Positions 1 through 64,000 of a stretch of 64,000 bases of DNA are shown here, in pieces. This DNA is from Dehalogenimonas sp. THU2 (lineage in GTDB: Bacteria > Chloroflexota > Dehalococcoidia > Dehalococcoidales > Dehalococcoidaceae), in the NCBI RefSeq assembly GCF_039749495.1, contig NZ_JBDLLU010000004.1, forward strand, positions 1 through 64,000, written 5' to 3'. The notes below the pieces were generated by a model. That model ran no database searches. It was given only the letters and a program-made list of their open reading frames with translations, and had not been told where the DNA came from. A program made the translations under genes and the position numbers. Position 1 is the stretch's first letter, and each line of letters opens with the position of its first letter.

Positions 1-861
1 ATAATACACATTTCGGGTTGAAATCACGCCCAGGGCGTTTTGAATATCAGTCAACAGCTCGTCATCATACCGCCCGGACACGATATCCAATACATCCCGC
101 CTGGTCAGTGACGCGACCTCTTTGTCGCTTAGGGTATCGACCGGCATCTCACCGGATATAAACAGCACGTTCCCGTTGTGGGATTGATTGATGGCGATTG
201 ATTGGGCCAGTGTTGATTTACCCAGCCCAGAGTCTGCGCCCATGATTATCAGCTGACCGCCAAAGAAACCACCGCCGAGTTGATGGTCAAGGTCATAAAA
301 TCCGGTCGGTATTGACGGGTCCATCTCACCACGGGACAACTTCTCGTATCGGTCGTAAAGCTGTTCAGCACGTTCCTGCGGGCCAATGATTTCCTGACTT
401 CCACCCTGCCGACGTAATTGAACAACCAGCTGATCCGCTGCGGCCAGACTGGCGTCAAGGTCAGGGTCGGCGGTATAGCCGATTTTCTGGATCTGATTGC
501 CGACCGTTATCAACCGGCGATTGACTGACAGCCGGTGAACGATGGTGGCGTAGTGATATGCGTCCAATGAGGTCGGAACGGCATTGATGGTGTGGGATAA
601 ATACGGTCCGAGTTTATTGTCGGTGCGTTCAAGTTCTTGGTTGACGGTCACCTGGTTGATGCCAACACCGCGCTCCCTGAGAGAGAGCATCGCCGTGTAT
701 GCACACCGAGCGGAATCGGTGTAGAAATCCTCCGGCAGCAGAATGTCGGCGAATTCTTTCAGCACGGCAGAATCAATCAGGACGGAACCTATGACTGAAT
801 CCTCGGCGTTGGTATTGTGCGGGGGTAGCTTATCGAGCGGCATCGATGTGTCAAACGGCAT
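1..861 (-). CDS. dnaB: Replicative DNA helicase, DnaB type (3' end cut by window edge)
   Basis: The leftward reading frame opens at ATG 861 and stays open for 287 codons to the window edge. The N-terminal part matches the DnaB fold that binds primase (begins MPFDTSMPLDKLPPHN). The start of the RecA-like motor follows, with a Walker A motif GADSGLGKST near 190-220. DnaB unwinds DNA ahead of the replication fork. The start overlaps the upstream replication gene by 11 bases, so the two form a phage replication operon. It is probably the prophage's own helicase rather than the chromosomal one, because of this context. Confidence 0.9.
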   Translation of the reverse strand, partial: MPFDTSMPLDKLPPHNTNAEDSVIGSVLIDSAVLKEFADILLPEDFYTDSARCAYTAMLSLRERGVGINQVTVNQELERTDNKLGPYLSHTINAVPTSLDAYHYATIVHRLSVNRRLITVGNQIQKIGYTADPDLDASLAAADQLVVQLRRQGGSQEIIGPQERAEQLYDRYEKLSRGEMDPSIPTGFYDLDHQLGGGFFGGQLIIMGADSGLGKSTLAQSIAINQSHNGNVLFISGEMPVDTLSDKEVASLTRRDVLDIVSGRYDDELLTDIQNALGVISTRNVYY

Positions 862-1579
862 TGACGACCACCTCCCTGTTGTTCAGCTTACGATGGCCAT
901 TTCCTGACGGACGAGCGGCATCGCCCCGGAGCACTTTGTCCATGTATCTGGCAGGTGACCGCGCACTGGCGATGGCGGCAGCACGAGCGGCATCGCGCAC
1001 CTTTTCCTCGCCATGTTCGTCAACCATCGTTTTCAGAGTCTCGGCGATAGCTGGAGTAACGGCATACCCAGTATTGGACTCAAAAAACTTAACAACATCA
1101 TCATCATCCCCTTGGGGGGTTAGGGGGGTAGATGTTTTATTTAGTTTAGTTTTATTTAATTGTTGAACACTCGTTGAACGGTCGTTGAACGGTCGTTGAA
1201 CGGTCGTTGACTTTTTACGTTTAGAAGCTGATATTTTTCCGGCCTGTCGGCGCTGTTCAATGGAGTCTTGATACTCTCCCATATTGCGATTTAACCGGGG
1301 TGAAAAAAACTTTTCTGCATCCATTTTTAACAGACCGAAACTGACACAATGGTCGATGAATTTTTTGGCGTCGGCGGGTTCGCATTTCATTTCCTCGCTT
1401 AAGGACTCAAAGACGAATTCAGAGTACTGCAGACTGTATTCGGACTCGCCTCTGAGTGTCTCGATGATAAACCAAAACCAGCCATAACCCTCCCAGCCGT
1501 AATGTTTACGCAAAGCCCTGATTTTTAGATCTGTATGGGCGTTGTAGTCATGAGCGAAATAGTAGGTGTCTTTATTCAC
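851..1579 (-). CDS. Phage replisome organiser, DUF4373 domain
   Basis: This 242-residue protein begins MNKDTYYFAHDYNAHTDLKI and has the aromatic-rich stretch GWEGYGWFWFIIETLR typical of DUF4373 (Lin1244/Lin1753 N-terminal) proteins. They occur just before dnaB or dnaC genes in phages and are thought to recognise the origin and load the helicase. The middle is basic and low in complexity (KRKKSTTVQ), and that DNA holds tandem 11-bp repeats. The C-terminal part is helical and could contact the helicase. Family assignment is from sequence; the loading role is inferred from context. Confidence 0.8.
   Translation of the reverse strand: MNKDTYYFAHDYNAHTDLKIRALRKHYGWEGYGWFWFIIETLRGESEYSLQYSEFVFESLSEEMKCEPADAKKFIDHCVSFGLLKMDAEKFFSPRLNRNMGEYQDSIEQRRQAGKISASKRKKSTTVQRPFNDRSTSVQQLNKTKLNKTSTPLTPQGDDDDVVKFFESNTGYAVTPAIAETLKTMVDEHGEEKVRDAARAAAIASARSPARYMDKVLRGDAARPSGNGHRKLNNREVVVNAV
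1133..1210. other. Probable prophage replication origin: four 11-bp iterons beside an AT-rich tract
   Basis: Direct repeats GTTGAACACTC (1162-1172) and GTTGAACGGTC (1173-1183, 1184-1194, 1195-1205) run head to tail, followed by a partial fifth copy at 1206-1210. Next to them, 1133-1162 is almost pure A/T, like a DNA unwinding element. Iterons plus an AT-rich tract inside the replication-initiator gene is the layout of the lambda O-gene origin. The sequence shows the repeats directly; origin function is inferred. Confidence 0.65.
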
Positions 1580-1790
1580 CCTTCACCTCCAGACATTCCC
1601 GGTGCATCAGGTCTCCTTCACCGGCTTGAGGGAATCCATTCTCCCGGGACCCGCGTACCAGGTAGCAAGGATAACCGCGATAGATCGGGAAGCCGCAGAC
1701 CTCGCACTTGGCCCCGCGGGGGGCCTCAACCAAAGATATCCAATGGCGGCCGGTGCTGAAACGTTGAGTCATTACGCCAGTAGTCATCAT
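1572..1790 (-). CDS. Small zinc-finger-like prophage protein
   Basis: This 72-residue protein has CEVCGFPIYRGYPC and a later HRECL segment, which together give a plausible treble-clef or zinc-ribbon site. The start ATG at 1790 has a strong AGGAGG site and overlaps the stop of the upstream gene. It overlaps the downstream DUF4373 gene by eight bases. Its role is unknown; it may bind nucleic acid or a replication partner. Confidence 0.6.
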   Translation of the reverse strand: MMTTGVMTQRFSTGRHWISLVEAPRGAKCEVCGFPIYRGYPCYLVRGSRENGFPQAGEGDLMHRECLEVKGE

Positions 1791-2008
1791 TTAGCCTCCT
1801 GGTTAAAGGTGATAATCAACCCGTCGCACATCCCTACAACTGCTTTCAAAGCCGTATCCCGGCCTTCGTCAAAGCCGATAGATCTGACTTTCAGGACAAT
1901 GGTAGCCGCGTCAGCAGCTGGTATGCCGTAATCCCGGCTCATGGTGTTGATGACGTCCAGCAGATCCCTGCCGAGGTCGGATAAGTTGGGCATTGTGGCG
2001 GTGGTCAT
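1787..2008 (-). CDS. Small helical prophage protein, unknown function
   Basis: I start this at ATG 2008 (MTTATMPNLSDLG), which has AAAGGAG just upstream; longer frames to 2080 lack a good ribosome site. The 73-residue product is predicted helical (DLLDVINTMSRDYG) and has no family I recognise. The start overlaps the stop of the tiny zinc gene upstream and the stop overlaps the next ATG, so it is translationally coupled in the leftward replication operon. Confidence 0.6.
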   Translation of the reverse strand: MTTATMPNLSDLGRDLLDVINTMSRDYGIPAADAATIVLKVRSIGFDEGRDTALKAVVGMCDGLIITFNQEAK

Positions 2009-2094
2009 GATTTTGGCTCCTTTGCTTTTTTGCTTGCCGGGCAGCTGCACTTGGGATATACTTCTAGGCAACTGGGGCAACGGATGATTTTCAT
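2005..2094 (-). CDS. 29-residue CxxC mini-protein
   Basis: A short frame begins at ATG 2094 behind AAAGGAG and ends in TCATGA, overlapping the next start. The product begins MKIIRCPSCLEVYPKCSC and has four cysteines as CPSC and CSC, followed by a lysine-rich tail. This is a minimal zinc-ribbon candidate. The good ribosome site and ATGA coupling support a real gene, but it is short and has no known relative that I recognise. Confidence 0.5.
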   Translation of the reverse strand: MKIIRCPSCLEVYPKCSCPASKKAKEPKS

Positions 2095-2123
2095 GGCTGG
2101 TTGCTCCTTTCGGCGGGGAGTTC

Positions 2124-2318
2124 CTAGCTCCCCGCCATATTCATTTTTATTCGATAAAGCCGCTTCAGTTCTCTAAGGTCGTTTGTTTTTGGAATTCGGC
2201 CTTCCCCAAGTCCTACTTCCTCCGACGTTTTATTTTTGGCCTGAGCGGCTTTAATCTCCGATAGAGTTTTCCTCCGGGGACGCCCGGGACCGCGCTTAAC
2301 TGGCAACATTGGTATCAT
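2124..2318 (-). CDS. Small basic protein with AT-hook-like motif
   Basis: A 64-residue protein with VKRGPGRPRRK near its N-terminus. GRPRR-type sequences bind the minor groove of AT-rich DNA in AT-hook proteins. The rest is charged and helical. The start overlaps the end of the Cro-like gene by 23 bases, so it follows that regulator in the leftward transcript. The start could be ATG 2318 or 2309. It could be a small DNA-binding accessory factor; function is not established. Confidence 0.45.
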   Translation of the reverse strand: MIPMLPVKRGPGRPRRKTLSEIKAAQAKNKTSEEVGLGEGRIPKTNDLRELKRLYRIKMNMAGS

Positions 2319-2535
2319 CTTTCAGGTACTCAATTACGTCCGGGATGAGGTCAGGGAATGTACGGACGATGGCGCGAAGTAGAGTAAGTCCAGGTGCCCG
2401 TTTTAGGTTTTTATGCTGCGCCCAAGTTGTCCGTGGAATATCAAGTCGGGCTGAAAAATCAGAGTCATTGAGATTTTGAGATTGTTTGTAACTCAGAAGT
2501 TTCTTCAAGAGTTCTGCGTCTTGTGTTTCTAACAT
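2296..2535 (-). CDS. Cro-like helix-turn-helix regulator of prophage 1
   Basis: Starting at ATG 2535 (MLETQDAELLKKLLS) gives 79 residues with a helix-turn-helix, about DSDFSARLDIPRTTWAQHKN. It is transcribed away from the CI-like gene, as Cro is in lambdoid phages. A promoter TTGACT (2566-2571) and TACAAT (2542-2547), both on the minus strand, ends only six bases before the ATG, so the message should be leaderless. Lytic-switch function is inferred from this layout. Confidence 0.65.
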   Translation of the reverse strand: MLETQDAELLKKLLSYKQSQNLNDSDFSARLDIPRTTWAQHKNLKRAPGLTLLRAIVRTFPDLIPDVIEYLKDDTNVAS

Positions 2536-2692
2536 GACGCAATTGTAAATAAAATGACGCAAAATAGTCAAGGGTATTGGCGTTGGTATATGACGCATTA
2601 GCTAACTAAAAGACGCAACAGTATATACCAATTTCGTCTATTTTCAGCATATATCTTGAGTATTTGAGACTTTAAGCGTTACAATTGCGTCA
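2535..2692. promoter_or_regulatory. Divergent prophage switch: leaderless promoters with repeated TGACGCA operators
   Basis: Copies of TGACGCA or AGACGCA lie at 2535, 2555, 2591 and 2611, and an inverted copy TGCGTCA ends at 2692. The outermost two extend to an exact 12-bp inverted pair, ACAATTGCGTCA, abutting each divergent start codon. In both, a -10 box TACAAT overlaps the operator. The rightward -35 is TTGAGT at 2656-2661. Neither gene has a convincing Shine-Dalgarno site, consistent with leaderless messages and direct repression at the -10. Confidence 0.65.
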
Positions 2693-2695
2693 TAC

Positions 2696-3322
2696 ATGGA
2701 TAGCTTAAAAGATACAATCAAGACCTTAAGGAAGGCTCGCGGATGGACGCAGGGACAATTGGCGGTTAAATCCGGGTTGCCACGAACGACGATTGTGTCA
2801 TTGGAAAATAGGGGTGCGTCACGTCCAAGCGGTGCGACGCTTAACGGGTTAGCGTCTGCTTTCCGTATTCCCGTGAGTGAACTTTTAGGGAAACCTGATC
2901 CAAGTAAGCAATCAGGAGCAGAATCCCCGGACGACATCCTCGAACGTTACCGCTTGGCGGCACCGATATCCATACCGGTTTATGACCATTTCGTCATCCA
3001 TGCAGGCACGGCTGCCGAGGCTCCGTCTGAATATATCTATCGACCCCGCGCTCAGGCAGCTCCGGGGAATATCGAGGGTTATAGAGTCCAGGGTAATTGC
3101 ATGGAGCCGGAAATACAGGACGGTTCAATTGTTACGGTTGACCGTGACCGCGCGCCCCAGGTGGGCAATATCATTTTGTGCGCAATCGATGGTGAGGTCC
3201 TGATAGGGCGGATTATCGAGAGGGATGGGAAATTGTATCTCCGAAATGGTCACGGTGACCACTTGCTGGGAGATTGCCAGGCGCATGCCGTTGTAATAGA
3301 CGTGACTAAGAGGCTAGTGTGA
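2696..3322 (+). CDS. CI/LexA-type S24 repressor with altered catalytic dyad
   Basis: The 208-residue protein has an N-terminal XRE helix-turn-helix (residues 5-60) and a C-terminal S24 domain. The cleavage-type Ala-Gly is present in VIHAGTAA. The position of the nucleophilic serine reads GNCMEPEI (cysteine in place of serine), and the position of the catalytic lysine reads EVLIGRI (glycine in place of lysine) when aligned to LexA SGMSM and VTVKRL. It should still bind DNA and dimerise, but RecA-triggered self-cleavage looks unlikely. It sits opposite the Cro-like gene. Confidence 0.85.
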   Translation: MDSLKDTIKTLRKARGWTQGQLAVKSGLPRTTIVSLENRGASRPSGATLNGLASAFRIPVSELLGKPDPSKQSGAESPDDILERYRLAAPISIPVYDHFVIHAGTAAEAPSEYIYRPRAQAAPGNIEGYRVQGNCMEPEIQDGSIVTVDRDRAPQVGNIILCAIDGEVLIGRIIERDGKLYLRNGHGDHLLGDCQAHAVVIDVTKRLV

Positions 3323-3690
3323 CTATTACCATACCGGATTGGCTATTCTGGGGTGCTCTTATCGCCTTAGCCTTTTATCTAGGTATGCAAAGAGGCCGGC
3401 GCGGTGGCGGTGGATTTAACATAAACATAGTTAAAATCCTTGTTGGTTTTGTTGCCGTGGCTTTGTCCTTCGTTTCACTCCTAGGATTACTATTGTTTAT
3501 TTCACCGTCGTTGTATGTAGAGGTTGTCCAATTACTGCCGCGGGAAGTCATGAGATTTATTGAGGAAGGCATGATTACACGCTGGTTCCTGTTCGGCAGC
3601 ACGTTCTCTTCACTGATATTCGTCGGCCTGACGATCGGGGCGTGGTGGCTGTATGCCCGTATCGACAATAGTGGCAGGATCAGAATCTAA
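3319..3690 (+). CDS. Small membrane protein after the prophage repressor
   Basis: This 123-residue protein has three or four hydrophobic segments: DWLFWGALIALAFYLG, ILVGFVAVALSFVSLLG and the region FGSTFSSLIFVGLTIGAW. It starts at GTG, overlapping the repressor stop by four bases, so the two are co-translated. Membrane proteins beside lysogeny repressors often confer superinfection exclusion; that is only a guess here. No family recognised. Confidence 0.6.
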   Translation: MTITIPDWLFWGALIALAFYLGMQRGRRGGGGFNINIVKILVGFVAVALSFVSLLGLLLFISPSLYVEVVQLLPREVMRFIEEGMITRWFLFGSTFSSLIFVGLTIGAWWLYARIDNSGRIRI

Positions 3691-3785
3691 GCGTCAGACA
3701 AACACTATCGGTCATAGCTAACAATTAGGGAAAACTTCAACAAAAGGAGGCGGCGAATTAGGGAACGCTTGACCGCTTTTTAAGA

Positions 3786-5384
3786 CTAATTTCTGATAAG
3801 ACCGAGGTCCCTGGTTCGAGACCAGGATGGCCCACCATAGTGTTCGGTAGACAGAACTCTTATCGTTTCCTCTTTCAAAGCCTTCGGCGTTAAAGGAATT
3901 GTATACCTCAAAACCGCCTTTTTATCGATCACCTCTATTTCTTTTACAAACGTCTTTATGAAGGCCTTCCTTTCAGTCAAAGCCCCGCTATCCAGTTCAA
4001 TACGCAGGTCGTTCACGTAAGCATCGATTATCTTTGAATCCGCAAGCTCAATGCGCCTTTCTGAGAGAAGTCCCTCTAGCTGCAACTTCCTGTCCTTGAG
4101 GCTTTCAATGTGCAATCTTAGATCATGGATTCTCGGGGACAGGTCGCTCAGGTCAATCTTACGTGTCTCGACTGCGTCATAGAGGCTCTCTAACCGGCGG
4201 TTGGCATCAAGCATCTCCGCCGAAATTGAATTGAATTCATCTCTATAGGTATTAGAGGTGACATCCATTTCCTCGTTAACGAGTCCGACCAGTTTATAGA
4301 GGTTGCTGGTGGTTAAAATGTTTTCCTTGATTTTCCGGATCACTTGGCCCTCGAATTTCGTGCTGTTGAGATATCCACCAAGGCAAGATCCGGTGCCTTT
4401 CTTGATAATGGTGCCGCAGGCGTAATAAGTAAACCTGCCGCTTTTTGCGTCCGCTCCTACCAGAGCTTTGCCACAATGACCGCAGCGAACCAGCCCGCTG
4501 AGCAAAAACTTACTGATAACTCGTTTGGGATGCATCCGGTTAGGGGCTCTTTCCCGCAACAAGCGCTGAACCTTGACGAACGTTTCCTTAGAGACAATCG
4601 GAGGAAATGCCCCTTCTACGCGGATCGGTTCAAATCCGCGTTTGTTTTGTCGACCCCAAACCATGATACCGAGATAGACTTCGTTGGCAAGGACGGCACG
4701 TACGCTTGTCTTGCCCCAGGTTTTACCCGCGGGCGAGGAGATCAATTTGGCATTCAATTCTTTGGCTATTTCGGTAAGTCCTTGGCCGTGAACTACTTTA
4801 TCAAAGAGGGACGCGACCGTTTTGCCATCGCAAGTGTCAATTTCGAGCCTTGTGCGTTCCTTTGTGCCGTCTTTTACCTTAATCTTCCGATACCCATACG
4901 GGGCTTTATGAGACAGGTAAAAACCACGTGAGGCACTTTCTTTTAGACCTCGGGTTACCTCTTCCCCCAGGTTGTCGGAGTAGAACTCATCGAGGCTTTC
5001 AATAATGGCTTCCAACAGCCGGCCGGTCGGGGTGTCGTCAAAAGGCTCGTTGATAGAGACAACCTGAATTCCGTTTTTTCTCAGCAAAGCCTTATAGACG
5101 ATCGAATCTTCACGACTGCGCGCGAATCGGGAATATTTCCAGACCAGTATCACGTCAAATGGCTTCGGCGTTCGACGTGCCAGAGACACCATTTCGCGGA
5201 AAGCAGGCCGGGCGGTTGTTCGGCCGGTTTCGGCTTCATCGATGAATTCTTTGACAACCTGGAAATGGTTCCTCGTTGCGTACTCTTTGAGAGCTCTCAG
5301 CTGGGCTGAAATTGACAGGTCGACATCCTGTTTGTCAGACGAAACCCTTGCATAGATTACGGCTCTTCTTTCAGGATTTTCCAT
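3786..5384 (-). CDS. Large serine recombinase (integrase of the 40-kb element)
   Basis: The start ATG 5384 (MENPERRAVIYARVSS) follows AGGAGG. The 532-residue protein has the resolvase domain with catalytic Ser15 in YARVSSDKQ, a recombinase domain, a zinc ribbon (RCGHCGKALVGA and YACG with a later GSCLGG) and a long coiled coil. It cuts and rejoins attachment sites to insert or excise DNA. Its last 16 codons, ending SWSRTRDLGLIRN, are read antisense through the attachment site and tRNA fragment. In the circular element the C-terminus would therefore differ. Confidence 0.92.
   Translation of the reverse strand: MENPERRAVIYARVSSDKQDVDLSISAQLRALKEYATRNHFQVVKEFIDEAETGRTTARPAFREMVSLARRTPKPFDVILVWKYSRFARSREDSIVYKALLRKNGIQVVSINEPFDDTPTGRLLEAIIESLDEFYSDNLGEEVTRGLKESASRGFYLSHKAPYGYRKIKVKDGTKERTRLEIDTCDGKTVASLFDKVVHGQGLTEIAKELNAKLISSPAGKTWGKTSVRAVLANEVYLGIMVWGRQNKRGFEPIRVEGAFPPIVSKETFVKVQRLLRERAPNRMHPKRVISKFLLSGLVRCGHCGKALVGADAKSGRFTYYACGTIIKKGTGSCLGGYLNSTKFEGQVIRKIKENILTTSNLYKLVGLVNEEMDVTSNTYRDEFNSISAEMLDANRRLESLYDAVETRKIDLSDLSPRIHDLRLHIESLKDRKLQLEGLLSERRIELADSKIIDAYVNDLRIELDSGALTERKAFIKTFVKEIEVIDKKAVLRYTIPLTPKALKEETIRVLSTEHYGGPSWSRTRDLGLIRN
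3793..3837 (+). other. 3' fragment of a tRNA-Ile gene (attachment-site remnant)
   Basis: The segment starts with CTGATAAG, the anticodon loop of tRNA-Ile(GAT). It continues with a T-arm CCTGG-TTCGAGA-CCAGG and the acceptor strand ATGGCCC-ACCA. The 5' half of the tRNA is absent on the left, so this is not a functional gene. It is the kind of 3' remnant left by integration into a tRNA gene. The intact tRNA should lie left of the window, beyond prophage 1. Confidence 0.8.
3838..3859. other. Left attachment junction and arm of the serine-recombinase element
   Basis: Immediately after the tRNA CCA lie TA and the 20-base arm GTGTTCGGTAGACAGAACTC. An inverted copy matching at 17 of 20 positions lies at 44389-44408, just inside the other inferred end. 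Large serine recombinases use phage sites built of such inverted half-sites around a central dinucleotide. The arms are seen directly; calling this attL is an inference. Confidence 0.65.
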
Positions 5385-5394
5385 TGCCTTCCTC

Positions 5395-6327
5395 CTAAAG
5401 ATGTCGATGGAACGATTCCACCACCGTCGGGCATATGTTTTTAATTTGAGGTTCGAGAAGATGTTCATCGCGAGCCAGGAACACAACAAGCAGCACTTTT
5501 TCGATTCCCGTTCCGTCACCTACCACGGGTACCGCAAAAGCCGTGAGTTCGTCATCGTCGAAATCTGAATCGTAGGTTAGAGTGATACGTCGTACCAGGT
5601 GGGCTTTTTGGGATCTCACGGTCATGTCGACGAGTGAGCCCGGGAGAGCCCGCCTGCCTTTTTTGGGAAACAATCCGTCAATGCCGTAGATATTTGGTTC
5701 GGCATCTTCATTACAGCTAATGGTCCAGTAGGTGACTGCCCAGTCAATGGCATCGGCATCGTCTGGCTCGAAGAGGGCTCCATAAAAAAAGAGCTTGCCC
5801 TGGAGGATTTCGCCCATTCGAAGAAGCACTTGAGAATAACTCTTAGAGTAGGTTTGGGCAAGACCTACCACGTCGAATCCGGTTTTGAATGCGTTAGCCC
5901 GGAATTCTTTCTCTGGCAATAGAACCGCCGTAGCGAAACGGTTGGCAGCAAGGTGTCTGGTCCTCGTTTTCAGCGGTTCATAACTGCGATCAGCCTGGGC
6001 GAAGAGGGTTTCCATCATCTCTCGCATTTCGTGTAGGATCGTATTCTGGATGCCGCTAACCGTATCATCCTTCCGATAGTAAACATACAAGTGTCCGTTG
6101 CAGATTTCATGATAGCCACGGACGTTCCGAGGCATTTTATCCAGACCTGTTAACTCGAGCCCGCAACATGAAGCAACTGCCCTGAGAGCTTTCAGGTTCG
6201 ACGGCAGGCCTTTCAAGTAAACCCGTCTGAATTCCTCCGCTTTTTCCTCCTCCGATGACGCACTTGGACTACCGTACTTCCTTGCCAAATACCCGCAGAA
6301 GGCTCGCAGATCATTGAGGCTTTTCAC
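5395..6327 (-). CDS. ImmA/IrrE-type metallopeptidase-like protein with degenerate HExxH
   Basis: The protein (310 residues) has the IrrE/ImmA layout: a helix with TILHEMREMMETLF where HExxH is expected, then ANRFATAVLLPEKEF, the usual following motif. The second histidine is replaced by glutamate (HEMRE), so peptidase activity is uncertain. Its start overlaps the stop of the XRE gene by four bases. In ICEBs1-like elements, ImmA cleaves the partner repressor to induce excision, and it sits here beside the recombinase. A C-terminal region of about 130 residues is unassigned. Confidence 0.75.
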   Translation of the reverse strand: MKSLNDLRAFCGYLARKYGSPSASSEEEKAEEFRRVYLKGLPSNLKALRAVASCCGLELTGLDKMPRNVRGYHEICNGHLYVYYRKDDTVSGIQNTILHEMREMMETLFAQADRSYEPLKTRTRHLAANRFATAVLLPEKEFRANAFKTGFDVVGLAQTYSKSYSQVLLRMGEILQGKLFFYGALFEPDDADAIDWAVTYWTISCNEDAEPNIYGIDGLFPKKGRRALPGSLVDMTVRSQKAHLVRRITLTYDSDFDDDELTAFAVPVVGDGTGIEKVLLVVFLARDEHLLEPQIKNICPTVVESFHRHL

Positions 6328-6725
6328 GCGCTGCGCCCTGGCAGCAGCTTCTTTCCGGTGGCTTTCTCATACATCTCAACGATAAACCGTTTGACCTCCG
6401 TGTTCAGTTCGCCGGCCATGCGAGTGCCGGATTGATAACGGGGATCGTTCATGACGTATTTGAAAGCCATTTCCACTTCTTGTTCGTCGCTAAGGATCGA
6501 TTCAGAGCTTTCTTCAAGATGACCTGCCGCTCTTAGCAGATCACCAACTGAAACTTGGTAAATCGGCGCGAGGCGTTTCATGAACTCAGGTCCTGGGGGA
6601 TTGCGCCGGCCATGTTCGATCTGAGTCAGATAAGAGTAAGAGATTCCGGTCTTCTGTGAGACCTCTCGTAGTGACAAACGTTGCTTCTGTCGCAACTGTC
6701 TAATGTACGCAGCAAAGTCTGGCAT
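6324..6725 (-). CDS. XRE-family repressor paired with the ImmA-like gene
   Basis: A 133-residue protein with an N-terminal helix-turn-helix, LSLREVSQKTGISYSYLTQIEHG, and a helical C-terminal region. AAGGAGG precedes ATG 6725. The promoter TTGCAA (6769-6774) and TATTGT (6746-6751), on the minus strand, has a 17-base spacer. It diverges from the small Cro-like gene at 6889, an ICE or temperate-phage type switch. It likely represses the rightward operon and its own promoter. Confidence 0.8.
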   Translation of the reverse strand: MPDFAAYIRQLRQKQRLSLREVSQKTGISYSYLTQIEHGRRNPPGPEFMKRLAPIYQVSVGDLLRAAGHLEESSESILSDEQEVEMAFKYVMNDPRYQSGTRMAGELNTEVKRFIVEMYEKATGKKLLPGRSA

Positions 6726-6745
6726 AGCGCCCTCCTTGTGTCAAT

Positions 6746-6856
6746 ACAATAGCACATATTGGTAATGATTGCAACTAGTATTTAACAACTTTCTGTCATA
6801 TTCACTTCGATAAAAGTGACATTCTGACCTTGACTAGCCGGGACTGATGTTATACT
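6746..6856. promoter_or_regulatory. Divergent promoters of the element's XRE and Cro-like genes
   Basis: Leftward: TTGCAA 6769-6774 and TATTGT at 6746-6751 with a 17-base spacer. Rightward: TTGACT 6830-6835 and TATACT 6851-6856 with a short 15-base spacer. Related A/T-rich words CAATAGCACATATTG (near 6748) and CTATTGTGCGCATTA (near 6855) overlap both -10 boxes and could be operators. Boxes are seen in the sequence; repressor binding is inferred. Confidence 0.5.
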
Positions 6857-6888
6857 ATTGTGCGCATTAAATCATTCAGGAGTGTCAC

Positions 6889-7125
6889 ATGTTCAAAGTA
6901 GTTTTGAACAGGGACAACCTCGAAAAGGCAATGCTTCGCCGCAACCTTTCATGCAAATTGTTAGCCAACAACATCGGGCTTTCGCCGAGTTATCTTTCTC
7001 GAATCATCACCGGCAAGCAGCATCCAACAGCCTCCGTCCGTCAGACATTGCTTGATTACTTCAAGACCTATTCATTCGATGACCTATTCACCATCCAGGA
7101 AAACGGTGTTGACGAGCGAGACTGA
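6889..7125 (+). CDS. Cro/CI-like helix-turn-helix protein
   Basis: A 78-residue protein with an XRE-type fold: LSCKLLANNIGLSPSYLSRIITGKQHP is a clear helix-turn-helix, followed by TASVRQTLLDYF. CAGGAG lies just before ATG 6889. It is the first gene of the rightward operon, opposite the XRE repressor, so it likely opposes lysogenic control. It overlaps the next small gene. Confidence 0.75.
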   Translation: MFKVVLNRDNLEKAMLRRNLSCKLLANNIGLSPSYLSRIITGKQHPTASVRQTLLDYFKTYSFDDLFTIQENGVDERD

Positions 7126-7273
7126 CGAACAGGTCATGGATAGTGGATTGCGGATACTAGCTCGCATGATTGCTCGTTTGTACCGAATGGATATTGCCAA
7201 GGCTAAAGAAAATGCGATAGAGGAGGAACCACATGCCGATCAAGGGAGTAACCGGGGTCATCAGGCTACCTAG
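7106..7273 (+). CDS. Small helical protein of the element control region
   Basis: I start it at GTG 7106 behind AGGA, overlapping the previous stop by 20 bases; ATG 7136 is an alternative. The 55 residues include SGLRILARMIARLYRMDIAKAKEN, a positively charged amphipathic helix. The end overlaps the next gene by 41 bases. No family is recognised. Its place among early genes suggests a regulatory or DNA-associated role. Confidence 0.45.
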   Translation: MLTSETDEQVMDSGLRILARMIARLYRMDIAKAKENAIEEEPHADQGSNRGHQAT

Positions 7274-8210
7274 GCTGGGCAAGATCAGGCTGGGACTACG
7301 AAAGGAATCCAGCGAGGGGTTTCCCTATCCTGTCCCCACCGACTATTTCGTCTGTCCGGACGAGGTGAGGAAAATCTTCGGAGAAAAACCCACCGAGCTT
7401 GCCATTATGCTGCCGACCGAGGACCCGAACCAATGGGCTGGTCAATACCTCCGGTGCTATTCATCCTATCGCGGCCTCATCTGCCGTGGCGACGGCGAGA
7501 TGGCCTTGGCCAGGGTGAATGTGAAGACCGGCCGCATCGCCACCCATGAGGATGCGGAGACTGAGCTTAGGGAGATCACCTGCAGCCCGAAAACCTGTGC
7601 TCACTACGAGACCGGCCGCTGCAAGCGGGTAATGAACTTGCAGTTCCTCATCCCTGACTGCCCGGGCCTGGGCGTCTACCAGCTCGATACCAGTTCTTTT
7701 CATTCCATCGTCGGCATCAATTCAAGCCTCGAGCTTGTCAAGGCCGTGTGCGGGCGGCTGTCGATGATCCCGCTTTCTCTAAGGCTCATCGAGAAGGATG
7801 TGGAGGTCGACGGGAAGAAGAAGACCGTCCGAATACTGTCCTTGACCGCTTCATACACGCTGGCGGAAATCCAGAAATTCGCCCAGATGCCGCCGGGCCA
7901 GGTGCTGGTCCTGCCGCCCCCTGACAGCGAAGCGCCGGACGACCTTTTCCCTGAGGAGGTAATCAACAAGGGGAGTGTCAGGCTCGAAGATGGAGTCACC
8001 GAACGCGACTTGATCAGGCTCTGGGACCTGGCTAAAAGCAAGGTCTGGCAGCTCGATATCCGGGAGCACCAACTGAAACAGTGGTTTGATAAGCACTGCC
8101 ACATCAATGTCGAAATGGACGACTTCAACTGGCCGCTGCCGCCGGCGAAATTCACCGCCGAAGGCCTTAACCGTTTTCTCAAGGCCGTTGACCGCGACGC
8201 CGCCTGCTAA
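7233..8210 (+). CDS. gp3-like domain protein, candidate recombination directionality factor
   Basis: The 325-residue protein begins MPIKGVTGVIRLPRLGKIRL and contains LRCYSSYRGLICRGDGE followed by a cysteine cluster CSPKTCAHYETGRC. This resembles the Gp3-like family named after the phiC31 directionality factor, which makes a serine integrase excise instead of insert. Its occurrence in an element run by a serine recombinase supports that role. GAGGAGG precedes ATG 7233. The family match is from memory, so the function is tentative. Confidence 0.6.
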   Translation: MPIKGVTGVIRLPRLGKIRLGLRKESSEGFPYPVPTDYFVCPDEVRKIFGEKPTELAIMLPTEDPNQWAGQYLRCYSSYRGLICRGDGEMALARVNVKTGRIATHEDAETELREITCSPKTCAHYETGRCKRVMNLQFLIPDCPGLGVYQLDTSSFHSIVGINSSLELVKAVCGRLSMIPLSLRLIEKDVEVDGKKKTVRILSLTASYTLAEIQKFAQMPPGQVLVLPPPDSEAPDDLFPEEVINKGSVRLEDGVTERDLIRLWDLAKSKVWQLDIREHQLKQWFDKHCHINVEMDDFNWPLPPAKFTAEGLNRFLKAVDRDAAC

Positions 8211-8223
8211 CCCGAATATCGCC

Positions 8224-10500
8224 ATGAACGACATGAGCGGTGAGACAACCGTAGCCGGAGGCGTGTTCTCAGAGGCCATGCCGGAACTTCTGGAGTGTCA
8301 CTTGAGGCATCTGGAAGAAACCGGCCTTGACCTCGACATCATTCGGGAGCGGAAGTACCGGAGCATCGTATGCAAGGCCGAGCTGGGAAGGTTCGGCTTT
8401 GCACCCGCCCAGCAGCACGTGCCCGGGCTCCTTATCCCCTTATGGGGCGTCGACGGGCAGGCGGCCGGCTACCAGTTCCGGTCCGACAACCCCCGCACCA
8501 ATAACCAGGGCAAGACGGTCAAATACGAGCTGCCGGCAGGATCAGCAAACCGGCTCGACTGCCCGCCTCGCTGCCATAAAGCTCTCGGCAATCCGAAGGT
8601 CCCTCTCTGGATTACCGAGGGATCGAAGAAGGCCGATGCTTTGGCCGGCCGCGGCGCCTGCGCTGTTTCAGTAACCGGTGTCTGGGGCTTCAAGGGCAAG
8701 AACGAGTTTGGCGGCGTCACCTTCCTCGCCGATTGGGACTATATTGCCCTTAAAGACCGCACCGTTTACCTCGCCTTCGACTCCGATATCGTTACCAAGG
8801 AGCCGGTGAGGAAAGCGCTGTCGCATGTCGCCGAGCACATCCGGCGCAAAGGGGCGGCAGTGCAAATCATCCAACTGCCACAACTGGAAGGCCAGGGCAA
8901 GACGGGCATCGACGACTACCTGCTCAAGCATTCCCTCGCCGACGCCGAAAAACTCCTCGGCGAGTTCAAGCTGGAGGAGGAGGATCGGGAACGCTATGTC
9001 CCCGGCTTCATCCTCCGCGACGGCACGGTGGGCGAGATGGTGGTCGATGAAGACGACCGGTATTTCATGGTTTCGGACGGCGGCAGGGTGAAAAAGGTTC
9101 GGCAATACGACACTTCGAAGGTGACCTACCTGCCTACATCTGATCTGCTAGTCGGTCATGTGGTGCACTTCGCCCCCGGCGCCACGCCATATGACTCTCA
9201 GGCAAAACTCTTCGGAGAGGTAAAGGGCTTCATTCATCGGTATATGGAACTGCCGGCCGACTTCGAGGAGATCGCTTCGCTCTACGTTCTTTTAAGCTGG
9301 GTGTACGAGTTTGCCCCGTCGATTCCATACCTCCGGGTAATTGGCGACTGGGGGACCGGCAAGACGCGTTTCTTACAGGTCGTCGGTAGCGTCTGTTTCC
9401 GGCCGATGTTTGCCTCAGGCGCTACCACGCCGTCGCCGATCTTTCGCATCCTGGAGCAATTCCGGGGAACGCTGGTGCTTGATGAAGCCGACTTCAAGGA
9501 TTCTTCCGCCTGGACTGAGATGGTGAAGCTTCTCAATAACGGCTACCGGCCGGGCATGCCGGTCCTTAGAGCCGACAAAGAAAACGGGAAATGGTTTCCC
9601 CGGGGCTACCAGGTGTTCGGTCCGAAACTTCTATCGACCAGGTTTCCATTCAGCGATGAAGCCCTGGAAAGCCGGTGCCTTACCTCCGAAATGATGCCGC
9701 TCACCCGCGACGACATCCCCCGGGTGCTGCCGGCGTCTTTCGACAAAGAGGTCGGGACCCTAAGATCAAAGCTATTAACCTTTCGTCTCCACAACCTGTG
9801 CCGCCTCAAAGGTAAAACCTTTGGCAACGAACTCCTCGAACCCAATCTGCAGCCGCGCCTCCAGGAGATACTCATTCCCATGAAGGCGATGCTTAACGGC
9901 GACCACGCCATGGCGGAGGCGCTGGGCAGTTTCGTCCACCGGCTGCAGGAATCACTTTATACGAGACGCCGGGAGAGCGACTCCGGACGGGTGCTTGCCG
10001 CCATGATCGATCTGCATCGAGAGAATCAGGAACTGTCCCTTAAAAACATCGCACTAAGCGCCAGTGCCATGGATGAAGAGGAGGCTCCGTTCAATCCGGA
10101 AAAGGCCGGCTGGCTGACCCGGAGACTGGGCTTTCAAAAAGAGAAGGGTATCTTGTCGAGGCGAAGGGTGGTCTGCTGGGATCAGGCAAGGGTCGAAAGC
10201 CTGGTCAAGCAATACGGCCTTAAGCTTGAACCCCCCGTATCCGAGAAAAAACCTTTCACTCCTTTCGAACCTTTCGAAACAGCTTTGGATTCACCGAAAG
10301 GTTTTCAACACTCCGAAAAACCTTTCGGGGGAAATCCCGCCGAATTAGCTTTGGAGAGCGCGAAAGGCGTCGAAACCGGGGAAAAACCTTTCGGAAAACC
10401 TTTCGTACGTGAGCCTGAACGTGAGGCGAAAGGTTTGAAAGGTTCGAAAGGTTCTGGCGGGAATACGGCGCCCCATCATCAGCCGGAGGGAACGACATGA
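8224..10500 (+). CDS. DUF3854 primase / AAA helicase fusion, plasmid-phage replication protein
   Basis: Starting at ATG 8224 gives 758 residues. Near residues 110-160 is a Toprim-like DUF3854 region (VPLWITEGSKKADAL; VYLAFDSDI), typical of primases that act with helicases. From about 355 there is an ATPase with Walker A GDWGTGKTR and a Walker B-type LVLDEADF. The last 80 residues are low in complexity (KPF and KG repeats) because the DNA there is packed with iterons. It probably starts replication of the element. The start codon is uncertain, as no clear ribosome site is seen. Confidence 0.8.
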   Translation: MNDMSGETTVAGGVFSEAMPELLECHLRHLEETGLDLDIIRERKYRSIVCKAELGRFGFAPAQQHVPGLLIPLWGVDGQAAGYQFRSDNPRTNNQGKTVKYELPAGSANRLDCPPRCHKALGNPKVPLWITEGSKKADALAGRGACAVSVTGVWGFKGKNEFGGVTFLADWDYIALKDRTVYLAFDSDIVTKEPVRKALSHVAEHIRRKGAAVQIIQLPQLEGQGKTGIDDYLLKHSLADAEKLLGEFKLEEEDRERYVPGFILRDGTVGEMVVDEDDRYFMVSDGGRVKKVRQYDTSKVTYLPTSDLLVGHVVHFAPGATPYDSQAKLFGEVKGFIHRYMELPADFEEIASLYVLLSWVYEFAPSIPYLRVIGDWGTGKTRFLQVVGSVCFRPMFASGATTPSPIFRILEQFRGTLVLDEADFKDSSAWTEMVKLLNNGYRPGMPVLRADKENGKWFPRGYQVFGPKLLSTRFPFSDEALESRCLTSEMMPLTRDDIPRVLPASFDKEVGTLRSKLLTFRLHNLCRLKGKTFGNELLEPNLQPRLQEILIPMKAMLNGDHAMAEALGSFVHRLQESLYTRRRESDSGRVLAAMIDLHRENQELSLKNIALSASAMDEEEAPFNPEKAGWLTRRLGFQKEKGILSRRRVVCWDQARVESLVKQYGLKLEPPVSEKKPFTPFEPFETALDSPKGFQHSEKPFGGNPAELALESAKGVETGEKPFGKPFVREPEREAKGLKGSKGSGGNTAPHHQPEGTT
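10250..10453. repeat. Bidirectional iteron array AACCTTTCG / CGAAAGGTT
   Basis: Perfect 9-mers occur at 10268, 10319, 10385 and 10397 (AACCTTTCG) and at 10295, 10427 and 10445 (CGAAAGGTT). Four degenerate copies lie at 10250, 10259, 10361 and 10436. Seven perfect copies within 186 bases is far beyond chance. The array lies inside the 3' end of the primase-helicase gene. Initiator-binding iterons of an origin are the best explanation; it is not a protein-domain repeat, since the copies run in both orientations. Confidence 0.75.
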
Positions 10501-10745
10501 AGAAGAAACGGACTCTCTATGAATGCGCCCATGCCGGAGCGCATGGTAAGAGAATTTTCTGCCGCAGGGGATTTCCTCTGTCCGACAAGGCGGGAAACGG
10601 CGGTATCGACATCATCCGGCTGGCCCGCGGCGAACCGTTGGCGCTCGACGTCTGCCAGGCTTGCCTTGATTTCAACCGACTAGGACCGGCTGTCCCGGAC
10701 GGGGAGCGCGGCTGGCTCAAAAAGAAAGAGGTGCCAAAAAGATGA
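10497..10745 (+). CDS. Small cysteine-rich protein downstream of primase
   Basis: An 82-residue basic protein with cysteines in YECAHAGAHGKRIFC and DVCQACLDFN, suggesting one zinc site. It starts in an ATGA overlap with the primase stop. The product has basic ends (MKKKR, KKKEVPKR). Likely a nucleic-acid-binding accessory of replication; no known family recognised. Confidence 0.55.
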   Translation: MKKKRTLYECAHAGAHGKRIFCRRGFPLSDKAGNGGIDIIRLARGEPLALDVCQACLDFNRLGPAVPDGERGWLKKKEVPKR

Positions 10746-10963
10746 TCGATTTTCTGGGAAGACTCTACGAAAGCCTGTGGCGCCGGGTCGGCGGGAAACC
10801 CTGGACCGAGCTCATCCGCGACGACCAGAAGAAGTCGCCCCTCATCTTCATGCTTATCTTTCTGGGCCTTGGCATGCTGCTTATCAAGCTCGGCGGCAAG
10901 TACTGGTGGCAGGTCCTAATTGGCTTCGTCCTCGGGATCCTGTGCGGCCATTTTTGGTGGTGA
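10742..10963 (+). CDS. Small membrane protein
   Basis: A 73-residue protein with two closely spaced hydrophobic segments, SPLIFMLIFLGLGMLLI and WWQVLIGFVLGILCGHFWW. The first 30 residues are soluble and basic. It is coupled to the gene before by an ATGA overlap. It may tether replication or assembly proteins to the membrane; that is speculation based on its neighbours. Confidence 0.6.
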   Translation: MIDFLGRLYESLWRRVGGKPWTELIRDDQKKSPLIFMLIFLGLGMLLIKLGGKYWWQVLIGFVLGILCGHFWW

Positions 10964-10967
10964 TGCC

Positions 10968-11324
10968 ATGGAAGAACGATTTAACCGTATCAAGAGGATG
11001 CAGCAAGACCTGGCAAATGAGCTTCAAGTGTTCATGTGCGAGCTCTTTACCAGCGCCGCGGACCCGGCTACCGTCATGAGCTTCGCCCAGAGGCTGGGCG
11101 TGGACATTCCGGCGGGGAGGTCTTTGTCTCCCCAACAGCCGCTCAATGATCCGTACCGAATCCTCGGCTGTGACCGGGCGACGCCCCAGGAGCAGGTGCG
11201 ACGGCGCTACCTGGACCTGCTCCGAAAACTCCACCCCGATACCGCTGGCATCAAGGGCACGGAGTATCTGACCCAACTGGTGACGGAGGCCTTCAAGAAG
11301 ATCTCTGTCGAGAGGATGTGGTAA
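10968..11324 (+). CDS. J-domain (DnaJ-like) protein
   Basis: From ATG 10968, 118 residues. The C-terminal half is a J domain: DPYRILGCDRATPQEQVRRRYLDLLRKLHPDTAG has the diagnostic HPD tripeptide between helices II and III. The N-terminal half is a helix-rich extension of about 55 residues. J domains stimulate the Hsp70 ATPase DnaK, which takes apart or assembles protein complexes; lambda uses DnaJ to free DnaB. Here it follows the replication gene and precedes an AAA+ ATPase. Confidence 0.8.
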   Translation: MEERFNRIKRMQQDLANELQVFMCELFTSAADPATVMSFAQRLGVDIPAGRSLSPQQPLNDPYRILGCDRATPQEQVRRRYLDLLRKLHPDTAGIKGTEYLTQLVTEAFKKISVERMW

Positions 11325-12247
11325 CGGTGAAGGATGAAAGCGTCCTGGAACAACTTTCCGAGATCGCCCGTTTCGAGGCATCGGTCGACATGGAGAAAGA
11401 CTACCGTATCGGCTGGGGCTGGCGCCAGGTGAGGATCTGGCCGGCGACGCTTTCCAAGCTCTTCAAAGAAGGCTACCTCGAAAACGTCTTTCGCTCCAAC
11501 TCCCACACCGGTTACCGGCTGAGCGAGCTCGGTAAAAGTCTTCTTTCAGCCGAGAATGCGCCGCCTCAGACACGCCAGGAGCCAAAACTGGCGGCGCCCG
11601 ATTCCCTTTTTGCCGATATCATCGGGCATGACGGCGTAAAAGAGCTTCTGAGGGCCTCGCTTCTGGCTGAAAAGCCGGTGCACGTCCTTCTCACCGGGCC
11701 GCCCGCCCTGGCCAAGACGCTTTTCCTTTGGGACATCGAAAAGGCTGGCGGCGAGAAGGCCATCTGGCTGGTGGGCTCGGCGACGTCGAAGGCCGGGCTG
11801 TGGGATCTCGTCGCCGGGAGGGAGCCGTCGATCCTTCTTATCGACGAGATCGACAAGATGAACGCCGCCGATACCGCGGCGCTTTTAACCATGATGGAAG
11901 GCGGTCGCCTGGTCCGGGCCAAAAGAGGCCGCGAGCTTAACATCAACAATCCCCTGTGGGTGGTAGCCGCATCAAACCGGTGCGAGAAACTGTCGCCGGA
12001 ACTCCGGTCGCGGTTTGCAATCCGGAACCTTAATCCATACAGCCGGGCGGAATACCTCGCGGTGGTTAAAGGCGTCCTCGTTCGCTCGGAGGGCTTGAGC
12101 CTCGAGCTTGCAGCTGAGGTCGCCGGCAGGCTAGACGGGCTGACCCAGAACGTCCGGGATGCCATCAGGGTGGCCAGGCTGGCGCCGCAGCTCGGCGTCG
12201 AGAAGGCGATCAAATTACTTCTGGGAGGAGCGTCAAGTGAAAACTGA
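11318..12247 (+). CDS. AAA+ ATPase with N-terminal winged-helix-like region (MoxR/RuvB-like)
   Basis: A 309-residue protein starting at GTG. The first 75 residues look like a winged helix. The AAA+ core has Walker A LLTGPPALAKT, Walker B ILLIDEIDK, sensor 1 WVVAASN and an arginine-finger-type ELRSRF. The C-terminal lid region follows. It overlaps the J-domain gene by seven bases. MoxR-like and RuvB-like ATPases remodel proteins or DNA. It could load replication proteins or act in particle assembly. I see no FtsK/HerA-type packaging motifs. Confidence 0.8.
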   Translation: MVTVKDESVLEQLSEIARFEASVDMEKDYRIGWGWRQVRIWPATLSKLFKEGYLENVFRSNSHTGYRLSELGKSLLSAENAPPQTRQEPKLAAPDSLFADIIGHDGVKELLRASLLAEKPVHVLLTGPPALAKTLFLWDIEKAGGEKAIWLVGSATSKAGLWDLVAGREPSILLIDEIDKMNAADTAALLTMMEGGRLVRAKRGRELNINNPLWVVAASNRCEKLSPELRSRFAIRNLNPYSRAEYLAVVKGVLVRSEGLSLELAAEVAGRLDGLTQNVRDAIRVARLAPQLGVEKAIKLLLGGASSEN

Positions 12248-12599
12248 GAAGGAAATCAGGCAGAAGCTGGAGTACTACCGGGGAATCCTTGGAGTCATCA
12301 AGGCTAAAAGGACCAGGACAAGGTCGAGCGGCTTCGGGAGATGCACGAGGCCTTTTCCCGAGGATGCCCTGCACTTACTCACTGCTGGGGCTAACGCCGA
12401 CGAGGTCATCACCGATTTCCCTCCGGCCGAGCAGGAGTTCATCAGGCAGTGGTTTGGTTCGCTTTCAGCAAGCGCCTTGCAGCTTGTCACCGCGCTCTCA
12501 GGTATCCTCGGCTGGGTGCTCGATGAGGCCGAAGCGGCGGAGGGGGTGACCCCCCACCAGGCAAAACAGCTTCAAAATGAAGGGTCTATGGGTGGTTGA
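12237..12599 (+). CDS. Unknown 120-residue protein, possibly frameshifted
   Basis: GTG 12237 has GGGAGGAG upstream and overlaps the ATPase gene. The C-terminal half (ADEVITDFPPAEQEFIRQWFG) looks like a normal acidic helical protein. The stretch 12308-12365 reads as the odd KRTRTRSSGFGRCTRPF, while the next frame gives a natural helix, KDQDKVERLREMHEAF. This suggests two compensating frameshifts, real or due to sequencing. Confidence 0.5.
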   Translation: MKTEKEIRQKLEYYRGILGVIKAKRTRTRSSGFGRCTRPFPEDALHLLTAGANADEVITDFPPAEQEFIRQWFGSLSASALQLVTALSGILGWVLDEAEAAEGVTPHQAKQLQNEGSMGG

Positions 12600-12708
12600 A
12601 AACCAACCATTTAGCTTTGTTGGCCGCAACCAGTTCAGCGCCGGTTTGCGATTAACGCCAAAACCAGCGGTGAACCATTTTAGCTTTGGCGGTTGAAAGA
12701 GAGGATAT

Positions 12709-13533
12709 ATGGATGACCAGTTTATCGAGAAGGTGAAGGAGCTTGCGGCGGGCGGCGATTCGCAGCGCACGATTGCCGAGAAACTCAACGTGTCCCGAAG
12801 CCAGGTACAGAAGGTACTCGCTGCCCCAAAGATATCAGAAGACGACGCTCCTCTAGCGTCTGAGGAACAGCTGCGGAAGATCATTCGCGAAGAACTGAAA
12901 AGCGCCCGCGATTCGGCCCAGGCCGACGACAAAGAAAAGGCCAACGGCCAGTTCCCGATGGTCCGGAAAATGGGCGGCGGTATGGAAGTCATCTCTCCTG
13001 AGGCTGTGTTACGCCAGTACATGGGCGGCACTCCGGAGGAAGAAATCGAACTTCGAGCGATCATGAAGTTCCGGGCGTCCATGCTCATGGTCATGGACCT
13101 GGTGAACATCCAGAAGGGTTCAGCCGAGGCCGATGCCAAGCGGATGATCCCGATCCTGAGCCTTATGAAGGAAACGAGGGAAGAGCAGGATGCCGCTGCC
13201 GCCAGGGCCAAAGCCTCGAGTGAAGAAATCGCCGACCGGGCGGCGCACGAAACAGCGGCTCACCTTTTCGGCGCCATTTCCCAAAACAACACCCAGGTAA
13301 GTGGCTCGCTGGAGCAGATAAGGCAGATTCTTAATGGCAAGAACGACGATCCGTTCAGCCGGCTTATGAACATGATGCAGTCGATGCAGAGCCTGTCGCA
13401 GATGTTCGGTATGCCGATGCCGGGCATGATGCCCGGCTCTCCGCCGCCTGTCTCACCCGGCACCCAGCCACCACCAAACCCGCAACCTATCGAACGACAT
13501 AAGATAAACGAAATGGAGGAAAAAGATGTTTGA
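12709..13533 (+). CDS. HTH protein with methionine/proline-rich C-terminal tail
   Basis: This 274-residue protein starts with a resolvase-like helix-turn-helix (RTIAEKLNVSRSQVQKVLA). It continues with a charged coiled-coil region and ends in a methionine-rich stretch (MFGMPMPGMMPG) and a proline tail. AGAGAGGATAT precedes ATG 12709. The upstream 110 bases hold short repeats (ACCATTTAGCTTTG near 12606 and a near copy near 12674). The methionine-rich segment resembles those of the later membrane proteins. Role unknown. Confidence 0.6.
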   Translation: MDDQFIEKVKELAAGGDSQRTIAEKLNVSRSQVQKVLAAPKISEDDAPLASEEQLRKIIREELKSARDSAQADDKEKANGQFPMVRKMGGGMEVISPEAVLRQYMGGTPEEEIELRAIMKFRASMLMVMDLVNIQKGSAEADAKRMIPILSLMKETREEQDAAAARAKASSEEIADRAAHETAAHLFGAISQNNTQVSGSLEQIRQILNGKNDDPFSRLMNMMQSMQSLSQMFGMPMPGMMPGSPPPVSPGTQPPPNPQPIERHKINEMEEKDV

Positions 13534-13804
13534 TTTCATGCAGATGGCCAGCTCACCCCAGTCCCAGGAGATGATGTTCCGAATGATGAGCCGGCAGATG
13601 GGTCAGGCGCCGCCAGAGGTCAGGGATGCGGTTGCCCGGGTGGAGGTGATCATCAAGAAAGGCGAGCGTGGCTTCGAGCTTCGCATGAGCCACAGCGACA
13701 ACGCCAAAGTTGAAGATATGACTAAACAGTCGATTGAAAGTTGGGTTGACCTTCTGAGCCGGGGCTTCCAGGCTGTGGGCTACAAAGTGAAGATCTATGA
13801 ATAG
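13526..13804 (+). CDS. Small methionine-rich protein, unknown function
   Basis: A 92-residue protein with an N-terminal MFDFMQMASSPQSQEMMFRM segment rich in methionine. A compact alpha/beta C-terminal domain follows (ARVEVIIKKGERGFELRMSH; a helix SIESWVDLLSRGFQA; KVKIYE). GGAGGAAAAAG precedes the ATG. It overlaps the preceding gene by eight bases. No family recognised. Confidence 0.6.
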   Translation: MFDFMQMASSPQSQEMMFRMMSRQMGQAPPEVRDAVARVEVIIKKGERGFELRMSHSDNAKVEDMTKQSIESWVDLLSRGFQAVGYKVKIYE

Positions 13805-14042
13805 TTGGTTTTCGCCCATGTACTGGCTGTTGTTTCTGGCGCTATGGCGAGTCTCTTACGAGGCAGCCAATAACGGAGAACAGTTCGATCACAAAAAAAC
13901 TCCGCCAAAGCATGCATCGGAGTCGACTTATATTTTACCGACTCGCCAAAAGGAGTGGACGGAAAGGGCAATCCGAAAGTACGCACAAGCTCAAGATAGA
14001 AAATGGCAGAAATGGAACCAAGCCATGTTTGAGATGGATTGA
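13797..14042 (+). CDS. Small protein with N-terminal membrane anchor
   Basis: An 81-residue protein with an N-terminal hydrophobic helix (FSPMYWLLFLALWRVSYEA) and a charged, aromatic C-terminal helix (RAIRKYAQAQDRKWQKW). It overlaps the end of the gene before by eight bases, so it is the last gene of this early operon. No family is recognised; it is probably a membrane-anchored accessory. Confidence 0.55.
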   Translation: MNSWFSPMYWLLFLALWRVSYEAANNGEQFDHKKTPPKHASESTYILPTRQKEWTERAIRKYAQAQDRKWQKWNQAMFEMD

Positions 14043-14164
14043 ATAACCTCTCATTGTTTAGCCCTACTTAACCAAGTTCTCCGGAACTTATGGACCAAGA
14101 GGTTTCTCTGCACTCTGAGAAGTCTATCAGGAGTACCTGATCGTTATCAGATAGCTTGTCTTCA

Positions 14165-14192
14165 TTGACTGTATCAGATTTAGCTATATAAT
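14165..14192 (+). promoter_or_regulatory. Strong promoter giving a leaderless message for the HD-like gene
   Basis: TTGACT at 14165-14170, a 16-base spacer, and TATAAT at 14187-14192. The ATG follows at 14198, only five bases after the -10 box, and there is no Shine-Dalgarno site. Transcription should start at or within a few bases of the ATG. Confidence 0.6.
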
Positions 14193-14197
14193 GTAGC

Positions 14198-16108
14198 ATG
14201 ATGGCTGAAAGACAGATACTCGATCATCTCTATGATTACATCGACATTGACAACGATGATTTTCGGTTAGCCAGTAACCCTCTTATAAGCAAAGAGTTAA
14301 ATCGTTTAGCGAATATCTCTCACTTAGGACTGATCGGTAAAATCAGACCACTTGCGAGGCATACGAAACTCGAGCATGCTTATGGGGTTTACTATTTGTG
14401 CCAACTCATGTCCCAGAATACTCGGGGGTTGGTAAGAGACAAGAAGGTTTTTCGCCTCGGAGGCTTATTCCACGGGATCGGCCATTTACCTTTTTCTTAT
14501 GATATCGAATTTATTATTTCTAAACTTGCCGTCGTTCATGAAACAACAAAATCATTCGTTCATCGTGTCATCGAAGATTGTGTCGCTTTTTGCGGTGAAG
14601 ATCCCGAAATCAACGAGTCATCAAAAAACATGATGATCTCATTCAACTATTATGAATTACATAAATGGTTTGCGGTTTATAAGATCAAACAAATTCCTGC
14701 TCTGAATAACGAATTAGGAAAAAATATCGCTCGTCTGATTTTGAATCCCTCGAATACGGAAACTTGGCTTCTCTCTGGTCTAGATAGATTAGATTGCGTT
14801 TTGAGAGATATGCATCATCTGGCTCTTGGAAAAATTGAGGTGAATCTGATTCCCCTGTTTAAACAATTTGGGAAAGACTTTACTGGATGCATAACGCAAC
14901 CAACATTCCTCGCTTTCATTGAGAAGGGTGGGGTGTGCCTTGAAGAGAGCGTCTACAATTCACACCACGAAAAGTGTTTGGCGGCGATAGTGCAGCAATC
15001 GATATTTGAAGAAATATTCAATAACCATCTGTCTGCGGAAGAGTTGCTATCCCTGACCGATGCTGAACTTGATACTCGTATGAAAACGTTCAACTCCCGG
15101 CAAATCGATCTCGCAACCGAAACAGCCAAGGTATTAAGAGGCGATTTTCTACGTGTAGGTGCGTTTTCATGTGATTTTGGGGGATATGATTTCGTCGACG
15201 CTGAAAAAAGAATTGCTGGGACGAACCAGGCCGGTCTTTGCGCATATCCAAAGAATAAAGGCATCTTTGTTCAATGTATTCCTAATAATGGGAACAGAAA
15301 TGAACTTAGTGTTATCGAAAATGGCGGTTTCACTTGTATAAATTATGATACTCATCGTAAGGATCCAAGTAGCGCCATCAGAGCCTTGGCAAATGTTGAG
15401 GAATTTTTTCCGGATAATAGGTCGGGAACCGAAATGTCCGCACGTGATAATGCAGTGCGATTTCTTTTTGGGACCGATAACATAAGGTGTAATTTCCAGA
15501 AATATCACGACGATATTATTAACCATATCCGGATGCTGATTCCGAAAAGAGAACTCCAGAGCGACTTGTTCCATGAATCATGGAAACAAAGGGAATGGGG
15601 TATATTTGAAAAGGTATTCTACGAAAAAATAAATTGGCCCGAAGAACACTTCATCTATTATCCTGAACACTGGAACACGACGATAATTGAGACTGTTATT
15701 CGTAAGATTAGACCTAGTAATCTACGAAAAAAAGAAGGGGAATCAGACCGCACCTTTCAAGAACGAAAAGAGCGAATGCTGGAGTATCATGAATATCTTG
15801 AAAAAGTCCTTGACCTCAGAACGCAAAGTTATCGCGGATGGGTGCTACCTTCTGTCGAAATATATGATGACTCCGATCCTACCCGGAGAAATGCAGAAAT
15901 CGATGTGCTCTCAATATACATCGACAATCGGAAAAAAGTAATCATTGATCTTAGAGAAGTGAGTTATAATAATAGCCCCGAAAACCGAATGGATAAATAT
16001 ACAAACGCGGGCATGTTAATACAGCGGATAAAAGAGAGATTCTCTACTGGACTGGAACTACACACCTATTTTAATGGAGAAGAAATTCGAAAGTGGCCGG
16101 AGCGATAA
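14198..16108 (+). CDS. HD-superfamily protein with HG in place of the HD dipeptide
   Basis: The 636-residue protein resembles SAMHD1/dGTPase-type phosphohydrolases: RHTKLEHAYGVYYL, GLFHGIGHLPFS and SGLDRLDCVLRDM match the usual REH, HDIGH and LDRLDYLLRD blocks. The metal-binding His-Asp reads His92-Gly93, so catalysis is doubtful or changed. A C-terminal half of about 300 residues is unassigned. Lower GC and different codon use from its neighbours, and its own promoter, mark it as cargo. dNTP-depleting defence is possible but not shown. Confidence 0.75.
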   Translation: MMAERQILDHLYDYIDIDNDDFRLASNPLISKELNRLANISHLGLIGKIRPLARHTKLEHAYGVYYLCQLMSQNTRGLVRDKKVFRLGGLFHGIGHLPFSYDIEFIISKLAVVHETTKSFVHRVIEDCVAFCGEDPEINESSKNMMISFNYYELHKWFAVYKIKQIPALNNELGKNIARLILNPSNTETWLLSGLDRLDCVLRDMHHLALGKIEVNLIPLFKQFGKDFTGCITQPTFLAFIEKGGVCLEESVYNSHHEKCLAAIVQQSIFEEIFNNHLSAEELLSLTDAELDTRMKTFNSRQIDLATETAKVLRGDFLRVGAFSCDFGGYDFVDAEKRIAGTNQAGLCAYPKNKGIFVQCIPNNGNRNELSVIENGGFTCINYDTHRKDPSSAIRALANVEEFFPDNRSGTEMSARDNAVRFLFGTDNIRCNFQKYHDDIINHIRMLIPKRELQSDLFHESWKQREWGIFEKVFYEKINWPEEHFIYYPEHWNTTIIETVIRKIRPSNLRKKEGESDRTFQERKERMLEYHEYLEKVLDLRTQSYRGWVLPSVEIYDDSDPTRRNAEIDVLSIYIDNRKKVIIDLREVSYNNSPENRMDKYTNAGMLIQRIKERFSTGLELHTYFNGEEIRKWPER

Positions 16109-16109
16109 C

Positions 16110-16280
16110 ATGACAACGAGACGTACTTCTGGGGAGAGAGTCTCTTTCACTGCACACAAAAAGGTATCCGTACCTCACAAAGTGAAATTCGTGACGAATT
16201 CAGGGAAGACGGTGCGTTTTACTGCACGAAAGGTTGTTACAGTTCCCGTAAAGGTCACATTTCGAAGAAAAAGAAGTTAG
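16110..16280 (+). CDS. 56-residue duplicated beta-motif protein
   Basis: Starting at ATG 16110 (MTTRRTSGERVSFTAHKK), the protein has two near-copies of one strand pair: VSFTAHKKVSVPHKVKF and VRFTARKVVTVPVKVTF. It is very basic. The pattern suggests a small beta barrel or ladder, perhaps binding nucleic acid or a partner. The start is two bases after the stop of the HD-like gene, so they are probably co-expressed. Confidence 0.6.
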   Translation: MTTRRTSGERVSFTAHKKVSVPHKVKFVTNSGKTVRFTARKVVTVPVKVTFRRKRS

Positions 16281-16353
16281 GCTTAGCGACACGATGATAC
16301 AGTCACGATTTAAACGCAATCCAACGATCTAAAGCTAAAATACCCTCACCCTA

Positions 16354-16381
16354 TTGACAGGCTGAGGAGAGCCTGTATAAT
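16354..16381 (+). promoter_or_regulatory. Perfect consensus promoter with a palindrome in its spacer (main operon)
   Basis: TTGACA (16354-16359), a 16-base spacer and TATAAT (16376-16381) match the housekeeping sigma consensus exactly. CAGGCT-GAGGAG-AGCCTG, a perfect six-base inverted repeat, runs from 16358 to 16375 and so fills the spacer. Such a palindrome would let a repressor shut off a very strong promoter. Downstream is the long structural-type operon. Confidence 0.75.
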
Positions 16382-16393
16382 TTGAAACCGTAA

Positions 16394-16509
16394 GCCTCGT
16401 GAGCTTGCCGGAAAAACCCGGCTCACGAGGCTCGTTGTTTTTCACGGCAGCTCACAGGCTTTAACAAGGGGTCAGCACTCTGGATCGGCAAGGTTCAGGC
16501 TGACCCCTT
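16394..16509 (+). terminator. Structured leader: intrinsic terminator plus a second hairpin
   Basis: GCCTCGTGAGC (16394-16404) pairs perfectly with GCTCACGAGGC (16421-16431), followed by TCGTTGTTTTT, a textbook intrinsic terminator just after the strong promoter. A second perfect stem joins AAGGGGTCAGC (16466-16476) and GCTGACCCCTT (16499-16509). CACTCTGG near 16476 could pair instead with CCAGAGTG near 16520. This implies transcription attenuation before the first gene at 16585. Confidence 0.65.
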
Positions 16510-16584
16510 CGCCTTTCCGACCAGAGTGCACCCCAAAGATTGTCCCGGCCGCGAACGGACCGAGACTAACAAGGAGGTGCCCGC

Positions 16585-16797
16585 ATGGGTAAGTACGCCA
16601 GCTGGAACGACCTGGAAAAGAATGTCCCCGTCGCCTATCAGGAGAAAGCCACCCCCGAAGCCTTCCGCACCGGTATGAACGGCATCGCGCCGTCCGGTCT
16701 GAAGGTCAAGGAAGGCCGGGTAAGCCATTATCGCGACGGCGTCGACGGCAAGGGTCCGGTCATGGTTAGCGGCTACAAGCGCGCCATGTTCGAATAG
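16585..16797 (+). CDS. Small MG(K/R)YA-family protein, first gene of the main operon
   Basis: A 70-residue protein beginning MGKYASWNDLEKNVPVAY, with GMNGIAPSGLKV and a final AMFE. It is clearly related to the protein at 24914-25219 (MGRYANHEEFGVNAPINY; GMSAIAPPGMRP; LAMFG). ACAAGGAGG precedes the ATG. It is soluble and has no family I recognise. Paralogues at both ends of the operon suggest a structural or adaptor role. Confidence 0.6.
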   Translation: MGKYASWNDLEKNVPVAYQEKATPEAFRTGMNGIAPSGLKVKEGRVSHYRDGVDGKGPVMVSGYKRAMFE

Positions 16798-16807
16798 CGC
16801 CACCTTC

Positions 16808-16899
16808 GCCTGGCGCCCTCCCCTGGAAACTTGTTTGAGATCCCTTACCGCCGTCGCGGCGGCGGTGAGGGTGATAGCCCAAGGGAGGCGGCGCCAGGC
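16808..16899 (+). ncRNA. Highly structured intercistronic RNA element
   Basis: An outer stem pairs GCCTGGCGCC (16808-16817) with GGCGCCAGGC (16890-16899), extended by CTCCC/GGGAG. Inside, CCCTTACCGCCG (16842-16853) pairs with CGGCGGTGAGGG (16860-16871) around a 6-base loop. There is no U-tract, so it is not a simple terminator. It may be a processing or stability element that sets the ratio of upstream to downstream genes, or a packaging signal. Confidence 0.5.
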
Positions 16900-16939
16900 T
16901 ACCACATGAAGATCAACCGAAAACAGTAAGGAGAAAACA

Positions 16940-17143
16940 ATGTACAGAGTACAACAGATCAGCGGGCCGTTCGCACCGGGCCAGGCGGGTCCGATGCAGG
17001 TGGCCGGGCCTTCCGCCTACTACCCGAGCCAGACCACCGATCCCTTCTCGGGGATGTTTTCCGCCATGATGCCCATGATCATGATGGTGATGATGATGGC
17101 TATCATCATGCCCATGATGAAGGGCGTCACGTCCAAGGACTGA
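16940..17143 (+). CDS. Methionine-rich single-pass membrane protein, copy 1
   Basis: The 67-residue protein has a proline/glycine-rich N-terminus, then MMPMIMMVMMMAIIMPMM, a transmembrane-length segment with an extreme methionine content, and ends KGVTSKD. GTAAGGAG precedes the ATG. Its neighbour at 17180 is a paralogue with an almost identical membrane segment. The size and single span recall virion membrane or coat mini-proteins. No known family is recognised. Confidence 0.7.
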   Translation: MYRVQQISGPFAPGQAGPMQVAGPSAYYPSQTTDPFSGMFSAMMPMIMMVMMMAIIMPMMKGVTSKD

Positions 17144-17179
17144 ACCAAAACGAAGTTGACTACAGGAGGTAGCTAAAAC

Positions 17180-17374
17180 ATGTATCCCGCCCAGCAGTTC
17201 AACACCCAGCAGGTCCGCCCGCAGCAGTATCAGTACGGCACTGTCGGCGGCTACTACCCGCTTCAGACCACCGACATGACGAGCATGTTCTCGGCCATGA
17301 TGCCGATGATCATGATGGTGATGATGATGGCCATCCTGATGCCGATGATGAAGGGAATAACATCCAAGTCCTAG
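17180..17374 (+). CDS. Methionine-rich single-pass membrane protein, copy 2
   Basis: A 64-residue paralogue of the gene before: a glutamine-rich N-terminus (MYPAQQFNTQQVRPQQ), the shared TTD...MFSAMMPMIMMVMMM segment and an end KGITSKS. AGGAGG precedes the ATG. The DNA is also similar through the membrane segment, showing a tandem duplication. Presumably inserted in a membrane with a short positively charged tail. Confidence 0.7.
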   Translation: MYPAQQFNTQQVRPQQYQYGTVGGYYPLQTTDMTSMFSAMMPMIMMVMMMAILMPMMKGITSKS

Positions 17375-17405
17375 GCGGTTCTCGCCGAACGAAGGAGACT
17401 AGCAA

Positions 17406-17993
17406 ATGAAGAAAGAGAATATCCCGCAACAATACCCGGGTTATCCCGGGACGCGGCCTCCCAAGGGCTGGGTGCCCCCGCTCGGGCAGTCGCTCGCCCT
17501 GCTCGGCGTGTACGACAACGAGTCGGGGAGTTGGATGGGTCTGCCGCTCCAGGTCTTCCGGGAAGCCCTGCTTAACGCCGAGGCTATCCACACCGAAGAT
17601 CGCATCGATGAGCGCGACAGGGTCGAGGTGACCGTGCCTGACGCGTCTGCCCAGGATGTCGTGAAGACCGTCGAGCTCGAGGTGCCGGCCGGCGAGGTCT
17701 GGTTTTTAAACCGCCTCAACCTTGTCACCGAGGCCGAGGTTTCGGGCAACGTCCGGGTATCGAAGTTCCCGAAGACGGATACCATCGACAAGAAGTATCT
17801 CGGTACCGACCAGGCGGCTGGCGCTAACACCAACTACGACCTCTCCGCGGCCGGACAGCTCGGCGCCGATCTACGGCTTGTCGGCGGCGATAAGCTGACC
17901 GTGGTCGCCACGGTGACTGCCGCCGGCGGCACAACCGCAGCCCGCAAGGTGACCCTTAATCCGTACGGCCGCAAGGCAAGGCGGCTAATCTAA
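17406..17993 (+). CDS. Beta-rich putative structural protein (195 aa)
   Basis: Soluble, without a signal peptide. The N-terminus is proline-rich (QQYPGYPGTRPPKGWVPP). It is followed by alternating strands (RVEVTVPDASAQDVVKTVELEVPAGEVWFLNRLNLV) like a beta sandwich, and it ends in a basic RKARRLI. GAAGGAG lies upstream of ATG 17406. In this operon a capsid-like or surface role is plausible. No sequence motif proves it; a structure prediction would be needed to test for a jelly roll. Confidence 0.6.
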   Translation: MKKENIPQQYPGYPGTRPPKGWVPPLGQSLALLGVYDNESGSWMGLPLQVFREALLNAEAIHTEDRIDERDRVEVTVPDASAQDVVKTVELEVPAGEVWFLNRLNLVTEAEVSGNVRVSKFPKTDTIDKKYLGTDQAAGANTNYDLSAAGQLGADLRLVGGDKLTVVATVTAAGGTTAARKVTLNPYGRKARRLI

Positions 17994-18010
17994 GCGTAGG
18001 GAGGCTTCCC

Positions 18011-18511
18011 ATGCCCTATGCGATGGTGCCGCCGGGCTACCGGGCTGTCCCGCTCGGCCAAGCCGCAAGCACTCAGGAACTGGGCGCCTTCGCCCCGCTC
18101 GAAGAGAGCTCGGATGAAGGCGCTCTTTTCTTAGCCCGGCTAGACTTCGAGGAATTCCCTTCGGCCGAGATGCTGGCGCAGCTGGAGGTGGCTTTTACCG
18201 ATGCCGGCGTCGAGCACTGGCCGGGTTACCAGTACGTCGTCCATGCCGATTCCGGCCGGACCTCGGTATACCTTGCCTGGCAGAAGGGCATGGCCTGGTT
18301 GCCGATCATTGCCGGCATCATCGGCTTCATCGCTCTGCCGCCGCTGGTCGGTACCGTCATCTGGTGGCTTATTCCGGAGGACGTGAAAAACCTCATCAGC
18401 AGCCTCATCAACATGGGCATGATGCTGCTCGTGATGTACATCCTGATGCAGGTCATGAAACCGCTGGCCGCGCCTGGTAAGCCCAAGAAACTACCCGAGG
18501 CAAAATCATGA
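18011..18511 (+). CDS. Membrane protein with soluble N-terminal domain (166 aa)
   Basis: About 95 residues of alpha/beta domain (RLDFEEFPSAEMLAQLEVAF) are followed by two membrane helices: MAWLPIIAGIIGFIALPPLV and a methionine-rich MGMMLLVMYILMQVM. The tail is basic (KPKKLPEAKS). The stop overlaps the next start (ATGA). The methionine-rich helix links it to the two mini-proteins upstream. Confidence 0.65.
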   Translation: MPYAMVPPGYRAVPLGQAASTQELGAFAPLEESSDEGALFLARLDFEEFPSAEMLAQLEVAFTDAGVEHWPGYQYVVHADSGRTSVYLAWQKGMAWLPIIAGIIGFIALPPLVGTVIWWLIPEDVKNLISSLINMGMMLLVMYILMQVMKPLAAPGKPKKLPEAKS

Positions 18512-18669
18512 ACGGCTATCCCACAGAATACGACCAATATCAGCCGATGTTCTGGCAGGCGGCGGTCTCGGGCGTTATCGGCATCGCCATGATGGTCGCG
18601 ATGGGCGCCTGGGCGCTGTCGATGGTAAGGAAAGCCCTCAAGGGCGAGGATGTGGAGTTCCCGCTGTGA
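18508..18669 (+). CDS. 53-residue single-pass membrane mini-protein
   Basis: ATG 18508 overlaps the preceding stop and the frame runs to TGA 18667-18669. The product begins MNGYPTEYDQYQPMFW. It has one hydrophobic span (AVSGVIGIAMMVAMGAWAL) and ends with a charged RKALKGEDVEFPL. The next gene starts at a GTG that overlaps its stop. It is tightly coupled on both sides, which supports a real gene despite its size. Confidence 0.6.
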   Translation: MNGYPTEYDQYQPMFWQAAVSGVIGIAMMVAMGAWALSMVRKALKGEDVEFPL

Positions 18670-19232
18670 GCCGGGCACTTTCGGTGATGGGCGGCGTATC
18701 CGGCGATGTCTTCTGGGACCTGCCGCCGTGGCTCTACTATACCCCAGGCTATGATCTGGGTCTTTCCGTTTACGTGGCCAATCCCACGGACATGGAGCAG
18801 GAATACGCCCTCTTAGCCCGGCTGTCGCGGGACGCAACCCAGATCAGCGAAGAAGCTCTGCCGGTCTTCGGCTACACCTGGTTTGAGGTCGAACCCGGGG
18901 ACGTCGCCAAACTTAGAGGCGCTTTGCGATTTTCCGAGACCAATGCGGTACTTACGCTGCTTCTACACGAGAAAGACAGCGGCGAGGTCATCGACTCGGT
19001 GGCCACCATGCTGGTTGCGCCTGGTAGCTCAGTACTACCGCCAGCCTGGCCGGGAGCGCCGGTGAACACCGGCACCAATGGCTTCGATTGGACCTCGCTC
19101 CTCGGCTTCATGCTGCCAGTTATGATGCTGGGGATGATGGCATCGGCGATGAAGCCCAAAAAGGATGAAACCAAACGGCTTGAGCCGGGAAAAGAGCCGG
19201 TAAAACAGTTGCCGCTGGGGAGGGGAAGCTGA
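18666..19232 (+). CDS. Beta-domain protein with C-terminal methionine-rich anchor (188 aa)
   Basis: Starts at GTG. Residues 10-130 look like an Ig-like beta sandwich (LGLSVYVANPTDMEQEYALLARL). Then come a proline/glycine linker and one membrane helix, LLGFMLPVMMLGMMASAM, with a lysine-rich tail (KPKKDETKRLEPGKEPVK). This is the layout of a type I surface protein held by a C-terminal anchor, or a virion membrane spike. The next gene starts right at its stop. Confidence 0.6.
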   Translation: MSRALSVMGGVSGDVFWDLPPWLYYTPGYDLGLSVYVANPTDMEQEYALLARLSRDATQISEEALPVFGYTWFEVEPGDVAKLRGALRFSETNAVLTLLLHEKDSGEVIDSVATMLVAPGSSVLPPAWPGAPVNTGTNGFDWTSLLGFMLPVMMLGMMASAMKPKKDETKRLEPGKEPVKQLPLGRGS

Positions 19233-19699
19233 TGCCGGGCGAGTTTTACGTCGAGGGCAGCAAAACAAAGCTCTCTCTCAAGGTCATCGAGGCGGCCGTC
19301 GCCAGCCTGGAGGCGAAACTTGAGGCGGTGAGGAGCCAGACCGACAAGCTTGCCGGCGAGGTGCCTTACGTAGGTTTCGCTGTCGCCGACTGGCAGGCGG
19401 CCGAAAGCAACCTGATCGTCGTCGGAGCGCCCGGCGCGAAATACAAGCTGCACGACCTCTCGCTCGGCATCCAGAACCTCGCCGGGACCCAGGTAACGGT
19501 CAGGCTGTACAAGAAGATAAACGGCGTTGAGCGGAGAGTTTACGCGCAGTCTTTCGATGCTGCCGCTGACGGGCCGGGGCTGCCGGTAGTGAACGGAAGC
19601 TGGGCGATTCACGACACGCTAAAGGTGACCGTCCAGAGCAACGACCCGGCGGACAACGGCAAAGCGGTCGACTACGACTTTCTGCTGGAGGCGATGTAG
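19232..19699 (+). CDS. Coiled-coil plus beta-domain protein (155 aa)
   Basis: An N-terminal coiled coil (LKVIEAAVASLEAKLEAVRSQ) precedes a beta domain (KLHDLSLGIQNLAGTQVTVRLY; GSWAIHDTLKVTVQS). No membrane segment. A helical stalk followed by a beta head is the shape of trimeric fibres or spikes, but this is an inference. ATG 19232 overlaps the previous stop. Confidence 0.6.
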   Translation: MPGEFYVEGSKTKLSLKVIEAAVASLEAKLEAVRSQTDKLAGEVPYVGFAVADWQAAESNLIVVGAPGAKYKLHDLSLGIQNLAGTQVTVRLYKKINGVERRVYAQSFDAAADGPGLPVVNGSWAIHDTLKVTVQSNDPADNGKAVDYDFLLEAM

Positions 19700-20203
19700 G
19701 TGAGCCTTTTCGTAAGGGCAAAATCGGGATCAACCAGGCTGTCTGAAATCGAAATCGATGCCGACAAAGACTGGGGCGGGAAGCTCATTCGTAACCTGGG
19801 CGGGATCGACGCATTGATGCAGCCTGGCGACATCATCTACCGGGGTCAGGCTGTCTTCGAACGCCTACCGCTTCTGTACGGCACCGGCTACAACGTCCTT
19901 AAAGCGCTAAATCAGGGCGGCGGCCGGCCGGGCTGGCTGGACATCCAGGAGCTTATCGCCTACATGACCGGCGCCGTCAACCGGGTCGCCGACCCGCCGC
20001 TCCTCGTTATGCCGAGGCCATCGGTAGATCTCGTGGCGGCTGAAGACCACTCTGGGGGCGCTTTTACAGCCGGGAAGACGCTTTCCCTTGCGGCGCCGGG
20101 CATCGCGGTTTTGAGCGAGGCCCGGGTGGATTCGGCTCAAAACAAAACCATAACACTAGTAATCCCGGCGCCAAGCATCATCGTCTCAGCGCAACTTGTT
20201 TAG
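19700..20203 (+). CDS. Unknown soluble protein of the structural operon (167 aa)
   Basis: Starts at GTG 19700 just after the preceding stop. It begins MSLFVRAKSGSTRLSEIEID and ends in strands (NKTITLVIPAPSIIVSAQLV). The middle has a helical piece (IQELIAYMTGAVNRVADPPLL). Composition matches its neighbours. I recognise no family. Confidence 0.55.
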   Translation: MSLFVRAKSGSTRLSEIEIDADKDWGGKLIRNLGGIDALMQPGDIIYRGQAVFERLPLLYGTGYNVLKALNQGGGRPGWLDIQELIAYMTGAVNRVADPPLLVMPRPSVDLVAAEDHSGGAFTAGKTLSLAAPGIAVLSEARVDSAQNKTITLVIPAPSIIVSAQLV

Positions 20204-20210
20204 GAGAAAA

Positions 20211-20972
20211 ATGGAAATGAACGAACGATTCTACATTGAAGACCCGAAGCTGGAAACCAAGTATCACCGCTTCGAAAAGCTGGGCACCGAGCTCAAGCTG
20301 CCCGTTTTCAAGACCTTTCTCGAAATGGAGGTCCGCGACAAGGATGGCAACACCATCCATGCTCACAAGCAGCGCAGTCACTCCTGGAACCGCAACGCCT
20401 ACAATTTTCTCTTTTCCCAGATGGCTGCCTACGGCCTAACCGGGACTAACCTATTCGAAGCCGGTGCCATATCTCTCAAGTGGACGAACGGTAATATCTA
20501 CCCCAATGGCTCTGGCTGGGGTTTGAACAGGGTTGCCGGTTGGGATGAAAACAACGATGTAAACCAGCGGTCAACCGACACCGGGTTGCTGGCTACTGCC
20601 GGTACGACGGATAAAAGCATCATCGTCGGCACCAATAACTTTCCCGAATCTTTCGATGGGTACGTCCTGGGGGCTGCGATCGCCAATGGCTCAGGGGCAG
20701 GCCAGATGGACTACGCCCAATCGGACCTCCATTCGGTGAGTTACGATGCGCCCACCAAGACTCTTACCGATACCCTGATCCGGTACATCAACAACAACTC
20801 CGGAGCAGACATCGGAGTTAACGAAGTCGCCCTGTATGGCAGGATCAAGTTTTATTCAGCCGGGACCGGCCCGATCATGTTTTCGCGCGACCTCCTGGCA
20901 TCGACAGTCACCGTGCCCAATACCGGCCAACTCAAAGTGACCTATACCATCCAGCTGGCCTACCCGGCATAA
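20211..20972 (+). CDS. Putative phage-type structural protein (253 aa)
   Basis: ATG 20211 follows TAGGAG. The protein has the style of phage minor structural proteins: HSWNRNAYNFLFSQMAAYG, then glycine/asparagine-rich strands, with TLIRYINNNSGADIGVNEVALYG and an ending QLKVTYTIQLAYPA. That last pattern is common in tail or capsid-decoration proteins whose C-terminal strands finish a beta sandwich. No tail-module genes accompany it. The call rests on composition only. Confidence 0.6.
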   Translation: MEMNERFYIEDPKLETKYHRFEKLGTELKLPVFKTFLEMEVRDKDGNTIHAHKQRSHSWNRNAYNFLFSQMAAYGLTGTNLFEAGAISLKWTNGNIYPNGSGWGLNRVAGWDENNDVNQRSTDTGLLATAGTTDKSIIVGTNNFPESFDGYVLGAAIANGSGAGQMDYAQSDLHSVSYDAPTKTLTDTLIRYINNNSGADIGVNEVALYGRIKFYSAGTGPIMFSRDLLASTVTVPNTGQLKVTYTIQLAYPA

Positions 20973-20981
20973 GGAGATGAA

Positions 20982-22238
20982 ATGCGCTACGCCATCATTC
21001 CAAAAGGTAAAAGCCTGACCGATATCGAGGTCGAAGCAACAAAGATCGGCGCCCGGAACCTGAAAAAGGCGGAGGTCATCGGCCAGATCTTCTGTGAACT
21101 GGATCAAGCTCAGGCCGAGAAACTGGCTGCGGTCTCGGGGCTGGTGCTTAAGCCCCTCAAGGAATACGGCACCAGTCAGATGACCGCCCAAGCGCCGCCG
21201 GCCGAGAGCATCTCGGACGTCTTCTATCTCCTACGGAGCTATTTCGCTCCGCCGATCACTGGCACCGGCTTGACAGTGGCTGTCCTCGATAGCGGCGTCA
21301 GGAAGACGCACCAGTCGCTACAGAGCAAGGTGGTTTATGAGGCCAACTTCACCGAGTCGCCGAACGCCGCCGACGTCTTCGGACACGGCACCCAGGTAGC
21401 TTTCACTGTCGCCGGCGGGCACCATGCACTGGGCGAGAACGCCGGAGTGTCGCCCGGCGCCGTGATCATGAATATCAAAGTCATCGGCGACGAAGGCGTC
21501 GCCTCGGACGAGGCTATCGTGCTCGGCATCGACCGGGTGTGCGACCTCGCCGAGCAGGCGCGGACCTCCGGGCTTTTACCGACCGACGACATGTATCCTA
21601 ACGTCATCAACCTCTCCCTCGGTGGCGAGGACGACGGTGATCCGGATAACCCCGTCCGCGTCGCCTGCCAGAAGGCAAGCGTCGAGTATGGTTTGGACGT
21701 CATCGCCGCGGCGGGCAACACCGGTCCGAAAATGACCACGGTGATGCTGCCGGCCTGCGAGCCAGAGGTCATTGCAGTCGGAGCGGTCGAGACCTTCGGC
21801 GAACTCCTTGTCTGGGAGAGATCCTCGCGCGGACCGACCGTCCAGGGCGAGACCAAGCCGGATTTCGTCATCTGGGGCACTAATCTCGAGATGGCCTCCG
21901 ATAAGAACGACGAAGACTTCCTGGTGAAGTCGGGAACGAGTTTTGCCGCGCCGATGCTTTCAGGTCTCACCGGACTTCTCTGGGAAAGCGGCCGCAGGGC
22001 TTACGGAGAAGGCTGGCAATATCGGTGGACATCGGCCAGGGAGGTAGCGCCATATTTTTCAGCCAAACCGCAAGACGCCCCACTCTCTAAAGACAACGCC
22101 TATGGTTATGGGCTGCCAGCCATGGGCGCCATGCTGGGCCAAGTGATGCAGGGCACCTCTCCTAACGCTCAGACAACAGAGATGGTTCAAATGATGACGG
22201 CCATGATGATGATGGCCGGAATAATGGGAGCGATTTAA
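20982..22238 (+). CDS. Subtilisin-like serine protease (S8) with methionine-rich C-terminal anchor
   Basis: The 418-residue protein has the full S8 triad: Asp103 (AVLDSGV), His135 (FGHGTQVA) and Ser320 (SGTSFAAPM), plus the oxyanion Asn246 (AAAGNTG). About 75 N-terminal residues look like an I9-type propeptide. There is no signal peptide. The last 25 residues are EMVQMMTAMMMMAGIMGAI, a short methionine-rich hydrophobic tail like those of its neighbours, so the protease may be tethered to the same membrane. It may mature structural proteins. GGAG precedes the ATG. Confidence 0.9.
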   Translation: MRYAIIPKGKSLTDIEVEATKIGARNLKKAEVIGQIFCELDQAQAEKLAAVSGLVLKPLKEYGTSQMTAQAPPAESISDVFYLLRSYFAPPITGTGLTVAVLDSGVRKTHQSLQSKVVYEANFTESPNAADVFGHGTQVAFTVAGGHHALGENAGVSPGAVIMNIKVIGDEGVASDEAIVLGIDRVCDLAEQARTSGLLPTDDMYPNVINLSLGGEDDGDPDNPVRVACQKASVEYGLDVIAAAGNTGPKMTTVMLPACEPEVIAVGAVETFGELLVWERSSRGPTVQGETKPDFVIWGTNLEMASDKNDEDFLVKSGTSFAAPMLSGLTGLLWESGRRAYGEGWQYRWTSAREVAPYFSAKPQDAPLSKDNAYGYGLPAMGAMLGQVMQGTSPNAQTTEMVQMMTAMMMMAGIMGAI

Positions 22239-22430
22239 ATGAACAAAGGAATGATAGCGGCAATCGTCATCGAACTCGTTGGCATCGGCGCCACCGGCAT
22301 CGGCATCGGTATCGAACTGGCGAGCAATGTTGATTTCGGGCTTGTAGTAACCACTAGCGGCAGCTGCCTCATTGCCATGGGCGGCGTCATCTGGGGCAAG
22401 TTCATCTGCATCAACCGCAGGAAGGATTGA
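22239..22430 (+). CDS. Two-helix mini membrane protein, holin-like
   Basis: 63 residues with two hydrophobic glycine-rich spans (MIAAIVIELVGIGATGIGIG and VVTTSGSCLIAMGGVIWG) and a charged tail (NRRKD). It follows the protease stop without a gap. The size and the helical pair fit holins or small virion membrane proteins; which is not decidable. Confidence 0.55.
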   Translation: MNKGMIAAIVIELVGIGATGIGIGIELASNVDFGLVVTTSGSCLIAMGGVIWGKFICINRRKD

Positions 22431-22435
22431 CGCAC

Positions 22436-22744
22436 GTGGAGAGACTATATATCGCCCTTGCCGCCTTGTTCGGGGGCATCGTCGCTGCTGGTCTTGGCTG
22501 GCTGGAAAGCGGGGAAACATTTGATCTCCGGAAGTTCGGCGGATCCGTCGTCCGGTCCGCAATTGCCGGAGTAGTGATCAGTCTGGGTTCCGGCGTTGCC
22601 GGTCCGGTCGATATCGCTGTCCTTTTCTACGCCTTCCTCGGCGGCGCCGGGGTCGATGTCATTGGCAACCGCCTGGCAGGGAATTTCGGCAACGGCAGCT
22701 TCCCAATATCATCGAGCACCGAAGAGGATATCGAGGAGAGTTAA
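22436..22744 (+). CDS. Holin-like membrane protein (102 aa)
   Basis: I prefer GTG 22436, about ten bases after AGGAAGG. Spans are LYIALAALFGGIVAAGLGWL, AIAGVVISLGSGVAG and VDIAVLFYAFLGGAGVDVIG, followed by a soluble acidic tail (SSSTEEDIEES). This resembles phage-holin-type proteins with three short helices. Adjacent to another small membrane protein, as in lysis cassettes, but no endolysin is seen next to it. Confidence 0.55.
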   Translation: MERLYIALAALFGGIVAAGLGWLESGETFDLRKFGGSVVRSAIAGVVISLGSGVAGPVDIAVLFYAFLGGAGVDVIGNRLAGNFGNGSFPISSSTEEDIEES

Positions 22745-23131
22745 ATGGCGCAGTACGCCGATATCGTCTCCATCGATGCGCCGTCCGAGGCTGCTTCGGG
22801 CAGCCGGGTGGATCTCACCATCCGGGTGAAGAACACCTATTCCGCGCCGATCGCCATCAAAGTGGCGGCGACGCTGGAATACGGCGTTTCGCCCTATCCG
22901 GGCGCTGTTATCCCGGTGGACTGGGCCAACGTCGACGCAGGGGTTACCTGGCCGTTTTCAGGCTATTTCTACATGCCCGGACAGAAGGTGACAATTCGGG
23001 CTAAAAGCTTCTGGTACGGCGCCGACGGAGTGTGGTATGCCGACGACGAGATGACAAAGACGGTGAACCTCGGTTCGGTCGGGTCGCCCAGCATTTCGGA
23101 CTTTCGCATCGCCGATTTCGCCAAAACATAG
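22745..23131 (+). CDS. Ig-like beta-sandwich protein ending in the DFAK motif (128 aa)
   Basis: The strands RVDLTIRVKNTYSAPIAIKVAATLEYG and QKVTIRAKSFWYG are typical of an Ig/CARDB-type fold. The protein ends SISDFRIADFAKT. The next gene's product ends TISEFKISDFAKV, so this C-terminal peptide is conserved between otherwise different proteins. It may be an assembly or anchoring signal. No signal peptide. ATG directly follows the preceding stop. Confidence 0.6.
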   Translation: MAQYADIVSIDAPSEAASGSRVDLTIRVKNTYSAPIAIKVAATLEYGVSPYPGAVIPVDWANVDAGVTWPFSGYFYMPGQKVTIRAKSFWYGADGVWYADDEMTKTVNLGSVGSPSISDFRIADFAKT

Positions 23132-23140
23132 GAGGAACAC

Positions 23141-23743
23141 ATGTCTCTCAAGAAACTGGAACTCGAACTCAGGCCCTTTACCGCATTGGGGGAAGGTGCC
23201 GTCGCTCTGTCGGAGGACCCGGTTCTGCCGGGCTGGTATGTCGATCCGGCAACGGGAACTCGCGTCTTCTACGACCCGGTTGCAGGGAAGTTCTTCACCG
23301 CCGCAGGCGGCGTCTATATCCCCCTCGGCTATATGAACCCGGCGCCGAAGCAGGTGGCCATCGCCCCGGGCGACCGCCTCATGGTTTCCATATCATTCAA
23401 GTACACTGGTCCAGCGGTCTCTGGCGTCACCGGTTACTACTGCATCGGCACGAACGGCATGTTCGGTTTCGACGAAAAGCTGGTGCAGCAGACGACCTTC
23501 AGTATCCCGCAGGTGACGATTCCGCCGTCGTATCCCAATGTCACTAACTCCTACATCTTCACCATCCCATCTAACGTCGACACCAACTGGGACGACATCT
23601 ACGTGAAGATCTTCGGCGGCAGCCCCAGCATCGGCGGCCAGGCGACGACGAACTACCTCTTCGGCTACGAAAACGCACTTCTCGTCGCCGGCATCCAGCC
23701 GACTATTTCAGAATTCAAGATCTCTGACTTCGCCAAGGTGTAG
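23141..23743 (+). CDS. Second beta-sandwich protein ending in the DFAK motif (200 aa)
   Basis: An N-terminal region (PGWYVDPATGTRVFYDPVAGKF) precedes a beta domain with GDRLMVSISFKYTGPAVSGV. The same SFKY strand occurs in the next gene's product. It ends TISEFKISDFAKV. TAGGAGG precedes the ATG. Together with its neighbours, it forms a set of related beta-sandwich modules with varied N-termini and shared ends. Confidence 0.6.
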   Translation: MSLKKLELELRPFTALGEGAVALSEDPVLPGWYVDPATGTRVFYDPVAGKFFTAAGGVYIPLGYMNPAPKQVAIAPGDRLMVSISFKYTGPAVSGVTGYYCIGTNGMFGFDEKLVQQTTFSIPQVTIPPSYPNVTNSYIFTIPSNVDTNWDDIYVKIFGGSPSIGGQATTNYLFGYENALLVAGIQPTISEFKISDFAKV

Positions 23744-23752
23744 GAGAGGATC

Positions 23753-24223
23753 GTGGTACTCGATATCGCCTTTGCGCCGATGGCGCTTTCGCCGACAACC
23801 TTCAATGCCGGGGACACCGTCCGGGTAACGGTGTCCTTCAAGTACGTTGTCGGCGTGACCAAGACGGTGATGCTCCTGGGCGGTCCTTACTCGACAAATC
23901 TTTTTGGCAAACACATGGTGGATGCCTGTGTCGGCCAGGCTGACCTCGTCCTTCCGGCCAGTTCGACACCGGCTGAGGGTGCCGGCACGGTCGATTTCCT
24001 GCTTGTGCCCAAATCAAGCGGCGGCATCGACGATGGCACCTTTGGTCTCCGAGTGTGGATCGAAGACACGAACGCCGTGGCCGAACAGGATGCCGTTATC
24101 ATCGTCTCCGGCAACTCTTCGGGTGGCGACATGCTCTCGGGGATGATGCCGATGCTCATGATGCTTCTCATGATGGGCATGATCTTGCCTATGACCCAGC
24201 AGATGGGCGAGGAGTCGGGCTAA
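23753..24223 (+). CDS. Beta-sandwich protein with methionine-rich membrane tail (156 aa)
   Basis: Starts at GTG 23753. The beta domain includes TFNAGDTVRVTVSFKYVVGV, similar to the preceding protein. The C-terminus is a membrane segment MMPMLMMLLMMGMILPM followed by a short acidic tail. The anchor closely resembles those of the mini-proteins at 16940 and 17180. It would present the beta domain on one face of a membrane. The stop overlaps the next ATG. Confidence 0.65.
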   Translation: MVLDIAFAPMALSPTTFNAGDTVRVTVSFKYVVGVTKTVMLLGGPYSTNLFGKHMVDACVGQADLVLPASSTPAEGAGTVDFLLVPKSSGGIDDGTFGLRVWIEDTNAVAEQDAVIIVSGNSSGGDMLSGMMPMLMMLLMMGMILPMTQQMGEESG

Positions 24224-24936
24224 TGGGCAAGGCTTACCTGGAACCGGGCGATGTGGCCAGGCTCGAAGACGCGGCGCAGTATCTCCGGGACCGGTTGCTG
24301 ATTCGGCTCTTGTTTCATCTCGGCTGCAGGGTGTCAGAAGCCCTCGCCCTTCGGCTCAAGGACATAGATATTAGACGCGGCACGGTGACCATCGAGCACC
24401 TGAAGTCGCGAATCCAGTTGTCATGCCCCGGCTGCAGCGCGCGCCTGGGCAAAGGCCACAAGTATTGCCCTGTATGCGGACAGGGAGTAGAGAAGGCGGT
24501 CGCCCAGGAGAAAGCACATCACCGGTACCGGACGCTTCCGGTAGATGAGACTACTCTAACATTACTCAAGGAATACATCGGCCGCGGTGGCGCCGTCGAG
24601 AGGAACGGCGAAAAGCATCTGTTCGATCTGCGGCGTAACCGCGTCTGGCAGATCGTGAAAGAGTGTGCTGAGCACGCCGGTCTTCCGCGCCTTGTGAACG
24701 CCGAGAGCGGCAAGACCCACAACGTCAGCCCGCACCGACTGCGCGATGCCTTCGCCGTTCATGCGGTGAAGGCGGACGACTCTGGCGACGGATTACGGCT
24801 GCTACAGGAGCACCTAGGCCACCGGAGCATCGTCACTACCATGAAATACCGCAAGGTTTCCGGTGAAGAACAGAAGGAATGGTATCGGAAACTCTGGCAA
24901 GGAGGACAAGCTAATGGGCAGGTATGCCAACCATGA
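24223..24936 (+). CDS. Tyrosine recombinase catalytic domain with inserted zinc ribbon
   Basis: 237 residues from ATG 24223. Catalytic residues are all present: Arg36 (CRVSEAL), His171-xx-Arg174 (HRLRDAF), His200 (LGHRS) and Tyr209 (MKYRKVS). The usual N-terminal core-binding domain is missing. Between residues 68 and 85 is CPGC...CPVC, a zinc ribbon inserted in the hairpin that normally carries the catalytic lysine. Possible jobs are resolving dimers or inverting DNA. It lies inside the structural operon, not at an element end. Confidence 0.85.
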   Translation: MGKAYLEPGDVARLEDAAQYLRDRLLIRLLFHLGCRVSEALALRLKDIDIRRGTVTIEHLKSRIQLSCPGCSARLGKGHKYCPVCGQGVEKAVAQEKAHHRYRTLPVDETTLTLLKEYIGRGGAVERNGEKHLFDLRRNRVWQIVKECAEHAGLPRLVNAESGKTHNVSPHRLRDAFAVHAVKADDSGDGLRLLQEHLGHRSIVTTMKYRKVSGEEQKEWYRKLWQGGQANGQVCQP

Positions 24937-25219
24937 GGAGTTCGGGGTGAACGCCCCGATCAACTACCGCGAGGACACGACTAGTGAGGTCTATCTCGAA
25001 GGCATGTCGGCGATCGCGCCGCCCGGTATGAGGCCGCGAAGGGACCGAGGCCAAAAATTCGAGGAGAAGACCGACTTCAAGGCCTCGGCCCGGTGGCACC
25101 GTAACTTCGACCTCGCCATGTTCGGCGGATCGGATATCGGCAATACCGACTTCGAAAACCGGCAGATGGGCCTTGAAAGCAAGCGAAACGGCATTAAGCG
25201 GATCACTGGGAGGCACTAA
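24914..25219 (+). CDS. MG(K/R)YA-family protein, second copy (101 aa)
   Basis: Starts at ATG 24914 behind AAGGAGG, overlapping the recombinase gene by 23 bases. The first 45 residues match the protein at 16585 (MGRYANHEEFGVNAPINY). The extra C-terminal 40 residues are charged (NRQMGLESKRNGIKRITGRH). It shares the IAPxG and AMFG motifs. Soluble; function unknown. Confidence 0.6.
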   Translation: MGRYANHEEFGVNAPINYREDTTSEVYLEGMSAIAPPGMRPRRDRGQKFEEKTDFKASARWHRNFDLAMFGGSDIGNTDFENRQMGLESKRNGIKRITGRH

Positions 25220-26694
25220 TGGCCGGCCAGGTAAAGATAACCATCAAGGACAGGGAGTGGATCGCCGTCGTGGCGGCCACCCCTTGGGAACTGACCAAGG
25301 GCCTGGGCGGGCTATCCGAGCTGGCGACTGGGACCGGGATGCTTTTTGACCTGGGGTCTTCCCGGGTTGTCGAAGTGACCACCGTGCCGATGTTGTTCCC
25401 GCTGGATATTGCTTTTCTTTCCGAGGACTTTACATTAACAGAGATCTATCGTGATATCTCGCCTGGCTATCTGGTCAGTTCGACTTCGCCAATCCATTAT
25501 TTCATTGAAGTGAATGCCGGCGAGTTCGAAGGAATCGAGGTTGGCGACGAGGCCTCGGTGAGCTGGCTACCGTTCCAGGAATCGCCGCCGGCGGCGCCAG
25601 ATTGGACAAGCACTATTGCCTTGCTCGGCGGCTCCCTGGCAGCAGGGGTGTTTCTGATCGGCCTGTCCCGCCATTTCTCCGATTCTATCGTCGACTCTTC
25701 AGGATCAGAATTGCCGGCAGTAGCCGGCGCCTCGTCAACCAAATGCGAGATCGTCACCCCTCGAAGCTACGACCTGATGAGATGGGTCGGTGCCCCGGTG
25801 CCGGACTACAGCTTTTCTATCGAGCCTGAGGCTAAAGAGCGCCGCATCGATGAGGTCCTTAAAAAGCTCAAGGAAGGCGTCGACGGCATCCAGTCCAGCA
25901 GCCACTTCCGGAACTTTCTCTTAACTATGTCGAAGTTTCATGACTATTCTATCGGCAACCTGATTCTCATCGCCTCCCAGAATCCGAATGCTACCCGGGT
26001 GGCCGGTTTCAACACCTGGAAGGACCTCGGCCGCTTTGTTAGGAAAGGCGAAAAGGGCATTGCCATTCTCGCTCCGTGCCTGCCGCCGAAGTCGTCTTTG
26101 AAAGCCGAACTGGTTGACCAACCCGAAGGCAAGAAAAACGACGAGGAAGAGGAGAAACAGGAATTTCTGAGGCCGATCTACTTCAAGGTGGTCTATGTCT
26201 TCGACCTCAGTCAAACCGAAGGCAAGCCGCTGCCCGAATTCGAGGTTCCAGTACTCACCGGAGAAGCCAACGAAGAACTTTTCGGCGACATTACGCATCT
26301 CGTCAGGAGTGAAGGCGTGCACGTCGGGTTTGACTCGAAGCCGTACCAGGACCCGGCCATCAAGGGCTATTTCTCCGGCAAGGAAATCTGGGTCAGGCCC
26401 GAGGAATCGCGGGCTCAGCAACTGAAGACGCTTATCCACGAGGTGGCCCACTACTATTCCGAAGGAGTCTTCCACATTCCGAGGCGGGATGCTGAAACCA
26501 TCGCCGAAAGCGTTGCCTTTGCCGTCGGCGCCCACTTCGGCTTCGATACTGGAACCAGGTCCTTCCCCTACGTCGCCTTCTGGGCGCAGGACAAGAAGGT
26601 CCTTGAGCGAAATCTGGCCTCGATCCGCCAGGTGACGACCAGAATCATTGAAGGCCTCGAATCCCTGGCGAGAAAGCCAGCAGGGGTGGCTTAG
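25219..26694 (+). CDS. DUF192 - transmembrane - ArdC antirestriction-like fusion
   Basis: 491 residues. Residues 8-125 match DUF192 (ATPWELTKGLGGLSE; GTGMLFDLG; PLDIAFLSED; YFIEVNAGEF). A membrane helix follows at 130-149 (TSTIALLGGSLAAGVFLIGL). Residues of about 205-290 match the ArdC N-terminal ssDNA-binding region (YSIGNLILIASQNPNATRVAGF; RKGEKGIAILAPC). Near 405 is the metallopeptidase motif LIHEVAHYY. ArdC proteins protect incoming plasmid DNA from restriction. A membrane-anchored version could act at the entry site. Confidence 0.85.
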   Translation: MAGQVKITIKDREWIAVVAATPWELTKGLGGLSELATGTGMLFDLGSSRVVEVTTVPMLFPLDIAFLSEDFTLTEIYRDISPGYLVSSTSPIHYFIEVNAGEFEGIEVGDEASVSWLPFQESPPAAPDWTSTIALLGGSLAAGVFLIGLSRHFSDSIVDSSGSELPAVAGASSTKCEIVTPRSYDLMRWVGAPVPDYSFSIEPEAKERRIDEVLKKLKEGVDGIQSSSHFRNFLLTMSKFHDYSIGNLILIASQNPNATRVAGFNTWKDLGRFVRKGEKGIAILAPCLPPKSSLKAELVDQPEGKKNDEEEEKQEFLRPIYFKVVYVFDLSQTEGKPLPEFEVPVLTGEANEELFGDITHLVRSEGVHVGFDSKPYQDPAIKGYFSGKEIWVRPEESRAQQLKTLIHEVAHYYSEGVFHIPRRDAETIAESVAFAVGAHFGFDTGTRSFPYVAFWAQDKKVLERNLASIRQVTTRIIEGLESLARKPAGVA

Positions 26695-26703
26695 AGCACC
26701 TCC

Positions 26704-27240
26704 ATGGAAATGGAACTGAGACCGAGCAGGGGTGGCTTCCTCCGGCCGTTTGGCTGTGGCTGGTTTATCCGGGAATATCTTCTTGGGAACGGGCCGGAGG
26801 GTTCGCCAAGGATCGACCCTGAGCGCGGCGCGCCGCAGGCCGACATCAACTACGAGTATAAAGAGGCGCTGGCCAGGGCGACGGCCAGGGAGCGAGCCGA
26901 ACGGATCATCAGTAAGCAGGTGATCCGTGGCGTCGATGTCACCGAGGCATTCGCAGAAGAGATCTATCAGAAGCAGCTACGGAAGGTGTCACGGAAGTTC
27001 ACGCACATGCGGTATCACTCTTTCCTAATGTATTTTGGGGTGTTGAAGAGGTTAGGTTGGGTGGAGCCCACCGAAAGGACGGAGCCATCGGCCTTTCAAG
27101 ACAACTACCCGTTGGCACCGGAACGTGTCTGTTATCGGCTCACCAAAGAAGGTATGGAAGCCGGAGACAAGGTGTGGGCAAACCCGCTATTCACGTTGTA
27201 CCCGGAAATTGGGCCAAGTCACCTGAAGAAATCTTGTTAG
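26704..27240 (+). CDS. Unknown 178-residue protein
   Basis: Last gene of the rightward operon. It has a helical middle (YKEALARATARERAERIIS) and a C-terminal part with MRYHSFLMYFGVLKRLGWVEP and CYRLTKEGMEAGDKVW, reminiscent of a winged helix. No clear ribosome site near ATG 26704, so the start is uncertain. No family recognised. Confidence 0.5.
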   Translation: MEMELRPSRGGFLRPFGCGWFIREYLLGNGPEGSPRIDPERGAPQADINYEYKEALARATARERAERIISKQVIRGVDVTEAFAEEIYQKQLRKVSRKFTHMRYHSFLMYFGVLKRLGWVEPTERTEPSAFQDNYPLAPERVCYRLTKEGMEAGDKVWANPLFTLYPEIGPSHLKKSC

Positions 27241-27283
27241 GTTATAACCATCCTGAGACTGATACTCTGGAATATCTACCAAA

Positions 27284-28516
27284 TCATTGGTCGAATTTCA
27301 TTTCAAACTGTATGTTAAGGACCTCCTCGCTCGGTTTATACGCGATGCTTAAGGGCAATTTTAACCCATCCCGAACAAAGGAGAGGATGTCTACAATTTC
27401 TTGTTTTGTGGCAGGATCACTTACTTTCACTTTGCCCAAGTGAGTCGGTACGGTTTTTTTAAATATCTTCACGTCTTTCCCGCGCCCAATAGTCACCTTC
27501 CGCGGCGTACCGGCTAAAGCAAAAAGTTTTACTATTTTTGACTTTCCCAAGTCGCCAGGTTTGGTCGATTTGAATTTTGCATCAGATATGTTCGGTAATT
27601 CGTATTCGTTTACTATCGTGCTCAGCAATTGGTTCCAGTCTTCCCTCGGATTAAATACAGGAAGCACTTCGGGTACACTACTTCTGAATTTTCCGATATC
27701 AAGCTCAGCTTCGGAGACGGACTGGTCACTATGCAACAATACATTCAACATTTCGTCTTTAGTCACGGTTCTTTCAAAGGGGTGTAATAGCACATCTCCA
27801 GATAAAGTAACGCCTTGTTCTTTGAATACATCTGTCAACAACATCGTGATGCGGTTTTTTGTGCTAGACATATTCAAAGTGGGGGCTTGGAAAAACTTGC
27901 TATCTTGAAGTATCAGGACGTGCGAATCTAGCGGCCAGATTACGAGAAGGTTATGGTATTTGTAGTTCCAATCCGTAAGCCGGTGTAAGTCATTGTCATA
28001 ATCGAACGTACGGTCAAGGTATTGCTGAGTAAAGTATCCGTAAACAGTATGATCGTCTAAACATTGGAATTCGACAAATCCATAGTGATCACCCTCTGGC
28101 CCCCGTAACGCTCTGTTTGCGAGAAGCTGGTTAACTATCGCATTCTTCGTGGCCTTTGGGGAGCTTGCGACCATCGCGTTCTTCATATAGAAGACGTCGC
28201 AAGATATATTGAATTGTGTTTTTATCGACGTGTATTGGCGGGATAAACCTAACATTCCTGAAACTTGATCGCCAATTTCGCTCGTTTTTAAAACACCACC
28301 GGTCTCTGAAACGACCGAGGCAGAAATCAAACTCTCTAAACTGAGGTCAAAACGTGATTCATCATCTGATTTGACGACTTTCTTCAACTCTATCCGCGTG
28401 ATTGGTCCGAATAAGAATAAGTAGCCTAACAGCCAAACTGCAAATCTGTCACTGAGTAGAGTGATTATTTGCGAATGAGTTTTCGCATAATCAACCAGCG
28501 ATAAGCTAGTGCTCAT
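27284..28516 (-). CDS. Winged-helix-like protein of a two-gene cargo module (410 aa)
   Basis: Transcribed opposite to the operon before it and lower in GC. The N-terminal 90 residues (LGYLFLFGPITRIELKKVVKSD) look like a winged helix, followed by a beta-rich region of unknown type. Its start overlaps the stop of the upstream 206-residue gene by four bases, so they form an operon. Pairing of a DNA-binding-type protein with a nucleotide-enzyme-like one suggests an effector-regulator defence module. Function not recognised. Confidence 0.6.
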   Translation of the reverse strand: MSTSLSLVDYAKTHSQIITLLSDRFAVWLLGYLFLFGPITRIELKKVVKSDDESRFDLSLESLISASVVSETGGVLKTSEIGDQVSGMLGLSRQYTSIKTQFNISCDVFYMKNAMVASSPKATKNAIVNQLLANRALRGPEGDHYGFVEFQCLDDHTVYGYFTQQYLDRTFDYDNDLHRLTDWNYKYHNLLVIWPLDSHVLILQDSKFFQAPTLNMSSTKNRITMLLTDVFKEQGVTLSGDVLLHPFERTVTKDEMLNVLLHSDQSVSEAELDIGKFRSSVPEVLPVFNPREDWNQLLSTIVNEYELPNISDAKFKSTKPGDLGKSKIVKLFALAGTPRKVTIGRGKDVKIFKKTVPTHLGKVKVSDPATKQEIVDILSFVRDGLKLPLSIAYKPSEEVLNIQFEMKFDQ

Positions 28517-29133
28517 TGTACCTGGAAGCCTTTTTGTTTCATTCCCTTAGCTATCTGGTGGCTTCGAACCCACTCAATTACCTTGGATTTTAGCTTGCAG
28601 CTATCGATGTCCTCTGGGAAAGAATAGTCATACACGGGATAACCCAAATTTCGGTGCAATAATATTGCCCCGGCGTCGCTATAACCACCACTATGGGCTT
28701 TATCCACACAAATAAGAGTTTTGGTTTCGATGCCGGAGTGACTTAAAAACTCGTGAGCTTCGGCCGTACTACCTGGAGATGCCCGAATCACAACTATAAG
28801 ATCAGCAGCTTCGGCGATTAGCAATTCATAGGCATTGTCAGGTTTAGCACAGTTGCCGAGTCTATTGTCTTCGGCTTTCAATCGACCGACTTCCTCCTCG
28901 CCAAGAATGGCTGTCACTTCGCGAGCTCGAAGTTCATTAATAATATCAATCTTCTTTTGAGTTACAGGATGACCGTTGGCACTAGGCCCACAAACGAACA
29001 CACTAATGGGCGTGATTTCGAGTTTCTTCGACGACTCAACCATTTTGGAAAACATATCATTGTGGTATTGCTGAGCCCGAGATGTCAGTGGCACGATTGA
29101 GGGATAAGTTATGCTTTTTAAGTCATCCTGCAT
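28513..29133 (-). CDS. Nucleoside deoxyribosyltransferase/SLOG-like Rossmann protein (206 aa)
   Basis: The protein has VFVCGPSANGHPVTQKK near residue 45 and AADLIVVIRASPGSTAEAHEF near 112-132. A nucleotide-binding strand followed by a glycine-rich turn, and a later acidic 'spGs..E' loop, are features of nucleoside 2-deoxyribosyltransferase-like and SLOG-type proteins. Such domains act as NAD- or nucleotide-cleaving effectors in several anti-phage systems. It is coupled to the wHTH gene downstream. Family placement is tentative. Confidence 0.55.
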   Translation of the reverse strand: MQDDLKSITYPSIVPLTSRAQQYHNDMFSKMVESSKKLEITPISVFVCGPSANGHPVTQKKIDIINELRAREVTAILGEEEVGRLKAEDNRLGNCAKPDNAYELLIAEAADLIVVIRASPGSTAEAHEFLSHSGIETKTLICVDKAHSGGYSDAGAILLHRNLGYPVYDYSFPEDIDSCKLKSKVIEWVRSHQIAKGMKQKGFQVQ

Positions 29134-29367
29134 TTCAAGAGCTCCTAATCAAGCCAGGACATTCTAACACAGGCTCGCAATAAGTAAACATAGAAATTAA
29201 TCAGGACTATCCTCAGCTAACTCAACTCATAACTGCCGGTTGCTCTTTGGGATTTTCCTCTGGGGACGGGACGATCATCTAGCTATTTCTTGAGAGTGTT
29301 CAAAATGACTTTTTGTTTGACAATGAAGCTGGAAAAACACGCAAACGCACCTTAAAAACTGAACACG

Positions 29368-30363
29368 AAAAGCCTTGACCTGAACGCTTGCCCGAAAGGG
29401 GGAAAGCTTGAGTTCAAGCATAACAGTAACGGGGGAACAGAACCGGCCTGGGGGTTTCTGTAGCCGGTGTCACAGAGTCTGGGTACTAAAAGAAAGGCAA
29501 GGCGTTTGCCGATGGTGCGGAAAGGTCGCCACCTGTCAGACCACTAAAACAAGCGCCTTGCGTGGTTTCAAGTCTAATCGAAGCACAAAGCCAAAGCAAG
29601 CCGACACGGGCGGAAATAGTTATGACCATCTTAGCGGTAACTGGCTTACCTTCTATACGATAGCCTCAAAGTTCAGCGGTAAGGCCAAGCCGGATGAACG
29701 TGATGACTTACTTCACGACATCATCATCACCCTTGCCGACGTAGAGCGAAACAACGGACACCATCCGTTCACCGAAGCGGCGATGTACCGCATCGCCAGC
29801 CGCGCCCAAGCTCTCTACTGGCGGAAGCGTTACCGCATAGACAACGGCCTTGCCTGCGGGGACTGTAGCAAGGCACAGCGGCAAAAGTGTAAAGAGAACT
29901 GGCTGTTTGCAGCCTGCCCCAAAGCGGTCAAGCTCGAAAGCCTCAATAAGCCGGTCATAGACGACGACGGCAACACCACCGAACTCGGCGATCTGATTGC
30001 CGATGACAGGGCATTGGACCTCGATGCCTGGCTGGATGCCAGCACCTTCCTACTCCAATGCCCCGACAGGCTAATCGCCATCGCCGAAAAGCGGCGCGAC
30101 GGCATTGTTCTCGACGAAACGGAGCGCCAATATCTGTGCCGTTTCCGGCGCCGCGAACAACAATCTCTGTTTTCGGATGTCACAATTCAGCCCCGTTTCG
30201 CAACTAATACAGTGGGAGCTTCGGCTATGCCAGCGGTTTGCGGGTAGCCGGTAGCTTACTACTAGGCGAAGCCGATGGAGTTGCCCAACTATCGGATAGC
30301 ATTAAGGGGGTCGGAGAATAGAACAACTGAATATCGAGGGCAAGCGTTCAGGTCAGGGCTTTT
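29368..30363. repeat. 26-bp inverted repeat pair bracketing the sigma-like gene
   Basis: 29368-29393 on the plus strand and 30338-30363 on the minus strand match at 25 of 26 positions; the shared core is TGACCTGAACGCTTGCCC. They enclose 996 bases that hold one gene. A shorter related word, TGAACGCTTG, occurs again near 31629, after the beta-clamp gene. They could be regulator binding sites before each of the two genes, or ends of a small mobile unit. Confidence 0.65.
29408..30247 (+). CDS. Zinc-finger, sigma-factor-like protein (279 aa)
   Basis: Starts at TTG 29408 after GGGGGAAAG. The N-terminus has CSRCHRVWVLKERQGVCRWCGK, a CxxC...CxxC ribbon. Residues 95-145 (ERDDLLHDIIITLADVE; AAMYRIASRAQALYWRKRYR) resemble region 2 of ECF-type sigma factors, and a second cysteine cluster follows (CGDCSKAQRQKC). 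A region-4-like end is less clear. It may be an element-encoded transcription factor. The flanking 26-bp inverted repeats could be its own sites. Confidence 0.55.
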   Translation: MSSSITVTGEQNRPGGFCSRCHRVWVLKERQGVCRWCGKVATCQTTKTSALRGFKSNRSTKPKQADTGGNSYDHLSGNWLTFYTIASKFSGKAKPDERDDLLHDIIITLADVERNNGHHPFTEAAMYRIASRAQALYWRKRYRIDNGLACGDCSKAQRQKCKENWLFAACPKAVKLESLNKPVIDDDGNTTELGDLIADDRALDLDAWLDASTFLLQCPDRLIAIAEKRRDGIVLDETERQYLCRFRRREQQSLFSDVTIQPRFATNTVGASAMPAVCG

Positions 30364-30419
30364 TAGCGCACAAGGCGGTACTGGTCAACGCCTTATCAAG
30401 AGCACTCGCCGAAAGGGCG

Positions 30420-31616
30420 ATGCTTCTTGACCTCACTATCGGGCGGAAAGGCTTTCTCACCTACCTTAAGTCTTTAGGCGGGTCTAACATCGTGAAAATA
30501 GTCCCGTCTAACGGTGATGCCAGCGTATCGCGGGTCGCCGGAAAATGCCTTAAGGTGATTTGCGGAGCCAACACCAGCTACCTCGAACACATGGCCTGGG
30601 TCGGCGACAAGACACCTCTTACCCTGTGCGACATCAGGGTAAGCCCCTCGAACTCGGTCAGCCCCAACCTCGGTGCGACGGAGCTATCGGACGCCCTTTC
30701 AAGAGTACTGCCCTTTACCTCGGATGAGACTACCCGCCCAATTCTCCAGTGCGTTCTCTTTCGGGTGAAAGACGGCAAGCTGTCACTTGTGGCTGCCGAC
30801 GGCTACCGCCTCGCCGTGATGAAACTCCCCTTCGACGGGGACGAGGGACAGGTGCTAGTAAGCCGCGATGACCTCAAGGGCGTCACCGGAGCGTTGAAAA
30901 GAGCTAGACGGGTCAGGCTGTCGCTGGAGCATAACGGCGACAAAGACCCGATGAGCCTAGTGCTCGACACGGAGCTAATCCGCTACACGTGGCGGGGATG
31001 CGGCGGGAACTTCCCGGACTACGAGAAGCTCATTCCCACCGAAACCAACACCCGCGCCAGCTTCGACACCAATGAAGCGATGAAGGCGGTTAGCTCGCTT
31101 AAGGTCGTCGCCAACGTCAAAGCCTACGCTCTTGACCTCGCCATCGGGGACGGCACGCTGGTCGTGTCTAGCACCGATGACAAGGGGACGGCGGAGATAC
31201 CCGCCGACACCACCAGCGAGCCTATCAAGGTAAGGCTTGACGGCGGATACCTCGCCGAAGCTCTGAGGGCTTGCGGCGGGATGGTGGAGCTTCGGGTCAA
31301 GGACGCAAGGTCGCCGATGCTTTTTGCCGCGCCGGACTATGAGCTGGTGGTCATGCCGATGCTTCTGCCGGAAGCCAAGAAGCCGACGGACACGGCTAAG
31401 ACCGCCGAACCCGTGAAGGCCGAAGCAAGTCAGCCGGTCGAACCCGCCGAGCCGAAGGTCGAGACAGTCGAGGCCGGTACGCCGGAAGCAATTGCCGAGA
31501 CAGCACCCGCCGAGGAAGTCGCCCAAGCCGTCGCCGAAGCCGAGGCCATCACCAAAGCCGAGAAGCCGAAGGCCAAGAAGCACAACAAGGCGAAGGAACC
31601 AGTCGCCGTAGCCTGA
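30420..31616 (+). CDS. DNA polymerase III beta-clamp homologue with Ala/Glu/Lys-rich tail
   Basis: 398 residues. Residues 90-320 match the second and third clamp domains: RPILQCVLFRVKDGKLSLVAADGYRLAVMKL, NFPDYEKLIPTE and a final VVMPML. The first domain is short or diverged. The open frame continues about 125 bases upstream (containing GKRSGQGFLAHKAV) without an ATG, so the true start may be earlier at a rare codon. The last 75 residues are an Ala/Glu/Lys-rich tail absent from normal clamps. It likely holds element-encoded replication proteins on DNA. Confidence 0.8.
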   Translation: MLLDLTIGRKGFLTYLKSLGGSNIVKIVPSNGDASVSRVAGKCLKVICGANTSYLEHMAWVGDKTPLTLCDIRVSPSNSVSPNLGATELSDALSRVLPFTSDETTRPILQCVLFRVKDGKLSLVAADGYRLAVMKLPFDGDEGQVLVSRDDLKGVTGALKRARRVRLSLEHNGDKDPMSLVLDTELIRYTWRGCGGNFPDYEKLIPTETNTRASFDTNEAMKAVSSLKVVANVKAYALDLAIGDGTLVVSSTDDKGTAEIPADTTSEPIKVRLDGGYLAEALRACGGMVELRVKDARSPMLFAAPDYELVVMPMLLPEAKKPTDTAKTAEPVKAEASQPVEPAEPKVETVEAGTPEAIAETAPAEEVAQAVAEAEAITKAEKPKAKKHNKAKEPVAVA

Positions 31617-31655
31617 AAAACCTGAAACTTGAACGCTTGAACTCGCAAAACAGCC

Positions 31656-31750
31656 GCACAGAAAGAGGTGTCAAAGCCTCTTTTTGTGCTTTCTTTTTGT
31701 AAGGGGATATTCCTGCCCCATGCGGCGGGAATATCCCCTTCCTGTTTTTC
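31656..31750 (+). terminator. Two successive intrinsic terminators after the clamp gene
   Basis: First: GCACA-G-AAAGAGG (31656-31668) pairs with CCTCTTT-T-TGTGC (31677-31689), followed by TTTCTTTTT. Second: AAGGGGATATTCC (31701-31713) pairs exactly with GGAATATCCCCTT (31728-31740), followed by CCTGTTTTTC. They isolate the genes on either side. Confidence 0.75.
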
Positions 31751-31778
31751 TAACGCAACTTGAAAGGAGGTGTTCATT

Positions 31779-32081
31779 ATGGCTGCACTGCTGGTAATCA
31801 ACCCCATTGTTCCTTTAGGCCAGGTGGTGGCTACCCGGGGAGTTCACACGCTGGCCGGTGAGAAGCCGGAGTTTGCCGAGTTCATGCGCCGTTCTCTGAA
31901 TCGCCATGCCAGAGGCGATTGGGGAAATCTCGATGAAGGGGACAGGAAGGAAAACGAATTAAGTCTGAAACAGGGCTTTAGACTGCTGTCAGCCTATGAG
32001 GCCGATGATCTACCAAAGATATGGATCATCACCGAGGCCGACAGGTCGGCAACAACGATTCTATTCCCCGAAGAATACTAG
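31779..32081 (+). CDS. Small conserved-looking element protein (100 aa)
   Basis: ATG 31779 follows AAAGGAGG. The protein begins MAALLVINPIVPLGQVVATRGVHT. It has the block GDWGNLDEGDRKENELSL and an end KIWIITEADRSATTILFPEEY. The pattern resembles plasmid-related small proteins found in mobile elements, known only as hypothetical. It forms a pair with the next gene, 27 bases downstream, which also has a strong ribosome site. Confidence 0.55.
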   Translation: MAALLVINPIVPLGQVVATRGVHTLAGEKPEFAEFMRRSLNRHARGDWGNLDEGDRKENELSLKQGFRLLSAYEADDLPKIWIITEADRSATTILFPEEY

Positions 32082-32108
32082 GGCTAACTACCTAAAGGAG
32101 GTTAAACT

Positions 32109-32408
32109 ATGCCCATGAAGTGGAGCGTTCTTAAGGTCAATGAGGCGATGGATATGGTCGAAGAATTTATCGGCCAAGCCGCCGAACCGCTGGAACAGGC
32201 CAGGATTGTAGCGATCGCGGCAAGGAGCATCGCCGACATTCCGCAATACGTCGATGAACGCTTAGCCCATCTAACCAGCAGCATCGGACGCATCGACCAC
32301 ATTAAGGGGGCGATAAAGACAGTCCGGGAGTCTTTGCCAGCTGGTGCCGTGGTTGAAGAGCGAAAGAGAATCGAAAACGGCGACCAACTTGTCCTGGTAG
32401 CCCGATAA
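32109..32408 (+). CDS. Small helical protein (99 aa)
   Basis: ATG 32109 follows AAAGGAGG. Mostly helical (VNEAMDMVEEFIGQAAEPLEQARIV), ending in a charged VVEERKRIENGDQLVLVAR. Co-transcribed with the preceding gene; a strong bidirectional terminator follows at 32502. No family recognised. Confidence 0.5.
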   Translation: MPMKWSVLKVNEAMDMVEEFIGQAAEPLEQARIVAIAARSIADIPQYVDERLAHLTSSIGRIDHIKGAIKTVRESLPAGAVVEERKRIENGDQLVLVAR

Positions 32409-32501
32409 TGACGAGGGTGTTCCTTCAGAAGAATGCCGATACGTAAACATCAAAAAGAAGCCCTATCGCGTTCGACCATTACTCGATAAAGAAGCGAGTG
32501 T

Positions 32502-32538
32502 AAAAAAGAGGTCCTGAAATTTTCAGGACCTCTTTTTT
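32502..32538. terminator. Perfect bidirectional terminator
   Basis: The 18-base arms 32502-32519 (A6 then GAGGTCCTGAAA) and 32521-32538 pair perfectly around one base, with A- and T-runs at the ends so that it works both ways. It separates the small-gene pair from the restriction-modification locus. Confidence 0.8.
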
Positions 32539-32592
32539 GTGCAGATCGGACTTCACAACTTACTGGCTTATTCGTCTGCTCCTCTCTTGATT

Positions 32593-32628
32593 TATCGGTG
32601 TCGCAATAGTAATATTGCGACACCGATA
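32593..32628. promoter_or_regulatory. 32-bp perfect palindromic operator candidate before the HTH gene
   Basis: TATCGGTGTCGCAATA (32593-32608) and TATTGCGACACCGATA (32613-32628) are exact inverted repeats around GTAA. No T-run follows, so it is not a terminator. It ends 22 bases before ATG 32651. A dimer of the small HTH protein, or another controller of the restriction locus, likely binds here. Confidence 0.6.
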
Positions 32629-32650
32629 GGTCTTCAGGAGGGGAAATGTT

Positions 32651-32851
32651 ATGCCGGTGCTTGATAACTATTTCAATGTGATCGAAGCAGCTGAAGTCCT
32701 TGGCGTTCATTGGGAGACGGTGAAGCGTATGTGTCGTGAAGGTCGCATTCCAGCCAAGAAGATTCACAATATGTGGCTGATTGACAAGAACGAAGTAGCA
32801 CAATTTGCGTCGAGCTACAATGAGCCGAGGCGTGGTAAGAGGAAGAGATAG
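32651..32851 (+). CDS. Excisionase/MerR-type HTH controller (66 aa)
   Basis: The protein has a winged-HTH of the excisionase type: NVIEAAEVLGVHWETVKRMCREGRIPAKKI followed by MWLIDKNEV, then a basic tail RRGKRKR. AGGAGGGGAA precedes ATG 32651. It is encoded just upstream of the restriction-modification genes and behind a large palindrome, so it may be a controller protein that delays restriction. An excisionase role is less likely, because the element uses a serine recombinase. Confidence 0.65.
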   Translation: MPVLDNYFNVIEAAEVLGVHWETVKRMCREGRIPAKKIHNMWLIDKNEVAQFASSYNEPRRGKRKR

Positions 32852-32900
32852 CAATGTTATGCGTCGAGTTCTAACCTAGTCTAGTTTGGAGTTTACACTA

Positions 32901-35900
32901 ATGAAACTCATTAGGAACGCCGGTTGCGATCGAGTAGTAGATGAATTACGGCGTGTCATCGTTCCGAAATCGGCCTTGGACTTCTCTTCTTCTGGTTTTT
33001 CCCTCTTTGCTTTTGCCGAGTTGAACGACCTGTTGGAGAAACTTAATGTATGTCGGTTTGTCCTGCCAAACACTCATGATGGACTGGGATTGACCGGTTC
33101 GGATTCGGATCGTGCTTTTCGAAATCGTCTTCAGCAGCGCTGGTTGGCACGCGAGTGTGCTAGATGGGTGAATGACAAGGTCGATCTAAGAGGGGTGAAA
33201 ACAACTCTACCACAGTCGATTGTTATTGCGCACAAACCAGATAGCGGGGCTCAAAGTGCCATCACCGGGGCATGTTCATTCACTACTGAGGGTTTGGGGA
33301 TTACACCCGGCAATCAGTTCAGCCTGATCCAATGTTCTGAGGCTCCCGAGGAGTCCGCCATACTCGGTTCCTGGTTTACCAACCTTTGGAATTCGTTGCC
33401 AGCCTCGGATGAGTTCAAGAGCTCATTTTTAGCTCGCCTGATGGAAATCGCCAGCGTGAAAGCCCCGTCACTCATTTATTATTTGACGCTTTTCCATATT
33501 TTTAAGGACGTCGAAGACCAGCTGGACGAGGAACGGGTTGTGAAATCCGCGACTGGTATCCGTAACACGGTGGTTTGGAAAAAACTCTATAAGTTCCAAA
33601 AAGATGGTGTTATCGGGGCTATCGATAAACTGGAACGCCTCGGAGGCTGCATAATCGCCGATAGCGTCGGCCTCGGCAAGACATTTGAGGCTCTGGCAAT
33701 AATCAAATATTATGAGCTCCGGAACGACCGTGTGCTTGTACTAGTGCCCAAACGTTTACGCGATAATTGGACCCTTTATAAAGCCAATGACCGCCGCAAC
33801 ATATTATCCTCTGACCGATTCAATTACGACGTTCTCAATCATACCGACCTTTCGCGCGATAATGGCACTTCCGGCGATATCGATCTGGCGCACATCAACT
33901 GGGGTAATTATGATTTGGTTGTGATCGATGAATCCCACAACTTCAGAAACAAATCCACGCATAACGACCGCGAGACGCGTTACGGCCGCCTAATGCGCTG
34001 CATCATTAAAGAGGGCGTTAAAACCCGTGTGCTGATGCTTTCCGCCACTCCGGTCAATAACCGCCTGGCAGATTTGAAAAACCAGATTGCCTTCATCACC
34101 GAGTCAGATGATATGGCGTTGTCGACACATGGCATCTCCAGCATCGAGAATACGGTTGGGAAGGCGCAATTTCAATTCAATCGCTGGCTGGGTCTGGAAG
34201 AAAAAGAGCGTAGGCCTTCGCTACTCATCGACATGCTCGGTTTCGATTATTTCAAGCTTCTGGACCTGCTTACGATTGCTCGTTCGCGAAAGCACATACA
34301 AAAATATTACGGCATTGACGAGACCGGTCGTTTCCCGGAACGGCTAAAACCCATCAACATCAAACCGGACGTCGATAGCGCGGGTGAATTCAGGTCTATC
34401 CGAGAGATCAATGACGAGATTCGGCGCCTCACACTTGCCGCCTATGCACCTTTGCGCTACGTACTTCCTCACAAACAGGCGGTTTATGACGCCAAGTACA
34501 GTACACGCATACGCGGGGGCGAGAGCTTCTTCCGCCAGGTCGACCGGGAAGAGAGCCTGGTGCATTTGCTCCGTATCAACGTTCTAAAGCGCATGGAGAG
34601 TTCCGTAACTTCGTTCGCACTTACCGTTTCTCGCCAGATCGAAGACGTGAACGCGACATTAGCCAAGATTGAAAACCACGAGAAAGCGATCGATGAAATC
34701 GATATCGAAGACATGGATCTGGACGATGCGTCATTCGAGAGTTTACTCGTCGGACGGAAGGTGAAAGTGCTCCTCCAGGACGTGGATCTGATCCGCTGGA
34801 AACAGGATCTTATCGAGGACCGCAACCGGTTGGCCACACTCGTTTCGGCCGCCAAGCAGGTCGATTCTGCGCGCGACGCCAAGCTTAAGGCGCTTCGGGA
34901 AGTGATCGAGAATAAATGCAGACGGCCGCTGAACCAGGGCAATAAGAAGATCATCGTGTTCACTGCCTTCGCGGATACCGCGCATTATCTTTACGAAGAA
35001 CTCTCTAGCTGGGCGCAGGAGGAATTGGGGCTGCAGTCAGCCCTCGTCACCGGTGTCGGCCATAATCAAGCCACGCTCCCCGGGCTCCGCAAGGATTTCA
35101 CCAGCATCATCACCGCCTTTTCACCGCGCTCCAAGGAACGTCCGGCCGACTTCGCCTGCGAGGGCGATATAGATTTACTAATAGCGACCGATTGCATCAG
35201 CGAAGGTCAGAATCTCCAGGATTGCGATACTGTCGTTAATTACGATATCCACTGGAATCCCGTTCGCATCATCCAACGCTTCGGCCGCATCGACCGCATC
35301 GGCTCTTCAAACGAGGTTATCCAGCTGGTCAATTTCTGGCCCAACATGGAGTTGGAGGAATATATCAATCTCGAACAGCGCGTCAGCGGGCGTATGGTAC
35401 TGCTGGATATTTCAGCTACCGGAGAAGAGAACATCATAGAGCATCAGTCAGGCAACCAGATGAACGACCTCGAATACCGCCGCAAGCAGCTCCTCAAACT
35501 ACAAGACGCGGTGATTGACCTCGAAGACCTCAGTAGCGGCGTTTCTATCGCCGACCTCACTCTCAACGATTTTCGCACCGATCTGGCCGATTTCATGAAA
35601 GATCACCCCGGGAAACTGGACACCTATCCTTTTGGGACGATGGCGGTTACCACTTCCCAGGAGGCCGGTGAGTCATATATACCCCCGGGTATCATATTCT
35701 GTCTGCGGGTTGTCGGCGATAACGCGCTAAAATCCATCGAGCCCGGCTATCCGCTTTCGCCCAACTACGTCGTTCATGTAGGCCAAGACGGAGCGGTTCT
35801 GCTCCCATTCACGCAAGCCCGCCAAGTCCTCGACAGATTAAAACGGCTTTGTATCGGCCGGGATTTTCCAGATGCCGTCGCCTGCTCATCATACGAAAAG

Positions 35901-36107
35901 GCAACCAAAAACGGCTTTGACATGAGCGTTGCCCAAGATTTGTTGTCGGTGGCCATCGCCTCCATTGTCGGGAAAAAAGAAGAACGTGCCCTCGCCAGCC
36001 TATTCACACCAGGCGGTACGTATGCCATCAAAGGCGAATTCCAGGGCATCAATGATTTCGAGGTGATCGCGTTCCTTGTCGTGTTTCCGGAGGCCCCCGG
36101 CAAATGA
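32901..36107 (+). CDS. SNF2-family helicase/ATPase of the defence locus
   Basis: I use ATG 32901, giving 1068 residues (GGAG upstream). A 240-residue N-terminal region is unassigned. The motor has motif I DSVGLGKTFEA (about 253), motif II VIDESHNF (about 342) and motif VI RFGRIDRIGS (about 793), all of the Swi2/Snf2 (HepA-like) type. It overlaps the DUF4391 gene by four bases. Such helicases accompany DUF4391 and type III Mod/Res genes in a recurrent defence cluster. It likely translocates on DNA. Confidence 0.85.
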   Translation: MKLIRNAGCDRVVDELRRVIVPKSALDFSSSGFSLFAFAELNDLLEKLNVCRFVLPNTHDGLGLTGSDSDRAFRNRLQQRWLARECARWVNDKVDLRGVKTTLPQSIVIAHKPDSGAQSAITGACSFTTEGLGITPGNQFSLIQCSEAPEESAILGSWFTNLWNSLPASDEFKSSFLARLMEIASVKAPSLIYYLTLFHIFKDVEDQLDEERVVKSATGIRNTVVWKKLYKFQKDGVIGAIDKLERLGGCIIADSVGLGKTFEALAIIKYYELRNDRVLVLVPKRLRDNWTLYKANDRRNILSSDRFNYDVLNHTDLSRDNGTSGDIDLAHINWGNYDLVVIDESHNFRNKSTHNDRETRYGRLMRCIIKEGVKTRVLMLSATPVNNRLADLKNQIAFITESDDMALSTHGISSIENTVGKAQFQFNRWLGLEEKERRPSLLIDMLGFDYFKLLDLLTIARSRKHIQKYYGIDETGRFPERLKPINIKPDVDSAGEFRSIREINDEIRRLTLAAYAPLRYVLPHKQAVYDAKYSTRIRGGESFFRQVDREESLVHLLRINVLKRMESSVTSFALTVSRQIEDVNATLAKIENHEKAIDEIDIEDMDLDDASFESLLVGRKVKVLLQDVDLIRWKQDLIEDRNRLATLVSAAKQVDSARDAKLKALREVIENKCRRPLNQGNKKIIVFTAFADTAHYLYEELSSWAQEELGLQSALVTGVGHNQATLPGLRKDFTSIITAFSPRSKERPADFACEGDIDLLIATDCISEGQNLQDCDTVVNYDIHWNPVRIIQRFGRIDRIGSSNEVIQLVNFWPNMELEEYINLEQRVSGRMVLLDISATGEENIIEHQSGNQMNDLEYRRKQLLKLQDAVIDLEDLSSGVSIADLTLNDFRTDLADFMKDHPGKLDTYPFGTMAVTTSQEAGESYIPPGIIFCLRVVGDNALKSIEPGYPLSPNYVVHVGQDGAVLLPFTQARQVLDRLKRLCIGRDFPDAVACSSYEKATKNGFDMSVAQDLLSVAIASIVGKKEERALASLFTPGGTYAIKGEFQGINDFEVIAFLVVFPEAPGK

Positions 36108-36871
36108 ACTTGACCGCGGTTATCAACGCTTTCTCGATTCCATCCGAAGCCCGCCTGGACCAGCGAGTGCCAAAAAAACTGCTGCTGGAACAGGATATCC
36201 CAACTGCCGCGGATAAACGCCTGATTCAAGATGGCATCGACGAACTCCTCTGGGTTGCGGCCTTAAAGCCCACTAATATCGGGGTGCCTTCTTTTCGGGA
36301 TGATGTTCGCGAATATCTTGAAATCGCCATTCTCTCGGTGAAACTCCGTGTATCCGCCAAAGCGCCCCGCCTTGTCGAGTTGATCCATCGCGCCATTCCA
36401 TACCCGGTAGTGCTTGTCGCTTCACAGGACGAGGCTATCAATCTTTCACTCGCCCACAAGCGCTGGTCCCAAGGCGAGATAGGCAAAGTCGTTATCGAAG
36501 ATTTACGCCGCACCGCACCTTTCAAGCCAGACGAGCTGACCAGTGACGAATCCGCGTTTTTAGCCAGTCTGGCGTTATCGGGTCTACCCGGTGACAATCT
36601 GTTTACCTTATATCAAGGATGGCTCGACTGTGTCTCTGCATTGGAGGCTGCCCGCCAAACCGGCGAATTCGTGCGCCCGATCTTCGGTGTGAAGGCGGCC
36701 AACCTGCGTAAGAGCCTCGATGAATTAACTCGAATCCAACACAATATTGTCCTCTTCCGAGCCCAGGCAGAAAAAGAAAAGCAGGTTAGCCGCCGCGTGG
36801 CATTGAATCTTGAAATCCAGCGGCTGGAAACCGGATTGGCCGCCATCATTGCGAGCCTGAAGGACGAATAG
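36104..36871 (+). CDS. DUF4391 protein
   Basis: 255 residues, with KKLLLEQDIPTAADKRLIQDGIDELLWVAAL near residue 22 and PYPVVLVASQDEAINLSLAHKR near 105, typical of DUF4391. The C-terminal third is a coiled coil. It overlaps the helicase stop (ATGA), and the Mod gene follows with no gap. DUF4391 proteins accompany SNF2 helicases and type III methylases in defence loci; their biochemical role is unknown. Confidence 0.75.
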   Translation: MNLTAVINAFSIPSEARLDQRVPKKLLLEQDIPTAADKRLIQDGIDELLWVAALKPTNIGVPSFRDDVREYLEIAILSVKLRVSAKAPRLVELIHRAIPYPVVLVASQDEAINLSLAHKRWSQGEIGKVVIEDLRRTAPFKPDELTSDESAFLASLALSGLPGDNLFTLYQGWLDCVSALEAARQTGEFVRPIFGVKAANLRKSLDELTRIQHNIVLFRAQAEKEKQVSRRVALNLEIQRLETGLAAIIASLKDE

Positions 36872-38800
36872 ATGAAGAAACTGACCACCCAGGATTCCGA
36901 AACCAAATCGACTGATATCATCAAAGAGAATATCGCCGAGCTAAAAACCCTCTTCCCTGAAGCCCTCACAGAGGACAAGGTTGATCTCAATGTGCTCAAG
37001 CAACTACTCGGCGGCAAGGTCGATGAAACCGAGGAGAAATACGGTCTCAACTGGCTTGGCAAGCGCAGGTCCCGCCAAATTGCTTTGACTCCTTCTTCAG
37101 GCACTCTTCGTCCGTGCCCGGGGGATAGCGTTGACTGGGAAACTACACAAAATCTCATGATAGAAGGCGACAATCTCGAAGTTCTAAAACTTCTTCAGAA
37201 GAGCTATGCCAGGAAAGTGAAGCTAATTTACATTGATCCGCCCTATAACACTGGTAGCGACTTTGTTTATCCTGATGATTTTCAGGACAACATCAAAAAC
37301 TATCTAATGCGAACCGGACAAATGGAATCGGACGGCCGGAAGAACTCAAGCAACACCGAAGCATCTGGGCGGTGGCATACCGATTGGCTCAACATGATGT
37401 ATCCGCGCCTGAGGTTGGCCCGGAATTTACTCAGGGATGACGGGATGATATTTATTAGCATCGATGATAATGAAATAGCAAACCTGAGGAAAATGTGTGA
37501 TGACATTTTTGGAGAAGAGAACTACCGTAATATGGTGGTTATTCGGAGGGGAGCGAAGTCCGTCCAAGCCCAGTTTAACACCTGGGACAAATTGGGTAGT
37601 GGATACGAGTTTATCTTAATATATTCCAAATGTTCAGACTATCGATTTCCACAAATGCGTAGGTCATTGGACGAAACACGCTCTGGGAGCTGGAATAATC
37701 ATTGGCGAGGCACTGATCGCCCAACTATGCGCTATCAACTTCTCGGGATAACACCTGAGACTGGACAATGGCGCTGGTCACAATCACGCAGTGAAATCGC
37801 AGTTAGTAACTTTCAAGAGATGTTATCAACAATTGGAAAGACCAAAGAAGCGATAACACAAGAAGAAATTGATGCGTACTATGTGGAACGAATTGATGAT
37901 GACTTGGACTTCATCAGACTTTCATCGAATGGAAATCCAGAGCATTACGTTCCACCTTCTGATAGTGTTCTACTTAACGATATATGGTTCGACTTACCGA
38001 CAAGTAGCTCGAAAGAAGTTCTTGCCCTTTTTGAGCAGAAGAAGGTTTTCGACAATCCTAAACAAACACGCTTAATTCAACGGATATTGGATTTTGCCGA
38101 TAAAGATGCCATTGTCCTTGATTTCTTTGCCGGCTCCGGAACAACTGGCCACGCGGTCATGGCTCAGAACGCAAATGATAATGGTATGCGTCGATATATT
38201 CTTATCCAGCTGCCCGAAGCGCTTAATCCTCAAGAAAATGGCCAAAAAATCGCTGCGAATTTCTGTGACAAGCTTGCGAAGCCACACAATATCGCAGAAC
38301 TTACAAAAGAACGGCTTCGTCGAACCGCGAAAAAAATACGAGACGAGGCCCCCCTTTTTATGGGTGACTTAGGCTTCCGCGTGTTCAAACTCGATTCAAG
38401 CAATATCCGGGCATGGGAACCGGACCGTGACAACTTGGCGGCGACATTAGAAGCGCACGCTGAACACATCAAAACCGATCGTACTGAGCAGGATATCCTG
38501 TTCGAGTTGCTGCTAAAGCTCGGGCTTGACCTAACTGTGCCAATCGAGCATAAAACCATTGCGGGGAAGACAGTACATAGTATCGGCGCTGGCACGCTGA
38601 TTGTCTGCCTAGACACCCAAATCACATCCGCCGAAGTCGAGCCGCTTTCGCTCGGTATCGTGGAGTGGCACAAGCAACTAGCGCCGGCGGGCGAAGTCCA
38701 AATTGTTTTCCGTGATAGTGCCTTCGCTGATGACGTGTCAAAGACAAACCTCACCGCGATTCTCGATCAATACGGTCTGGAAAACGTGAGGAGTCTCTAA
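36872..38800 (+). CDS. Type III restriction-modification methyltransferase (Mod)
   Basis: 642 residues. The beta-class adenine methylase has catalytic motif IV DPPYNTGSDFVY (about 120) followed much later by the AdoMet motif I DFFAGSGTTGHAV (about 412). The long region between them holds the target-recognition domain (around 200-370). It methylates adenine in one strand of an asymmetric site, protecting host DNA. The frame is intact. Confidence 0.92.
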   Translation: MKKLTTQDSETKSTDIIKENIAELKTLFPEALTEDKVDLNVLKQLLGGKVDETEEKYGLNWLGKRRSRQIALTPSSGTLRPCPGDSVDWETTQNLMIEGDNLEVLKLLQKSYARKVKLIYIDPPYNTGSDFVYPDDFQDNIKNYLMRTGQMESDGRKNSSNTEASGRWHTDWLNMMYPRLRLARNLLRDDGMIFISIDDNEIANLRKMCDDIFGEENYRNMVVIRRGAKSVQAQFNTWDKLGSGYEFILIYSKCSDYRFPQMRRSLDETRSGSWNNHWRGTDRPTMRYQLLGITPETGQWRWSQSRSEIAVSNFQEMLSTIGKTKEAITQEEIDAYYVERIDDDLDFIRLSSNGNPEHYVPPSDSVLLNDIWFDLPTSSSKEVLALFEQKKVFDNPKQTRLIQRILDFADKDAIVLDFFAGSGTTGHAVMAQNANDNGMRRYILIQLPEALNPQENGQKIAANFCDKLAKPHNIAELTKERLRRTAKKIRDEAPLFMGDLGFRVFKLDSSNIRAWEPDRDNLAATLEAHAEHIKTDRTEQDILFELLLKLGLDLTVPIEHKTIAGKTVHSIGAGTLIVCLDTQITSAEVEPLSLGIVEWHKQLAPAGEVQIVFRDSAFADDVSKTNLTAILDQYGLENVRSL

Positions 38801-38804
38801 AACC

Positions 38805-41780
38805 ATGACGATGAAACTTCAATTCGAGCCAAACCTAGACTATCAGCATGATGCTATCGAAGCAGTGTGCGATTTGTTCCGCGGCCAAGAAATCTGTCGT
38901 ACTGAGTTTACCGTTACCCGGGAACTTGCGAGCGATCAACTGGGCTTGCCAGGAATGGAGAATGAGTTAGGTATAGGCAACCGTCTCCAACTCCTGGATG
39001 ACGAAATACTAAGGAATCTGGGAGATATTCAACTCCGGAATGGTCTCAGACCATCTCCGATTCTGGCCTCTGGCGATTTCACGGTTGAAATGGAGACTGG
39101 CACCGGAAAAACATATGTCTACCTACGTACTATTTTTGAGTTGAATCGGCGGTACGGTTTCACAAAATTTGTCATCGTCGTCCCGTCTGTAGCCATAAAA
39201 GAGGGTGTTTACAAGACGTTGCAGATAACTGAAGAGCATTTTCAGAGCCTTTTTGCCAATACTCCCTTTGAATACTTTCTCTATGACTCCAGCAAGCTCG
39301 GTCAGGTGCGGAATTTTGCAACGAGTCCCCATATCCAGATTATGGTGGTAACGGTAGGCGCAATCAATAAGAAAGACGTGAATAATCTCTACAAGGACAG
39401 CGAGAAGACTGGCGGAGAGAAGCCTATTGACCTCATCAAGGCTACCCGGCCGATCCTAATCGTGGATGAGCCTCAAAGCGTGGACGGTGGCCTGGAGGGG
39501 CGTGGCAAAGAGGCATTGGGAGCCATGAACCCCCTAAGCACATTGAGGTATTCTGCTACTCACGTTGATAAGCATCACATGGTGTACCGTCTGGACGCGG
39601 TCGACGCTTATGAGCGGAAATTAGTCAAGCAAATCGAAGTAGCCTCCCTCCAGGTTGAAGGCGGTCACAACAGAGGTTACGTAAAATTGATATCCACGAG
39701 TAACAAACGAGGATTCTTTACCGCTAGGGTCGAACTTGATGTGCAGGAACTGACGGGAGTGAGTCGGAAAGAAGTTAGTGTCAAGCCGGGTGATGATCTT
39801 CAGCAGGTTGCAGGCCGAGCTGTATATGCGGATTGTTTGGTACAAAACATTGGATGCAAAATCGGCGACGAATACCTCGAACTGAGTAACTTGGAGAAAC
39901 CGTTGCGCCCTGGCGAAGTCATCGGGGATGTCGCGAGCGATGAAATCAAACGACTCATGATTCGCCGTACTATAGAGGAACATCTGGACAAGGAACTACG
40001 CTTGCGACCGCAGGGGATCAAAGTCCTAACTTTGTTCTTCATCGATAGGGTTGAATATTACCGCAGATACAATGACGATGGTGAACCGGTTAAGGGTAAG
40101 TATGCCGTCATGTTCGAAGAAGAATATCGCAAGGCTATCGCAAAACCGAAATACCGCACACTTTTTCACGACGTGGATTTAGAATCGGAGGCCACCGAAG
40201 TACACGATGGTTATTTTTCCATTGATAAGAAGGGAACCTGGACAGACACCGCCGAAAACAACCAAGGCAACCGTGAAAATGCTGAACGTGCCTACAACCT
40301 TATCATGAAGGAAAAAGAGAAGCTATTAAGTCTTGACACGAAGCTGAAATTTATCTTTTCCCACTCCGCGCTGCGGGAAGGCTGGGATAACCCGAATGTT
40401 TTCCAGATTTGCGCCATACGTGATATTGGTACCGAACGAGAACGTCGCCAGACAATCGGACGCGGATTGCGCTTATGCGTGAACCAGCAAGGCGAGCGTC
40501 TGCGCGGTTTTGATTTCAACACACTTACCGTCATCGCCACAGAAGGGTATGAGCAGTTCGCTGAGAATCTCCAGAAGGAGATTGAGCAGGACACCGGTAT
40601 CCGTTTTGGTATCGTGGAGAAGCATCAGTTCGCCGCTCTCCCGATTAAGGACAAAGATGGACGAACTGCGGCGCTTGGTGTCGCACAATCCGAAATCCTT
40701 TGGGTACATTTGAAAGAAGCCGGGTATGTGGATGCCAAAGGGCAAGTTCAGAACTCCCTGCGTATCGTGCTAAAAGAGGATACGCTGGAGCTCCCTGAAC
40801 CGTTTCAACCGCATCTCGCACAAGTAAAGGACATCCTGCGGAAACTGACAGGCAAACTGGATATCAAGAATGCGGACGAACGTATGCAGGTGAAGACTCG
40901 ACAGGCTGTCCTTCACAGCGAAGAGTTTCAGGCTCTTTGGGATCGCATTAAACATAAGACCACCTATCGAGTGCATTTTGATAACAACAACTTGGTGACG
41001 GAATGTGCAAGGGCGCTCGCAGACTGCCCACCGATTACTAGGATGAGAGTTCAAATTCGTAAGGCCGACATCGCTATCGGTCGAGGTGGCGTCTTATCGG
41101 AGGAAACGGCTGCCGCGGCACCGATCACAATTGAAGAAAGAGATATTGAATTACCTGACCTGCTGACGGACCTTCAGGACAAGACGCAGCTAACTCGCCG
41201 AAGTCTGGTGCGCATCTTGACTAACAGTGGCCGTCTGGATGATTTTAAACACAATCCTCAGCAGTTTGTTGAGTTAGCGACTGATTCGATCAATCACACT
41301 AAGCGCTTGGCCTTGGTGGATGGTATTAAATACCGGCGGCTAGGAGACGAATACTATTACGCCCAGGAGCTCTTTGAACAAGAAGAACTGACCGGGTATC
41401 TCAAAAACATGCTGGCTTCCGAGAAGTCGGTTTATGAGCACGTCGTTTATAGCTCATCTGGCGTCGAACGCACCTTCGCCGAAGGCCTTGAAAAGAATGA
41501 AGCTGTGAAAGTCTACGCCAAACTTCCTGGTTGGTTCAAAGTCCCGACTCCCTTAGGCAGCTACAATCCGGATTGGGCTGTGTTAGTTGATAAAGATGAC
41601 ACTGAACGTCTCTACTTTGTGGTCGAAACCAAGGGCAGCCTTTTTACAGAGGACTTACGCGACAAAGAAAGCGCCAAGATTGAGTGTGGCAAAGTACATT
41701 TTGATTCTATTGCGGTTATTGATAATCCAGCGAGATTCGTTGTAGCTAGAACGATCGGTGATCTAATGAAACATGGTTGA
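38805..41780 (+). CDS. Type III restriction enzyme subunit (Res)
   Basis: 991 residues. Superfamily 2 helicase motifs: METGTGKTYVYLRT (about 96), VDEPQSVDGG (about 220), HSALREGWDNPNVFQICAIRD (about 520) and RRQTIGRGLRL. The C-terminal endonuclease has NPDWAVLV and YFVVETKG, the PD...ExK nuclease site. With Mod it cuts DNA between two unmodified sites in opposite orientation. All key motifs look intact, so the system is probably active. Confidence 0.93.
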   Translation: MTMKLQFEPNLDYQHDAIEAVCDLFRGQEICRTEFTVTRELASDQLGLPGMENELGIGNRLQLLDDEILRNLGDIQLRNGLRPSPILASGDFTVEMETGTGKTYVYLRTIFELNRRYGFTKFVIVVPSVAIKEGVYKTLQITEEHFQSLFANTPFEYFLYDSSKLGQVRNFATSPHIQIMVVTVGAINKKDVNNLYKDSEKTGGEKPIDLIKATRPILIVDEPQSVDGGLEGRGKEALGAMNPLSTLRYSATHVDKHHMVYRLDAVDAYERKLVKQIEVASLQVEGGHNRGYVKLISTSNKRGFFTARVELDVQELTGVSRKEVSVKPGDDLQQVAGRAVYADCLVQNIGCKIGDEYLELSNLEKPLRPGEVIGDVASDEIKRLMIRRTIEEHLDKELRLRPQGIKVLTLFFIDRVEYYRRYNDDGEPVKGKYAVMFEEEYRKAIAKPKYRTLFHDVDLESEATEVHDGYFSIDKKGTWTDTAENNQGNRENAERAYNLIMKEKEKLLSLDTKLKFIFSHSALREGWDNPNVFQICAIRDIGTERERRQTIGRGLRLCVNQQGERLRGFDFNTLTVIATEGYEQFAENLQKEIEQDTGIRFGIVEKHQFAALPIKDKDGRTAALGVAQSEILWVHLKEAGYVDAKGQVQNSLRIVLKEDTLELPEPFQPHLAQVKDILRKLTGKLDIKNADERMQVKTRQAVLHSEEFQALWDRIKHKTTYRVHFDNNNLVTECARALADCPPITRMRVQIRKADIAIGRGGVLSEETAAAAPITIEERDIELPDLLTDLQDKTQLTRRSLVRILTNSGRLDDFKHNPQQFVELATDSINHTKRLALVDGIKYRRLGDEYYYAQELFEQEELTGYLKNMLASEKSVYEHVVYSSSGVERTFAEGLEKNEAVKVYAKLPGWFKVPTPLGSYNPDWAVLVDKDDTERLYFVVETKGSLFTEDLRDKESAKIECGKVHFDSIAVIDNPARFVVARTIGDLMKHG

Positions 41781-41847
41781 AACGAACCTAAATCACATCA
41801 AATCATGTTCGTATTATCTTAAATGATATTCAATGAGGGATTACAGC

Positions 41848-42303
41848 ATGGTAAATGAAAGTAAACCATTAGGATCCGAAGATTCTAGCGCTGTTGAATT
41901 TGTAAAAGAAATGTTGGCTGGCGATCCGACATACGCAATCAACTTTGATCGAATTCAATGGGATCACGAAAATAAACGCTATGTCATTGTGGAATTTCTA
42001 CTTTGTGAGGAAAAACAATCAACAAGAGGGATTACACCTTTATCTAGCCATCCTAACAGGTATTTCATGAAGAATTCAATGAAATTCATATCCCTTTGGA
42101 AACTTTCGCAAGTCATTGGGGCCAAATTATTTCTTGTAAACTACTCTAAAGCTGGCACTTCATACGAAGATCAAGTTTTATTGATGGAAGTTCAAAATGT
42201 AGACGCAACGGCCTCTGCTCCTGTACAAACCATCAATTCTCCGATGACAAGACAAGAATTCTCCTCATGGTTCAGAACTCTCAATCGAAGAGGGCGCACT
42301 TAG
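41848..42303 (+). CDS. Unknown protein after the restriction locus (151 aa)
   Basis: Start ATG 41848 has GAGGG eight bases upstream; ATG 41833 is an alternative. AT-richer than its neighbours. Contains IQWDHENKRYVIVEFLLCEEK and a long helical MKNSMKFISLWKLSQVIGA then KLFLVNYS, an alpha/beta arrangement that could be a nuclease-like fold (D...E-x-K-like), but this is not proven. Cargo gene. Confidence 0.5.
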   Translation: MVNESKPLGSEDSSAVEFVKEMLAGDPTYAINFDRIQWDHENKRYVIVEFLLCEEKQSTRGITPLSSHPNRYFMKNSMKFISLWKLSQVIGAKLFLVNYSKAGTSYEDQVLLMEVQNVDATASAPVQTINSPMTRQEFSSWFRTLNRRGRT

Positions 42304-42326
42304 TCGTAACTGGGACTTGGAGAAAT

Positions 42327-42515
42327 ATGGCTGGAAAAAATCACCCCGGAGGTTGCACATGTCTTGAAATGCCGAATTGTCGTACATGCATGGAAAATGA
42401 GGCTACTAAGCAAGCAAGACAACAATGTAGTTATTATTTAGCAATGATTAAAGTCGCGCGTAAGTATCCAAAAACCGGCCCACGGTGTCTACATAAAACA
42501 CCCCCTGAGGCTTAG
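42327..42515 (+). CDS. Small cysteine-rich protein (62 aa)
   Basis: I choose ATG 42327 (MAGKNHPGGCTCLEMPNC), which has GGAG eight bases upstream. Cysteines occur in CTCLEMPNCRTC and later in CSYY and RCLHK, which suggests one zinc site. Lower GC than the main operon. No family recognised. Confidence 0.45.
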   Translation: MAGKNHPGGCTCLEMPNCRTCMENEATKQARQQCSYYLAMIKVARKYPKTGPRCLHKTPPEA

Positions 42516-42646
42516 CGAATGATAAGATTCGGGGCGAGTCATGCGTAATTGACTTAACAATCACTGCCGATGAAGGTACGCTCCCAAGGTTTAGCGGGGC
42601 TGTCACTTTAAGTGTTAAAATGGCTCGATTGATCAAGGCGGTATCA

Positions 42647-43423
42647 ATGTCTTTTGAGTCATCTATCGAGTGGACACAGGCGACTTGGAATCCGGTGACC
42701 GGATGTTCTGAGATATCACCCGGTTGCGCCCATTGCTATGCTGCAAGGTTCGCCAATCGATTAAAATGTATGGGTAACCCAAGATACACAAATGGTTTTC
42801 GGGTTACTATGCATGATGATTTAATTGACCTCCCCCTTAGTTGGAAGCGCCCAACTCGGATTTTTGTCAATTCCATGTCTGACCTTTTCCACGAGGAAAT
42901 ACCTCTTGAATTTATCGAAGCTGTATTTACAACGATTAGTACTGCTTCTTGGCACAGGTTTCAGATACTTACGAAACGGGCCTCACGTCTTTTAGAAATC
43001 TCACCCTATTTATCATGGCCAAGTAATCTCTTGATGGGCGTAACCGTCGAGAATCAGGATTATATTTGGCGCCTTGAGAAGCTGAAAAAAGTACCGGCTG
43101 CAGTGAAATTTGTGTCTTGTGAGCCATTGTTAGGACAACTGAATTTGCCACTTGAGGATTTGGATTGGGTGATAGTAGGAGGGGAAAGCGGGCCTGGCGC
43201 ACGCACCATGGATTTGAACTGGGTAAGGGAGATACGCGATCAATGCTCCCTGGTCAAGCTCCCGTTTTTTCTTAAACAGCTTGGTGGTACCAGGAACAAA
43301 CGAGGTGAACAACTTGCACAATTGGATGGCCAGTTGTGGAAGGAATTACCCGAAATTCTCTTGATGAAATCGTACCCATATAAAGAGAACGACGTCCGGA
43401 GGAATCGTGTGCGATCGCTGTAA
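42647..43423 (+). CDS. DUF5131 (phage Gp37/Gp68) three-Cys-motif protein
   Basis: 258 residues from ATG 42647. The N-terminus has WNPVTGCSEISPGCAHCYA, the three-cysteine motif of DUF5131, distantly like radical-SAM clusters. Further motifs are IFVNSMSDLFHE, VTVENQ and VGGESGPGARTMD. AAGGCGG lies upstream. The next gene overlaps and encodes the known partner family TcmP. The pair is widespread in phages and islands; its biochemical role is not established. Confidence 0.85.
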   Translation: MSFESSIEWTQATWNPVTGCSEISPGCAHCYAARFANRLKCMGNPRYTNGFRVTMHDDLIDLPLSWKRPTRIFVNSMSDLFHEEIPLEFIEAVFTTISTASWHRFQILTKRASRLLEISPYLSWPSNLLMGVTVENQDYIWRLEKLKKVPAAVKFVSCEPLLGQLNLPLEDLDWVIVGGESGPGARTMDLNWVREIRDQCSLVKLPFFLKQLGGTRNKRGEQLAQLDGQLWKELPEILLMKSYPYKENDVRRNRVRSL

Positions 43424-44237
43424 GTCAAAACCAAATTCAGACGGCTACCCCCTCTTAGAATTGGGCCCATGGGCAAAAAACAAACTCCACTACTTAAGGT
43501 ACTATTCATCATTGTTTACGAACGGCATGAAAAGCCGGTGGCCTGAGACTGTCTATTTAGACTTATTTGCCGGACCTGGATTGTGTACTGTTCGCGGTAC
43601 CGGGGAAACAATTCAAGGATCGCCGATGATTGCTCTAAGCCAAATGCCTCCTTTTACACATTATGTTTTTGTCGATTCAGATAAGAGTCATATCAATTCG
43701 TTGAATGCCCGATCCCAGTCTATTAACGCTGCCGGTGAAAAACTGATCCTTCCAGGGAATTGTAATAATAGTGAAATCATAAACAAGATCGTCAATTTCA
43801 TCCCACCGAATGCTTTATGCCTGGCCTTCATCGACCCATTCACTTGGGATATAGATTTTAAGACACTTCGGGCTCTAACAGGATCCCGCCGTGTGGACAT
43901 CATCCTTGTATTCCAAATCGGAGGGATTAAACGGGCGATCGAGTCGAGCACGACCTCATTGGATCAATTTTTTGGGGACGATGGGAAATGGCGAAAACTG
44001 GTAGCTAACGCTTTGCCTAATCAACGCACAAGGTCACTTTTAGATCATTATCGGCATCAACTCTCGTCTTTAGGTTATCTTGGTCAGCAGTATCCAACTG
44101 AAGTTTCCGTCGTCAATACCAAAAATGTGCCCCTATATTACATGGTTTTTGCGACAAAACACCCTAGAGGGCAAGATTTTTGGCAAAAGGCAATTCACCA
44201 CTCTGCAACCGGCACAAGGACACTGCCCGGATTTTGA
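43407..44237 (+). CDS. tcmP: Three-Cys-motif partner protein TcmP
   Basis: 276 residues from GTG 43407, behind GGAGGAATC and overlapping DUF5131 by 17 bases. Contains LGPWAKNKLHYLRYYSSLF and YLDLFAGPGLC, then CLAFIDPFTWDIDF, the typical TcmP blocks with a Rossmann-like methylase-type glycine loop. The end (ATGTRTLPGF) looks unlike the usual C-terminus, so a late frameshift is possible. This is the last gene inside the element; the right end is about 150 bases downstream. Confidence 0.8.
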   Translation: MCDRCKSKPNSDGYPLLELGPWAKNKLHYLRYYSSLFTNGMKSRWPETVYLDLFAGPGLCTVRGTGETIQGSPMIALSQMPPFTHYVFVDSDKSHINSLNARSQSINAAGEKLILPGNCNNSEIINKIVNFIPPNALCLAFIDPFTWDIDFKTLRALTGSRRVDIILVFQIGGIKRAIESSTTSLDQFFGDDGKWRKLVANALPNQRTRSLLDHYRHQLSSLGYLGQQYPTEVSVVNTKNVPLYYMVFATKHPRGQDFWQKAIHHSATGTRTLPGF

Positions 44238-44388
44238 GAACAAGCTCGTCCATGTCATGAAATCTAAAATCGCAGGTTGAAATTGTGTTCAATTATTCTT
44301 CTCAGGATTACCTATTGTTCCTCGGGCTCCGCATGAGGATGACTTGAACCGGTTTACTATAGGGCATCGAACTCGATCTCGAATACAG

Positions 44389-44412
44389 GAGTTCTGTCTG
44401 TCGTACACCGTA
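44389..44412. other. Right attachment junction and arm of the element
   Basis: GAGTTCTGTCTGTCGTACAC (44389-44408) is the inverted partner of the arm at 3840-3859 (17 of 20 match). CG, TA and GCCCACCAT follow; the last also resembles the tRNA end at the left junction. Joining the right arm to the left arm rebuilds a symmetric site around TA, as expected for a serine recombinase attP. Exact crossover bases cannot be fixed within TA(T/C)GGTG, read on the minus strand. Confidence 0.6.
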
Positions 44413-44474
44413 GCCCACCATTCCAGCCTCAATAATCGACACTATACGGCCGTAAGGCCGTTGATTCAGGTAAG

Positions 44475-44503
44475 TTGACTCCAGCGGATCGCAGTGATAG
44501 TAT
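44475..44503 (+). promoter_or_regulatory. Promoter of the rsgA leader
   Basis: TTGACT (44475-44480), a 17-base spacer and TAGTAT (44498-44503). The message would begin near 44510, just before a strong AAAGGAGGGG site and the leader peptide. Confidence 0.6.
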
Positions 44504-44535
44504 CATTGATATTAAACGTAAAAGGAGGGGTGTTG

Positions 44536-44589
44536 ATGTTGGTCGTTGTTAAAACCGCGGTTATCACACCCCGGCAGGTTTCAGGCTGA
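44536..44589 (+). CDS. 17-residue leader peptide upstream of rsgA
   Basis: ATG 44536 follows AAAAGGAGGGG. The encoded peptide is MLVVVKTAVITPRQVSG. Its small size, strong ribosome site and position before two alternative hairpins are typical of translation-dependent attenuators. A ribosome stalled on it would alter which hairpin forms. No other function is apparent. Confidence 0.6.
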   Translation: MLVVVKTAVITPRQVSG

Positions 44590-44590
44590 A

Positions 44591-44704
44591 TAGTAGTTAC
44601 TTGTTCTTTGACTGAACTACTAGTCGTTCCACCGGAACGGCTTTTGTTTTTCTCTTGATTAAGTGAGGTCCAGCCGGCCGCGGGGTGTCATCCGCGGCTT
44701 TTTT
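44591..44704 (+). terminator. Attenuator hairpins and intrinsic terminators before rsgA
   Basis: TAGTAGTT (44591-44598) pairs with AACTACTA (44615-44622). CGTTCC (44625-44630) pairs with GGAACG (44634-44639), followed by a T-rich run. A third stem, GCCGCGG (44677-44683) with CCGCGGC (44692-44698), is followed by six T, a full intrinsic terminator. All lie between the leader peptide and rsgA. Confidence 0.65.
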
Positions 44705-44754
44705 GTTGGTGAAATAATTCAGTGAATTACCTACTTTAAGAATTGGAGAAAGCA

Positions 44755-45855
44755 ATGAATATCGATCAAAGTGAAAATCAGCTAACGAACCTCGACGCTC
44801 TTGGCTGGGATTCATTTTTTCAGCAGCACTTTCAGAATATGGAAATCCCGGATTCGGTGCCGGCCAGAGTGAGTTCCGAGTCCAAAGGCTCGTTTCAAGC
44901 ATACAGCCGATACGGTGAGTTTACAGTTAAGGTGACGGGTAAAATGAGGCGCCTTGCCGAGGCGGGAGAAGACTATCCGGCAGTCGGCGATTGGGTAGTC
45001 ATTAACCCGTTGCCCGGCGAGCAAAAAGGTATGATCCAGGCGGTATTACCGAGAAAGAGCAAGTTTTCCAGGAGAGCCGCAGGGGAGCGCACGGAAGAAC
45101 AGGTCGTCTCAGCTAATGTCGATACCGTTTTTATCGTCAGCGGCTTGGACGGCGGCCGGAGTTTTAACCTGCGAAGGATCGAGCGGTACCTAACGCTGGC
45201 CTGGAACAGCGGAGCTACACCGGCCATCGTCCTGAATAAAATCGATGTTTGCTCGGATGTCGATGCCTTTATCCGGGCTGTCGAAGACATCGCTCCGGGA
45301 GTATCCGTCCACCCTGTCAGCGCCAGGAATCGGATCGGGTTAGATGCATTGAAGAAGTACCTGTCGAAAGGGAAAACAGCCGCCTTTTTAGGCTCTTCCG
45401 GCGCTGGCAAGTCCGCCCTCATCAATGCCTTACTCGGCCAGGAGAAACAGGAGACCGGGGACGTTCGGCAGGATGACCGCATGGGCAGGCATACCACTAC
45501 CAGGCGTGAGCTCATTCTTCTGCCCGGCGGGGGCGTTATGATCGATACCCCCGGCATGAGAGAGATCCAGATGTGGGCCGGAGAAGAGGATCTCCAGGGC
45601 GCCTTTCACGATATCGAGACGTTGGCCAGGGAATGCCGCTTCAACGATTGCAGTCACAGCGTCGAATCCGGCTGCGCCGTCAGAGCGGCCATTGAGCGGG
45701 GTGAACTGGACTCCGGTCGGTTGGAAGGTTACCTGAAGATCCAAAAAGAGATAGTTTTTCTGGACTTGAAGGAAGAGGGTGGTACCCGTCTTGTTGAAAA
45801 GACGAAGTTCAAGCCGATAGCGAAATTGGTAAAAGAAATGAAAAACAGGCCTTGA
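44755..45855 (+). CDS. rsgA: Ribosome small subunit-dependent GTPase RsgA
   Basis: 366 residues from ATG 44755 (GGAG upstream). An N-terminal OB-like domain precedes a circularly permuted GTPase: LNKID (G4) comes before LGSSGAGKSALINALL (G1) and DTPGMRE (G3), the diagnostic order for RsgA. The C-terminal zinc site is CRFNDCSHSVESGC. RsgA helps mature the 30S ribosomal subunit. Its regulation by a leader-peptide attenuator suggests that it is induced when translation slows. Confidence 0.93.
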   Translation: MNIDQSENQLTNLDALGWDSFFQQHFQNMEIPDSVPARVSSESKGSFQAYSRYGEFTVKVTGKMRRLAEAGEDYPAVGDWVVINPLPGEQKGMIQAVLPRKSKFSRRAAGERTEEQVVSANVDTVFIVSGLDGGRSFNLRRIERYLTLAWNSGATPAIVLNKIDVCSDVDAFIRAVEDIAPGVSVHPVSARNRIGLDALKKYLSKGKTAAFLGSSGAGKSALINALLGQEKQETGDVRQDDRMGRHTTTRRELILLPGGGVMIDTPGMREIQMWAGEEDLQGAFHDIETLARECRFNDCSHSVESGCAVRAAIERGELDSGRLEGYLKIQKEIVFLDLKEEGGTRLVEKTKFKPIAKLVKEMKNRP

Positions 45856-46046
45856 GAATAATTTATCTTTTGACCATGTCCAGCATATCCACCTGGAAAC
45901 TGGAAACGGTAGACAACTGTTTGAGATATCTGGAATCAAGTGTGGGTGACCCAGCTACGTGAAGGTCATCAATGACCCGTGGGTGACTAGATTAAACAGA
46001 CATGACGCTCACAAATACTTCGAAGTATCGTGATTTGTCTGCTCTC

Positions 46047-46090
46047 TTGACAACCCCCAGCAACGGGTATAACATATGTAATATATTACA
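46047..46090 (+). promoter_or_regulatory. lexA promoter with palindromic SOS operator
   Basis: TTGACA (46047-46052) with TATAAC (46068-46073, 15-base spacer) or TAACAT (46070-46075, 17-base spacer). Just downstream, TGTAATA-TATTACA (46077-46090) is a perfect 14-bp palindrome, overlapping the expected start of transcription. It is the likely LexA box of this group; it differs from the E. coli box. Confidence 0.6.
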
Positions 46091-46109
46091 GGTGTAATAG
46101 GGAGAGCAA

Positions 46110-46742
46110 ATGAAGACTCTTTCAGCTAAACAGAAAAAAGTTCTCGATTACCTTACCCGTTTCACCGAAGAACACGGTTATGCCCCGTCGGTGCGGGATG
46201 TCGCCGAGGGTTGCGGGCTGAATTCTGCCACGGTGGCCCAGTATTACCTGGGGGTGCTGGAGCGGGAAGGTTATATCAACCGGAGCCGGGGGATTTCCCG
46301 GAGCATCAGCCTGCCGGGGGCGGGGACCCGGTCCATGAGGCTGGTGCCGCTTTTAGGCACTATCGCCGCGGGCAGTCCCATACCGGTGCCCAACGATACC
46401 ACATGGGAGATGACGCCGGAGGAGATGATAGAAGTTTCCGACGATATCATCCGCGGCCGCACCAATGTCTTTGCCCTGAGGGTGAAAGGCACTTCGATGA
46501 TCGACGCCCTGGTGGATGACGGCGATACCGTCTTGCTGACCCAGACCAGGACCGCCGAGGATGGTTCCATGGTGGCGGTGTGGCTGCAGGATAGCAATGA
46601 AGTCACCCTGAAGAAGATCTACCGGGAACCCGGCCGGATCCGCCTTCAACCCGCCAACCAGTTCATGGCGCCTTTTTATTGCCAGCCTGAGGACGTCGAG
46701 ATCCAGGGTAAGGTCATCGGCCTTATCCGCAAACTGGATTAG
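46110..46742 (+). CDS. lexA: LexA SOS repressor
   Basis: 210 residues. N-terminal winged helix (AKQKKVLDYLTRFTEEHGYAPSVRDVAEGCGL) and C-terminal S24 peptidase with the cleavage site TIAAGSP, nucleophile GTSMID and the lysine in VTLKKIY. GGGAGAG precedes the ATG. Unlike the prophage repressor at 2696, its catalytic dyad is intact. It begins an apparent operon with imuB and dnaE2, so it should control a mutagenic repair cassette and itself. Confidence 0.95.
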   Translation: MKTLSAKQKKVLDYLTRFTEEHGYAPSVRDVAEGCGLNSATVAQYYLGVLEREGYINRSRGISRSISLPGAGTRSMRLVPLLGTIAAGSPIPVPNDTTWEMTPEEMIEVSDDIIRGRTNVFALRVKGTSMIDALVDDGDTVLLTQTRTAEDGSMVAVWLQDSNEVTLKKIYREPGRIRLQPANQFMAPFYCQPEDVEIQGKVIGLIRKLD

Positions 46743-46763
46743 TCAGGCCGGGAGTGGAAAGAA

Positions 46764-47942
46764 ATGAAACTGCTCTGCGTCCTGCTGCCGCATTTTCCCC
46801 TTCAGTGTGAGACCGGGCGGCAACCGCAGATCAAGAACCAGGCGGCTGCGGTGGTCTATAGCGCCGGCGCTCAGAAACTGCTGCTGGACTTTTCGCCGGG
46901 GCTTAAAGGTCTGGAACGCGACATGCCGCTGCAACAGGCGGTAGCGCTCTACGGCGATATCCGGTTCATCCCCGCCGATATTCCCCACTACTGGAACGTC
47001 TTCAACGGCGTGCTGGACGCGCTGGAACTCAAGAGTCCCTTGGTCGAGGGTCCGACGCTGGGCGATATTTTCATTGGCTGCGACGGACTGGAAGGCCTTT
47101 ATCCCGGCGACGGCGCTCTGGCTGCCGCGGTGCGTTCCGCCCTCCCGGAGGTTTATGAGGCCGGGATGGGCATCGGCGGGGGCAAGTTTGCCGCTTACCT
47201 GGCCGCGCTTCACGGTCCGCCCGGCGGGTACCGGGCCCTGACCGGCGATATCTCCGGCTTTCTCACTGGTTTATCCTGCGACCTGCTGCCCGTCGCGCTC
47301 AAAACTAAAAACAGCCTGCACGAATACGGCCTGCACACACTGGGGCAGGTATCGGCGCTGAACCTTCCCCAGTTGCAGGCGCAGTTCGGCCCGGAAGGGC
47401 AGCGCATCTGGCATCTGTGCCGGGGGGAAGACGATACGCCGCTCAACCCGCGCCTCAGCGAAGAGGTCATCGAGGAAAGCACCATGCTGGCCTCGGCGAC
47501 GGTGTCGCTGGACGTGCTGGCCATGACCATCGATTCATTGCTGGCGCGGACCATGAACCGCATCGGGAACCGGGGGCTGGGCATCCGCTGTGTGAGGCTG
47601 TGGACGCGCACCTGGCTGGGAGAGTACTGGGAGCAGCACGTCCACTTCAAAGAACCGGCCACCGGCTCGAAGACGCTCATGGCGCGTATCAGGCATGTCA
47701 TGGAGAACTGCCAACAGCCCGGCCCTGTAGAACAGTTGGGAGTGGCAGTGACCCGCTTGAGCCGCCCCGTCGGCCGCCAGGAGAGCATCTTCACCGATGT
47801 CAGGTCGGACGATAAATTATTAGATGACATAAAGCAGATGGAACTCCGTTTCGGCGCGCCGCAGCTTTACAGAGTGAAAGAAGTTGAGCCATGGTCGAGA
47901 ATACCGGAAAGGCGCTACACGCTGACCCCGTTAGGCCGGTAG
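46764..47942 (+). CDS. imuB: ImuB-like Y-family polymerase homologue
   Basis: 392 residues. It resembles Y-family polymerases but the usual first catalytic Asp motif is replaced (LCVLLPHFPLQ). GIGGGKFAAYLAAL and the little-finger-like SKTLMARIRHVME remain. ImuB is a catalytically inactive adapter that bridges the beta clamp and DnaE2. It lies 21 bases after lexA and overlaps the small gene downstream, giving the lexA-imuB-dnaE2 mutasome arrangement. Confidence 0.85.
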   Translation: MKLLCVLLPHFPLQCETGRQPQIKNQAAAVVYSAGAQKLLLDFSPGLKGLERDMPLQQAVALYGDIRFIPADIPHYWNVFNGVLDALELKSPLVEGPTLGDIFIGCDGLEGLYPGDGALAAAVRSALPEVYEAGMGIGGGKFAAYLAALHGPPGGYRALTGDISGFLTGLSCDLLPVALKTKNSLHEYGLHTLGQVSALNLPQLQAQFGPEGQRIWHLCRGEDDTPLNPRLSEEVIEESTMLASATVSLDVLAMTIDSLLARTMNRIGNRGLGIRCVRLWTRTWLGEYWEQHVHFKEPATGSKTLMARIRHVMENCQQPGPVEQLGVAVTRLSRPVGRQESIFTDVRSDDKLLDDIKQMELRFGAPQLYRVKEVEPWSRIPERRYTLTPLGR

Positions 47943-48175
47943 ACCTGCCGGAGCCGGTGATCGTGGAGGAGGCCGCCGGCGGCCGTCCGATAGCGGTCAC
48001 GGGTAAGGGCCGCCAGACCGTAGCCGCCATCGAGGATGCCTGGCGCATCGATGACGAATGGTGGCGCGCCGAACCGCTGTCCCGGCTTTACTATGCCGTT
48101 ATTATGGCGTCGGGCCGGCGTTTAACCATTTACAATGATCTGGTGACCGGGCGCTGGTACCGGCAGAACTACTAG
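47891..48175 (+). CDS. DUF6504-like small mutasome protein (94 aa)
   Basis: Overlaps the end of imuB by 52 bases. The C-terminal half, AIEDAWRIDDEWWRAEPLSRLYY and YNDLVTGRWYRQNY, matches the tryptophan-rich DUF6504 pattern found in actinobacterial imuB-dnaE2 loci. The N-terminus is proline-rich. Probably a mutasome accessory whose role is unknown. Confidence 0.65.
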   Translation: MVENTGKALHADPVRPVDLPEPVIVEEAAGGRPIAVTGKGRQTVAAIEDAWRIDDEWWRAEPLSRLYYAVIMASGRRLTIYNDLVTGRWYRQNY

Positions 48176-48199
48176 CCGTCCGCCCATCCCCGCGGCCCC

Positions 48200-48373
48200 A
48201 ATTCCAAATGTCTAATACCTAAATCCTAAATAATGACAAAATTAAAAGGTCCAAAATTTTAAAACCACTCACCGTCAGGTATTAAATATTGAGATTTGAA
48301 ATTTGTTTGGAATTTGGAATTTGTGATTTGGAATTTGTTTAGACATTAGATATTAGAAATTCGATATTTGTAT
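48200..48373. repeat. AT-rich low-complexity repeat before dnaE2
   Basis: The 174-base stretch is strikingly AT-rich against a GC-rich background. It has repeated words AATTTGGAATTTG and TTGGAATTTGTTT, and a near-palindromic TAGATATTAGAAATTCGATATT. A related tract occurs at 51540-51595, after dnaE2. Such short AT-rich repeats are dispersed in many bacterial genomes. No coding frame is seen; it may also hold the dnaE2 promoter. Confidence 0.5.
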
Positions 48374-48374
48374 T

Positions 48375-51300
48375 ATGAGCACATACTCCGAACTCCACTG
48401 TCACAGCTATTACTCCTTCCACGACGGCGCCTCGTCGCTGGAAGAGTTGCTTGTCCAGTCGAAGGAACTTGGGTACGAAGCACTGGCCGTCACCGACCAC
48501 GACAACCTGTGCGGCGCAATGCGTTTTGCCCACCTGGCTGGATCGCTCGAGATGAAGGGCATCGTTGGCGCTGAAGTGACGCTCAAAGGTGGTTACCACC
48601 TCACCCTGCTCGTCGAGAACCGGGAAGGCTATAAGAACCTCTGCCGCCTGATCACCGCGGCCGCTGAAGCCGGTGAACGCAACACCCCAGAACTGCCGCC
48701 GGAGAGGCTGGCGGAACACGCCTCGGGGTTGATAGTGCTGTCGGGTTGTCCGAAGGGGGAACTCAGCCAACTGCTCATGGCGGAGCGGTTCGACGAGGCG
48801 CGCGGCTTGATCAGGCAATATCTCGACTGGTTCGGCAGCGCCAACTACTACATTGAGTTGCAGCACAACCGCGTTTACGGCGATAGGGCGCGCAACAAGA
48901 AGCTCGTCGAGCTGGCCGCTGAACTCGGCGCCCGGGTCGTGGCCACCGGCAATGTTCATTACCATGTGCGCGACCGGCACCAACTCCAGGATTGCCTGGT
49001 GGCCGTCAAGCACTGTAAAAATCTCGATGCCAGCCACCGGGAGCGCCGGCCTAACTCCGAGTTTTACCTGCGTCCTGTCGCGGAAATCGAGGCGCTGTTT
49101 GAAGGCTGTCCCGAAGCCCTGGCCAACACGGTGACCATCGCCGGCCGCTGCTCTTTCGATCTGACCTCGGAGCTGAATTACACCTTCCCGGATTATCCGG
49201 CGCCGGACGGCCAAACCCCGGAGAGTTACCTCGAAAATCTTTGCCTGGAGGCGGCGGTCCGGCGTTACGGCGGCGTCACCCCTGAAGTGAGGACGCGCCT
49301 GGACGAGGAGTTCCGGCTGGTGAAAAAGCATCGCCTGGCCGGCTTTCTGCTGCTCTATCATGACGTCATCAAGCTGGGGCGGGAGGCGATGATCGATCTG
49401 GGTCTTGCCGATCTTTCCCAATCGCTTGAGGAAAACCCGCCGGGCCGGGGCCGGGGTTCTTCGGTGGCCCTCCTGATCGGTTATCTTATCGGTTTGTCGC
49501 ACATCGATCCCCTGAAATACCGCCTGTCGCTGGAACGCTTCCTGCCCGATGATACCATGAGCGGCGCGCCGGACATCGACTTGGATTTCCCGCGCAGCAT
49601 CCGCGAGGAACTGATATTGCGGACGCATCGCAAATGGGGCTGGCGTCACGCCGCGCTGGCCGGCACTATCGCCACCTACCAGGTAAGGGGCGCCGTCAGG
49701 GATCTGGGCAAGGCCTTGAGCCTGCCGCCGGAAGAGATCGGCCAGCTGGCCAAGCAGTTGGACTGGGGCAGCGCCCGGAAGCTCAGCACAAGCATGGACA
49801 AATCGCCGCATTTTCGGGACAAGGTCAAGGCGCCGGTGTGGCGGGACCTGGTGCGCCTGGCCTGGGAACTGGACGGCTTTCCCAAGTACATGGGACAACA
49901 TCCCGGCGGCATGATCATCTCATCGACGCCCCTGACCGACCTGGTGCCGGTGCAGCGGGGCGCCATCGACGGCAGGTACGTCTGCCAGTGGGACAAAGAC
50001 AGCATCGACGACGCCGGTTTTGTGAAGATCGACTTCCTGGCCCTGGGAGCGCTTTCCCAGCTCCAGGAGGCGGACGGCTTGATCAAAAAACGAACCGGGC
50101 GGGTGATCGACCTGTCGCGCATCGATTTCGACGATCCGGCGGTCTACGACATGCTCTGCCGCGGCGACACCATCGGCATCTTCCAGGTGGAATCGGCCGC
50201 GCAGATGCAGACCATCACCCGTTTGAGACCGCGCAATCTCTTCGACATGGCTCATGAGGTCGGCGCCGTCAGGCCGGGCGTCGGCGTTAACGGCGGCGTG
50301 CAGGACTACCTGGCCCGCCGCAGCGGCCGGAAGAAGGTCGTCTTCGATCATACCTTGGAGGAACACGCCCTGGCGCGGACGCTGGGCGTGGTCCTTTTCC
50401 AGGATCAGGTCAACCAGCTGGCCATCGATGTGGCCGGTTTCGGTCCCGGCAAAGCCGACCAGTTGCGCCGGGCCTTCGGGCGGCGGCATAACGAAGCGCT
50501 GCTCGCGCGGTACCGGCAGGAGTTCATGGCCGGCGCCGCCGAGCGGGGTGTCGATGAGGCAGTCGCTGCTAAGATATTCCACAAGTTTAACGGCCAGTAC
50601 ATGTTCCCGGAGTCCCACGCCTTCGCCTTCGGGGTGACGGCCTATCAGGCGTCATGGCTGAAGCTGTACTACCCGCTGGAATTCTTCGTCGCCATTTTCA
50701 ATCAGCAACCGATGGGCTTCTACAATCTGGAGACGCTCAAGGAGGACGCCAGAAGGCACGGTGTGGCGGTGCTGAACCCGGATATCAACAAGAGTTCCGC
50801 GGTCTGCGTCATCGAGGGCCAGGCGGTGCGGCTGGGTTTCCTTCACGTGCACGGGCTGGGCGGCGCCGCGGCCGGGGCGATCGAGGACGCAAGGGCGGGG
50901 GGCGGTCCGTTCCTGGGCATCGGCGACTTCATGGAACGCAGCGGCGTGCTGGAAGAAACGGCTCTCAGGTTGACCGGAGGCGGCGCCTTCGATGCCATGG
51001 AGACCAACCGCCGCAAGGTCAAATGGGAGATCGGGCTGCGTTACCGGCCGGTCAATTCCCAGATGGCACTACCGCTGCCGGTCAGACAGGACATGGCGGA
51101 ACTGGCGGGCCTGAATGACTGGGAGCGCATGCAGGAAGAGTACAGCGTGCTCAGCCTCTTTCCCGCCGGGCACATCATGGCCAGCGTCCGCCCCCGCTTC
51201 AATGGCCGCGGCGTATCGCGCAGCAGTGATATCGAGCGCATGGACGACGGCACCGAGCTGACCGTTGCCGGCCTGGTAATCCGCCGCCAGCGCCCCCGCG

Positions 51301-51518
51301 GCAAAGTGGTCTTCATCACCCTGGAAGACGAGTTCGGCCACATACCGCTGATGGTTTTCCCGCAGGTGTATGAGCGGCAGGAACTGAAGTTCAGGTCTCC
51401 GTTCCTGATAGTCAAAGGCAGGCTGTCCCGGCGCGAGGGAGCGCACAACGTGGTAGTGAGCCAGGTAACCCTTTTTGCCGCCCTGGATAAAGTGCCGGTC
51501 TCCAAAGACTGGAGGTAA
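48375..51518 (+). CDS. dnaE2: Error-prone DNA polymerase III alpha subunit DnaE2 (ImuC)
   Basis: 1047 residues. The N-terminal PHP domain begins STYSELHCHSYYSFHDGASS. The polymerase core has GRGRGSSVALLIGYLIG and DTMSGAPDIDLDFPR, with the catalytic Asp triad around it. The OB fold (VAGLVIRRQRPRGKVVFITLEDE) closes the protein. Shorter than replicative DnaE and placed after lexA and imuB, as expected for the translesion DnaE2. The main chromosomal dnaE should be elsewhere. Confidence 0.93.
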   Translation: MSTYSELHCHSYYSFHDGASSLEELLVQSKELGYEALAVTDHDNLCGAMRFAHLAGSLEMKGIVGAEVTLKGGYHLTLLVENREGYKNLCRLITAAAEAGERNTPELPPERLAEHASGLIVLSGCPKGELSQLLMAERFDEARGLIRQYLDWFGSANYYIELQHNRVYGDRARNKKLVELAAELGARVVATGNVHYHVRDRHQLQDCLVAVKHCKNLDASHRERRPNSEFYLRPVAEIEALFEGCPEALANTVTIAGRCSFDLTSELNYTFPDYPAPDGQTPESYLENLCLEAAVRRYGGVTPEVRTRLDEEFRLVKKHRLAGFLLLYHDVIKLGREAMIDLGLADLSQSLEENPPGRGRGSSVALLIGYLIGLSHIDPLKYRLSLERFLPDDTMSGAPDIDLDFPRSIREELILRTHRKWGWRHAALAGTIATYQVRGAVRDLGKALSLPPEEIGQLAKQLDWGSARKLSTSMDKSPHFRDKVKAPVWRDLVRLAWELDGFPKYMGQHPGGMIISSTPLTDLVPVQRGAIDGRYVCQWDKDSIDDAGFVKIDFLALGALSQLQEADGLIKKRTGRVIDLSRIDFDDPAVYDMLCRGDTIGIFQVESAAQMQTITRLRPRNLFDMAHEVGAVRPGVGVNGGVQDYLARRSGRKKVVFDHTLEEHALARTLGVVLFQDQVNQLAIDVAGFGPGKADQLRRAFGRRHNEALLARYRQEFMAGAAERGVDEAVAAKIFHKFNGQYMFPESHAFAFGVTAYQASWLKLYYPLEFFVAIFNQQPMGFYNLETLKEDARRHGVAVLNPDINKSSAVCVIEGQAVRLGFLHVHGLGGAAAGAIEDARAGGGPFLGIGDFMERSGVLEETALRLTGGGAFDAMETNRRKVKWEIGLRYRPVNSQMALPLPVRQDMAELAGLNDWERMQEEYSVLSLFPAGHIMASVRPRFNGRGVSRSSDIERMDDGTELTVAGLVIRRQRPRGKVVFITLEDEFGHIPLMVFPQVYERQELKFRSPFLIVKGRLSRREGAHNVVVSQVTLFAALDKVPVSKDWR

Positions 51519-51539
51519 GGCAGTTAGGCCTGGTTCCCG

Positions 51540-51595
51540 GTTTTGATTTGGAATTTGTTTCGGATTTCGATATTCGGATTTCAGGTTTGGGCTCA
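51540..51595. repeat. Second copy of the AT-rich repeat, after dnaE2
   Basis: TTTTGATTTGGAATTTG followed by CGATATTCGGATTTCAGG shares words with the tract at 48200-48373. It lies between convergent dnaE2 and the oxidoreductase gene. A dispersed repeat copy; no hairpin terminator is evident. Confidence 0.45.
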
Positions 51596-51605
51596 ATGGC
51601 CTCCC

Positions 51606-52955
51606 CTACAGCATATACCCGATATCCGAGGACGCCGTCGGGTAGGTAAACAGCGTTTCTTTGACCTTTTCAGCCGGTAATCCGGCCTTCATGGCCAGGG
51701 CGAAGATATTGATCACTTCATCGGAGTGGGGGCCCAGCAGGTGGGCGCCGATGATCCTGCCGCTGCCTTCCTCGACCATCACCTTGTAGCCGGAAGTATC
51801 CTCGTTGAGCCGGTGGCTGGTGTACCAGGCCGCAGTGTCGGCGTGGTTGACCTTGAACTTGAGTCCCCGCTCTTTGGCCTGTTCCTCGGTCAGGCCCACC
51901 GAGGCCAGCGGGGGGATGGTGAACACGGCGGAGGCGACCACGCTGTAGTCCGGGCTCACCCGGTTGCCTTCAAGCATATTGGCAGCGACGGCATCGCCGT
52001 CAATGCCGGCCACCGGTGTTAGCGCCGGTCCCTTTTTGGTCACGTCGCCCGCGGCATAGACGGAAGGGTTGGAAAGGCTTTGCAGGTAATCGTTCAGCTT
52101 CAGCCGCCCGCTCTCGTGTTCGATACCGGCTGAATCCAGGTCGAGATTCATAAGCGCCGGCACCCGGCCGGCGGCATGTACTGCCAGGTCTACTTCGAAC
52201 CTGAGTTCACGGTCCCCGGCGACGGCGTGAACGGTGAACCCCTGATCCGATTTTTCAATAGATTTAACGGCCGTGCCCGTCCTGGCGTCGATGCCGATGC
52301 CCCGGGTCTTTTTGAGGAGCATGGCCACCATGTCCCGGTCGAACGGGCCCAGGAAATGGTCCGACATCTCCAGCATGGTGACCTCGGCGCCGGCGCGCCG
52401 GGAGAGGTGGGCGAACTCGAACCCGATGTAACCGCCGCCGACGAAGAGCACCCGGTCGGGCAGTTGTTCCAGTTCCAGGAACTGGTCGCTGGTGGTAAGG
52501 TGTTCTTCTCCGTCGATGCCCAGTTTCATCGGCTCGGCCCCGGCAGCGATGAGAATGAACCGCCCTTCCAGCACCTCGCCGCTCACGGCAACTGCATTAC
52601 GTCCGGTGAAACGGGCTGATCCGCGGTAGGTGTCGATACCCCGGTCGTGAAGACCTTTTTCTATTTCCCCGGGCATCGGGCCGGTAAAAGTCCGCTTGAA
52701 GGCCATCAATTCCGGCCAATTGATATCAAGCGTCTCCGCCTTAACCCCCAGGCCGGAAAAGCGTTTGACCTGGTCAAGGGCGTCGGCGGCGCCGATGAGC
52801 ACCTTTTTGGGGTCGCAGCCCCTCAGGGCGCAGGTACCGCCGAAGGGGAGCTGGTCGATGACGGCCACCCTCCATCCGGCGGCGCGGCATCGGAAGGCGG
52901 CAGAACGGCCGGCGCTGCCCGAGCCGATGACTACCAGGTCATATTCATTTGGCAT
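51606..52955 (-). CDS. FAD/NAD(P)-dependent disulfide oxidoreductase
   Basis: 449 residues from ATG 52955 (AGGGGGA upstream). It has the FAD loop GSGSAG, redox cysteines in GGTCALRGCDPKK, the NAD(P) loop GGGYIGFEFA and YAAGDV, then a dimerisation domain ending TYPTASSDIGYML. The usual active-site His-Pro-Thr reads Tyr-Pro-Thr, so it is not a typical glutathione or lipoamide reductase. It belongs to the mercuric-reductase-like group; its substrate is unknown. Confidence 0.85.
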   Translation of the reverse strand: MPNEYDLVVIGSGSAGRSAAFRCRAAGWRVAVIDQLPFGGTCALRGCDPKKVLIGAADALDQVKRFSGLGVKAETLDINWPELMAFKRTFTGPMPGEIEKGLHDRGIDTYRGSARFTGRNAVAVSGEVLEGRFILIAAGAEPMKLGIDGEEHLTTSDQFLELEQLPDRVLFVGGGYIGFEFAHLSRRAGAEVTMLEMSDHFLGPFDRDMVAMLLKKTRGIGIDARTGTAVKSIEKSDQGFTVHAVAGDRELRFEVDLAVHAAGRVPALMNLDLDSAGIEHESGRLKLNDYLQSLSNPSVYAAGDVTKKGPALTPVAGIDGDAVAANMLEGNRVSPDYSVVASAVFTIPPLASVGLTEEQAKERGLKFKVNHADTAAWYTSHRLNEDTSGYKVMVEEGSGRIIGAHLLGPHSDEVINIFALAMKAGLPAEKVKETLFTYPTASSDIGYML

Positions 52956-52990
52956 TCTGTGTCCCCCTGATTGTAAGTTTATACCCGATG

Positions 52991-53059
52991 CTATTTTTCC
53001 GCCAATGCCTTTAATAGCTCTTCCAGGCAATCCACCCAGGTGGCCCTGACGTTTGTCAT
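52991..53059 (-). pseudogene. Possible gene remnant: 22-codon helical frame
   Basis: Minus-strand ATG 53059 to TAG reads MTNVRATWVDCLEELLKAL and ends AEK. It continues upstream in frame for about ten more codons (TTSFFSIKDD) before a stop. It looks like a natural amphipathic helix, unlike noise. It could be a degraded C-terminus or a tiny gene. Low confidence. Confidence 0.25.
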
Positions 53060-53221
53060 GTCGTCCTTGATGCTGAAAAAACTGGTCGTAGTTTAACCGC
53101 GAGAATGTTGGTGGAAACCAGCATCCACACAGCGTGGCTGGTGGCAGCCACCACTTTCCTGACTTCATAGGTATTATTTACCAGTTTCACCGGGTCGGGA
53201 TTGTGCCGCCTCCGGCTTGGA

Positions 53222-53875
53222 TTATACCGCCAAAGCCGCCGCGATGGCGGCGCGGATATCAGCCACTCTTGCGCCGATATCGGCAACGCCAACCAGCGCT
53301 GATATCATCGCCATGTACCTGACGCCGCGGCGAGTGAGTTCCGCCACATGCTCCAGCTTGATGCCGCCGATGGCGACCACCGGCAGACGGCTGTGGGAAA
53401 GGGCATAATCGAGGAGTTCCAGGCCCCCAGGCGCGGCGGCGTCCGGCTTGGTGCCGGTAGGGTACACCGGCCCTGCGCCCAGGTAATCTACGCCCTCGAG
53501 CGCCGCCGCCCGGTCGATCTCTTCCGGCGTCGTCACCGAATAACCCAATATCATCTCCCCGCCGATGAGCTGGCGCGCCGCCTCCGGGGGGAGGTCCTCC
53601 TGCCCGATATGGAGGCCGTCGGCGCCAGCGGCCAGTGCCAGTTGGGCATCGTCATTCACGATGAAACAGGCGTCATACCGGCGGCAGAGATTCCGGATAG
53701 CAAGGCACTCTTCATGCCTTTGGCGGAGGGGGAAGTCTTTCTCACGGTATTGGATGATCTTGACGCCGGCTTCAAGCAACAATCGGGCTGTCTCGACGTT
53801 ACCCCTTCCTGAGGAATGGGCACGGCTCAGGACGGCGTAGATATCGGTATCCGGCAGACCACGACGCGTTGTCAT
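53222..53875 (-). CDS. thiE: Thiamine phosphate synthase ThiE
   Basis: 217 residues with the TIM-barrel motifs of ThiE: KIIQYREKDFP, FIVNDDAQLALAAGADGLHIGQED, LGYSV and GAGPVYPTGTK, then VVAIGGI. It joins the pyrimidine diphosphate and the thiazole phosphate to make thiamine phosphate. It begins three bases after the stop of the AIR-synthase-like gene, in one transcript under the TPP riboswitch. Confidence 0.93.
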   Translation of the reverse strand: MTTRRGLPDTDIYAVLSRAHSSGRGNVETARLLLEAGVKIIQYREKDFPLRQRHEECLAIRNLCRRYDACFIVNDDAQLALAAGADGLHIGQEDLPPEAARQLIGGEMILGYSVTTPEEIDRAAALEGVDYLGAGPVYPTGTKPDAAAPGGLELLDYALSHSRLPVVAIGGIKLEHVAELTRRGVRYMAMISALVGVADIGARVADIRAAIAAALAV

Positions 53876-53878
53876 CGC

Positions 53879-54940
53879 TCAGGCCTGCGCTTTAGCCGCC
53901 GCATCGTAGAAAGCCCTCCAGAAAGGATCGACGATGGGATGAACCAGCGGCTTTTCCCGGCAATCCTCGATGAGGACCATACCACTCTCCGGCGTGGTCA
54001 GCTCCCCGACGATGGAGGAGATGATGCCCTTGGTCTCGAGCGCCGCCACCACCGCCTCCGCCTTGTGCGGCCGGCAGGTGATTATCAGGCTGCCCTCGCT
54101 GATGGAGGCATAGGGGTCGATCTCGAAGAGGCGGCAGATCTCCGGTACGCCGTCCGCCACGACGATCTTGTGCTTGTCGATGCGCGCCCCGAGGCCGGCC
54201 GCCTGGGCTACCTCGTAGAGCCCACCCCAGATGCCGCACTCGGTAGCGTCGTGCATCGAGCTGACGCCGTCCTCCCGGACACCGACCGAGACGGCGGTCA
54301 TGGCATCTTCCACCACCGACATCTGGTAGAACAAGTCCTGGGCTTTTTCGGCGAACTCCGCGCCGTACTTCTCGGCGATAAGGCCGGGGAACATGGCAGC
54401 GAAGATGCCGCAGGCTTCGATAGCCGGGCCCTTGGTGATGATAATGCTGTCGCCGGCTTTGGCGAAGCGTGGCGTGACATATTCGTCAAGTTCGCCGATG
54501 CCCACCATCGTCGCCCCGCCGACCATCGGGTAATTGCAGCCTTCATAACGGGCGGTATGACCCGTGACGATGTTGATGCCCATCTTTTCACATTCGCGGT
54601 GCATCACTTCCCACATCGCCGTGAGTTCGTCCTTGGTCATCTCCATCGGCAGGTTGAGATCGATGGACAGGTATTTGGGCTTGAGGCCGCTGGTGGCGGA
54701 GTCCGAGGCGATGATGTGGATAGCGAACCAGGCGGCGCGCTCCCAGCCGTACTGCGGCACGATGAAGACAGGGTCGGTAGTGAACGATACCGCCTTGCCG
54801 CCTATCTCCACGATACCGACATCCACCCCGTGCTGCGGCCCGACCATCAGTTGATCGCTCTTGGCTCCGAGGCGGGGAAAGATGATCTCCCGGAAGATTT
54901 CCGGTGAGATTTTACCGATTTCAGGCATTTCCGATGTCAT
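53879..54940 (-). CDS. AIR synthase-related (PurM/HypE-fold) protein in the thiamine operon
   Basis: 353 residues from ATG 54940 (AAGGAG upstream). The PurM fold is shown by FTTDPVFIVPQYGWERAAWFAIHIIASDSATSGLKPKY and later GHTARYEGCNYPMVGGA and VREDGVSSMHDATECGIWGG, blocks shared with HypE and ThiL relatives. These bind ATP to activate a substrate. The TPP riboswitch and neighbouring thiE imply a thiamine-related job, perhaps substituting for ThiL, but this is not shown. Confidence 0.8.
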   Translation of the reverse strand: MTSEMPEIGKISPEIFREIIFPRLGAKSDQLMVGPQHGVDVGIVEIGGKAVSFTTDPVFIVPQYGWERAAWFAIHIIASDSATSGLKPKYLSIDLNLPMEMTKDELTAMWEVMHRECEKMGINIVTGHTARYEGCNYPMVGGATMVGIGELDEYVTPRFAKAGDSIIITKGPAIEACGIFAAMFPGLIAEKYGAEFAEKAQDLFYQMSVVEDAMTAVSVGVREDGVSSMHDATECGIWGGLYEVAQAAGLGARIDKHKIVVADGVPEICRLFEIDPYASISEGSLIITCRPHKAEAVVAALETKGIISSIVGELTTPESGMVLIEDCREKPLVHPIVDPFWRAFYDAAAKAQA

Positions 54941-55013
54941 GCTTGCGCTCCTTCTGGCCATCGATTTACCGGGAGTTGGAGCGGGGTCGGGATTATGAAG
55001 GCGGGGAGGATTC

Positions 55014-55047
55014 GAAAAAAAGAAAACCAGAAGACGATGCTTCCGGT
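55014..55047 (-). terminator. Riboswitch-controlled terminator
   Basis: On the minus strand ACCGGAAG pairs with CTTCTGGT around CATCGT, followed by TTTC and seven T. It lies between the TPP aptamer and the first gene, the expected expression platform. Confidence 0.7.
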
Positions 55048-55055
55048 CTAAGTTC

Positions 55056-55148
55056 TGCTACTTCCCTACACTCGCATTACCGAGACCAGGTTCCAAGGGT
55101 TGTCCCGCAATTCCGGGACTCTCAGCCTTTCAGCTCCCCCAGTAACGA
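55056..55148 (-). promoter_or_regulatory. TPP (THI-element) riboswitch
   Basis: The minus strand carries the conserved THI-box words: GGGGGAGCTGAAAGGCTGAGA, then CCCTTGGAACCTGGTCTCGG and TAATGCGAGTGTAGGGAAG. Spacing fits the aptamer P2-P5. TPP binding should favour the downstream terminator at 55014-55047 and so switch off the AIR-synthase-like and thiE genes when thiamine is plentiful. Confidence 0.93.
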
Positions 55149-55165
55149 TATTCAATTGTGGTTTA

Positions 55166-55194
55166 ATAATAACAGGCCGATTGGGATATGACAA
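55166..55194 (-). promoter_or_regulatory. Promoter of the TPP riboswitch transcript
   Basis: Minus strand TTGTCA (55189-55194), a 17-base spacer and TATTAT (55166-55171). It ends about 20 bases before the aptamer. Confidence 0.6.
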
Positions 55195-55246
55195 CCAAGT
55201 CCGGCCGGAGAAACCATAATGCCAAAAACCTTTGAAACACTCCCGG

Positions 55247-56440
55247 TTAATAACGGAACACCGCCGCTAGACCCGTCGGGCTCGGAATTTCTTCCTCTTT
55301 GAGGGCGTAAACGTTTCCGCCGTTGATCAGAGTCTTCTTTACCGCATACTCGACCAGATCGACGGCTCCGTTCGAGGGTTCGGATTCCAGTTTGACGCGA
55401 TGCTCCTCTACATCGAAAATGCCCCAGCGCTCAATCCCCTGGGCAACGAACAGGGTATCGATCCGGCCGTCATAAGCCGCGGGTATGATTTGCGCCGGGT
55501 CGCTGGCCGACGGCCCGGGGCCGGTGGCATTGACGTACTGGGCATACGCTTTTTCCTGCCCTTGGAGAAAATGCGGTTTCACTATTTGCCAAGCTTGTCG
55601 CTGCAGAACGTCTGCGTTGACCTTGTCGGGATTCCCGTCGATACCTTGCGACAATATATTGGAGTAATAACTGGCCTTCTTGAATATCGGTTGAAGGTAA
55701 TCGACGCTGGCTATCACCAGAGGCGCCTTTTCTTCCTTCAGGACTTCTTGAAGCCCCCGATCGACCAGTTGGCAGAAACGTAACAATCGGTCTTCATCGT
55801 AATCCTTAGCTACACCCTGACCGTGGGTTATGACCGGGGTCTTGCCTCCGGCGTGATACTGATGCGCATCAACCCTGGTCCGGCCTTCGGTACCCCGACC
55901 CGCTGTCGCCGAATGGAACTGGTGCTGCTTTTCCTGGTCATCGAACCTGAGCGCCTCATCAAGGCTCCTCGGCATACCCACCGGTATGAGTTCCCGGCAA
56001 TTGTCCCTGCGGCATCGGAATAGAGCGACGTGGTTCATACTTAAGGACAACAGGTAATAGTCTCCGTCGTTAGTGATGAGTGGTAAAAGGGGTTTAACGT
56101 AGTACTCATCGGCGACTCTCACGGTCTCGGCCACAGTTATGGGCAGATTGACATATCGGAATGACTTTGGAGAAAAGAATAATGCCAGGCTTTCATCCTG
56201 ATGTTGCCAGAACAATGCGTCGGATAAAAGTTCCCGCGCCGGGGCAAGGATGATTTTTGCTTGTGGAGCGCGGAAGCCGCTTTCAATAAGGCGTATTTCA
56301 GCTTCATCCAACAAATTTCGGAGTTGAATTGGATCGGCACCCGTATCGCCCGTTCGATGAGTGGGCAGATAGATGGATACCGCCGGCCGTTCAGGGGTTT
56401 GCAACAGGTTTGAAAATTCTTCTTTACGTAATGTCTCCAT
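55247..56440 (-). CDS. Bacterial archaeo-eukaryotic release factor-like protein (baeRF)
   Basis: 397 residues. Blocks PAVSIYLPTHRTGDTGADPIQLRNLLDEAE, DYYLLSLSMNHVALFRC, PLVIASVDYLQPIFKKASYY and YDGRIDTLFVAQGIERWG are typical of baeRF proteins, which share folds with the eRF1 and Pelota domains. They may act in ribosome rescue or as nucleases. No signal peptide. Function not experimentally defined. Confidence 0.75.
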   Translation of the reverse strand: METLRKEEFSNLLQTPERPAVSIYLPTHRTGDTGADPIQLRNLLDEAEIRLIESGFRAPQAKIILAPARELLSDALFWQHQDESLALFFSPKSFRYVNLPITVAETVRVADEYYVKPLLPLITNDGDYYLLSLSMNHVALFRCRRDNCRELIPVGMPRSLDEALRFDDQEKQHQFHSATAGRGTEGRTRVDAHQYHAGGKTPVITHGQGVAKDYDEDRLLRFCQLVDRGLQEVLKEEKAPLVIASVDYLQPIFKKASYYSNILSQGIDGNPDKVNADVLQRQAWQIVKPHFLQGQEKAYAQYVNATGPGPSASDPAQIIPAAYDGRIDTLFVAQGIERWGIFDVEEHRVKLESEPSNGAVDLVEYAVKKTLINGGNVYALKEEEIPSPTGLAAVFRY

Positions 56441-56494
56441 GTCGAGTCTCCTTCATAATAGTTCGGTTTCTGATGTGACAAACGTACAAGGGAT

Positions 56495-56797
56495 TTAGAT
56501 GCACATAGCCGCATCGACCTCGGTGTTCACTGGAAGCAGGCGCACGCTGCCAGTAATATCATCGACCGCAGAAATCGCGGCGGTGGTTAAACTTGCCAGG
56601 CGGTGCCGGTTTTCAGCGGTAACGGCGAATACCAGATTGGGTGATCCTTCCAATATCTCAACCAATCCTACCCCGGGTGAACGTGACAGTGTAAAGGCCG
56701 CATTTGTCGCCAAGTCCTGAACGACATCCAAGAGTATGTAGGTTTTACCGACATAGCGTTCTTTCACCCCGATATTTTCCGAAGCCACTCTTAACAT
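56495..56797 (-). CDS. Unknown small protein (100 aa)
   Basis: Alpha/beta protein with TYILLDVVQDLATNAAFTLS, GVGLVEILEGSPNLVFAV and TTAAISAVDDITGSVRLLPV. The alternation suggests a ferredoxin-like or ACT-type fold. It ends in CI. No family recognised; it is upstream of the baeRF gene on the same strand with a 54-base gap. Confidence 0.5.
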   Translation of the reverse strand: MLRVASENIGVKERYVGKTYILLDVVQDLATNAAFTLSRSPGVGLVEILEGSPNLVFAVTAENRHRLASLTTAAISAVDDITGSVRLLPVNTEVDAAMCI

Positions 56798-57057
56798 TAT
56801 TACCGTTTGAGTCGCTTGCCACCATACGTATTGTCACCTAATTAATCAAGCATTGAGTACCTATTTCCCAAATGTACCTGATTAACGGATCTCAGCCCAT
56901 GAATACGTAGTCATTTCTGCAGAATTGAGTATTCATACGGATTTCATAAATTCCAGCCCGGGGATAATATAGTCATGTGAGAAGGATTCGATTCGTATAA
57001 CTTCCAAGTACCTCGGGCGTTAATAGAGGTGGAAATCACAGGAGGAAATGGTGATAT

Positions 57058-57330
57058 ATGGAAAGGGATTATTCAGGTAATATACTGACGGGCCTGCTCT
57101 TAGGTACGGCGATTGGCATCGGGCTGGGTTTGCTTTATGCGCCGAGGCCCGGTAGTGAAATAAGGGCCGGGTTGTACAAGCAGGCGCAGGAGGTCCTGAG
57201 CCAGGTGGCAGGGATCGGTGATACACTGATGGGACGCATGGATGATGTCGGTTGTACCGTTCGAGAATGTGGTAGAAGCATTCGTGTGGCGGTGAAAGGC
57301 GACGGTGCCGGCAGATTGCACCAGGCCTGA
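57058..57330 (+). CDS. YtxH-domain protein, copy 1
   Basis: 90 residues with an N-terminal glycine-rich membrane helix (GNILTGLLLGTAIGIGLGLLYAPRPG) typical of YtxH domains, then a short helical tail. Its C-terminal half has diverged from the two copies downstream (three cysteines or so; a VKGDGAGRLHQA end). GGAGGAAATG lies upstream. These proteins are membrane-anchored and often stress-related. Confidence 0.75.
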   Translation: MERDYSGNILTGLLLGTAIGIGLGLLYAPRPGSEIRAGLYKQAQEVLSQVAGIGDTLMGRMDDVGCTVRECGRSIRVAVKGDGAGRLHQA

Positions 57331-57377
57331 ACTTTTCGATTCAAGTCACAAGAAAAAGGGTTGGCAAAGGAGGAAAT

Positions 57378-57632
57378 ATGGATAGCGACAAGGCGGGCGG
57401 ACTCGCGGCCGGACTGTTGATCGGGGTTGCCGTAGGAGCGGGATTCGGCCTGTTATATGCTCCGAAGTCCGGACGCAAGACCCGTAAGGAAATTCAAAAA
57501 CAGGCGTTGGGCCTGAAAGAACATGCCGATGAGTTCATCAGTAACGTTAAAGAGCGGGACGCGGAGTTTTGTAAGGCCATCAGAGAAGGAACAGAAAACT
57601 ATCGCCGTGAGATGCTGGCGAAGATGAAGTGA
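57378..57632 (+). CDS. YtxH-domain protein, copy 2
   Basis: 84 residues: AAGLLIGVAVGAGFGLLYAPKSGRKTRKEI, then a coiled-coil-like tail ending MLAKMK. AAAGGAGG precedes the ATG. It is closely similar to copy 3 (the APxSGRKTR block). It lies in an operon of three tandem duplicates. Confidence 0.8.
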   Translation: MDSDKAGGLAAGLLIGVAVGAGFGLLYAPKSGRKTRKEIQKQALGLKEHADEFISNVKERDAEFCKAIREGTENYRREMLAKMK

Positions 57633-57680
57633 ATTCTGGAAATTTCGGGAAACAATAAATCGCAAAGGAGGAACCATCCA

Positions 57681-57935
57681 ATGAAAAAAGAGACTATGGG
57701 CGGTATGGTATTAGGTATCATGGCCGGGGCGGCTATTGGGATGGGAGTGGGTTTACTTTATGCCCCGCAATCCGGGCGTAAGACGCGGCGGGACATCGAA
57801 AAGCAGGCCCTCGAGATGAAAAAGCGGGCGGAGCATTTCAGTGAAACAGTGAAGGAGCGAGCTGAAGACATCGGCAGCACCGTCGCCGAAGGGACCGAAA
57901 AATACCGGCGCAAGGTGATGTCTAAAATTGGCTGA
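57681..57935 (+). CDS. YtxH-domain protein, copy 3
   Basis: 84 residues: GIMAGAAIGMGVGLLYAPQSGRKTRRDIEKQALE, with a helical tail (KERAEDIGSTVAEGTEKYRRKVM). AAAGGAGG precedes the ATG. A strong terminator follows at 57979. It is the last member of the triplicate. Confidence 0.8.
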   Translation: MKKETMGGMVLGIMAGAAIGMGVGLLYAPQSGRKTRRDIEKQALEMKKRAEHFSETVKERAEDIGSTVAEGTEKYRRKVMSKIG

Positions 57936-57978
57936 TTAATAAATCACCTTTTTAGCCGAGTGAGGAACTGAATTAACG

Positions 57979-58010
57979 AATAACGGACAGCTATTTGGCT
58001 GTCCGTTATT
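57979..58010. terminator. Bidirectional terminator between YtxH genes and cupredoxin
   Basis: AATAACGGACAGC (57979-57991) pairs perfectly with GCTGTCCGTTATT (57998-58010) around TATTTG. It lies between convergent transcripts; CTATTTT follows. Confidence 0.75.
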
Positions 58011-58031
58011 CTATTTTCCGCAGATTATCAA

Positions 58032-58445
58032 CTAATTAACGATGAATTCGCCGTACATGACCGGATGAAGATCGCACCTGAAAGAGTAGGTTCCGGGTTC
58101 CGACGGGGTTGTGAAGGTGTATTCGATGGTTGTTTTACTGATCAGTTGGCCCCGAAAAATGGGGTCAGACGCGAAACGTTCCGTGTACAGCGCGAAATTA
58201 TGGAGTATTCCCTCTGCGTTGGTAAAGACTATTGTGACCTTGGTGCTGGCTGGCACGGTCATACGGTCATTATCGAATTTCATTTTGTCGGCTTTCAAAT
58301 AATAGGTGATGCTGCCGTCGGAGTTTGTTGTCGGCGGGGGTGAAGGCGTGTTGGAATTGCCGCTGCAGGCGGTGATCGGGCTTGAAAGCACCATAACCAG
58401 GATAAGTGCTGCGGGGACTATCCGGTGCCACATTCTGAACTTCAT
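58032..58445 (-). CDS. Cupredoxin-domain lipoprotein
   Basis: 137 residues. The N-terminal signal has a lipobox LSSPITAC, so the mature protein should be lipid-anchored on Cys27. The C-terminal cupredoxin domain has a type 1 copper set: His in ILHNFALY, then Cys, His and Met in FRCDLHPVMYG. It likely carries electrons at the cell surface. Confidence 0.85.
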   Translation of the reverse strand: MKFRMWHRIVPAALILVMVLSSPITACSGNSNTPSPPPTTNSDGSITYYLKADKMKFDNDRMTVPASTKVTIVFTNAEGILHNFALYTERFASDPIFRGQLISKTTIEYTFTTPSEPGTYSFRCDLHPVMYGEFIVN

Positions 58446-58620
58446 TAAAATCTCCGTAAATTATCAATGATATTCCGTATATCACATTTCATTATAAGCT
58501 ATAAATGCGGTTGATCCTAATTGAACATGGGAATATTACCTCGCCCACAACCTCTCGATAAAGTATAATAAGTCAAGGTGAGCCGGGAACTTTCTCAGGG
58601 CGCGAAGAGGAGAATACTGA

Positions 58621-59022
58621 ATGGACATACCTACGCTGGTCAGCATCAATTTGGCAGTTCAAATCGGGTTGGTCGGCGTTATTTTATATGCAGCTTATCT
58701 AGCCAGGGAACGCCAACTTGATAAGCATTGTAAGATCATGAGATTCGCGATCATTGTGCAGATATTGACTATTGCCGTATTTATGGCACCTCGACTCATC
58801 GATCTGGCAGGCTTCCTGCCTATCGGTGGGCGGCCTGGCCTGGAGATGTGGGTGCATCATATACTTGGTTTGCTTGTAGTGGGTTTATGGATCTATATTA
58901 ACCTTGCGGTATCCGGTAAAATCAAGGTAAATGGCCGATTGATCGGCGTGATGCGGTTGGCGATGGTATCCTGGATAGCATCCCTCATTCTCGGATTTGA
59001 TATGTATCGCTTTCTCTGGTGA
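58621..59022 (+). CDS. Four-helix membrane protein (DUF420-like)
   Basis: 133 residues with four membrane segments: VSINLAVQIGLVGVILYAAYLA, FAIIVQILTIAVFMAP, HHILGLLVVGLWIYINLAV and LAMVSWIASLILGF. The paired histidines WVHHILG and the layout recall DUF420/YozB. GAGGAG precedes the ATG. It may be linked to respiratory assembly. Coupled to the next gene. Confidence 0.6.
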   Translation: MDIPTLVSINLAVQIGLVGVILYAAYLARERQLDKHCKIMRFAIIVQILTIAVFMAPRLIDLAGFLPIGGRPGLEMWVHHILGLLVVGLWIYINLAVSGKIKVNGRLIGVMRLAMVSWIASLILGFDMYRFLW

Positions 59023-59030
59023 TTGCTTGG

Positions 59031-59369
59031 ATGACAGATTTTCATAGTCGCCGGCGCCTGAGCCGCGAAGCCAGGACTATCAGGGTGATGATCGGTATGT
59101 ACTGCCGCGATCACCATAAGGCGCCGGATCTTTGTCGTTCCTGCCAGTCTTTGGCGGAGTACGCTTTGCAGCGCCTCGACAAATGCCCTTTCAGCGAAGG
59201 AAAAACTGTTTGTGCGTTATGCCCGGTTCACTGTTATAAACCGGAATCGAGAAAACAGATCCGGGATGTGATGCGCTACGCCGGACCCAGGATGATGTTA
59301 CACCATCCGATCATGGCAGCGATGCATATGTTCGACCGGCGACGGAAAAAACCATTGGCATCGGTCTAA
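59031..59369 (+). CDS. Nitrous oxide-stimulated promoter family protein (YgbA-like)
   Basis: I start it at ATG 59031; GTG 59019, overlapping the previous stop, is also possible. 112 residues with LSREARTIRVMIGMYCRDHH, LCRSCQSLAEYALQRLDKCPF and CALCPVHCYKPESRKQIRDVMRYAGPRM, the cysteine-rich blocks of the YgbA family. Probably a metal- or NO-responsive cytosolic protein. Confidence 0.85.
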   Translation: MTDFHSRRRLSREARTIRVMIGMYCRDHHKAPDLCRSCQSLAEYALQRLDKCPFSEGKTVCALCPVHCYKPESRKQIRDVMRYAGPRMMLHHPIMAAMHMFDRRRKKPLASV

Positions 59370-59409
59370 TCGATGAGGTTCCGGAAGACCGCAGCTATGC
59401 CATCCAAAG

Positions 59410-59955
59410 CTATGCCATCCAATCGGTAACATCCAGTGCGTAGATCATATCGTCGCACCATTCTCCGGCGATTAAATAACTTTTTTCGATGTATCCGACT
59501 TGCTTCAAACCCAAGCGTTCGGCCAGTTTTCGCGAAGGGGTATTACGGGGATCGATGGAGAAGATAACGCGGCGTTTACCCAACTCTTTGAAAAGATATC
59601 CGATGACTGCCGCCACGGCCTCAGTGGCGTAGCCGCAGCCCTGGTATACCGGGGACAGCGTGCATCCTAACTCGATTTCCCCTTCATAGGACTGCAGGAA
59701 GTGGATGCCGATGTCTCCGGCCAACTCCGGTTGGTCCGCGATGAAAATGCCCAACTGATACCAGGTATCGGGCGTATCCGGTGCTTCGGCGGTGGCCTCT
59801 AGAAACCTCACTGAGTCGGCGATATCGGTTGGACGCCATGTCTGGTAACGGAATACGTCCGGCAATGACCTGTATCGAAAAAGTGCCGGAGCGTCATCGA
59901 TGGTCAACCGCCTGAGTGTTAACCGGGGTGTTTGTAAGGTAATAGCTTTGACCAC
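59410..59955 (-). CDS. GNAT-family N-acetyltransferase (RimJ/RimL-like)
   Basis: 181 residues: LQTPRLTLRRLTIDDAPALFRYR at the start and the acetyl-CoA loop SPVYQGCGYATEAVAAVIGYLF, then FSIDPRNTPSRKLAERLG, the typical RimJ-like order. The acceptor substrate is unknown. It faces the YgbA-like gene. Confidence 0.88.
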   Translation of the reverse strand: MVKAITLQTPRLTLRRLTIDDAPALFRYRSLPDVFRYQTWRPTDIADSVRFLEATAEAPDTPDTWYQLGIFIADQPELAGDIGIHFLQSYEGEIELGCTLSPVYQGCGYATEAVAAVIGYLFKELGKRRVIFSIDPRNTPSRKLAERLGLKQVGYIEKSYLIAGEWCDDMIYALDVTDWMA

Positions 59956-59987
59956 CCGGGTATTTTACCTCGCCCGACAGCCGATGG

Positions 59988-60509
59988 CTAGAGCAATCCC
60001 TCAGCCTGGCGCGGTTGCCCATCCCGTGTGAAAGTGATGCGTACCCGTGCGCCCTTCTCCAGTCCGGAGAGGGCCCGGTCGAGGTCAGCAGCGGTGTTTA
60101 CCGGTGCAGCATCTATTTTGGTTATGATGTCACCCGGTTTGAGACCGGCGACGGCCGCGGGGAGTCCCGGTTTTATCGAGCCGACATAAGCCCCGCGCAT
60201 CACCTTCAGACCGTGGGCGGCGGTGTATTTTTCGGCGTCGGCGACCGCAGCACCGAAAGAGGGTGCCGATGCAGCCTTTGCCTGGGAGAGATAATGTTCA
60301 AGCTGGCGCTGGTCGAAGCCGACCACCAGGTTGCCGTCGATCTCGGTCACCGGTACCGCCATGCGCCCGGTGCGTCGCGCAAGGTCCTGGGCGGCGGCGG
60401 CGTCCCGTGACACATCGACCTCGGTGAAAGGTATGCCCCGTTGTGAAAGGAACCCTTTCACTGTATTGCAGTGCGGTCAGGTCTGGGTGGTATATACGGT
60501 CACTTTCAT
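59988..60509 (-). CDS. Selenocysteine-containing glutaredoxin fused to a PDZ domain
   Basis: The frame opens at ATG 60509 (GAGGTG upstream): MKVTVYTTQT, then TGA (60479-60477), then PHCNTVKGFLSQRGIPFTEV. The TGA lies where glutaredoxins have the first Cys of CPxC, giving Sec-Pro-His-Cys. A hairpin directly downstream fits a bacterial SECIS. Residues 15-80 complete the glutaredoxin fold (DLARRTGRMAVPVTEIDG). Residues of about 90-173 are a PDZ domain (GLKPGDIITKIDAAPVNTAADL). With standard stops only the part from GTG 60461 would be called. Confidence 0.75.
60443..60461 (-). promoter_or_regulatory. SECIS-like hairpin after the in-frame TGA
   Basis: On the minus strand GTGAAAGG pairs perfectly with CCTTTCAC around the loop GTT. 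The loop starts 23 bases after TGA. Bacterial SECIS elements have a small loop with an early G, at about 16-37 bases from the TGA. Confidence 0.65.
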
Positions 60510-60528
60510 TGTTGACACCTCAGTTACC

Positions 60529-60556
60529 AGTATATCGCGGCTCTTCTTATAGTCAA
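60529..60556 (-). promoter_or_regulatory. Promoter of the glutaredoxin-PDZ gene
   Basis: Minus strand TTGACT (60551-60556), a 16-base spacer and TATACT (60529-60534), about 20 bases before ATG 60509. It supports a start at 60509 instead of after the TGA. Confidence 0.65.
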
Positions 60557-60938
60557 AATTCGAATCCGCTCCGGCGCCGGGCGAGATTGTTCCCCTCACC
60601 GATGATATTTTCGGGAAACGATCCGTTGGGTGGATGCGGGATGGCTGAATTGTTCTCGGAGCCGGAAACAATGGAAACAATTATTTCGGTCAAGCAGGCG
60701 GCTTCAGGGAGTAATGATCAACGTCAGCAGGTTCAAAAACACGGTGGCTAAATCGGTCCTTTTCTGTCCATTCCCGGGATTCCCCTCGCAAAAAGATGCG
60801 GAACAATTCAATACAGCATCGGGAAGCCTGGTTTCTGAGAGGGAGCACCCATGATACCACACGGTCACTCATGGGTTGTCAATGGGATTTTGGCGGGTTT
60901 TGAAAATATTTATTTATTGGCGCGGGTTGTATGAACGG
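60557..60938. other. Gene-free stretch
   Basis: About 380 bases without a frame that looks coding on either strand. No tRNA, recognised riboswitch or strong terminator is seen. It separates the glutaredoxin gene from the terC-tfoX transcript. Confidence 0.5.
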
Positions 60939-61259
60939 TCAACGCTTTTTCTTGGGTGGTGCGGCGTGAGCGATATCGATGGACTGTTTTGCCCATCGGA
61001 GGAGTTCTTTCGCGTCTTCAAAAACATCGTCCGGTACCTGAAAATAGGGCATGGGCTTGTATTGTGGGCTGCCGTATTTGACATAAACATCGCGATTCGA
61101 GTCATCGGCCTTGAGGTATAGGATGTCGTTCGAGATCAGACCGAACATGGCGTCTTCATGGAATACGCCGAAGCCACCGAACATGCGACGCCCGGAGACG
61201 ACGCCGAGACGGGCGAGTTTTTCCAGGACCAAATCGAGGAATTCTTGAGTCGCGGCCAT
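60939..61259 (-). CDS. TfoX N-terminal domain protein
   Basis: 106 residues. MAATQEFLDLVLEKLARLGVVSGRRMFGGFGVF and YLKADDSNRDVYVKYG are typical of the TfoX/Sxy N-terminal domain, here without the C-terminal one. It ends in a lysine-rich PPKKKR. Starts three bases after the TerC stop, so both are co-transcribed. Function in this group is unknown. Confidence 0.85.
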   Translation of the reverse strand: MAATQEFLDLVLEKLARLGVVSGRRMFGGFGVFHEDAMFGLISNDILYLKADDSNRDVYVKYGSPQYKPMPYFQVPDDVFEDAKELLRWAKQSIDIAHAAPPKKKR

Positions 61260-61262
61260 GAT

Positions 61263-62237
61263 TTATCTTCCCCCGTCCGGTTTTTCAAAGTCATAGTCGC
61301 AGACCGGGGATTCCGGCGGCAGTTCGGGCACAGGCGGGCGTTTCAGTGAAGCTATGACCGCGATGCCGAGGATCGTAGCGATAACCAGCAGGGACAGGAA
61401 AGTCGGCATGTGGTAGATGCCGGAGATGAGCATCTTGAAGCCGAGGAAGACCAGCACCGACGCCAGGCCGTAATGTAGGTAGTAGAGCCGGTTGGCGAAT
61501 CCCTCCAGAGCGAAGTAGATGGAGCGAAGGCCCATGATGGCAAACATATTGGAGGTATATACGATGAAGGGATCAGTGGTGATCGACAGTACCGCCGGAA
61601 TGGAATCCACAGCGAAGATGATGTCGGTCGTTTCCACGGCGATGAGCACTGCCAGTAGCGGTGTAGCCACTTTGCGCCCATTTTCCACGGTGAAGAACTT
61701 GCCACCGTGGTAGTTGTGGCTCATCGGCAGGTAGCGCCGTAGTAATTTAAGGACGGGATTAGCTTCCGGATGCGGGTCTTCTTCTTTCTTCATGCCCATA
61801 CGGACGCCGGTGAAGATCAGGAAGGCGCCGAAGACGTAGATGATCCACTCGAAACTGGTTATCAACGCGATGCCGCCGAAGATGAAAGCAGCGCGCATCA
61901 GAATGGCTCCGATAATGCCCCAGAACAGCACCCGGTGCCGGTATTCCTGCGGCACGCAGAAGTAAGTAAAGAGCATCAGGAAGACAAAGAGGTTATCGAC
62001 GGAGAGCGATTCCTCGACGACGTAGGCACTAAAGTAGTCGACCGCGTGAGTTGACCCGGCAAAAATCCAGACGCCGAAACCGAAGATCAGCGCCAGGCTG
62101 ACCCACAATACCACCCAGCCGACGGCCTCCCTGGTCTTGATGATGTGCGCATGCCGATGAAAGACGAAAAGATCCAGTGCCAGCATGGTTACCAGGAAGA
62201 TATTAAAAAGTATCCAAGGCCAGATGCCGATGTTCAT
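61263..62237 (-). CDS. TerC/Alx-family membrane protein
   Basis: 324 residues with about nine membrane helices. Conserved acidic motifs within helices are DLFVF, EESLSVDNLFVFLML and ETTDIIFAVDSIPA, characteristic of TerC/Alx. The family exports manganese or other metals during secretion and stress. Promoter TTTACA / TATACT lies upstream. No yybP-ykoY riboswitch was seen. Confidence 0.9.
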   Translation of the reverse strand: MNIGIWPWILFNIFLVTMLALDLFVFHRHAHIIKTREAVGWVVLWVSLALIFGFGVWIFAGSTHAVDYFSAYVVEESLSVDNLFVFLMLFTYFCVPQEYRHRVLFWGIIGAILMRAAFIFGGIALITSFEWIIYVFGAFLIFTGVRMGMKKEEDPHPEANPVLKLLRRYLPMSHNYHGGKFFTVENGRKVATPLLAVLIAVETTDIIFAVDSIPAVLSITTDPFIVYTSNMFAIMGLRSIYFALEGFANRLYYLHYGLASVLVFLGFKMLISGIYHMPTFLSLLVIATILGIAVIASLKRPPVPELPPESPVCDYDFEKPDGGR

Positions 62238-62305
62238 AGAATTCCTTTGTGATGAGCCGCAGTGCGGATTGAATGATGACTAAAACGGTTACTGTTCAGT
62301 GGGAA

Positions 62306-62334
62306 AGTATAGCTCAGAGCATAATGAATGTAAA
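62306..62334 (-). promoter_or_regulatory. Promoter of terC-tfoX
   Basis: Minus strand TTTACA (62329-62334), a 17-base spacer and TATACT (62306-62311). The ATG is about 70 bases downstream. Confidence 0.6.
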
Positions 62335-62366
62335 CATTATATCACTGGCAGTGGGTTTTGATGTAA

Positions 62367-62413
62367 AACGAAGAACCGATGGCAAATGGTAATATCGCCG
62401 TCGGCTCTTCGTT
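62367..62413 (-). terminator. Terminator after the flavodoxin gene
   Basis: The arms AACGAAGAACCGATGGC (62367-62383) and GCCGTCGGCTCTTCGTT (62397-62413) pair with two weak positions. On the minus strand a TTTT run follows. Confidence 0.6.
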
Positions 62414-62448
62414 TCGGTTCTAATTAATCCGTCGGGCTGAGGGAGAGC

Positions 62449-62886
62449 TTAACCGCCCTGGGCGACCGCGATGCCGAGTTGCCGGGCACTGATTTTGCCT
62501 ACTTCCAGCTCGGCCGGAGCAGCCAGTACCCAGTCCCCGAATTTTTTCCAACCCAGGTAAGTGGCAAATTTGTCCAGCGCCGCCGCGGAATCTACGGCTT
62601 CATTGGCGTGACAGATGATGGCAGCGAATGATAAGCCTTTCCTGACCTGCTCACGCGCCGGCCAGAGTGTCTCGAAGAACTTCTTGGTGTCGCCGGCCAG
62701 GGACTGGAAAGGCTGAGTGGTCACCAGGATAAAGGCATCGGCGTTCGCCAGGTCAGAGGCAGATGTTTCGGTGATGTTCTTTACCTCGGCCTTGCCCCCG
62801 GCCTGCGCGACGCCTTCCGCTGCAGCCTGGGCCAGCGCCTTGCAACTGCCGGTGAACGACTGGTATCCGATTACGATTTTGCCCAT
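62449..62886 (-). CDS. Flavodoxin-family protein
   Basis: 145 residues beginning MGKIVIGYQSFTGSCKALA, where the phosphate loop has SFTGSCK, then ADAFILVTTQPFQSLAGD and FAAIICHAN. It binds FMN and carries electrons. AAAGGAGG precedes the ATG. The gene sits 21 bases after a SoxR-like regulator in the same direction, so its expression is probably redox-controlled. Confidence 0.82.
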   Translation of the reverse strand: MGKIVIGYQSFTGSCKALAQAAAEGVAQAGGKAEVKNITETSASDLANADAFILVTTQPFQSLAGDTKKFFETLWPAREQVRKGLSFAAIICHANEAVDSAAALDKFATYLGWKKFGDWVLAAPAELEVGKISARQLGIAVAQGG

Positions 62887-62907
62887 GATAAAATACCTCC
62901 TTTTATT

Positions 62908-63339
62908 TTAGATGACATATTGTTGCGGCGGACATTTGGCGGGGCACGGGTTGGCATCGCATTTAAGGCACTGCGAGATCATGAGTATCAGAGATTCACG
63001 CTCCCGGTCTTCCTGTTGAAGTTCAGCGATGCGCCGACGGCTGAGCTCTGCCTCGAGTTTTAAGACTTCAATGGTGTGTTCCACCCGCTCCCGGTGGTTA
63101 GACTCCCGGTCGCTTAAGGTGCCTTTGATTTCATCCAGGTCCAACCCAACGTTGCGTAACCGGCGGATAAGCTTGATCCGGCTGATGTCGCGGCTGTCGT
63201 ATAAGCGCATGCCGCCTGAAGTGCGGTCCGGCGCTTCCAAAAGCCCCTTTTCTTCGTAGAAACGGACGGTACGGATGCTGACGCCGGCACGCCTGGCTAC
63301 CTCGCTGACTTGAAAGAGGGGATTGAGCATGTCTGTCAT
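62908..63339 (-). CDS. MerR-family regulator with C-terminal cysteine cluster (SoxR-like)
   Basis: 143 residues from ATG 63339. The N-terminal MerR HTH is FQVSEVARRAGVSIRTVRFYEEKGLL, then a dimerisation coiled coil, and at the end CLKCDANPCPAKCPP, four cysteines that could bind an iron-sulfur cluster or a metal. Its message may be near-leaderless, since the -10 lies very close to the start. Likely controls itself and the flavodoxin gene. Confidence 0.85.
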   Translation of the reverse strand: MTDMLNPLFQVSEVARRAGVSIRTVRFYEEKGLLEAPDRTSGGMRLYDSRDISRIKLIRRLRNVGLDLDEIKGTLSDRESNHRERVEHTIEVLKLEAELSRRRIAELQQEDRERESLILMISQCLKCDANPCPAKCPPQQYVI

Positions 63340-63346
63340 GGTGCAT

Positions 63347-63389
63347 AGTTTAAGACAACATGACGTTACTGTCAACCCATAACGTTACG
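63347..63389 (-). promoter_or_regulatory. Promoter of the MerR-like gene with ACGTTAC repeats
   Basis: Minus strand TTGACA (63370-63375), a 17-base spacer and TAAACT (63347-63352). ACGTTAC occurs at 63363-63369 and again at 63382-63388, inside and beside the spacer, where a MerR-type regulator would bind. Confidence 0.55.
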
Positions 63390-63441
63390 TAATAGCAGGG
63401 CGACCTATTTAATTTCGAGTCCGGGATCGGTTAAGGTGTTT

Positions 63442-64000
63442 TTACGGATTACCCGCGCCCGAATCCTCGAAGCCGGCAAGATTGCCGATGACATTGGTTA
63501 TAGACGTGCCGCTCGGCAATACTATTTTTGAGTTACCGGACAGAGCGGTTTCCACTGCCTGCAACTGGCGGAGTTTCTGCGCGTTGCCTTTAAAGTAGGC
63601 CTCCGCTGCCTCGTTGACCAGCTTGATGGCGGCGGCTTCACCTTCCGCGATCAATATCTGTGACAGCTTATTACCCTCGGCCTCCAGGATGGCGGCCTGC
63701 CGTTCGCCTTCTGCGGCTTTGATTGCCGCACGCCGTCTGCCGTCAGCTTCCGTTTCAGCAGCGGTGGCGAAGTCTACGGCGGCCTGTTTTTTATTTTCGG
63801 CCATGACCACGCTGTTCATGGTAGCCTGGACGTCCGCCGGCGGATTTATTTCCTTAAGTTCCGTCCGGACGATGTCTATGCCCCAGTTCCCGGTTTCCTT
63901 CTCCAGGGTGGCATAGAGATTGCCGTTGATGATATTACGCTCGCTGTTGGCGGAGGTCAGAGTCAGGGTACCGATGATATTGCGGAGGGTAGTGCGGGCC
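63442..64000 (-). CDS. SPFH/Band 7 (stomatin-like) protein, 5' end beyond window
   Basis: The frame is open to the window edge. The visible part has LRNIIGTLTLTSANSERNIINGNLYATLE and GIDIVRTELKEINPP, the end of the SPFH domain, then a long charged helix (MAENKKQAAVDFATAAETEADGRRRAAIKAAEGERQAAI) typical of flotillin/stomatin coiled coils. Such proteins form ring assemblies on membranes. The N-terminal membrane anchor lies outside. Confidence 0.9.
   Translation of the reverse strand, partial: ARTTLRNIIGTLTLTSANSERNIINGNLYATLEKETGNWGIDIVRTELKEINPPADVQATMNSVVMAENKKQAAVDFATAAETEADGRRRAAIKAAEGERQAAILEAEGNKLSQILIAEGEAAAIKLVNEAAEAYFKGNAQKLRQLQAVETALSGNSKIVLPSGTSITNVIGNLAGFEDSGAGNP

Follow-up and report, generated by a model that had tools for sequence, protein, structure and literature searches.

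Selenoprotein glutaredoxins are already known, as is a protein of another type in which a thioredoxin-fold domain containing selenocysteine (Sec) is combined with a PDZ domain (PMC13188914). Among the glutaredoxins is cGrx1 from Clostridium (Alkaliphilus) oremlandii (PDB 7c10), whose U/CPXC site natively contains Sec (PMC7642778). The 2026 catalogue of selenoproteins from prokaryotes lists Grx proteins with a UxxC motif and Trx7/PDZ proteins with a CxxU motif, but no Grx-PDZ fusion (PMC13188914).

The window, i.e., the entire stretch of 64,000 nucleotides from Dehalogenimonas sp. THU2 analyzed here, contains a locus that very probably encodes a 173-residue selenoprotein, which is the best explanation overall; the protein is likely a U-x-x-C oxidoreductase whose PDZ domain may serve for docking. 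For the redox part, the nearest glutaredoxin structure in Foldseek was cGrx1 (52% identity, TM score of 0.92 on target). Both proteins share the U(or C)PXC motif, with native Sec in cGrx1; however, cGrx1 is a single-domain protein without a PDZ domain and stems from a Clostridium. The top-scoring named family for the redox domain is YruB (TIGR02196), but its model spans only 74 residues. Uxx-star (NF041212) and the UXX-star families 1-3 also have a fold resembling that of glutaredoxins, with Sec in the first position, but the NF041212 model has no PDZ domain and the window protein scores below its cut-off. The Trx7/PDZ (seleno)protein (NF041199) likewise carries a Sec thioredoxin-fold domain and a PDZ domain in one chain, whereas its redox domain is of the Thioredoxin_7 type with a CxxU motif. 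HtrA, DegP, and DegQ have the PDZ fold in common with the window protein (residues about 97-170), which, however, has no protease domain. Neither a Grx-PDZ selenoprotein nor a glutaredoxin selenoprotein of Dehalogenimonas was found to be mentioned in the open-access literature. The fusion to a PDZ domain and its spread across the Chloroflexota are absent from the catalogues searched. The selenoprotein had been called unrecognised in an earlier note made from the sequence alone, and this description agrees with its absence from the 2026 catalogue and with a search of NCBIfam using the window protein, in which no model reached its cut-off.

The gene, its reading frame, and its domains

The features of the locus, all on the minus strand, are the following:

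60529..60556, minus strand: promoter-like element with -35 TTGACT at 60556-60551, a 16-nt spacer, and -10 TATACT at 60534-60529 (direct reading)
60516..60521, minus strand: Shine-Dalgarno-like GAGGTG, with the ATG 6 nt downstream (direct reading; purine-rich equivalents in relatives)
59988..60509, minus strand: predicted selenoprotein coding region, TGA codon 11 read as Sec (sequence and homologue comparison)
60477..60479, minus strand: predicted Sec codon TGA, residue 11, position 1 of U-P-H-C (aligned to Cys in homologues)
60468..60470, minus strand: predicted resolving Cys14 of U-P-H-C (invariant in a 32-row alignment)
60443..60461, minus strand: predicted bSECIS hairpin GTGAAAGG-GTT-CCTTTCAC, 8-bp stem, GTT loop at 60453-60451, within codons 17-23 (folding, comparison, covariation)
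60285..60509, minus strand: glutaredoxin domain (YruB-like), residues 1-75 (Pfam, NCBIfam, structure match)
60000..60254, minus strand: PDZ domain, residues 86-170 (Pfam, Foldseek)

With the TGA read through, the frame extends from the ATG at 60509 to the stop ending at 59988 and comprises 173 residues plus the stop, of which 162 sense codons follow the TGA; with codon 11 as Sec, the protein starts with MKVTVYTTQTUPHC. The earlier note had proposed this start, the in-frame TGA at codon 11, and an open frame through a glutaredoxin and a PDZ domain, all of which match to the base. It had also claimed that a promoter and a ribosome site precede ATG 60509 and that gene calling would truncate the gene at GTG 60461, deleting the active site, and the sequence agrees with these claims as well. 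The -35/-10-like elements and GAGGTG are present, and a comparison by eye of 8 genus members showed that TATACT at -10 is retained upstream of the ATG, as is a ribosome site rich in purines. The ordinary ORF list contains precisely the truncated call at GTG 60461 (157 aa), which leaves out strand 1, the start of helix 1, and both active-site positions.

Within the genus, codons 2-9, which precede the TGA, show only synonymous variation and no amino acid change, which argues that this region is translated. The first 16 residues are present in homologues as well. The in-frame TGA aligns with the Cys of homologues, and the search for Cys-containing versions with CPHC or a similar motif yielded CPYC, CGYC, and CPWC in this position. 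That the TGA at 60477-60479 is a sequencing error can be excluded because 7 more genomes of the genus and another 20 of the class have TGA as the corresponding codon.

Two Pfam domains were identified above their cut-offs, namely, PF00462 (Glutaredoxin; 64.3 bits, cut-off 22.9, residues 3-62) and PF13180 (PDZ_2; 58.8 bits, cut-off 27, residues 86-170). The best NCBIfam model was TIGR02196 (GlrX_YruB), with 87.5 bits just below the cut-off of 88.55, and a homologue reaches 91.2 bits. It was followed by Uxx_star NF041212 (54.8 bits, below the cut-off of 66; a Cys homologue reaches 68.0), and NF041199 (Trx7/PDZ) matched the PDZ part only, with 40.8 bits, below its cut-off of 300. The AlphaFold2 model (pLDDT 89) shows a full glutaredoxin fold and a PDZ domain, with residue 11 immediately preceding helix 12-23; given a pTM of 0.56, it is uncertain how the two domains are positioned relative to each other. 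In Foldseek searches, the PDZ part matched the PDZ domains of DegQ/DegP and HtrA. In classical glutaredoxins, a Gly-Gly motif binds glutathione. This position is occupied by VGF(D/N) in the alignment, which suggests an NrdH/YruB-type protein. With GF(D/N) replacing Gly-Gly, a glutathione-dependent activity of the predicted Sec glutaredoxin appears doubtful, and for the same reason a thioredoxin-reductase-like donor is no less likely than glutathione.

The hairpin downstream of the TGA codon

The 8-bp hairpin with a GTT loop that, according to the earlier note, starts 15 nt past the TGA at the spacing of bacterial SECIS (bSECIS) elements was confirmed in all respects. The published bSECIS model requires a loop of 3-9 nt with a G in its first two positions, a stem of 4-16 bp, a UGA-to-loop distance of 16-37 nt, and an MFE of at most -7.5 (PMC13188914, Fig. 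2). The window hairpin complies with this model, having a 3-nt GTT loop with G first, 8 bp, a distance of 23 nt, and -10.0 kcal/mol. This energy, determined for the 27-nt hairpin region, was equalled by only 0.4% of synonymous recodings (n=500).

Each of the 8 genus members has retained both hairpin and TGA, and so have another 20 TGA copies from the class. The hairpin was found in every TGA row of the class, whereas Cys rows either lack it or have it in a weakened form. Median energies in the class were -8.65 kcal/mol for the 28 TGA rows and -3.25 kcal/mol for the 18 Cys rows (Mann-Whitney p ~1.6e-8, kinship ignored), and the median fraction of equally stable synonymous recodings was 0.014 for TGA rows as compared to 0.365 for Cys rows. 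A single class row (G036) falls short of the G-in-loop and energy limits of the bSECIS model, as measured here. The medians in the phylum sample were -9.8 (13 TGA copies) and -5.0 (7 Cys copies). In this sample, folding energy alone does not separate TGA from Cys copies, since three of the latter (L197, L204, and L213) likewise reach -8 kcal/mol or less, using different registers.

Support for the stem also came from counting its pairs across the alignment. For the 23 distinct rows that share one register, 98.4% of the cells were paired and 11 had changed on both sides, a count that leans towards structure because it is restricted to these rows. None of 500 shuffles, which ignore kinship, reached either value, and controls with slid partners, in which kinship is kept, destroyed the signal, giving at most 72% paired cells and 1 double change. 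Left out of the count were two genus rows (G003 and G001) and three rows with a shifted register (G235, G215, and G144), for which the initial hairpin register failed and a 7-bp stem shifted by one was found instead. In the TGA rows, codon 17 (Val/Ala) covaries with codon 22 (mostly Ser) as GTG-TCA or GCG-TCG; the corresponding pairs in the three rows of shifted register are GTC-GAC or GCT-GGC.

Sec machinery, distribution, and gene neighbourhood

The search for selA, selB, selC, and selD that the earlier note had proposed showed that all four are present and linked in the same genome, in the order selC-selD-selA-selB, at 12559-17151 of contig C10. Their scores were 70.3 (selC), 354.9 (selD), 531.5 (selA), and 343.9 bits (selB), all above cut-off. 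SelD of this genome has one in-frame TGA, in SGUAAKI. The genome also encodes an FdnG-like formate dehydrogenase (G000:C2:139030-142029; L158) whose reading frame contains a single TGA. The gene cluster and Sec in SelD and the FdnG-like protein match what has been reported for Dehalogenimonas, namely, selCDAB and Sec in FdnG and SelD (PMC13390414, PMC4918011).

The TGA version was found in all 8 genomes sampled from the genus, the relatives being 69-80% identical to the window protein. Among the 47 Grx-PDZ fusions in the order and class samples, 28 have TGA, 18 have Cys (TGC/TGT), and 1 has Ser (TCA) at this site; of the loci read in the phylum sample, a further 13 have TGA and 7 have Cys. The Ser copy (L034; G013:C185:1589-2098) has an intact hairpin in a genome with selA and tRNA-Sec, and may reflect a base error, a change that occurred recently, or a variant that is functional with Ser. 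Several Dehalococcoidia contain glutaredoxin-only matches with an internal TGA (G005:C1:1643072-1643317, G144:C69:13027-13242, G215:C60:24189-24407, and others), which are probably further Sec glutaredoxins without PDZ domain. A search for related loci returned PDZ-only matches on genome contigs and distant glutaredoxins on viral contigs.

The Sec machinery was assessed by the presence of selA, selB, or a clear tRNA-Sec, defined as a match above 60 bits. At least one of them was detected in 28/28 TGA genomes, as compared to none in 5 of the 18 Cys genomes (Fisher p 0.006, a value that ignores relatedness and is uncorrected for MAG incompleteness); in the MAGs G032, G054, G079, and G080, only part of the sel set was detected. 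Weaker tRNA-Sec matches of ~48-53 bits, which probably correspond to other long-arm tRNAs, were obtained for genomes without selA and selB, including that of the probable Dehalococcoides. In this sister genus of the same family, neither a Grx-PDZ selenoprotein gene nor selA was found. A maximum-likelihood tree calculated with the Sec/Cys site hidden requires 5 Sec/Cys changes, or 6 if the Ser row is counted. One pair of supported sisters consists of G034, with TGA and selA, and G357, with Cys, a weakened hairpin, and a genome in which none of selA, selB, and a clear tRNA-Sec was clearly detected. None of the 4-5 phylogenetically independent contrasts runs in the wrong direction, and with so few of them a sign test is not significant.

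Conservation of the gene neighbourhood is limited to synteny at the genus level (GNAT, a small Cys-rich ORF, and YtxH-like ORFs), and a fixed partner gene was sought in the neighbourhoods of the genus and of distant loci but not found. In the window, the Cys-rich ORF is located at 59019-59369 and is kept near the selenoprotein gene in 7/8 genus genomes (tblastn). Three small YtxH-like ORFs lie in tandem at 57058-57935, and relatives of the third are also present near the selenoprotein gene of the other genus members. The window furthermore contains a TPP riboswitch (55046-55150, minus strand, 64.9 bits). A rhodanese-like ORF adjoins the Grx-PDZ gene in 5 distant Chloroflexota loci. On a plasmid of Ca. 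Chlorohelix allophototropha (NZ_CP128401.1, 255365-255910; L195), the glutaredoxin and PDZ domains are encoded by two adjacent genes, surrounded by rhodanese, TusA, DsrE-like, and trxB genes.

Alternative readings and possible function

Several other explanations of the locus were considered. A true start at GTG 60461, leaving the upstream region untranslated and yielding a 157-aa PDZ protein with a relic glutaredoxin, would correspond to the longest ordinary ORF, in which the remaining glutaredoxin and the PDZ domain still score. This is most improbable, given that codons before the TGA vary only synonymously, that promoter-like and ribosome sites are present at ATG 60509 and none are apparent at GTG 60461, that the active site would be lost, and that Cys homologues read the entire region without a stop. 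TGA differs from TGC and TGT by only one base and might have arisen by a recent nonsense mutation or an error in sequencing, which would make the gene a pseudogene or a misread Cys gene. However, 28 class assemblies and 13 additional ones from the phylum share this TGA, the frame is intact past it, and the hairpin is coupled to it; the comparison of class and phylum copies thus refutes this reading, to which we assign a negligible probability. Decoding of UGA as another residue, either by general recoding (Trp, Gly) or by near-cognate read-through, would give the same open frame but is highly improbable as well: the residue replaced is the catalytic Cys that homologues carry, and the TGA versions, which occur in genomes that have sel genes, are followed at bSECIS spacing by a hairpin that covaries.

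A different question is what the Sec residue does. As suggested for UXX-star, it might bind a metal or carry sulfur or selenium instead of reducing disulfides, and this is consistent with Uxx_star being the second-best model, with the rhodanese-like ORF at 5 loci, and with the sulfur-related surroundings of the split Ca. Chlorohelix homologue. We consider this unlikely, as the second Cys of U-x-x-C is invariant, as expected for a two-residue redox pair, and the closest glutaredoxin structure is the dithiol cGrx1.

For the selenoprotein reading, Sec insertion at UGA codon 11 is almost certain, judging from the sequence comparisons, and a function as thiol/selenol oxidoreductase is likely. SelB bound to the hairpin would insert Sec at the UGA, creating the U-P-H-C active site, in which Sec first and Cys second is the usual nucleophile/resolving pair. 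The selenolate would then attack a client disulfide (or a sulfenyl, persulfide, or selenenylsulfide group), Cys14 would resolve the mixed intermediate, and a donor would re-reduce the protein. The protein is probably cytoplasmic, since no signal peptide is apparent. The PDZ domain would most likely tether the redox module to partners via their C-terminal tails, a docking role that is slightly favored. The rhodanese, TusA, DsrE-like, and thioredoxin reductase neighbourhoods hint at persulfide or sulfur-relay clients, which is to be taken as a lead only.

On balance, it is moderately probable that these proteins form an uncatalogued Chloroflexota selenoprotein family in which the PDZ domain delivers a Sec glutaredoxin to its partners, with several Sec/Cys switches and Cys copies that have lost the hairpin. 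A pipeline that treats TGA as a stop would lose the active site of this gene in no fewer than 41 of the Chloroflexota genomes sampled. With its related Sec/Cys pairs, the family makes it possible to trace how the SECIS hairpin is lost. SelD and formate dehydrogenase are the only Sec proteins named in the accessible literature for Dehalogenimonas-like bacteria, and in these organohalide-respiring organisms an added redox protein may explain part of the need for selenium.
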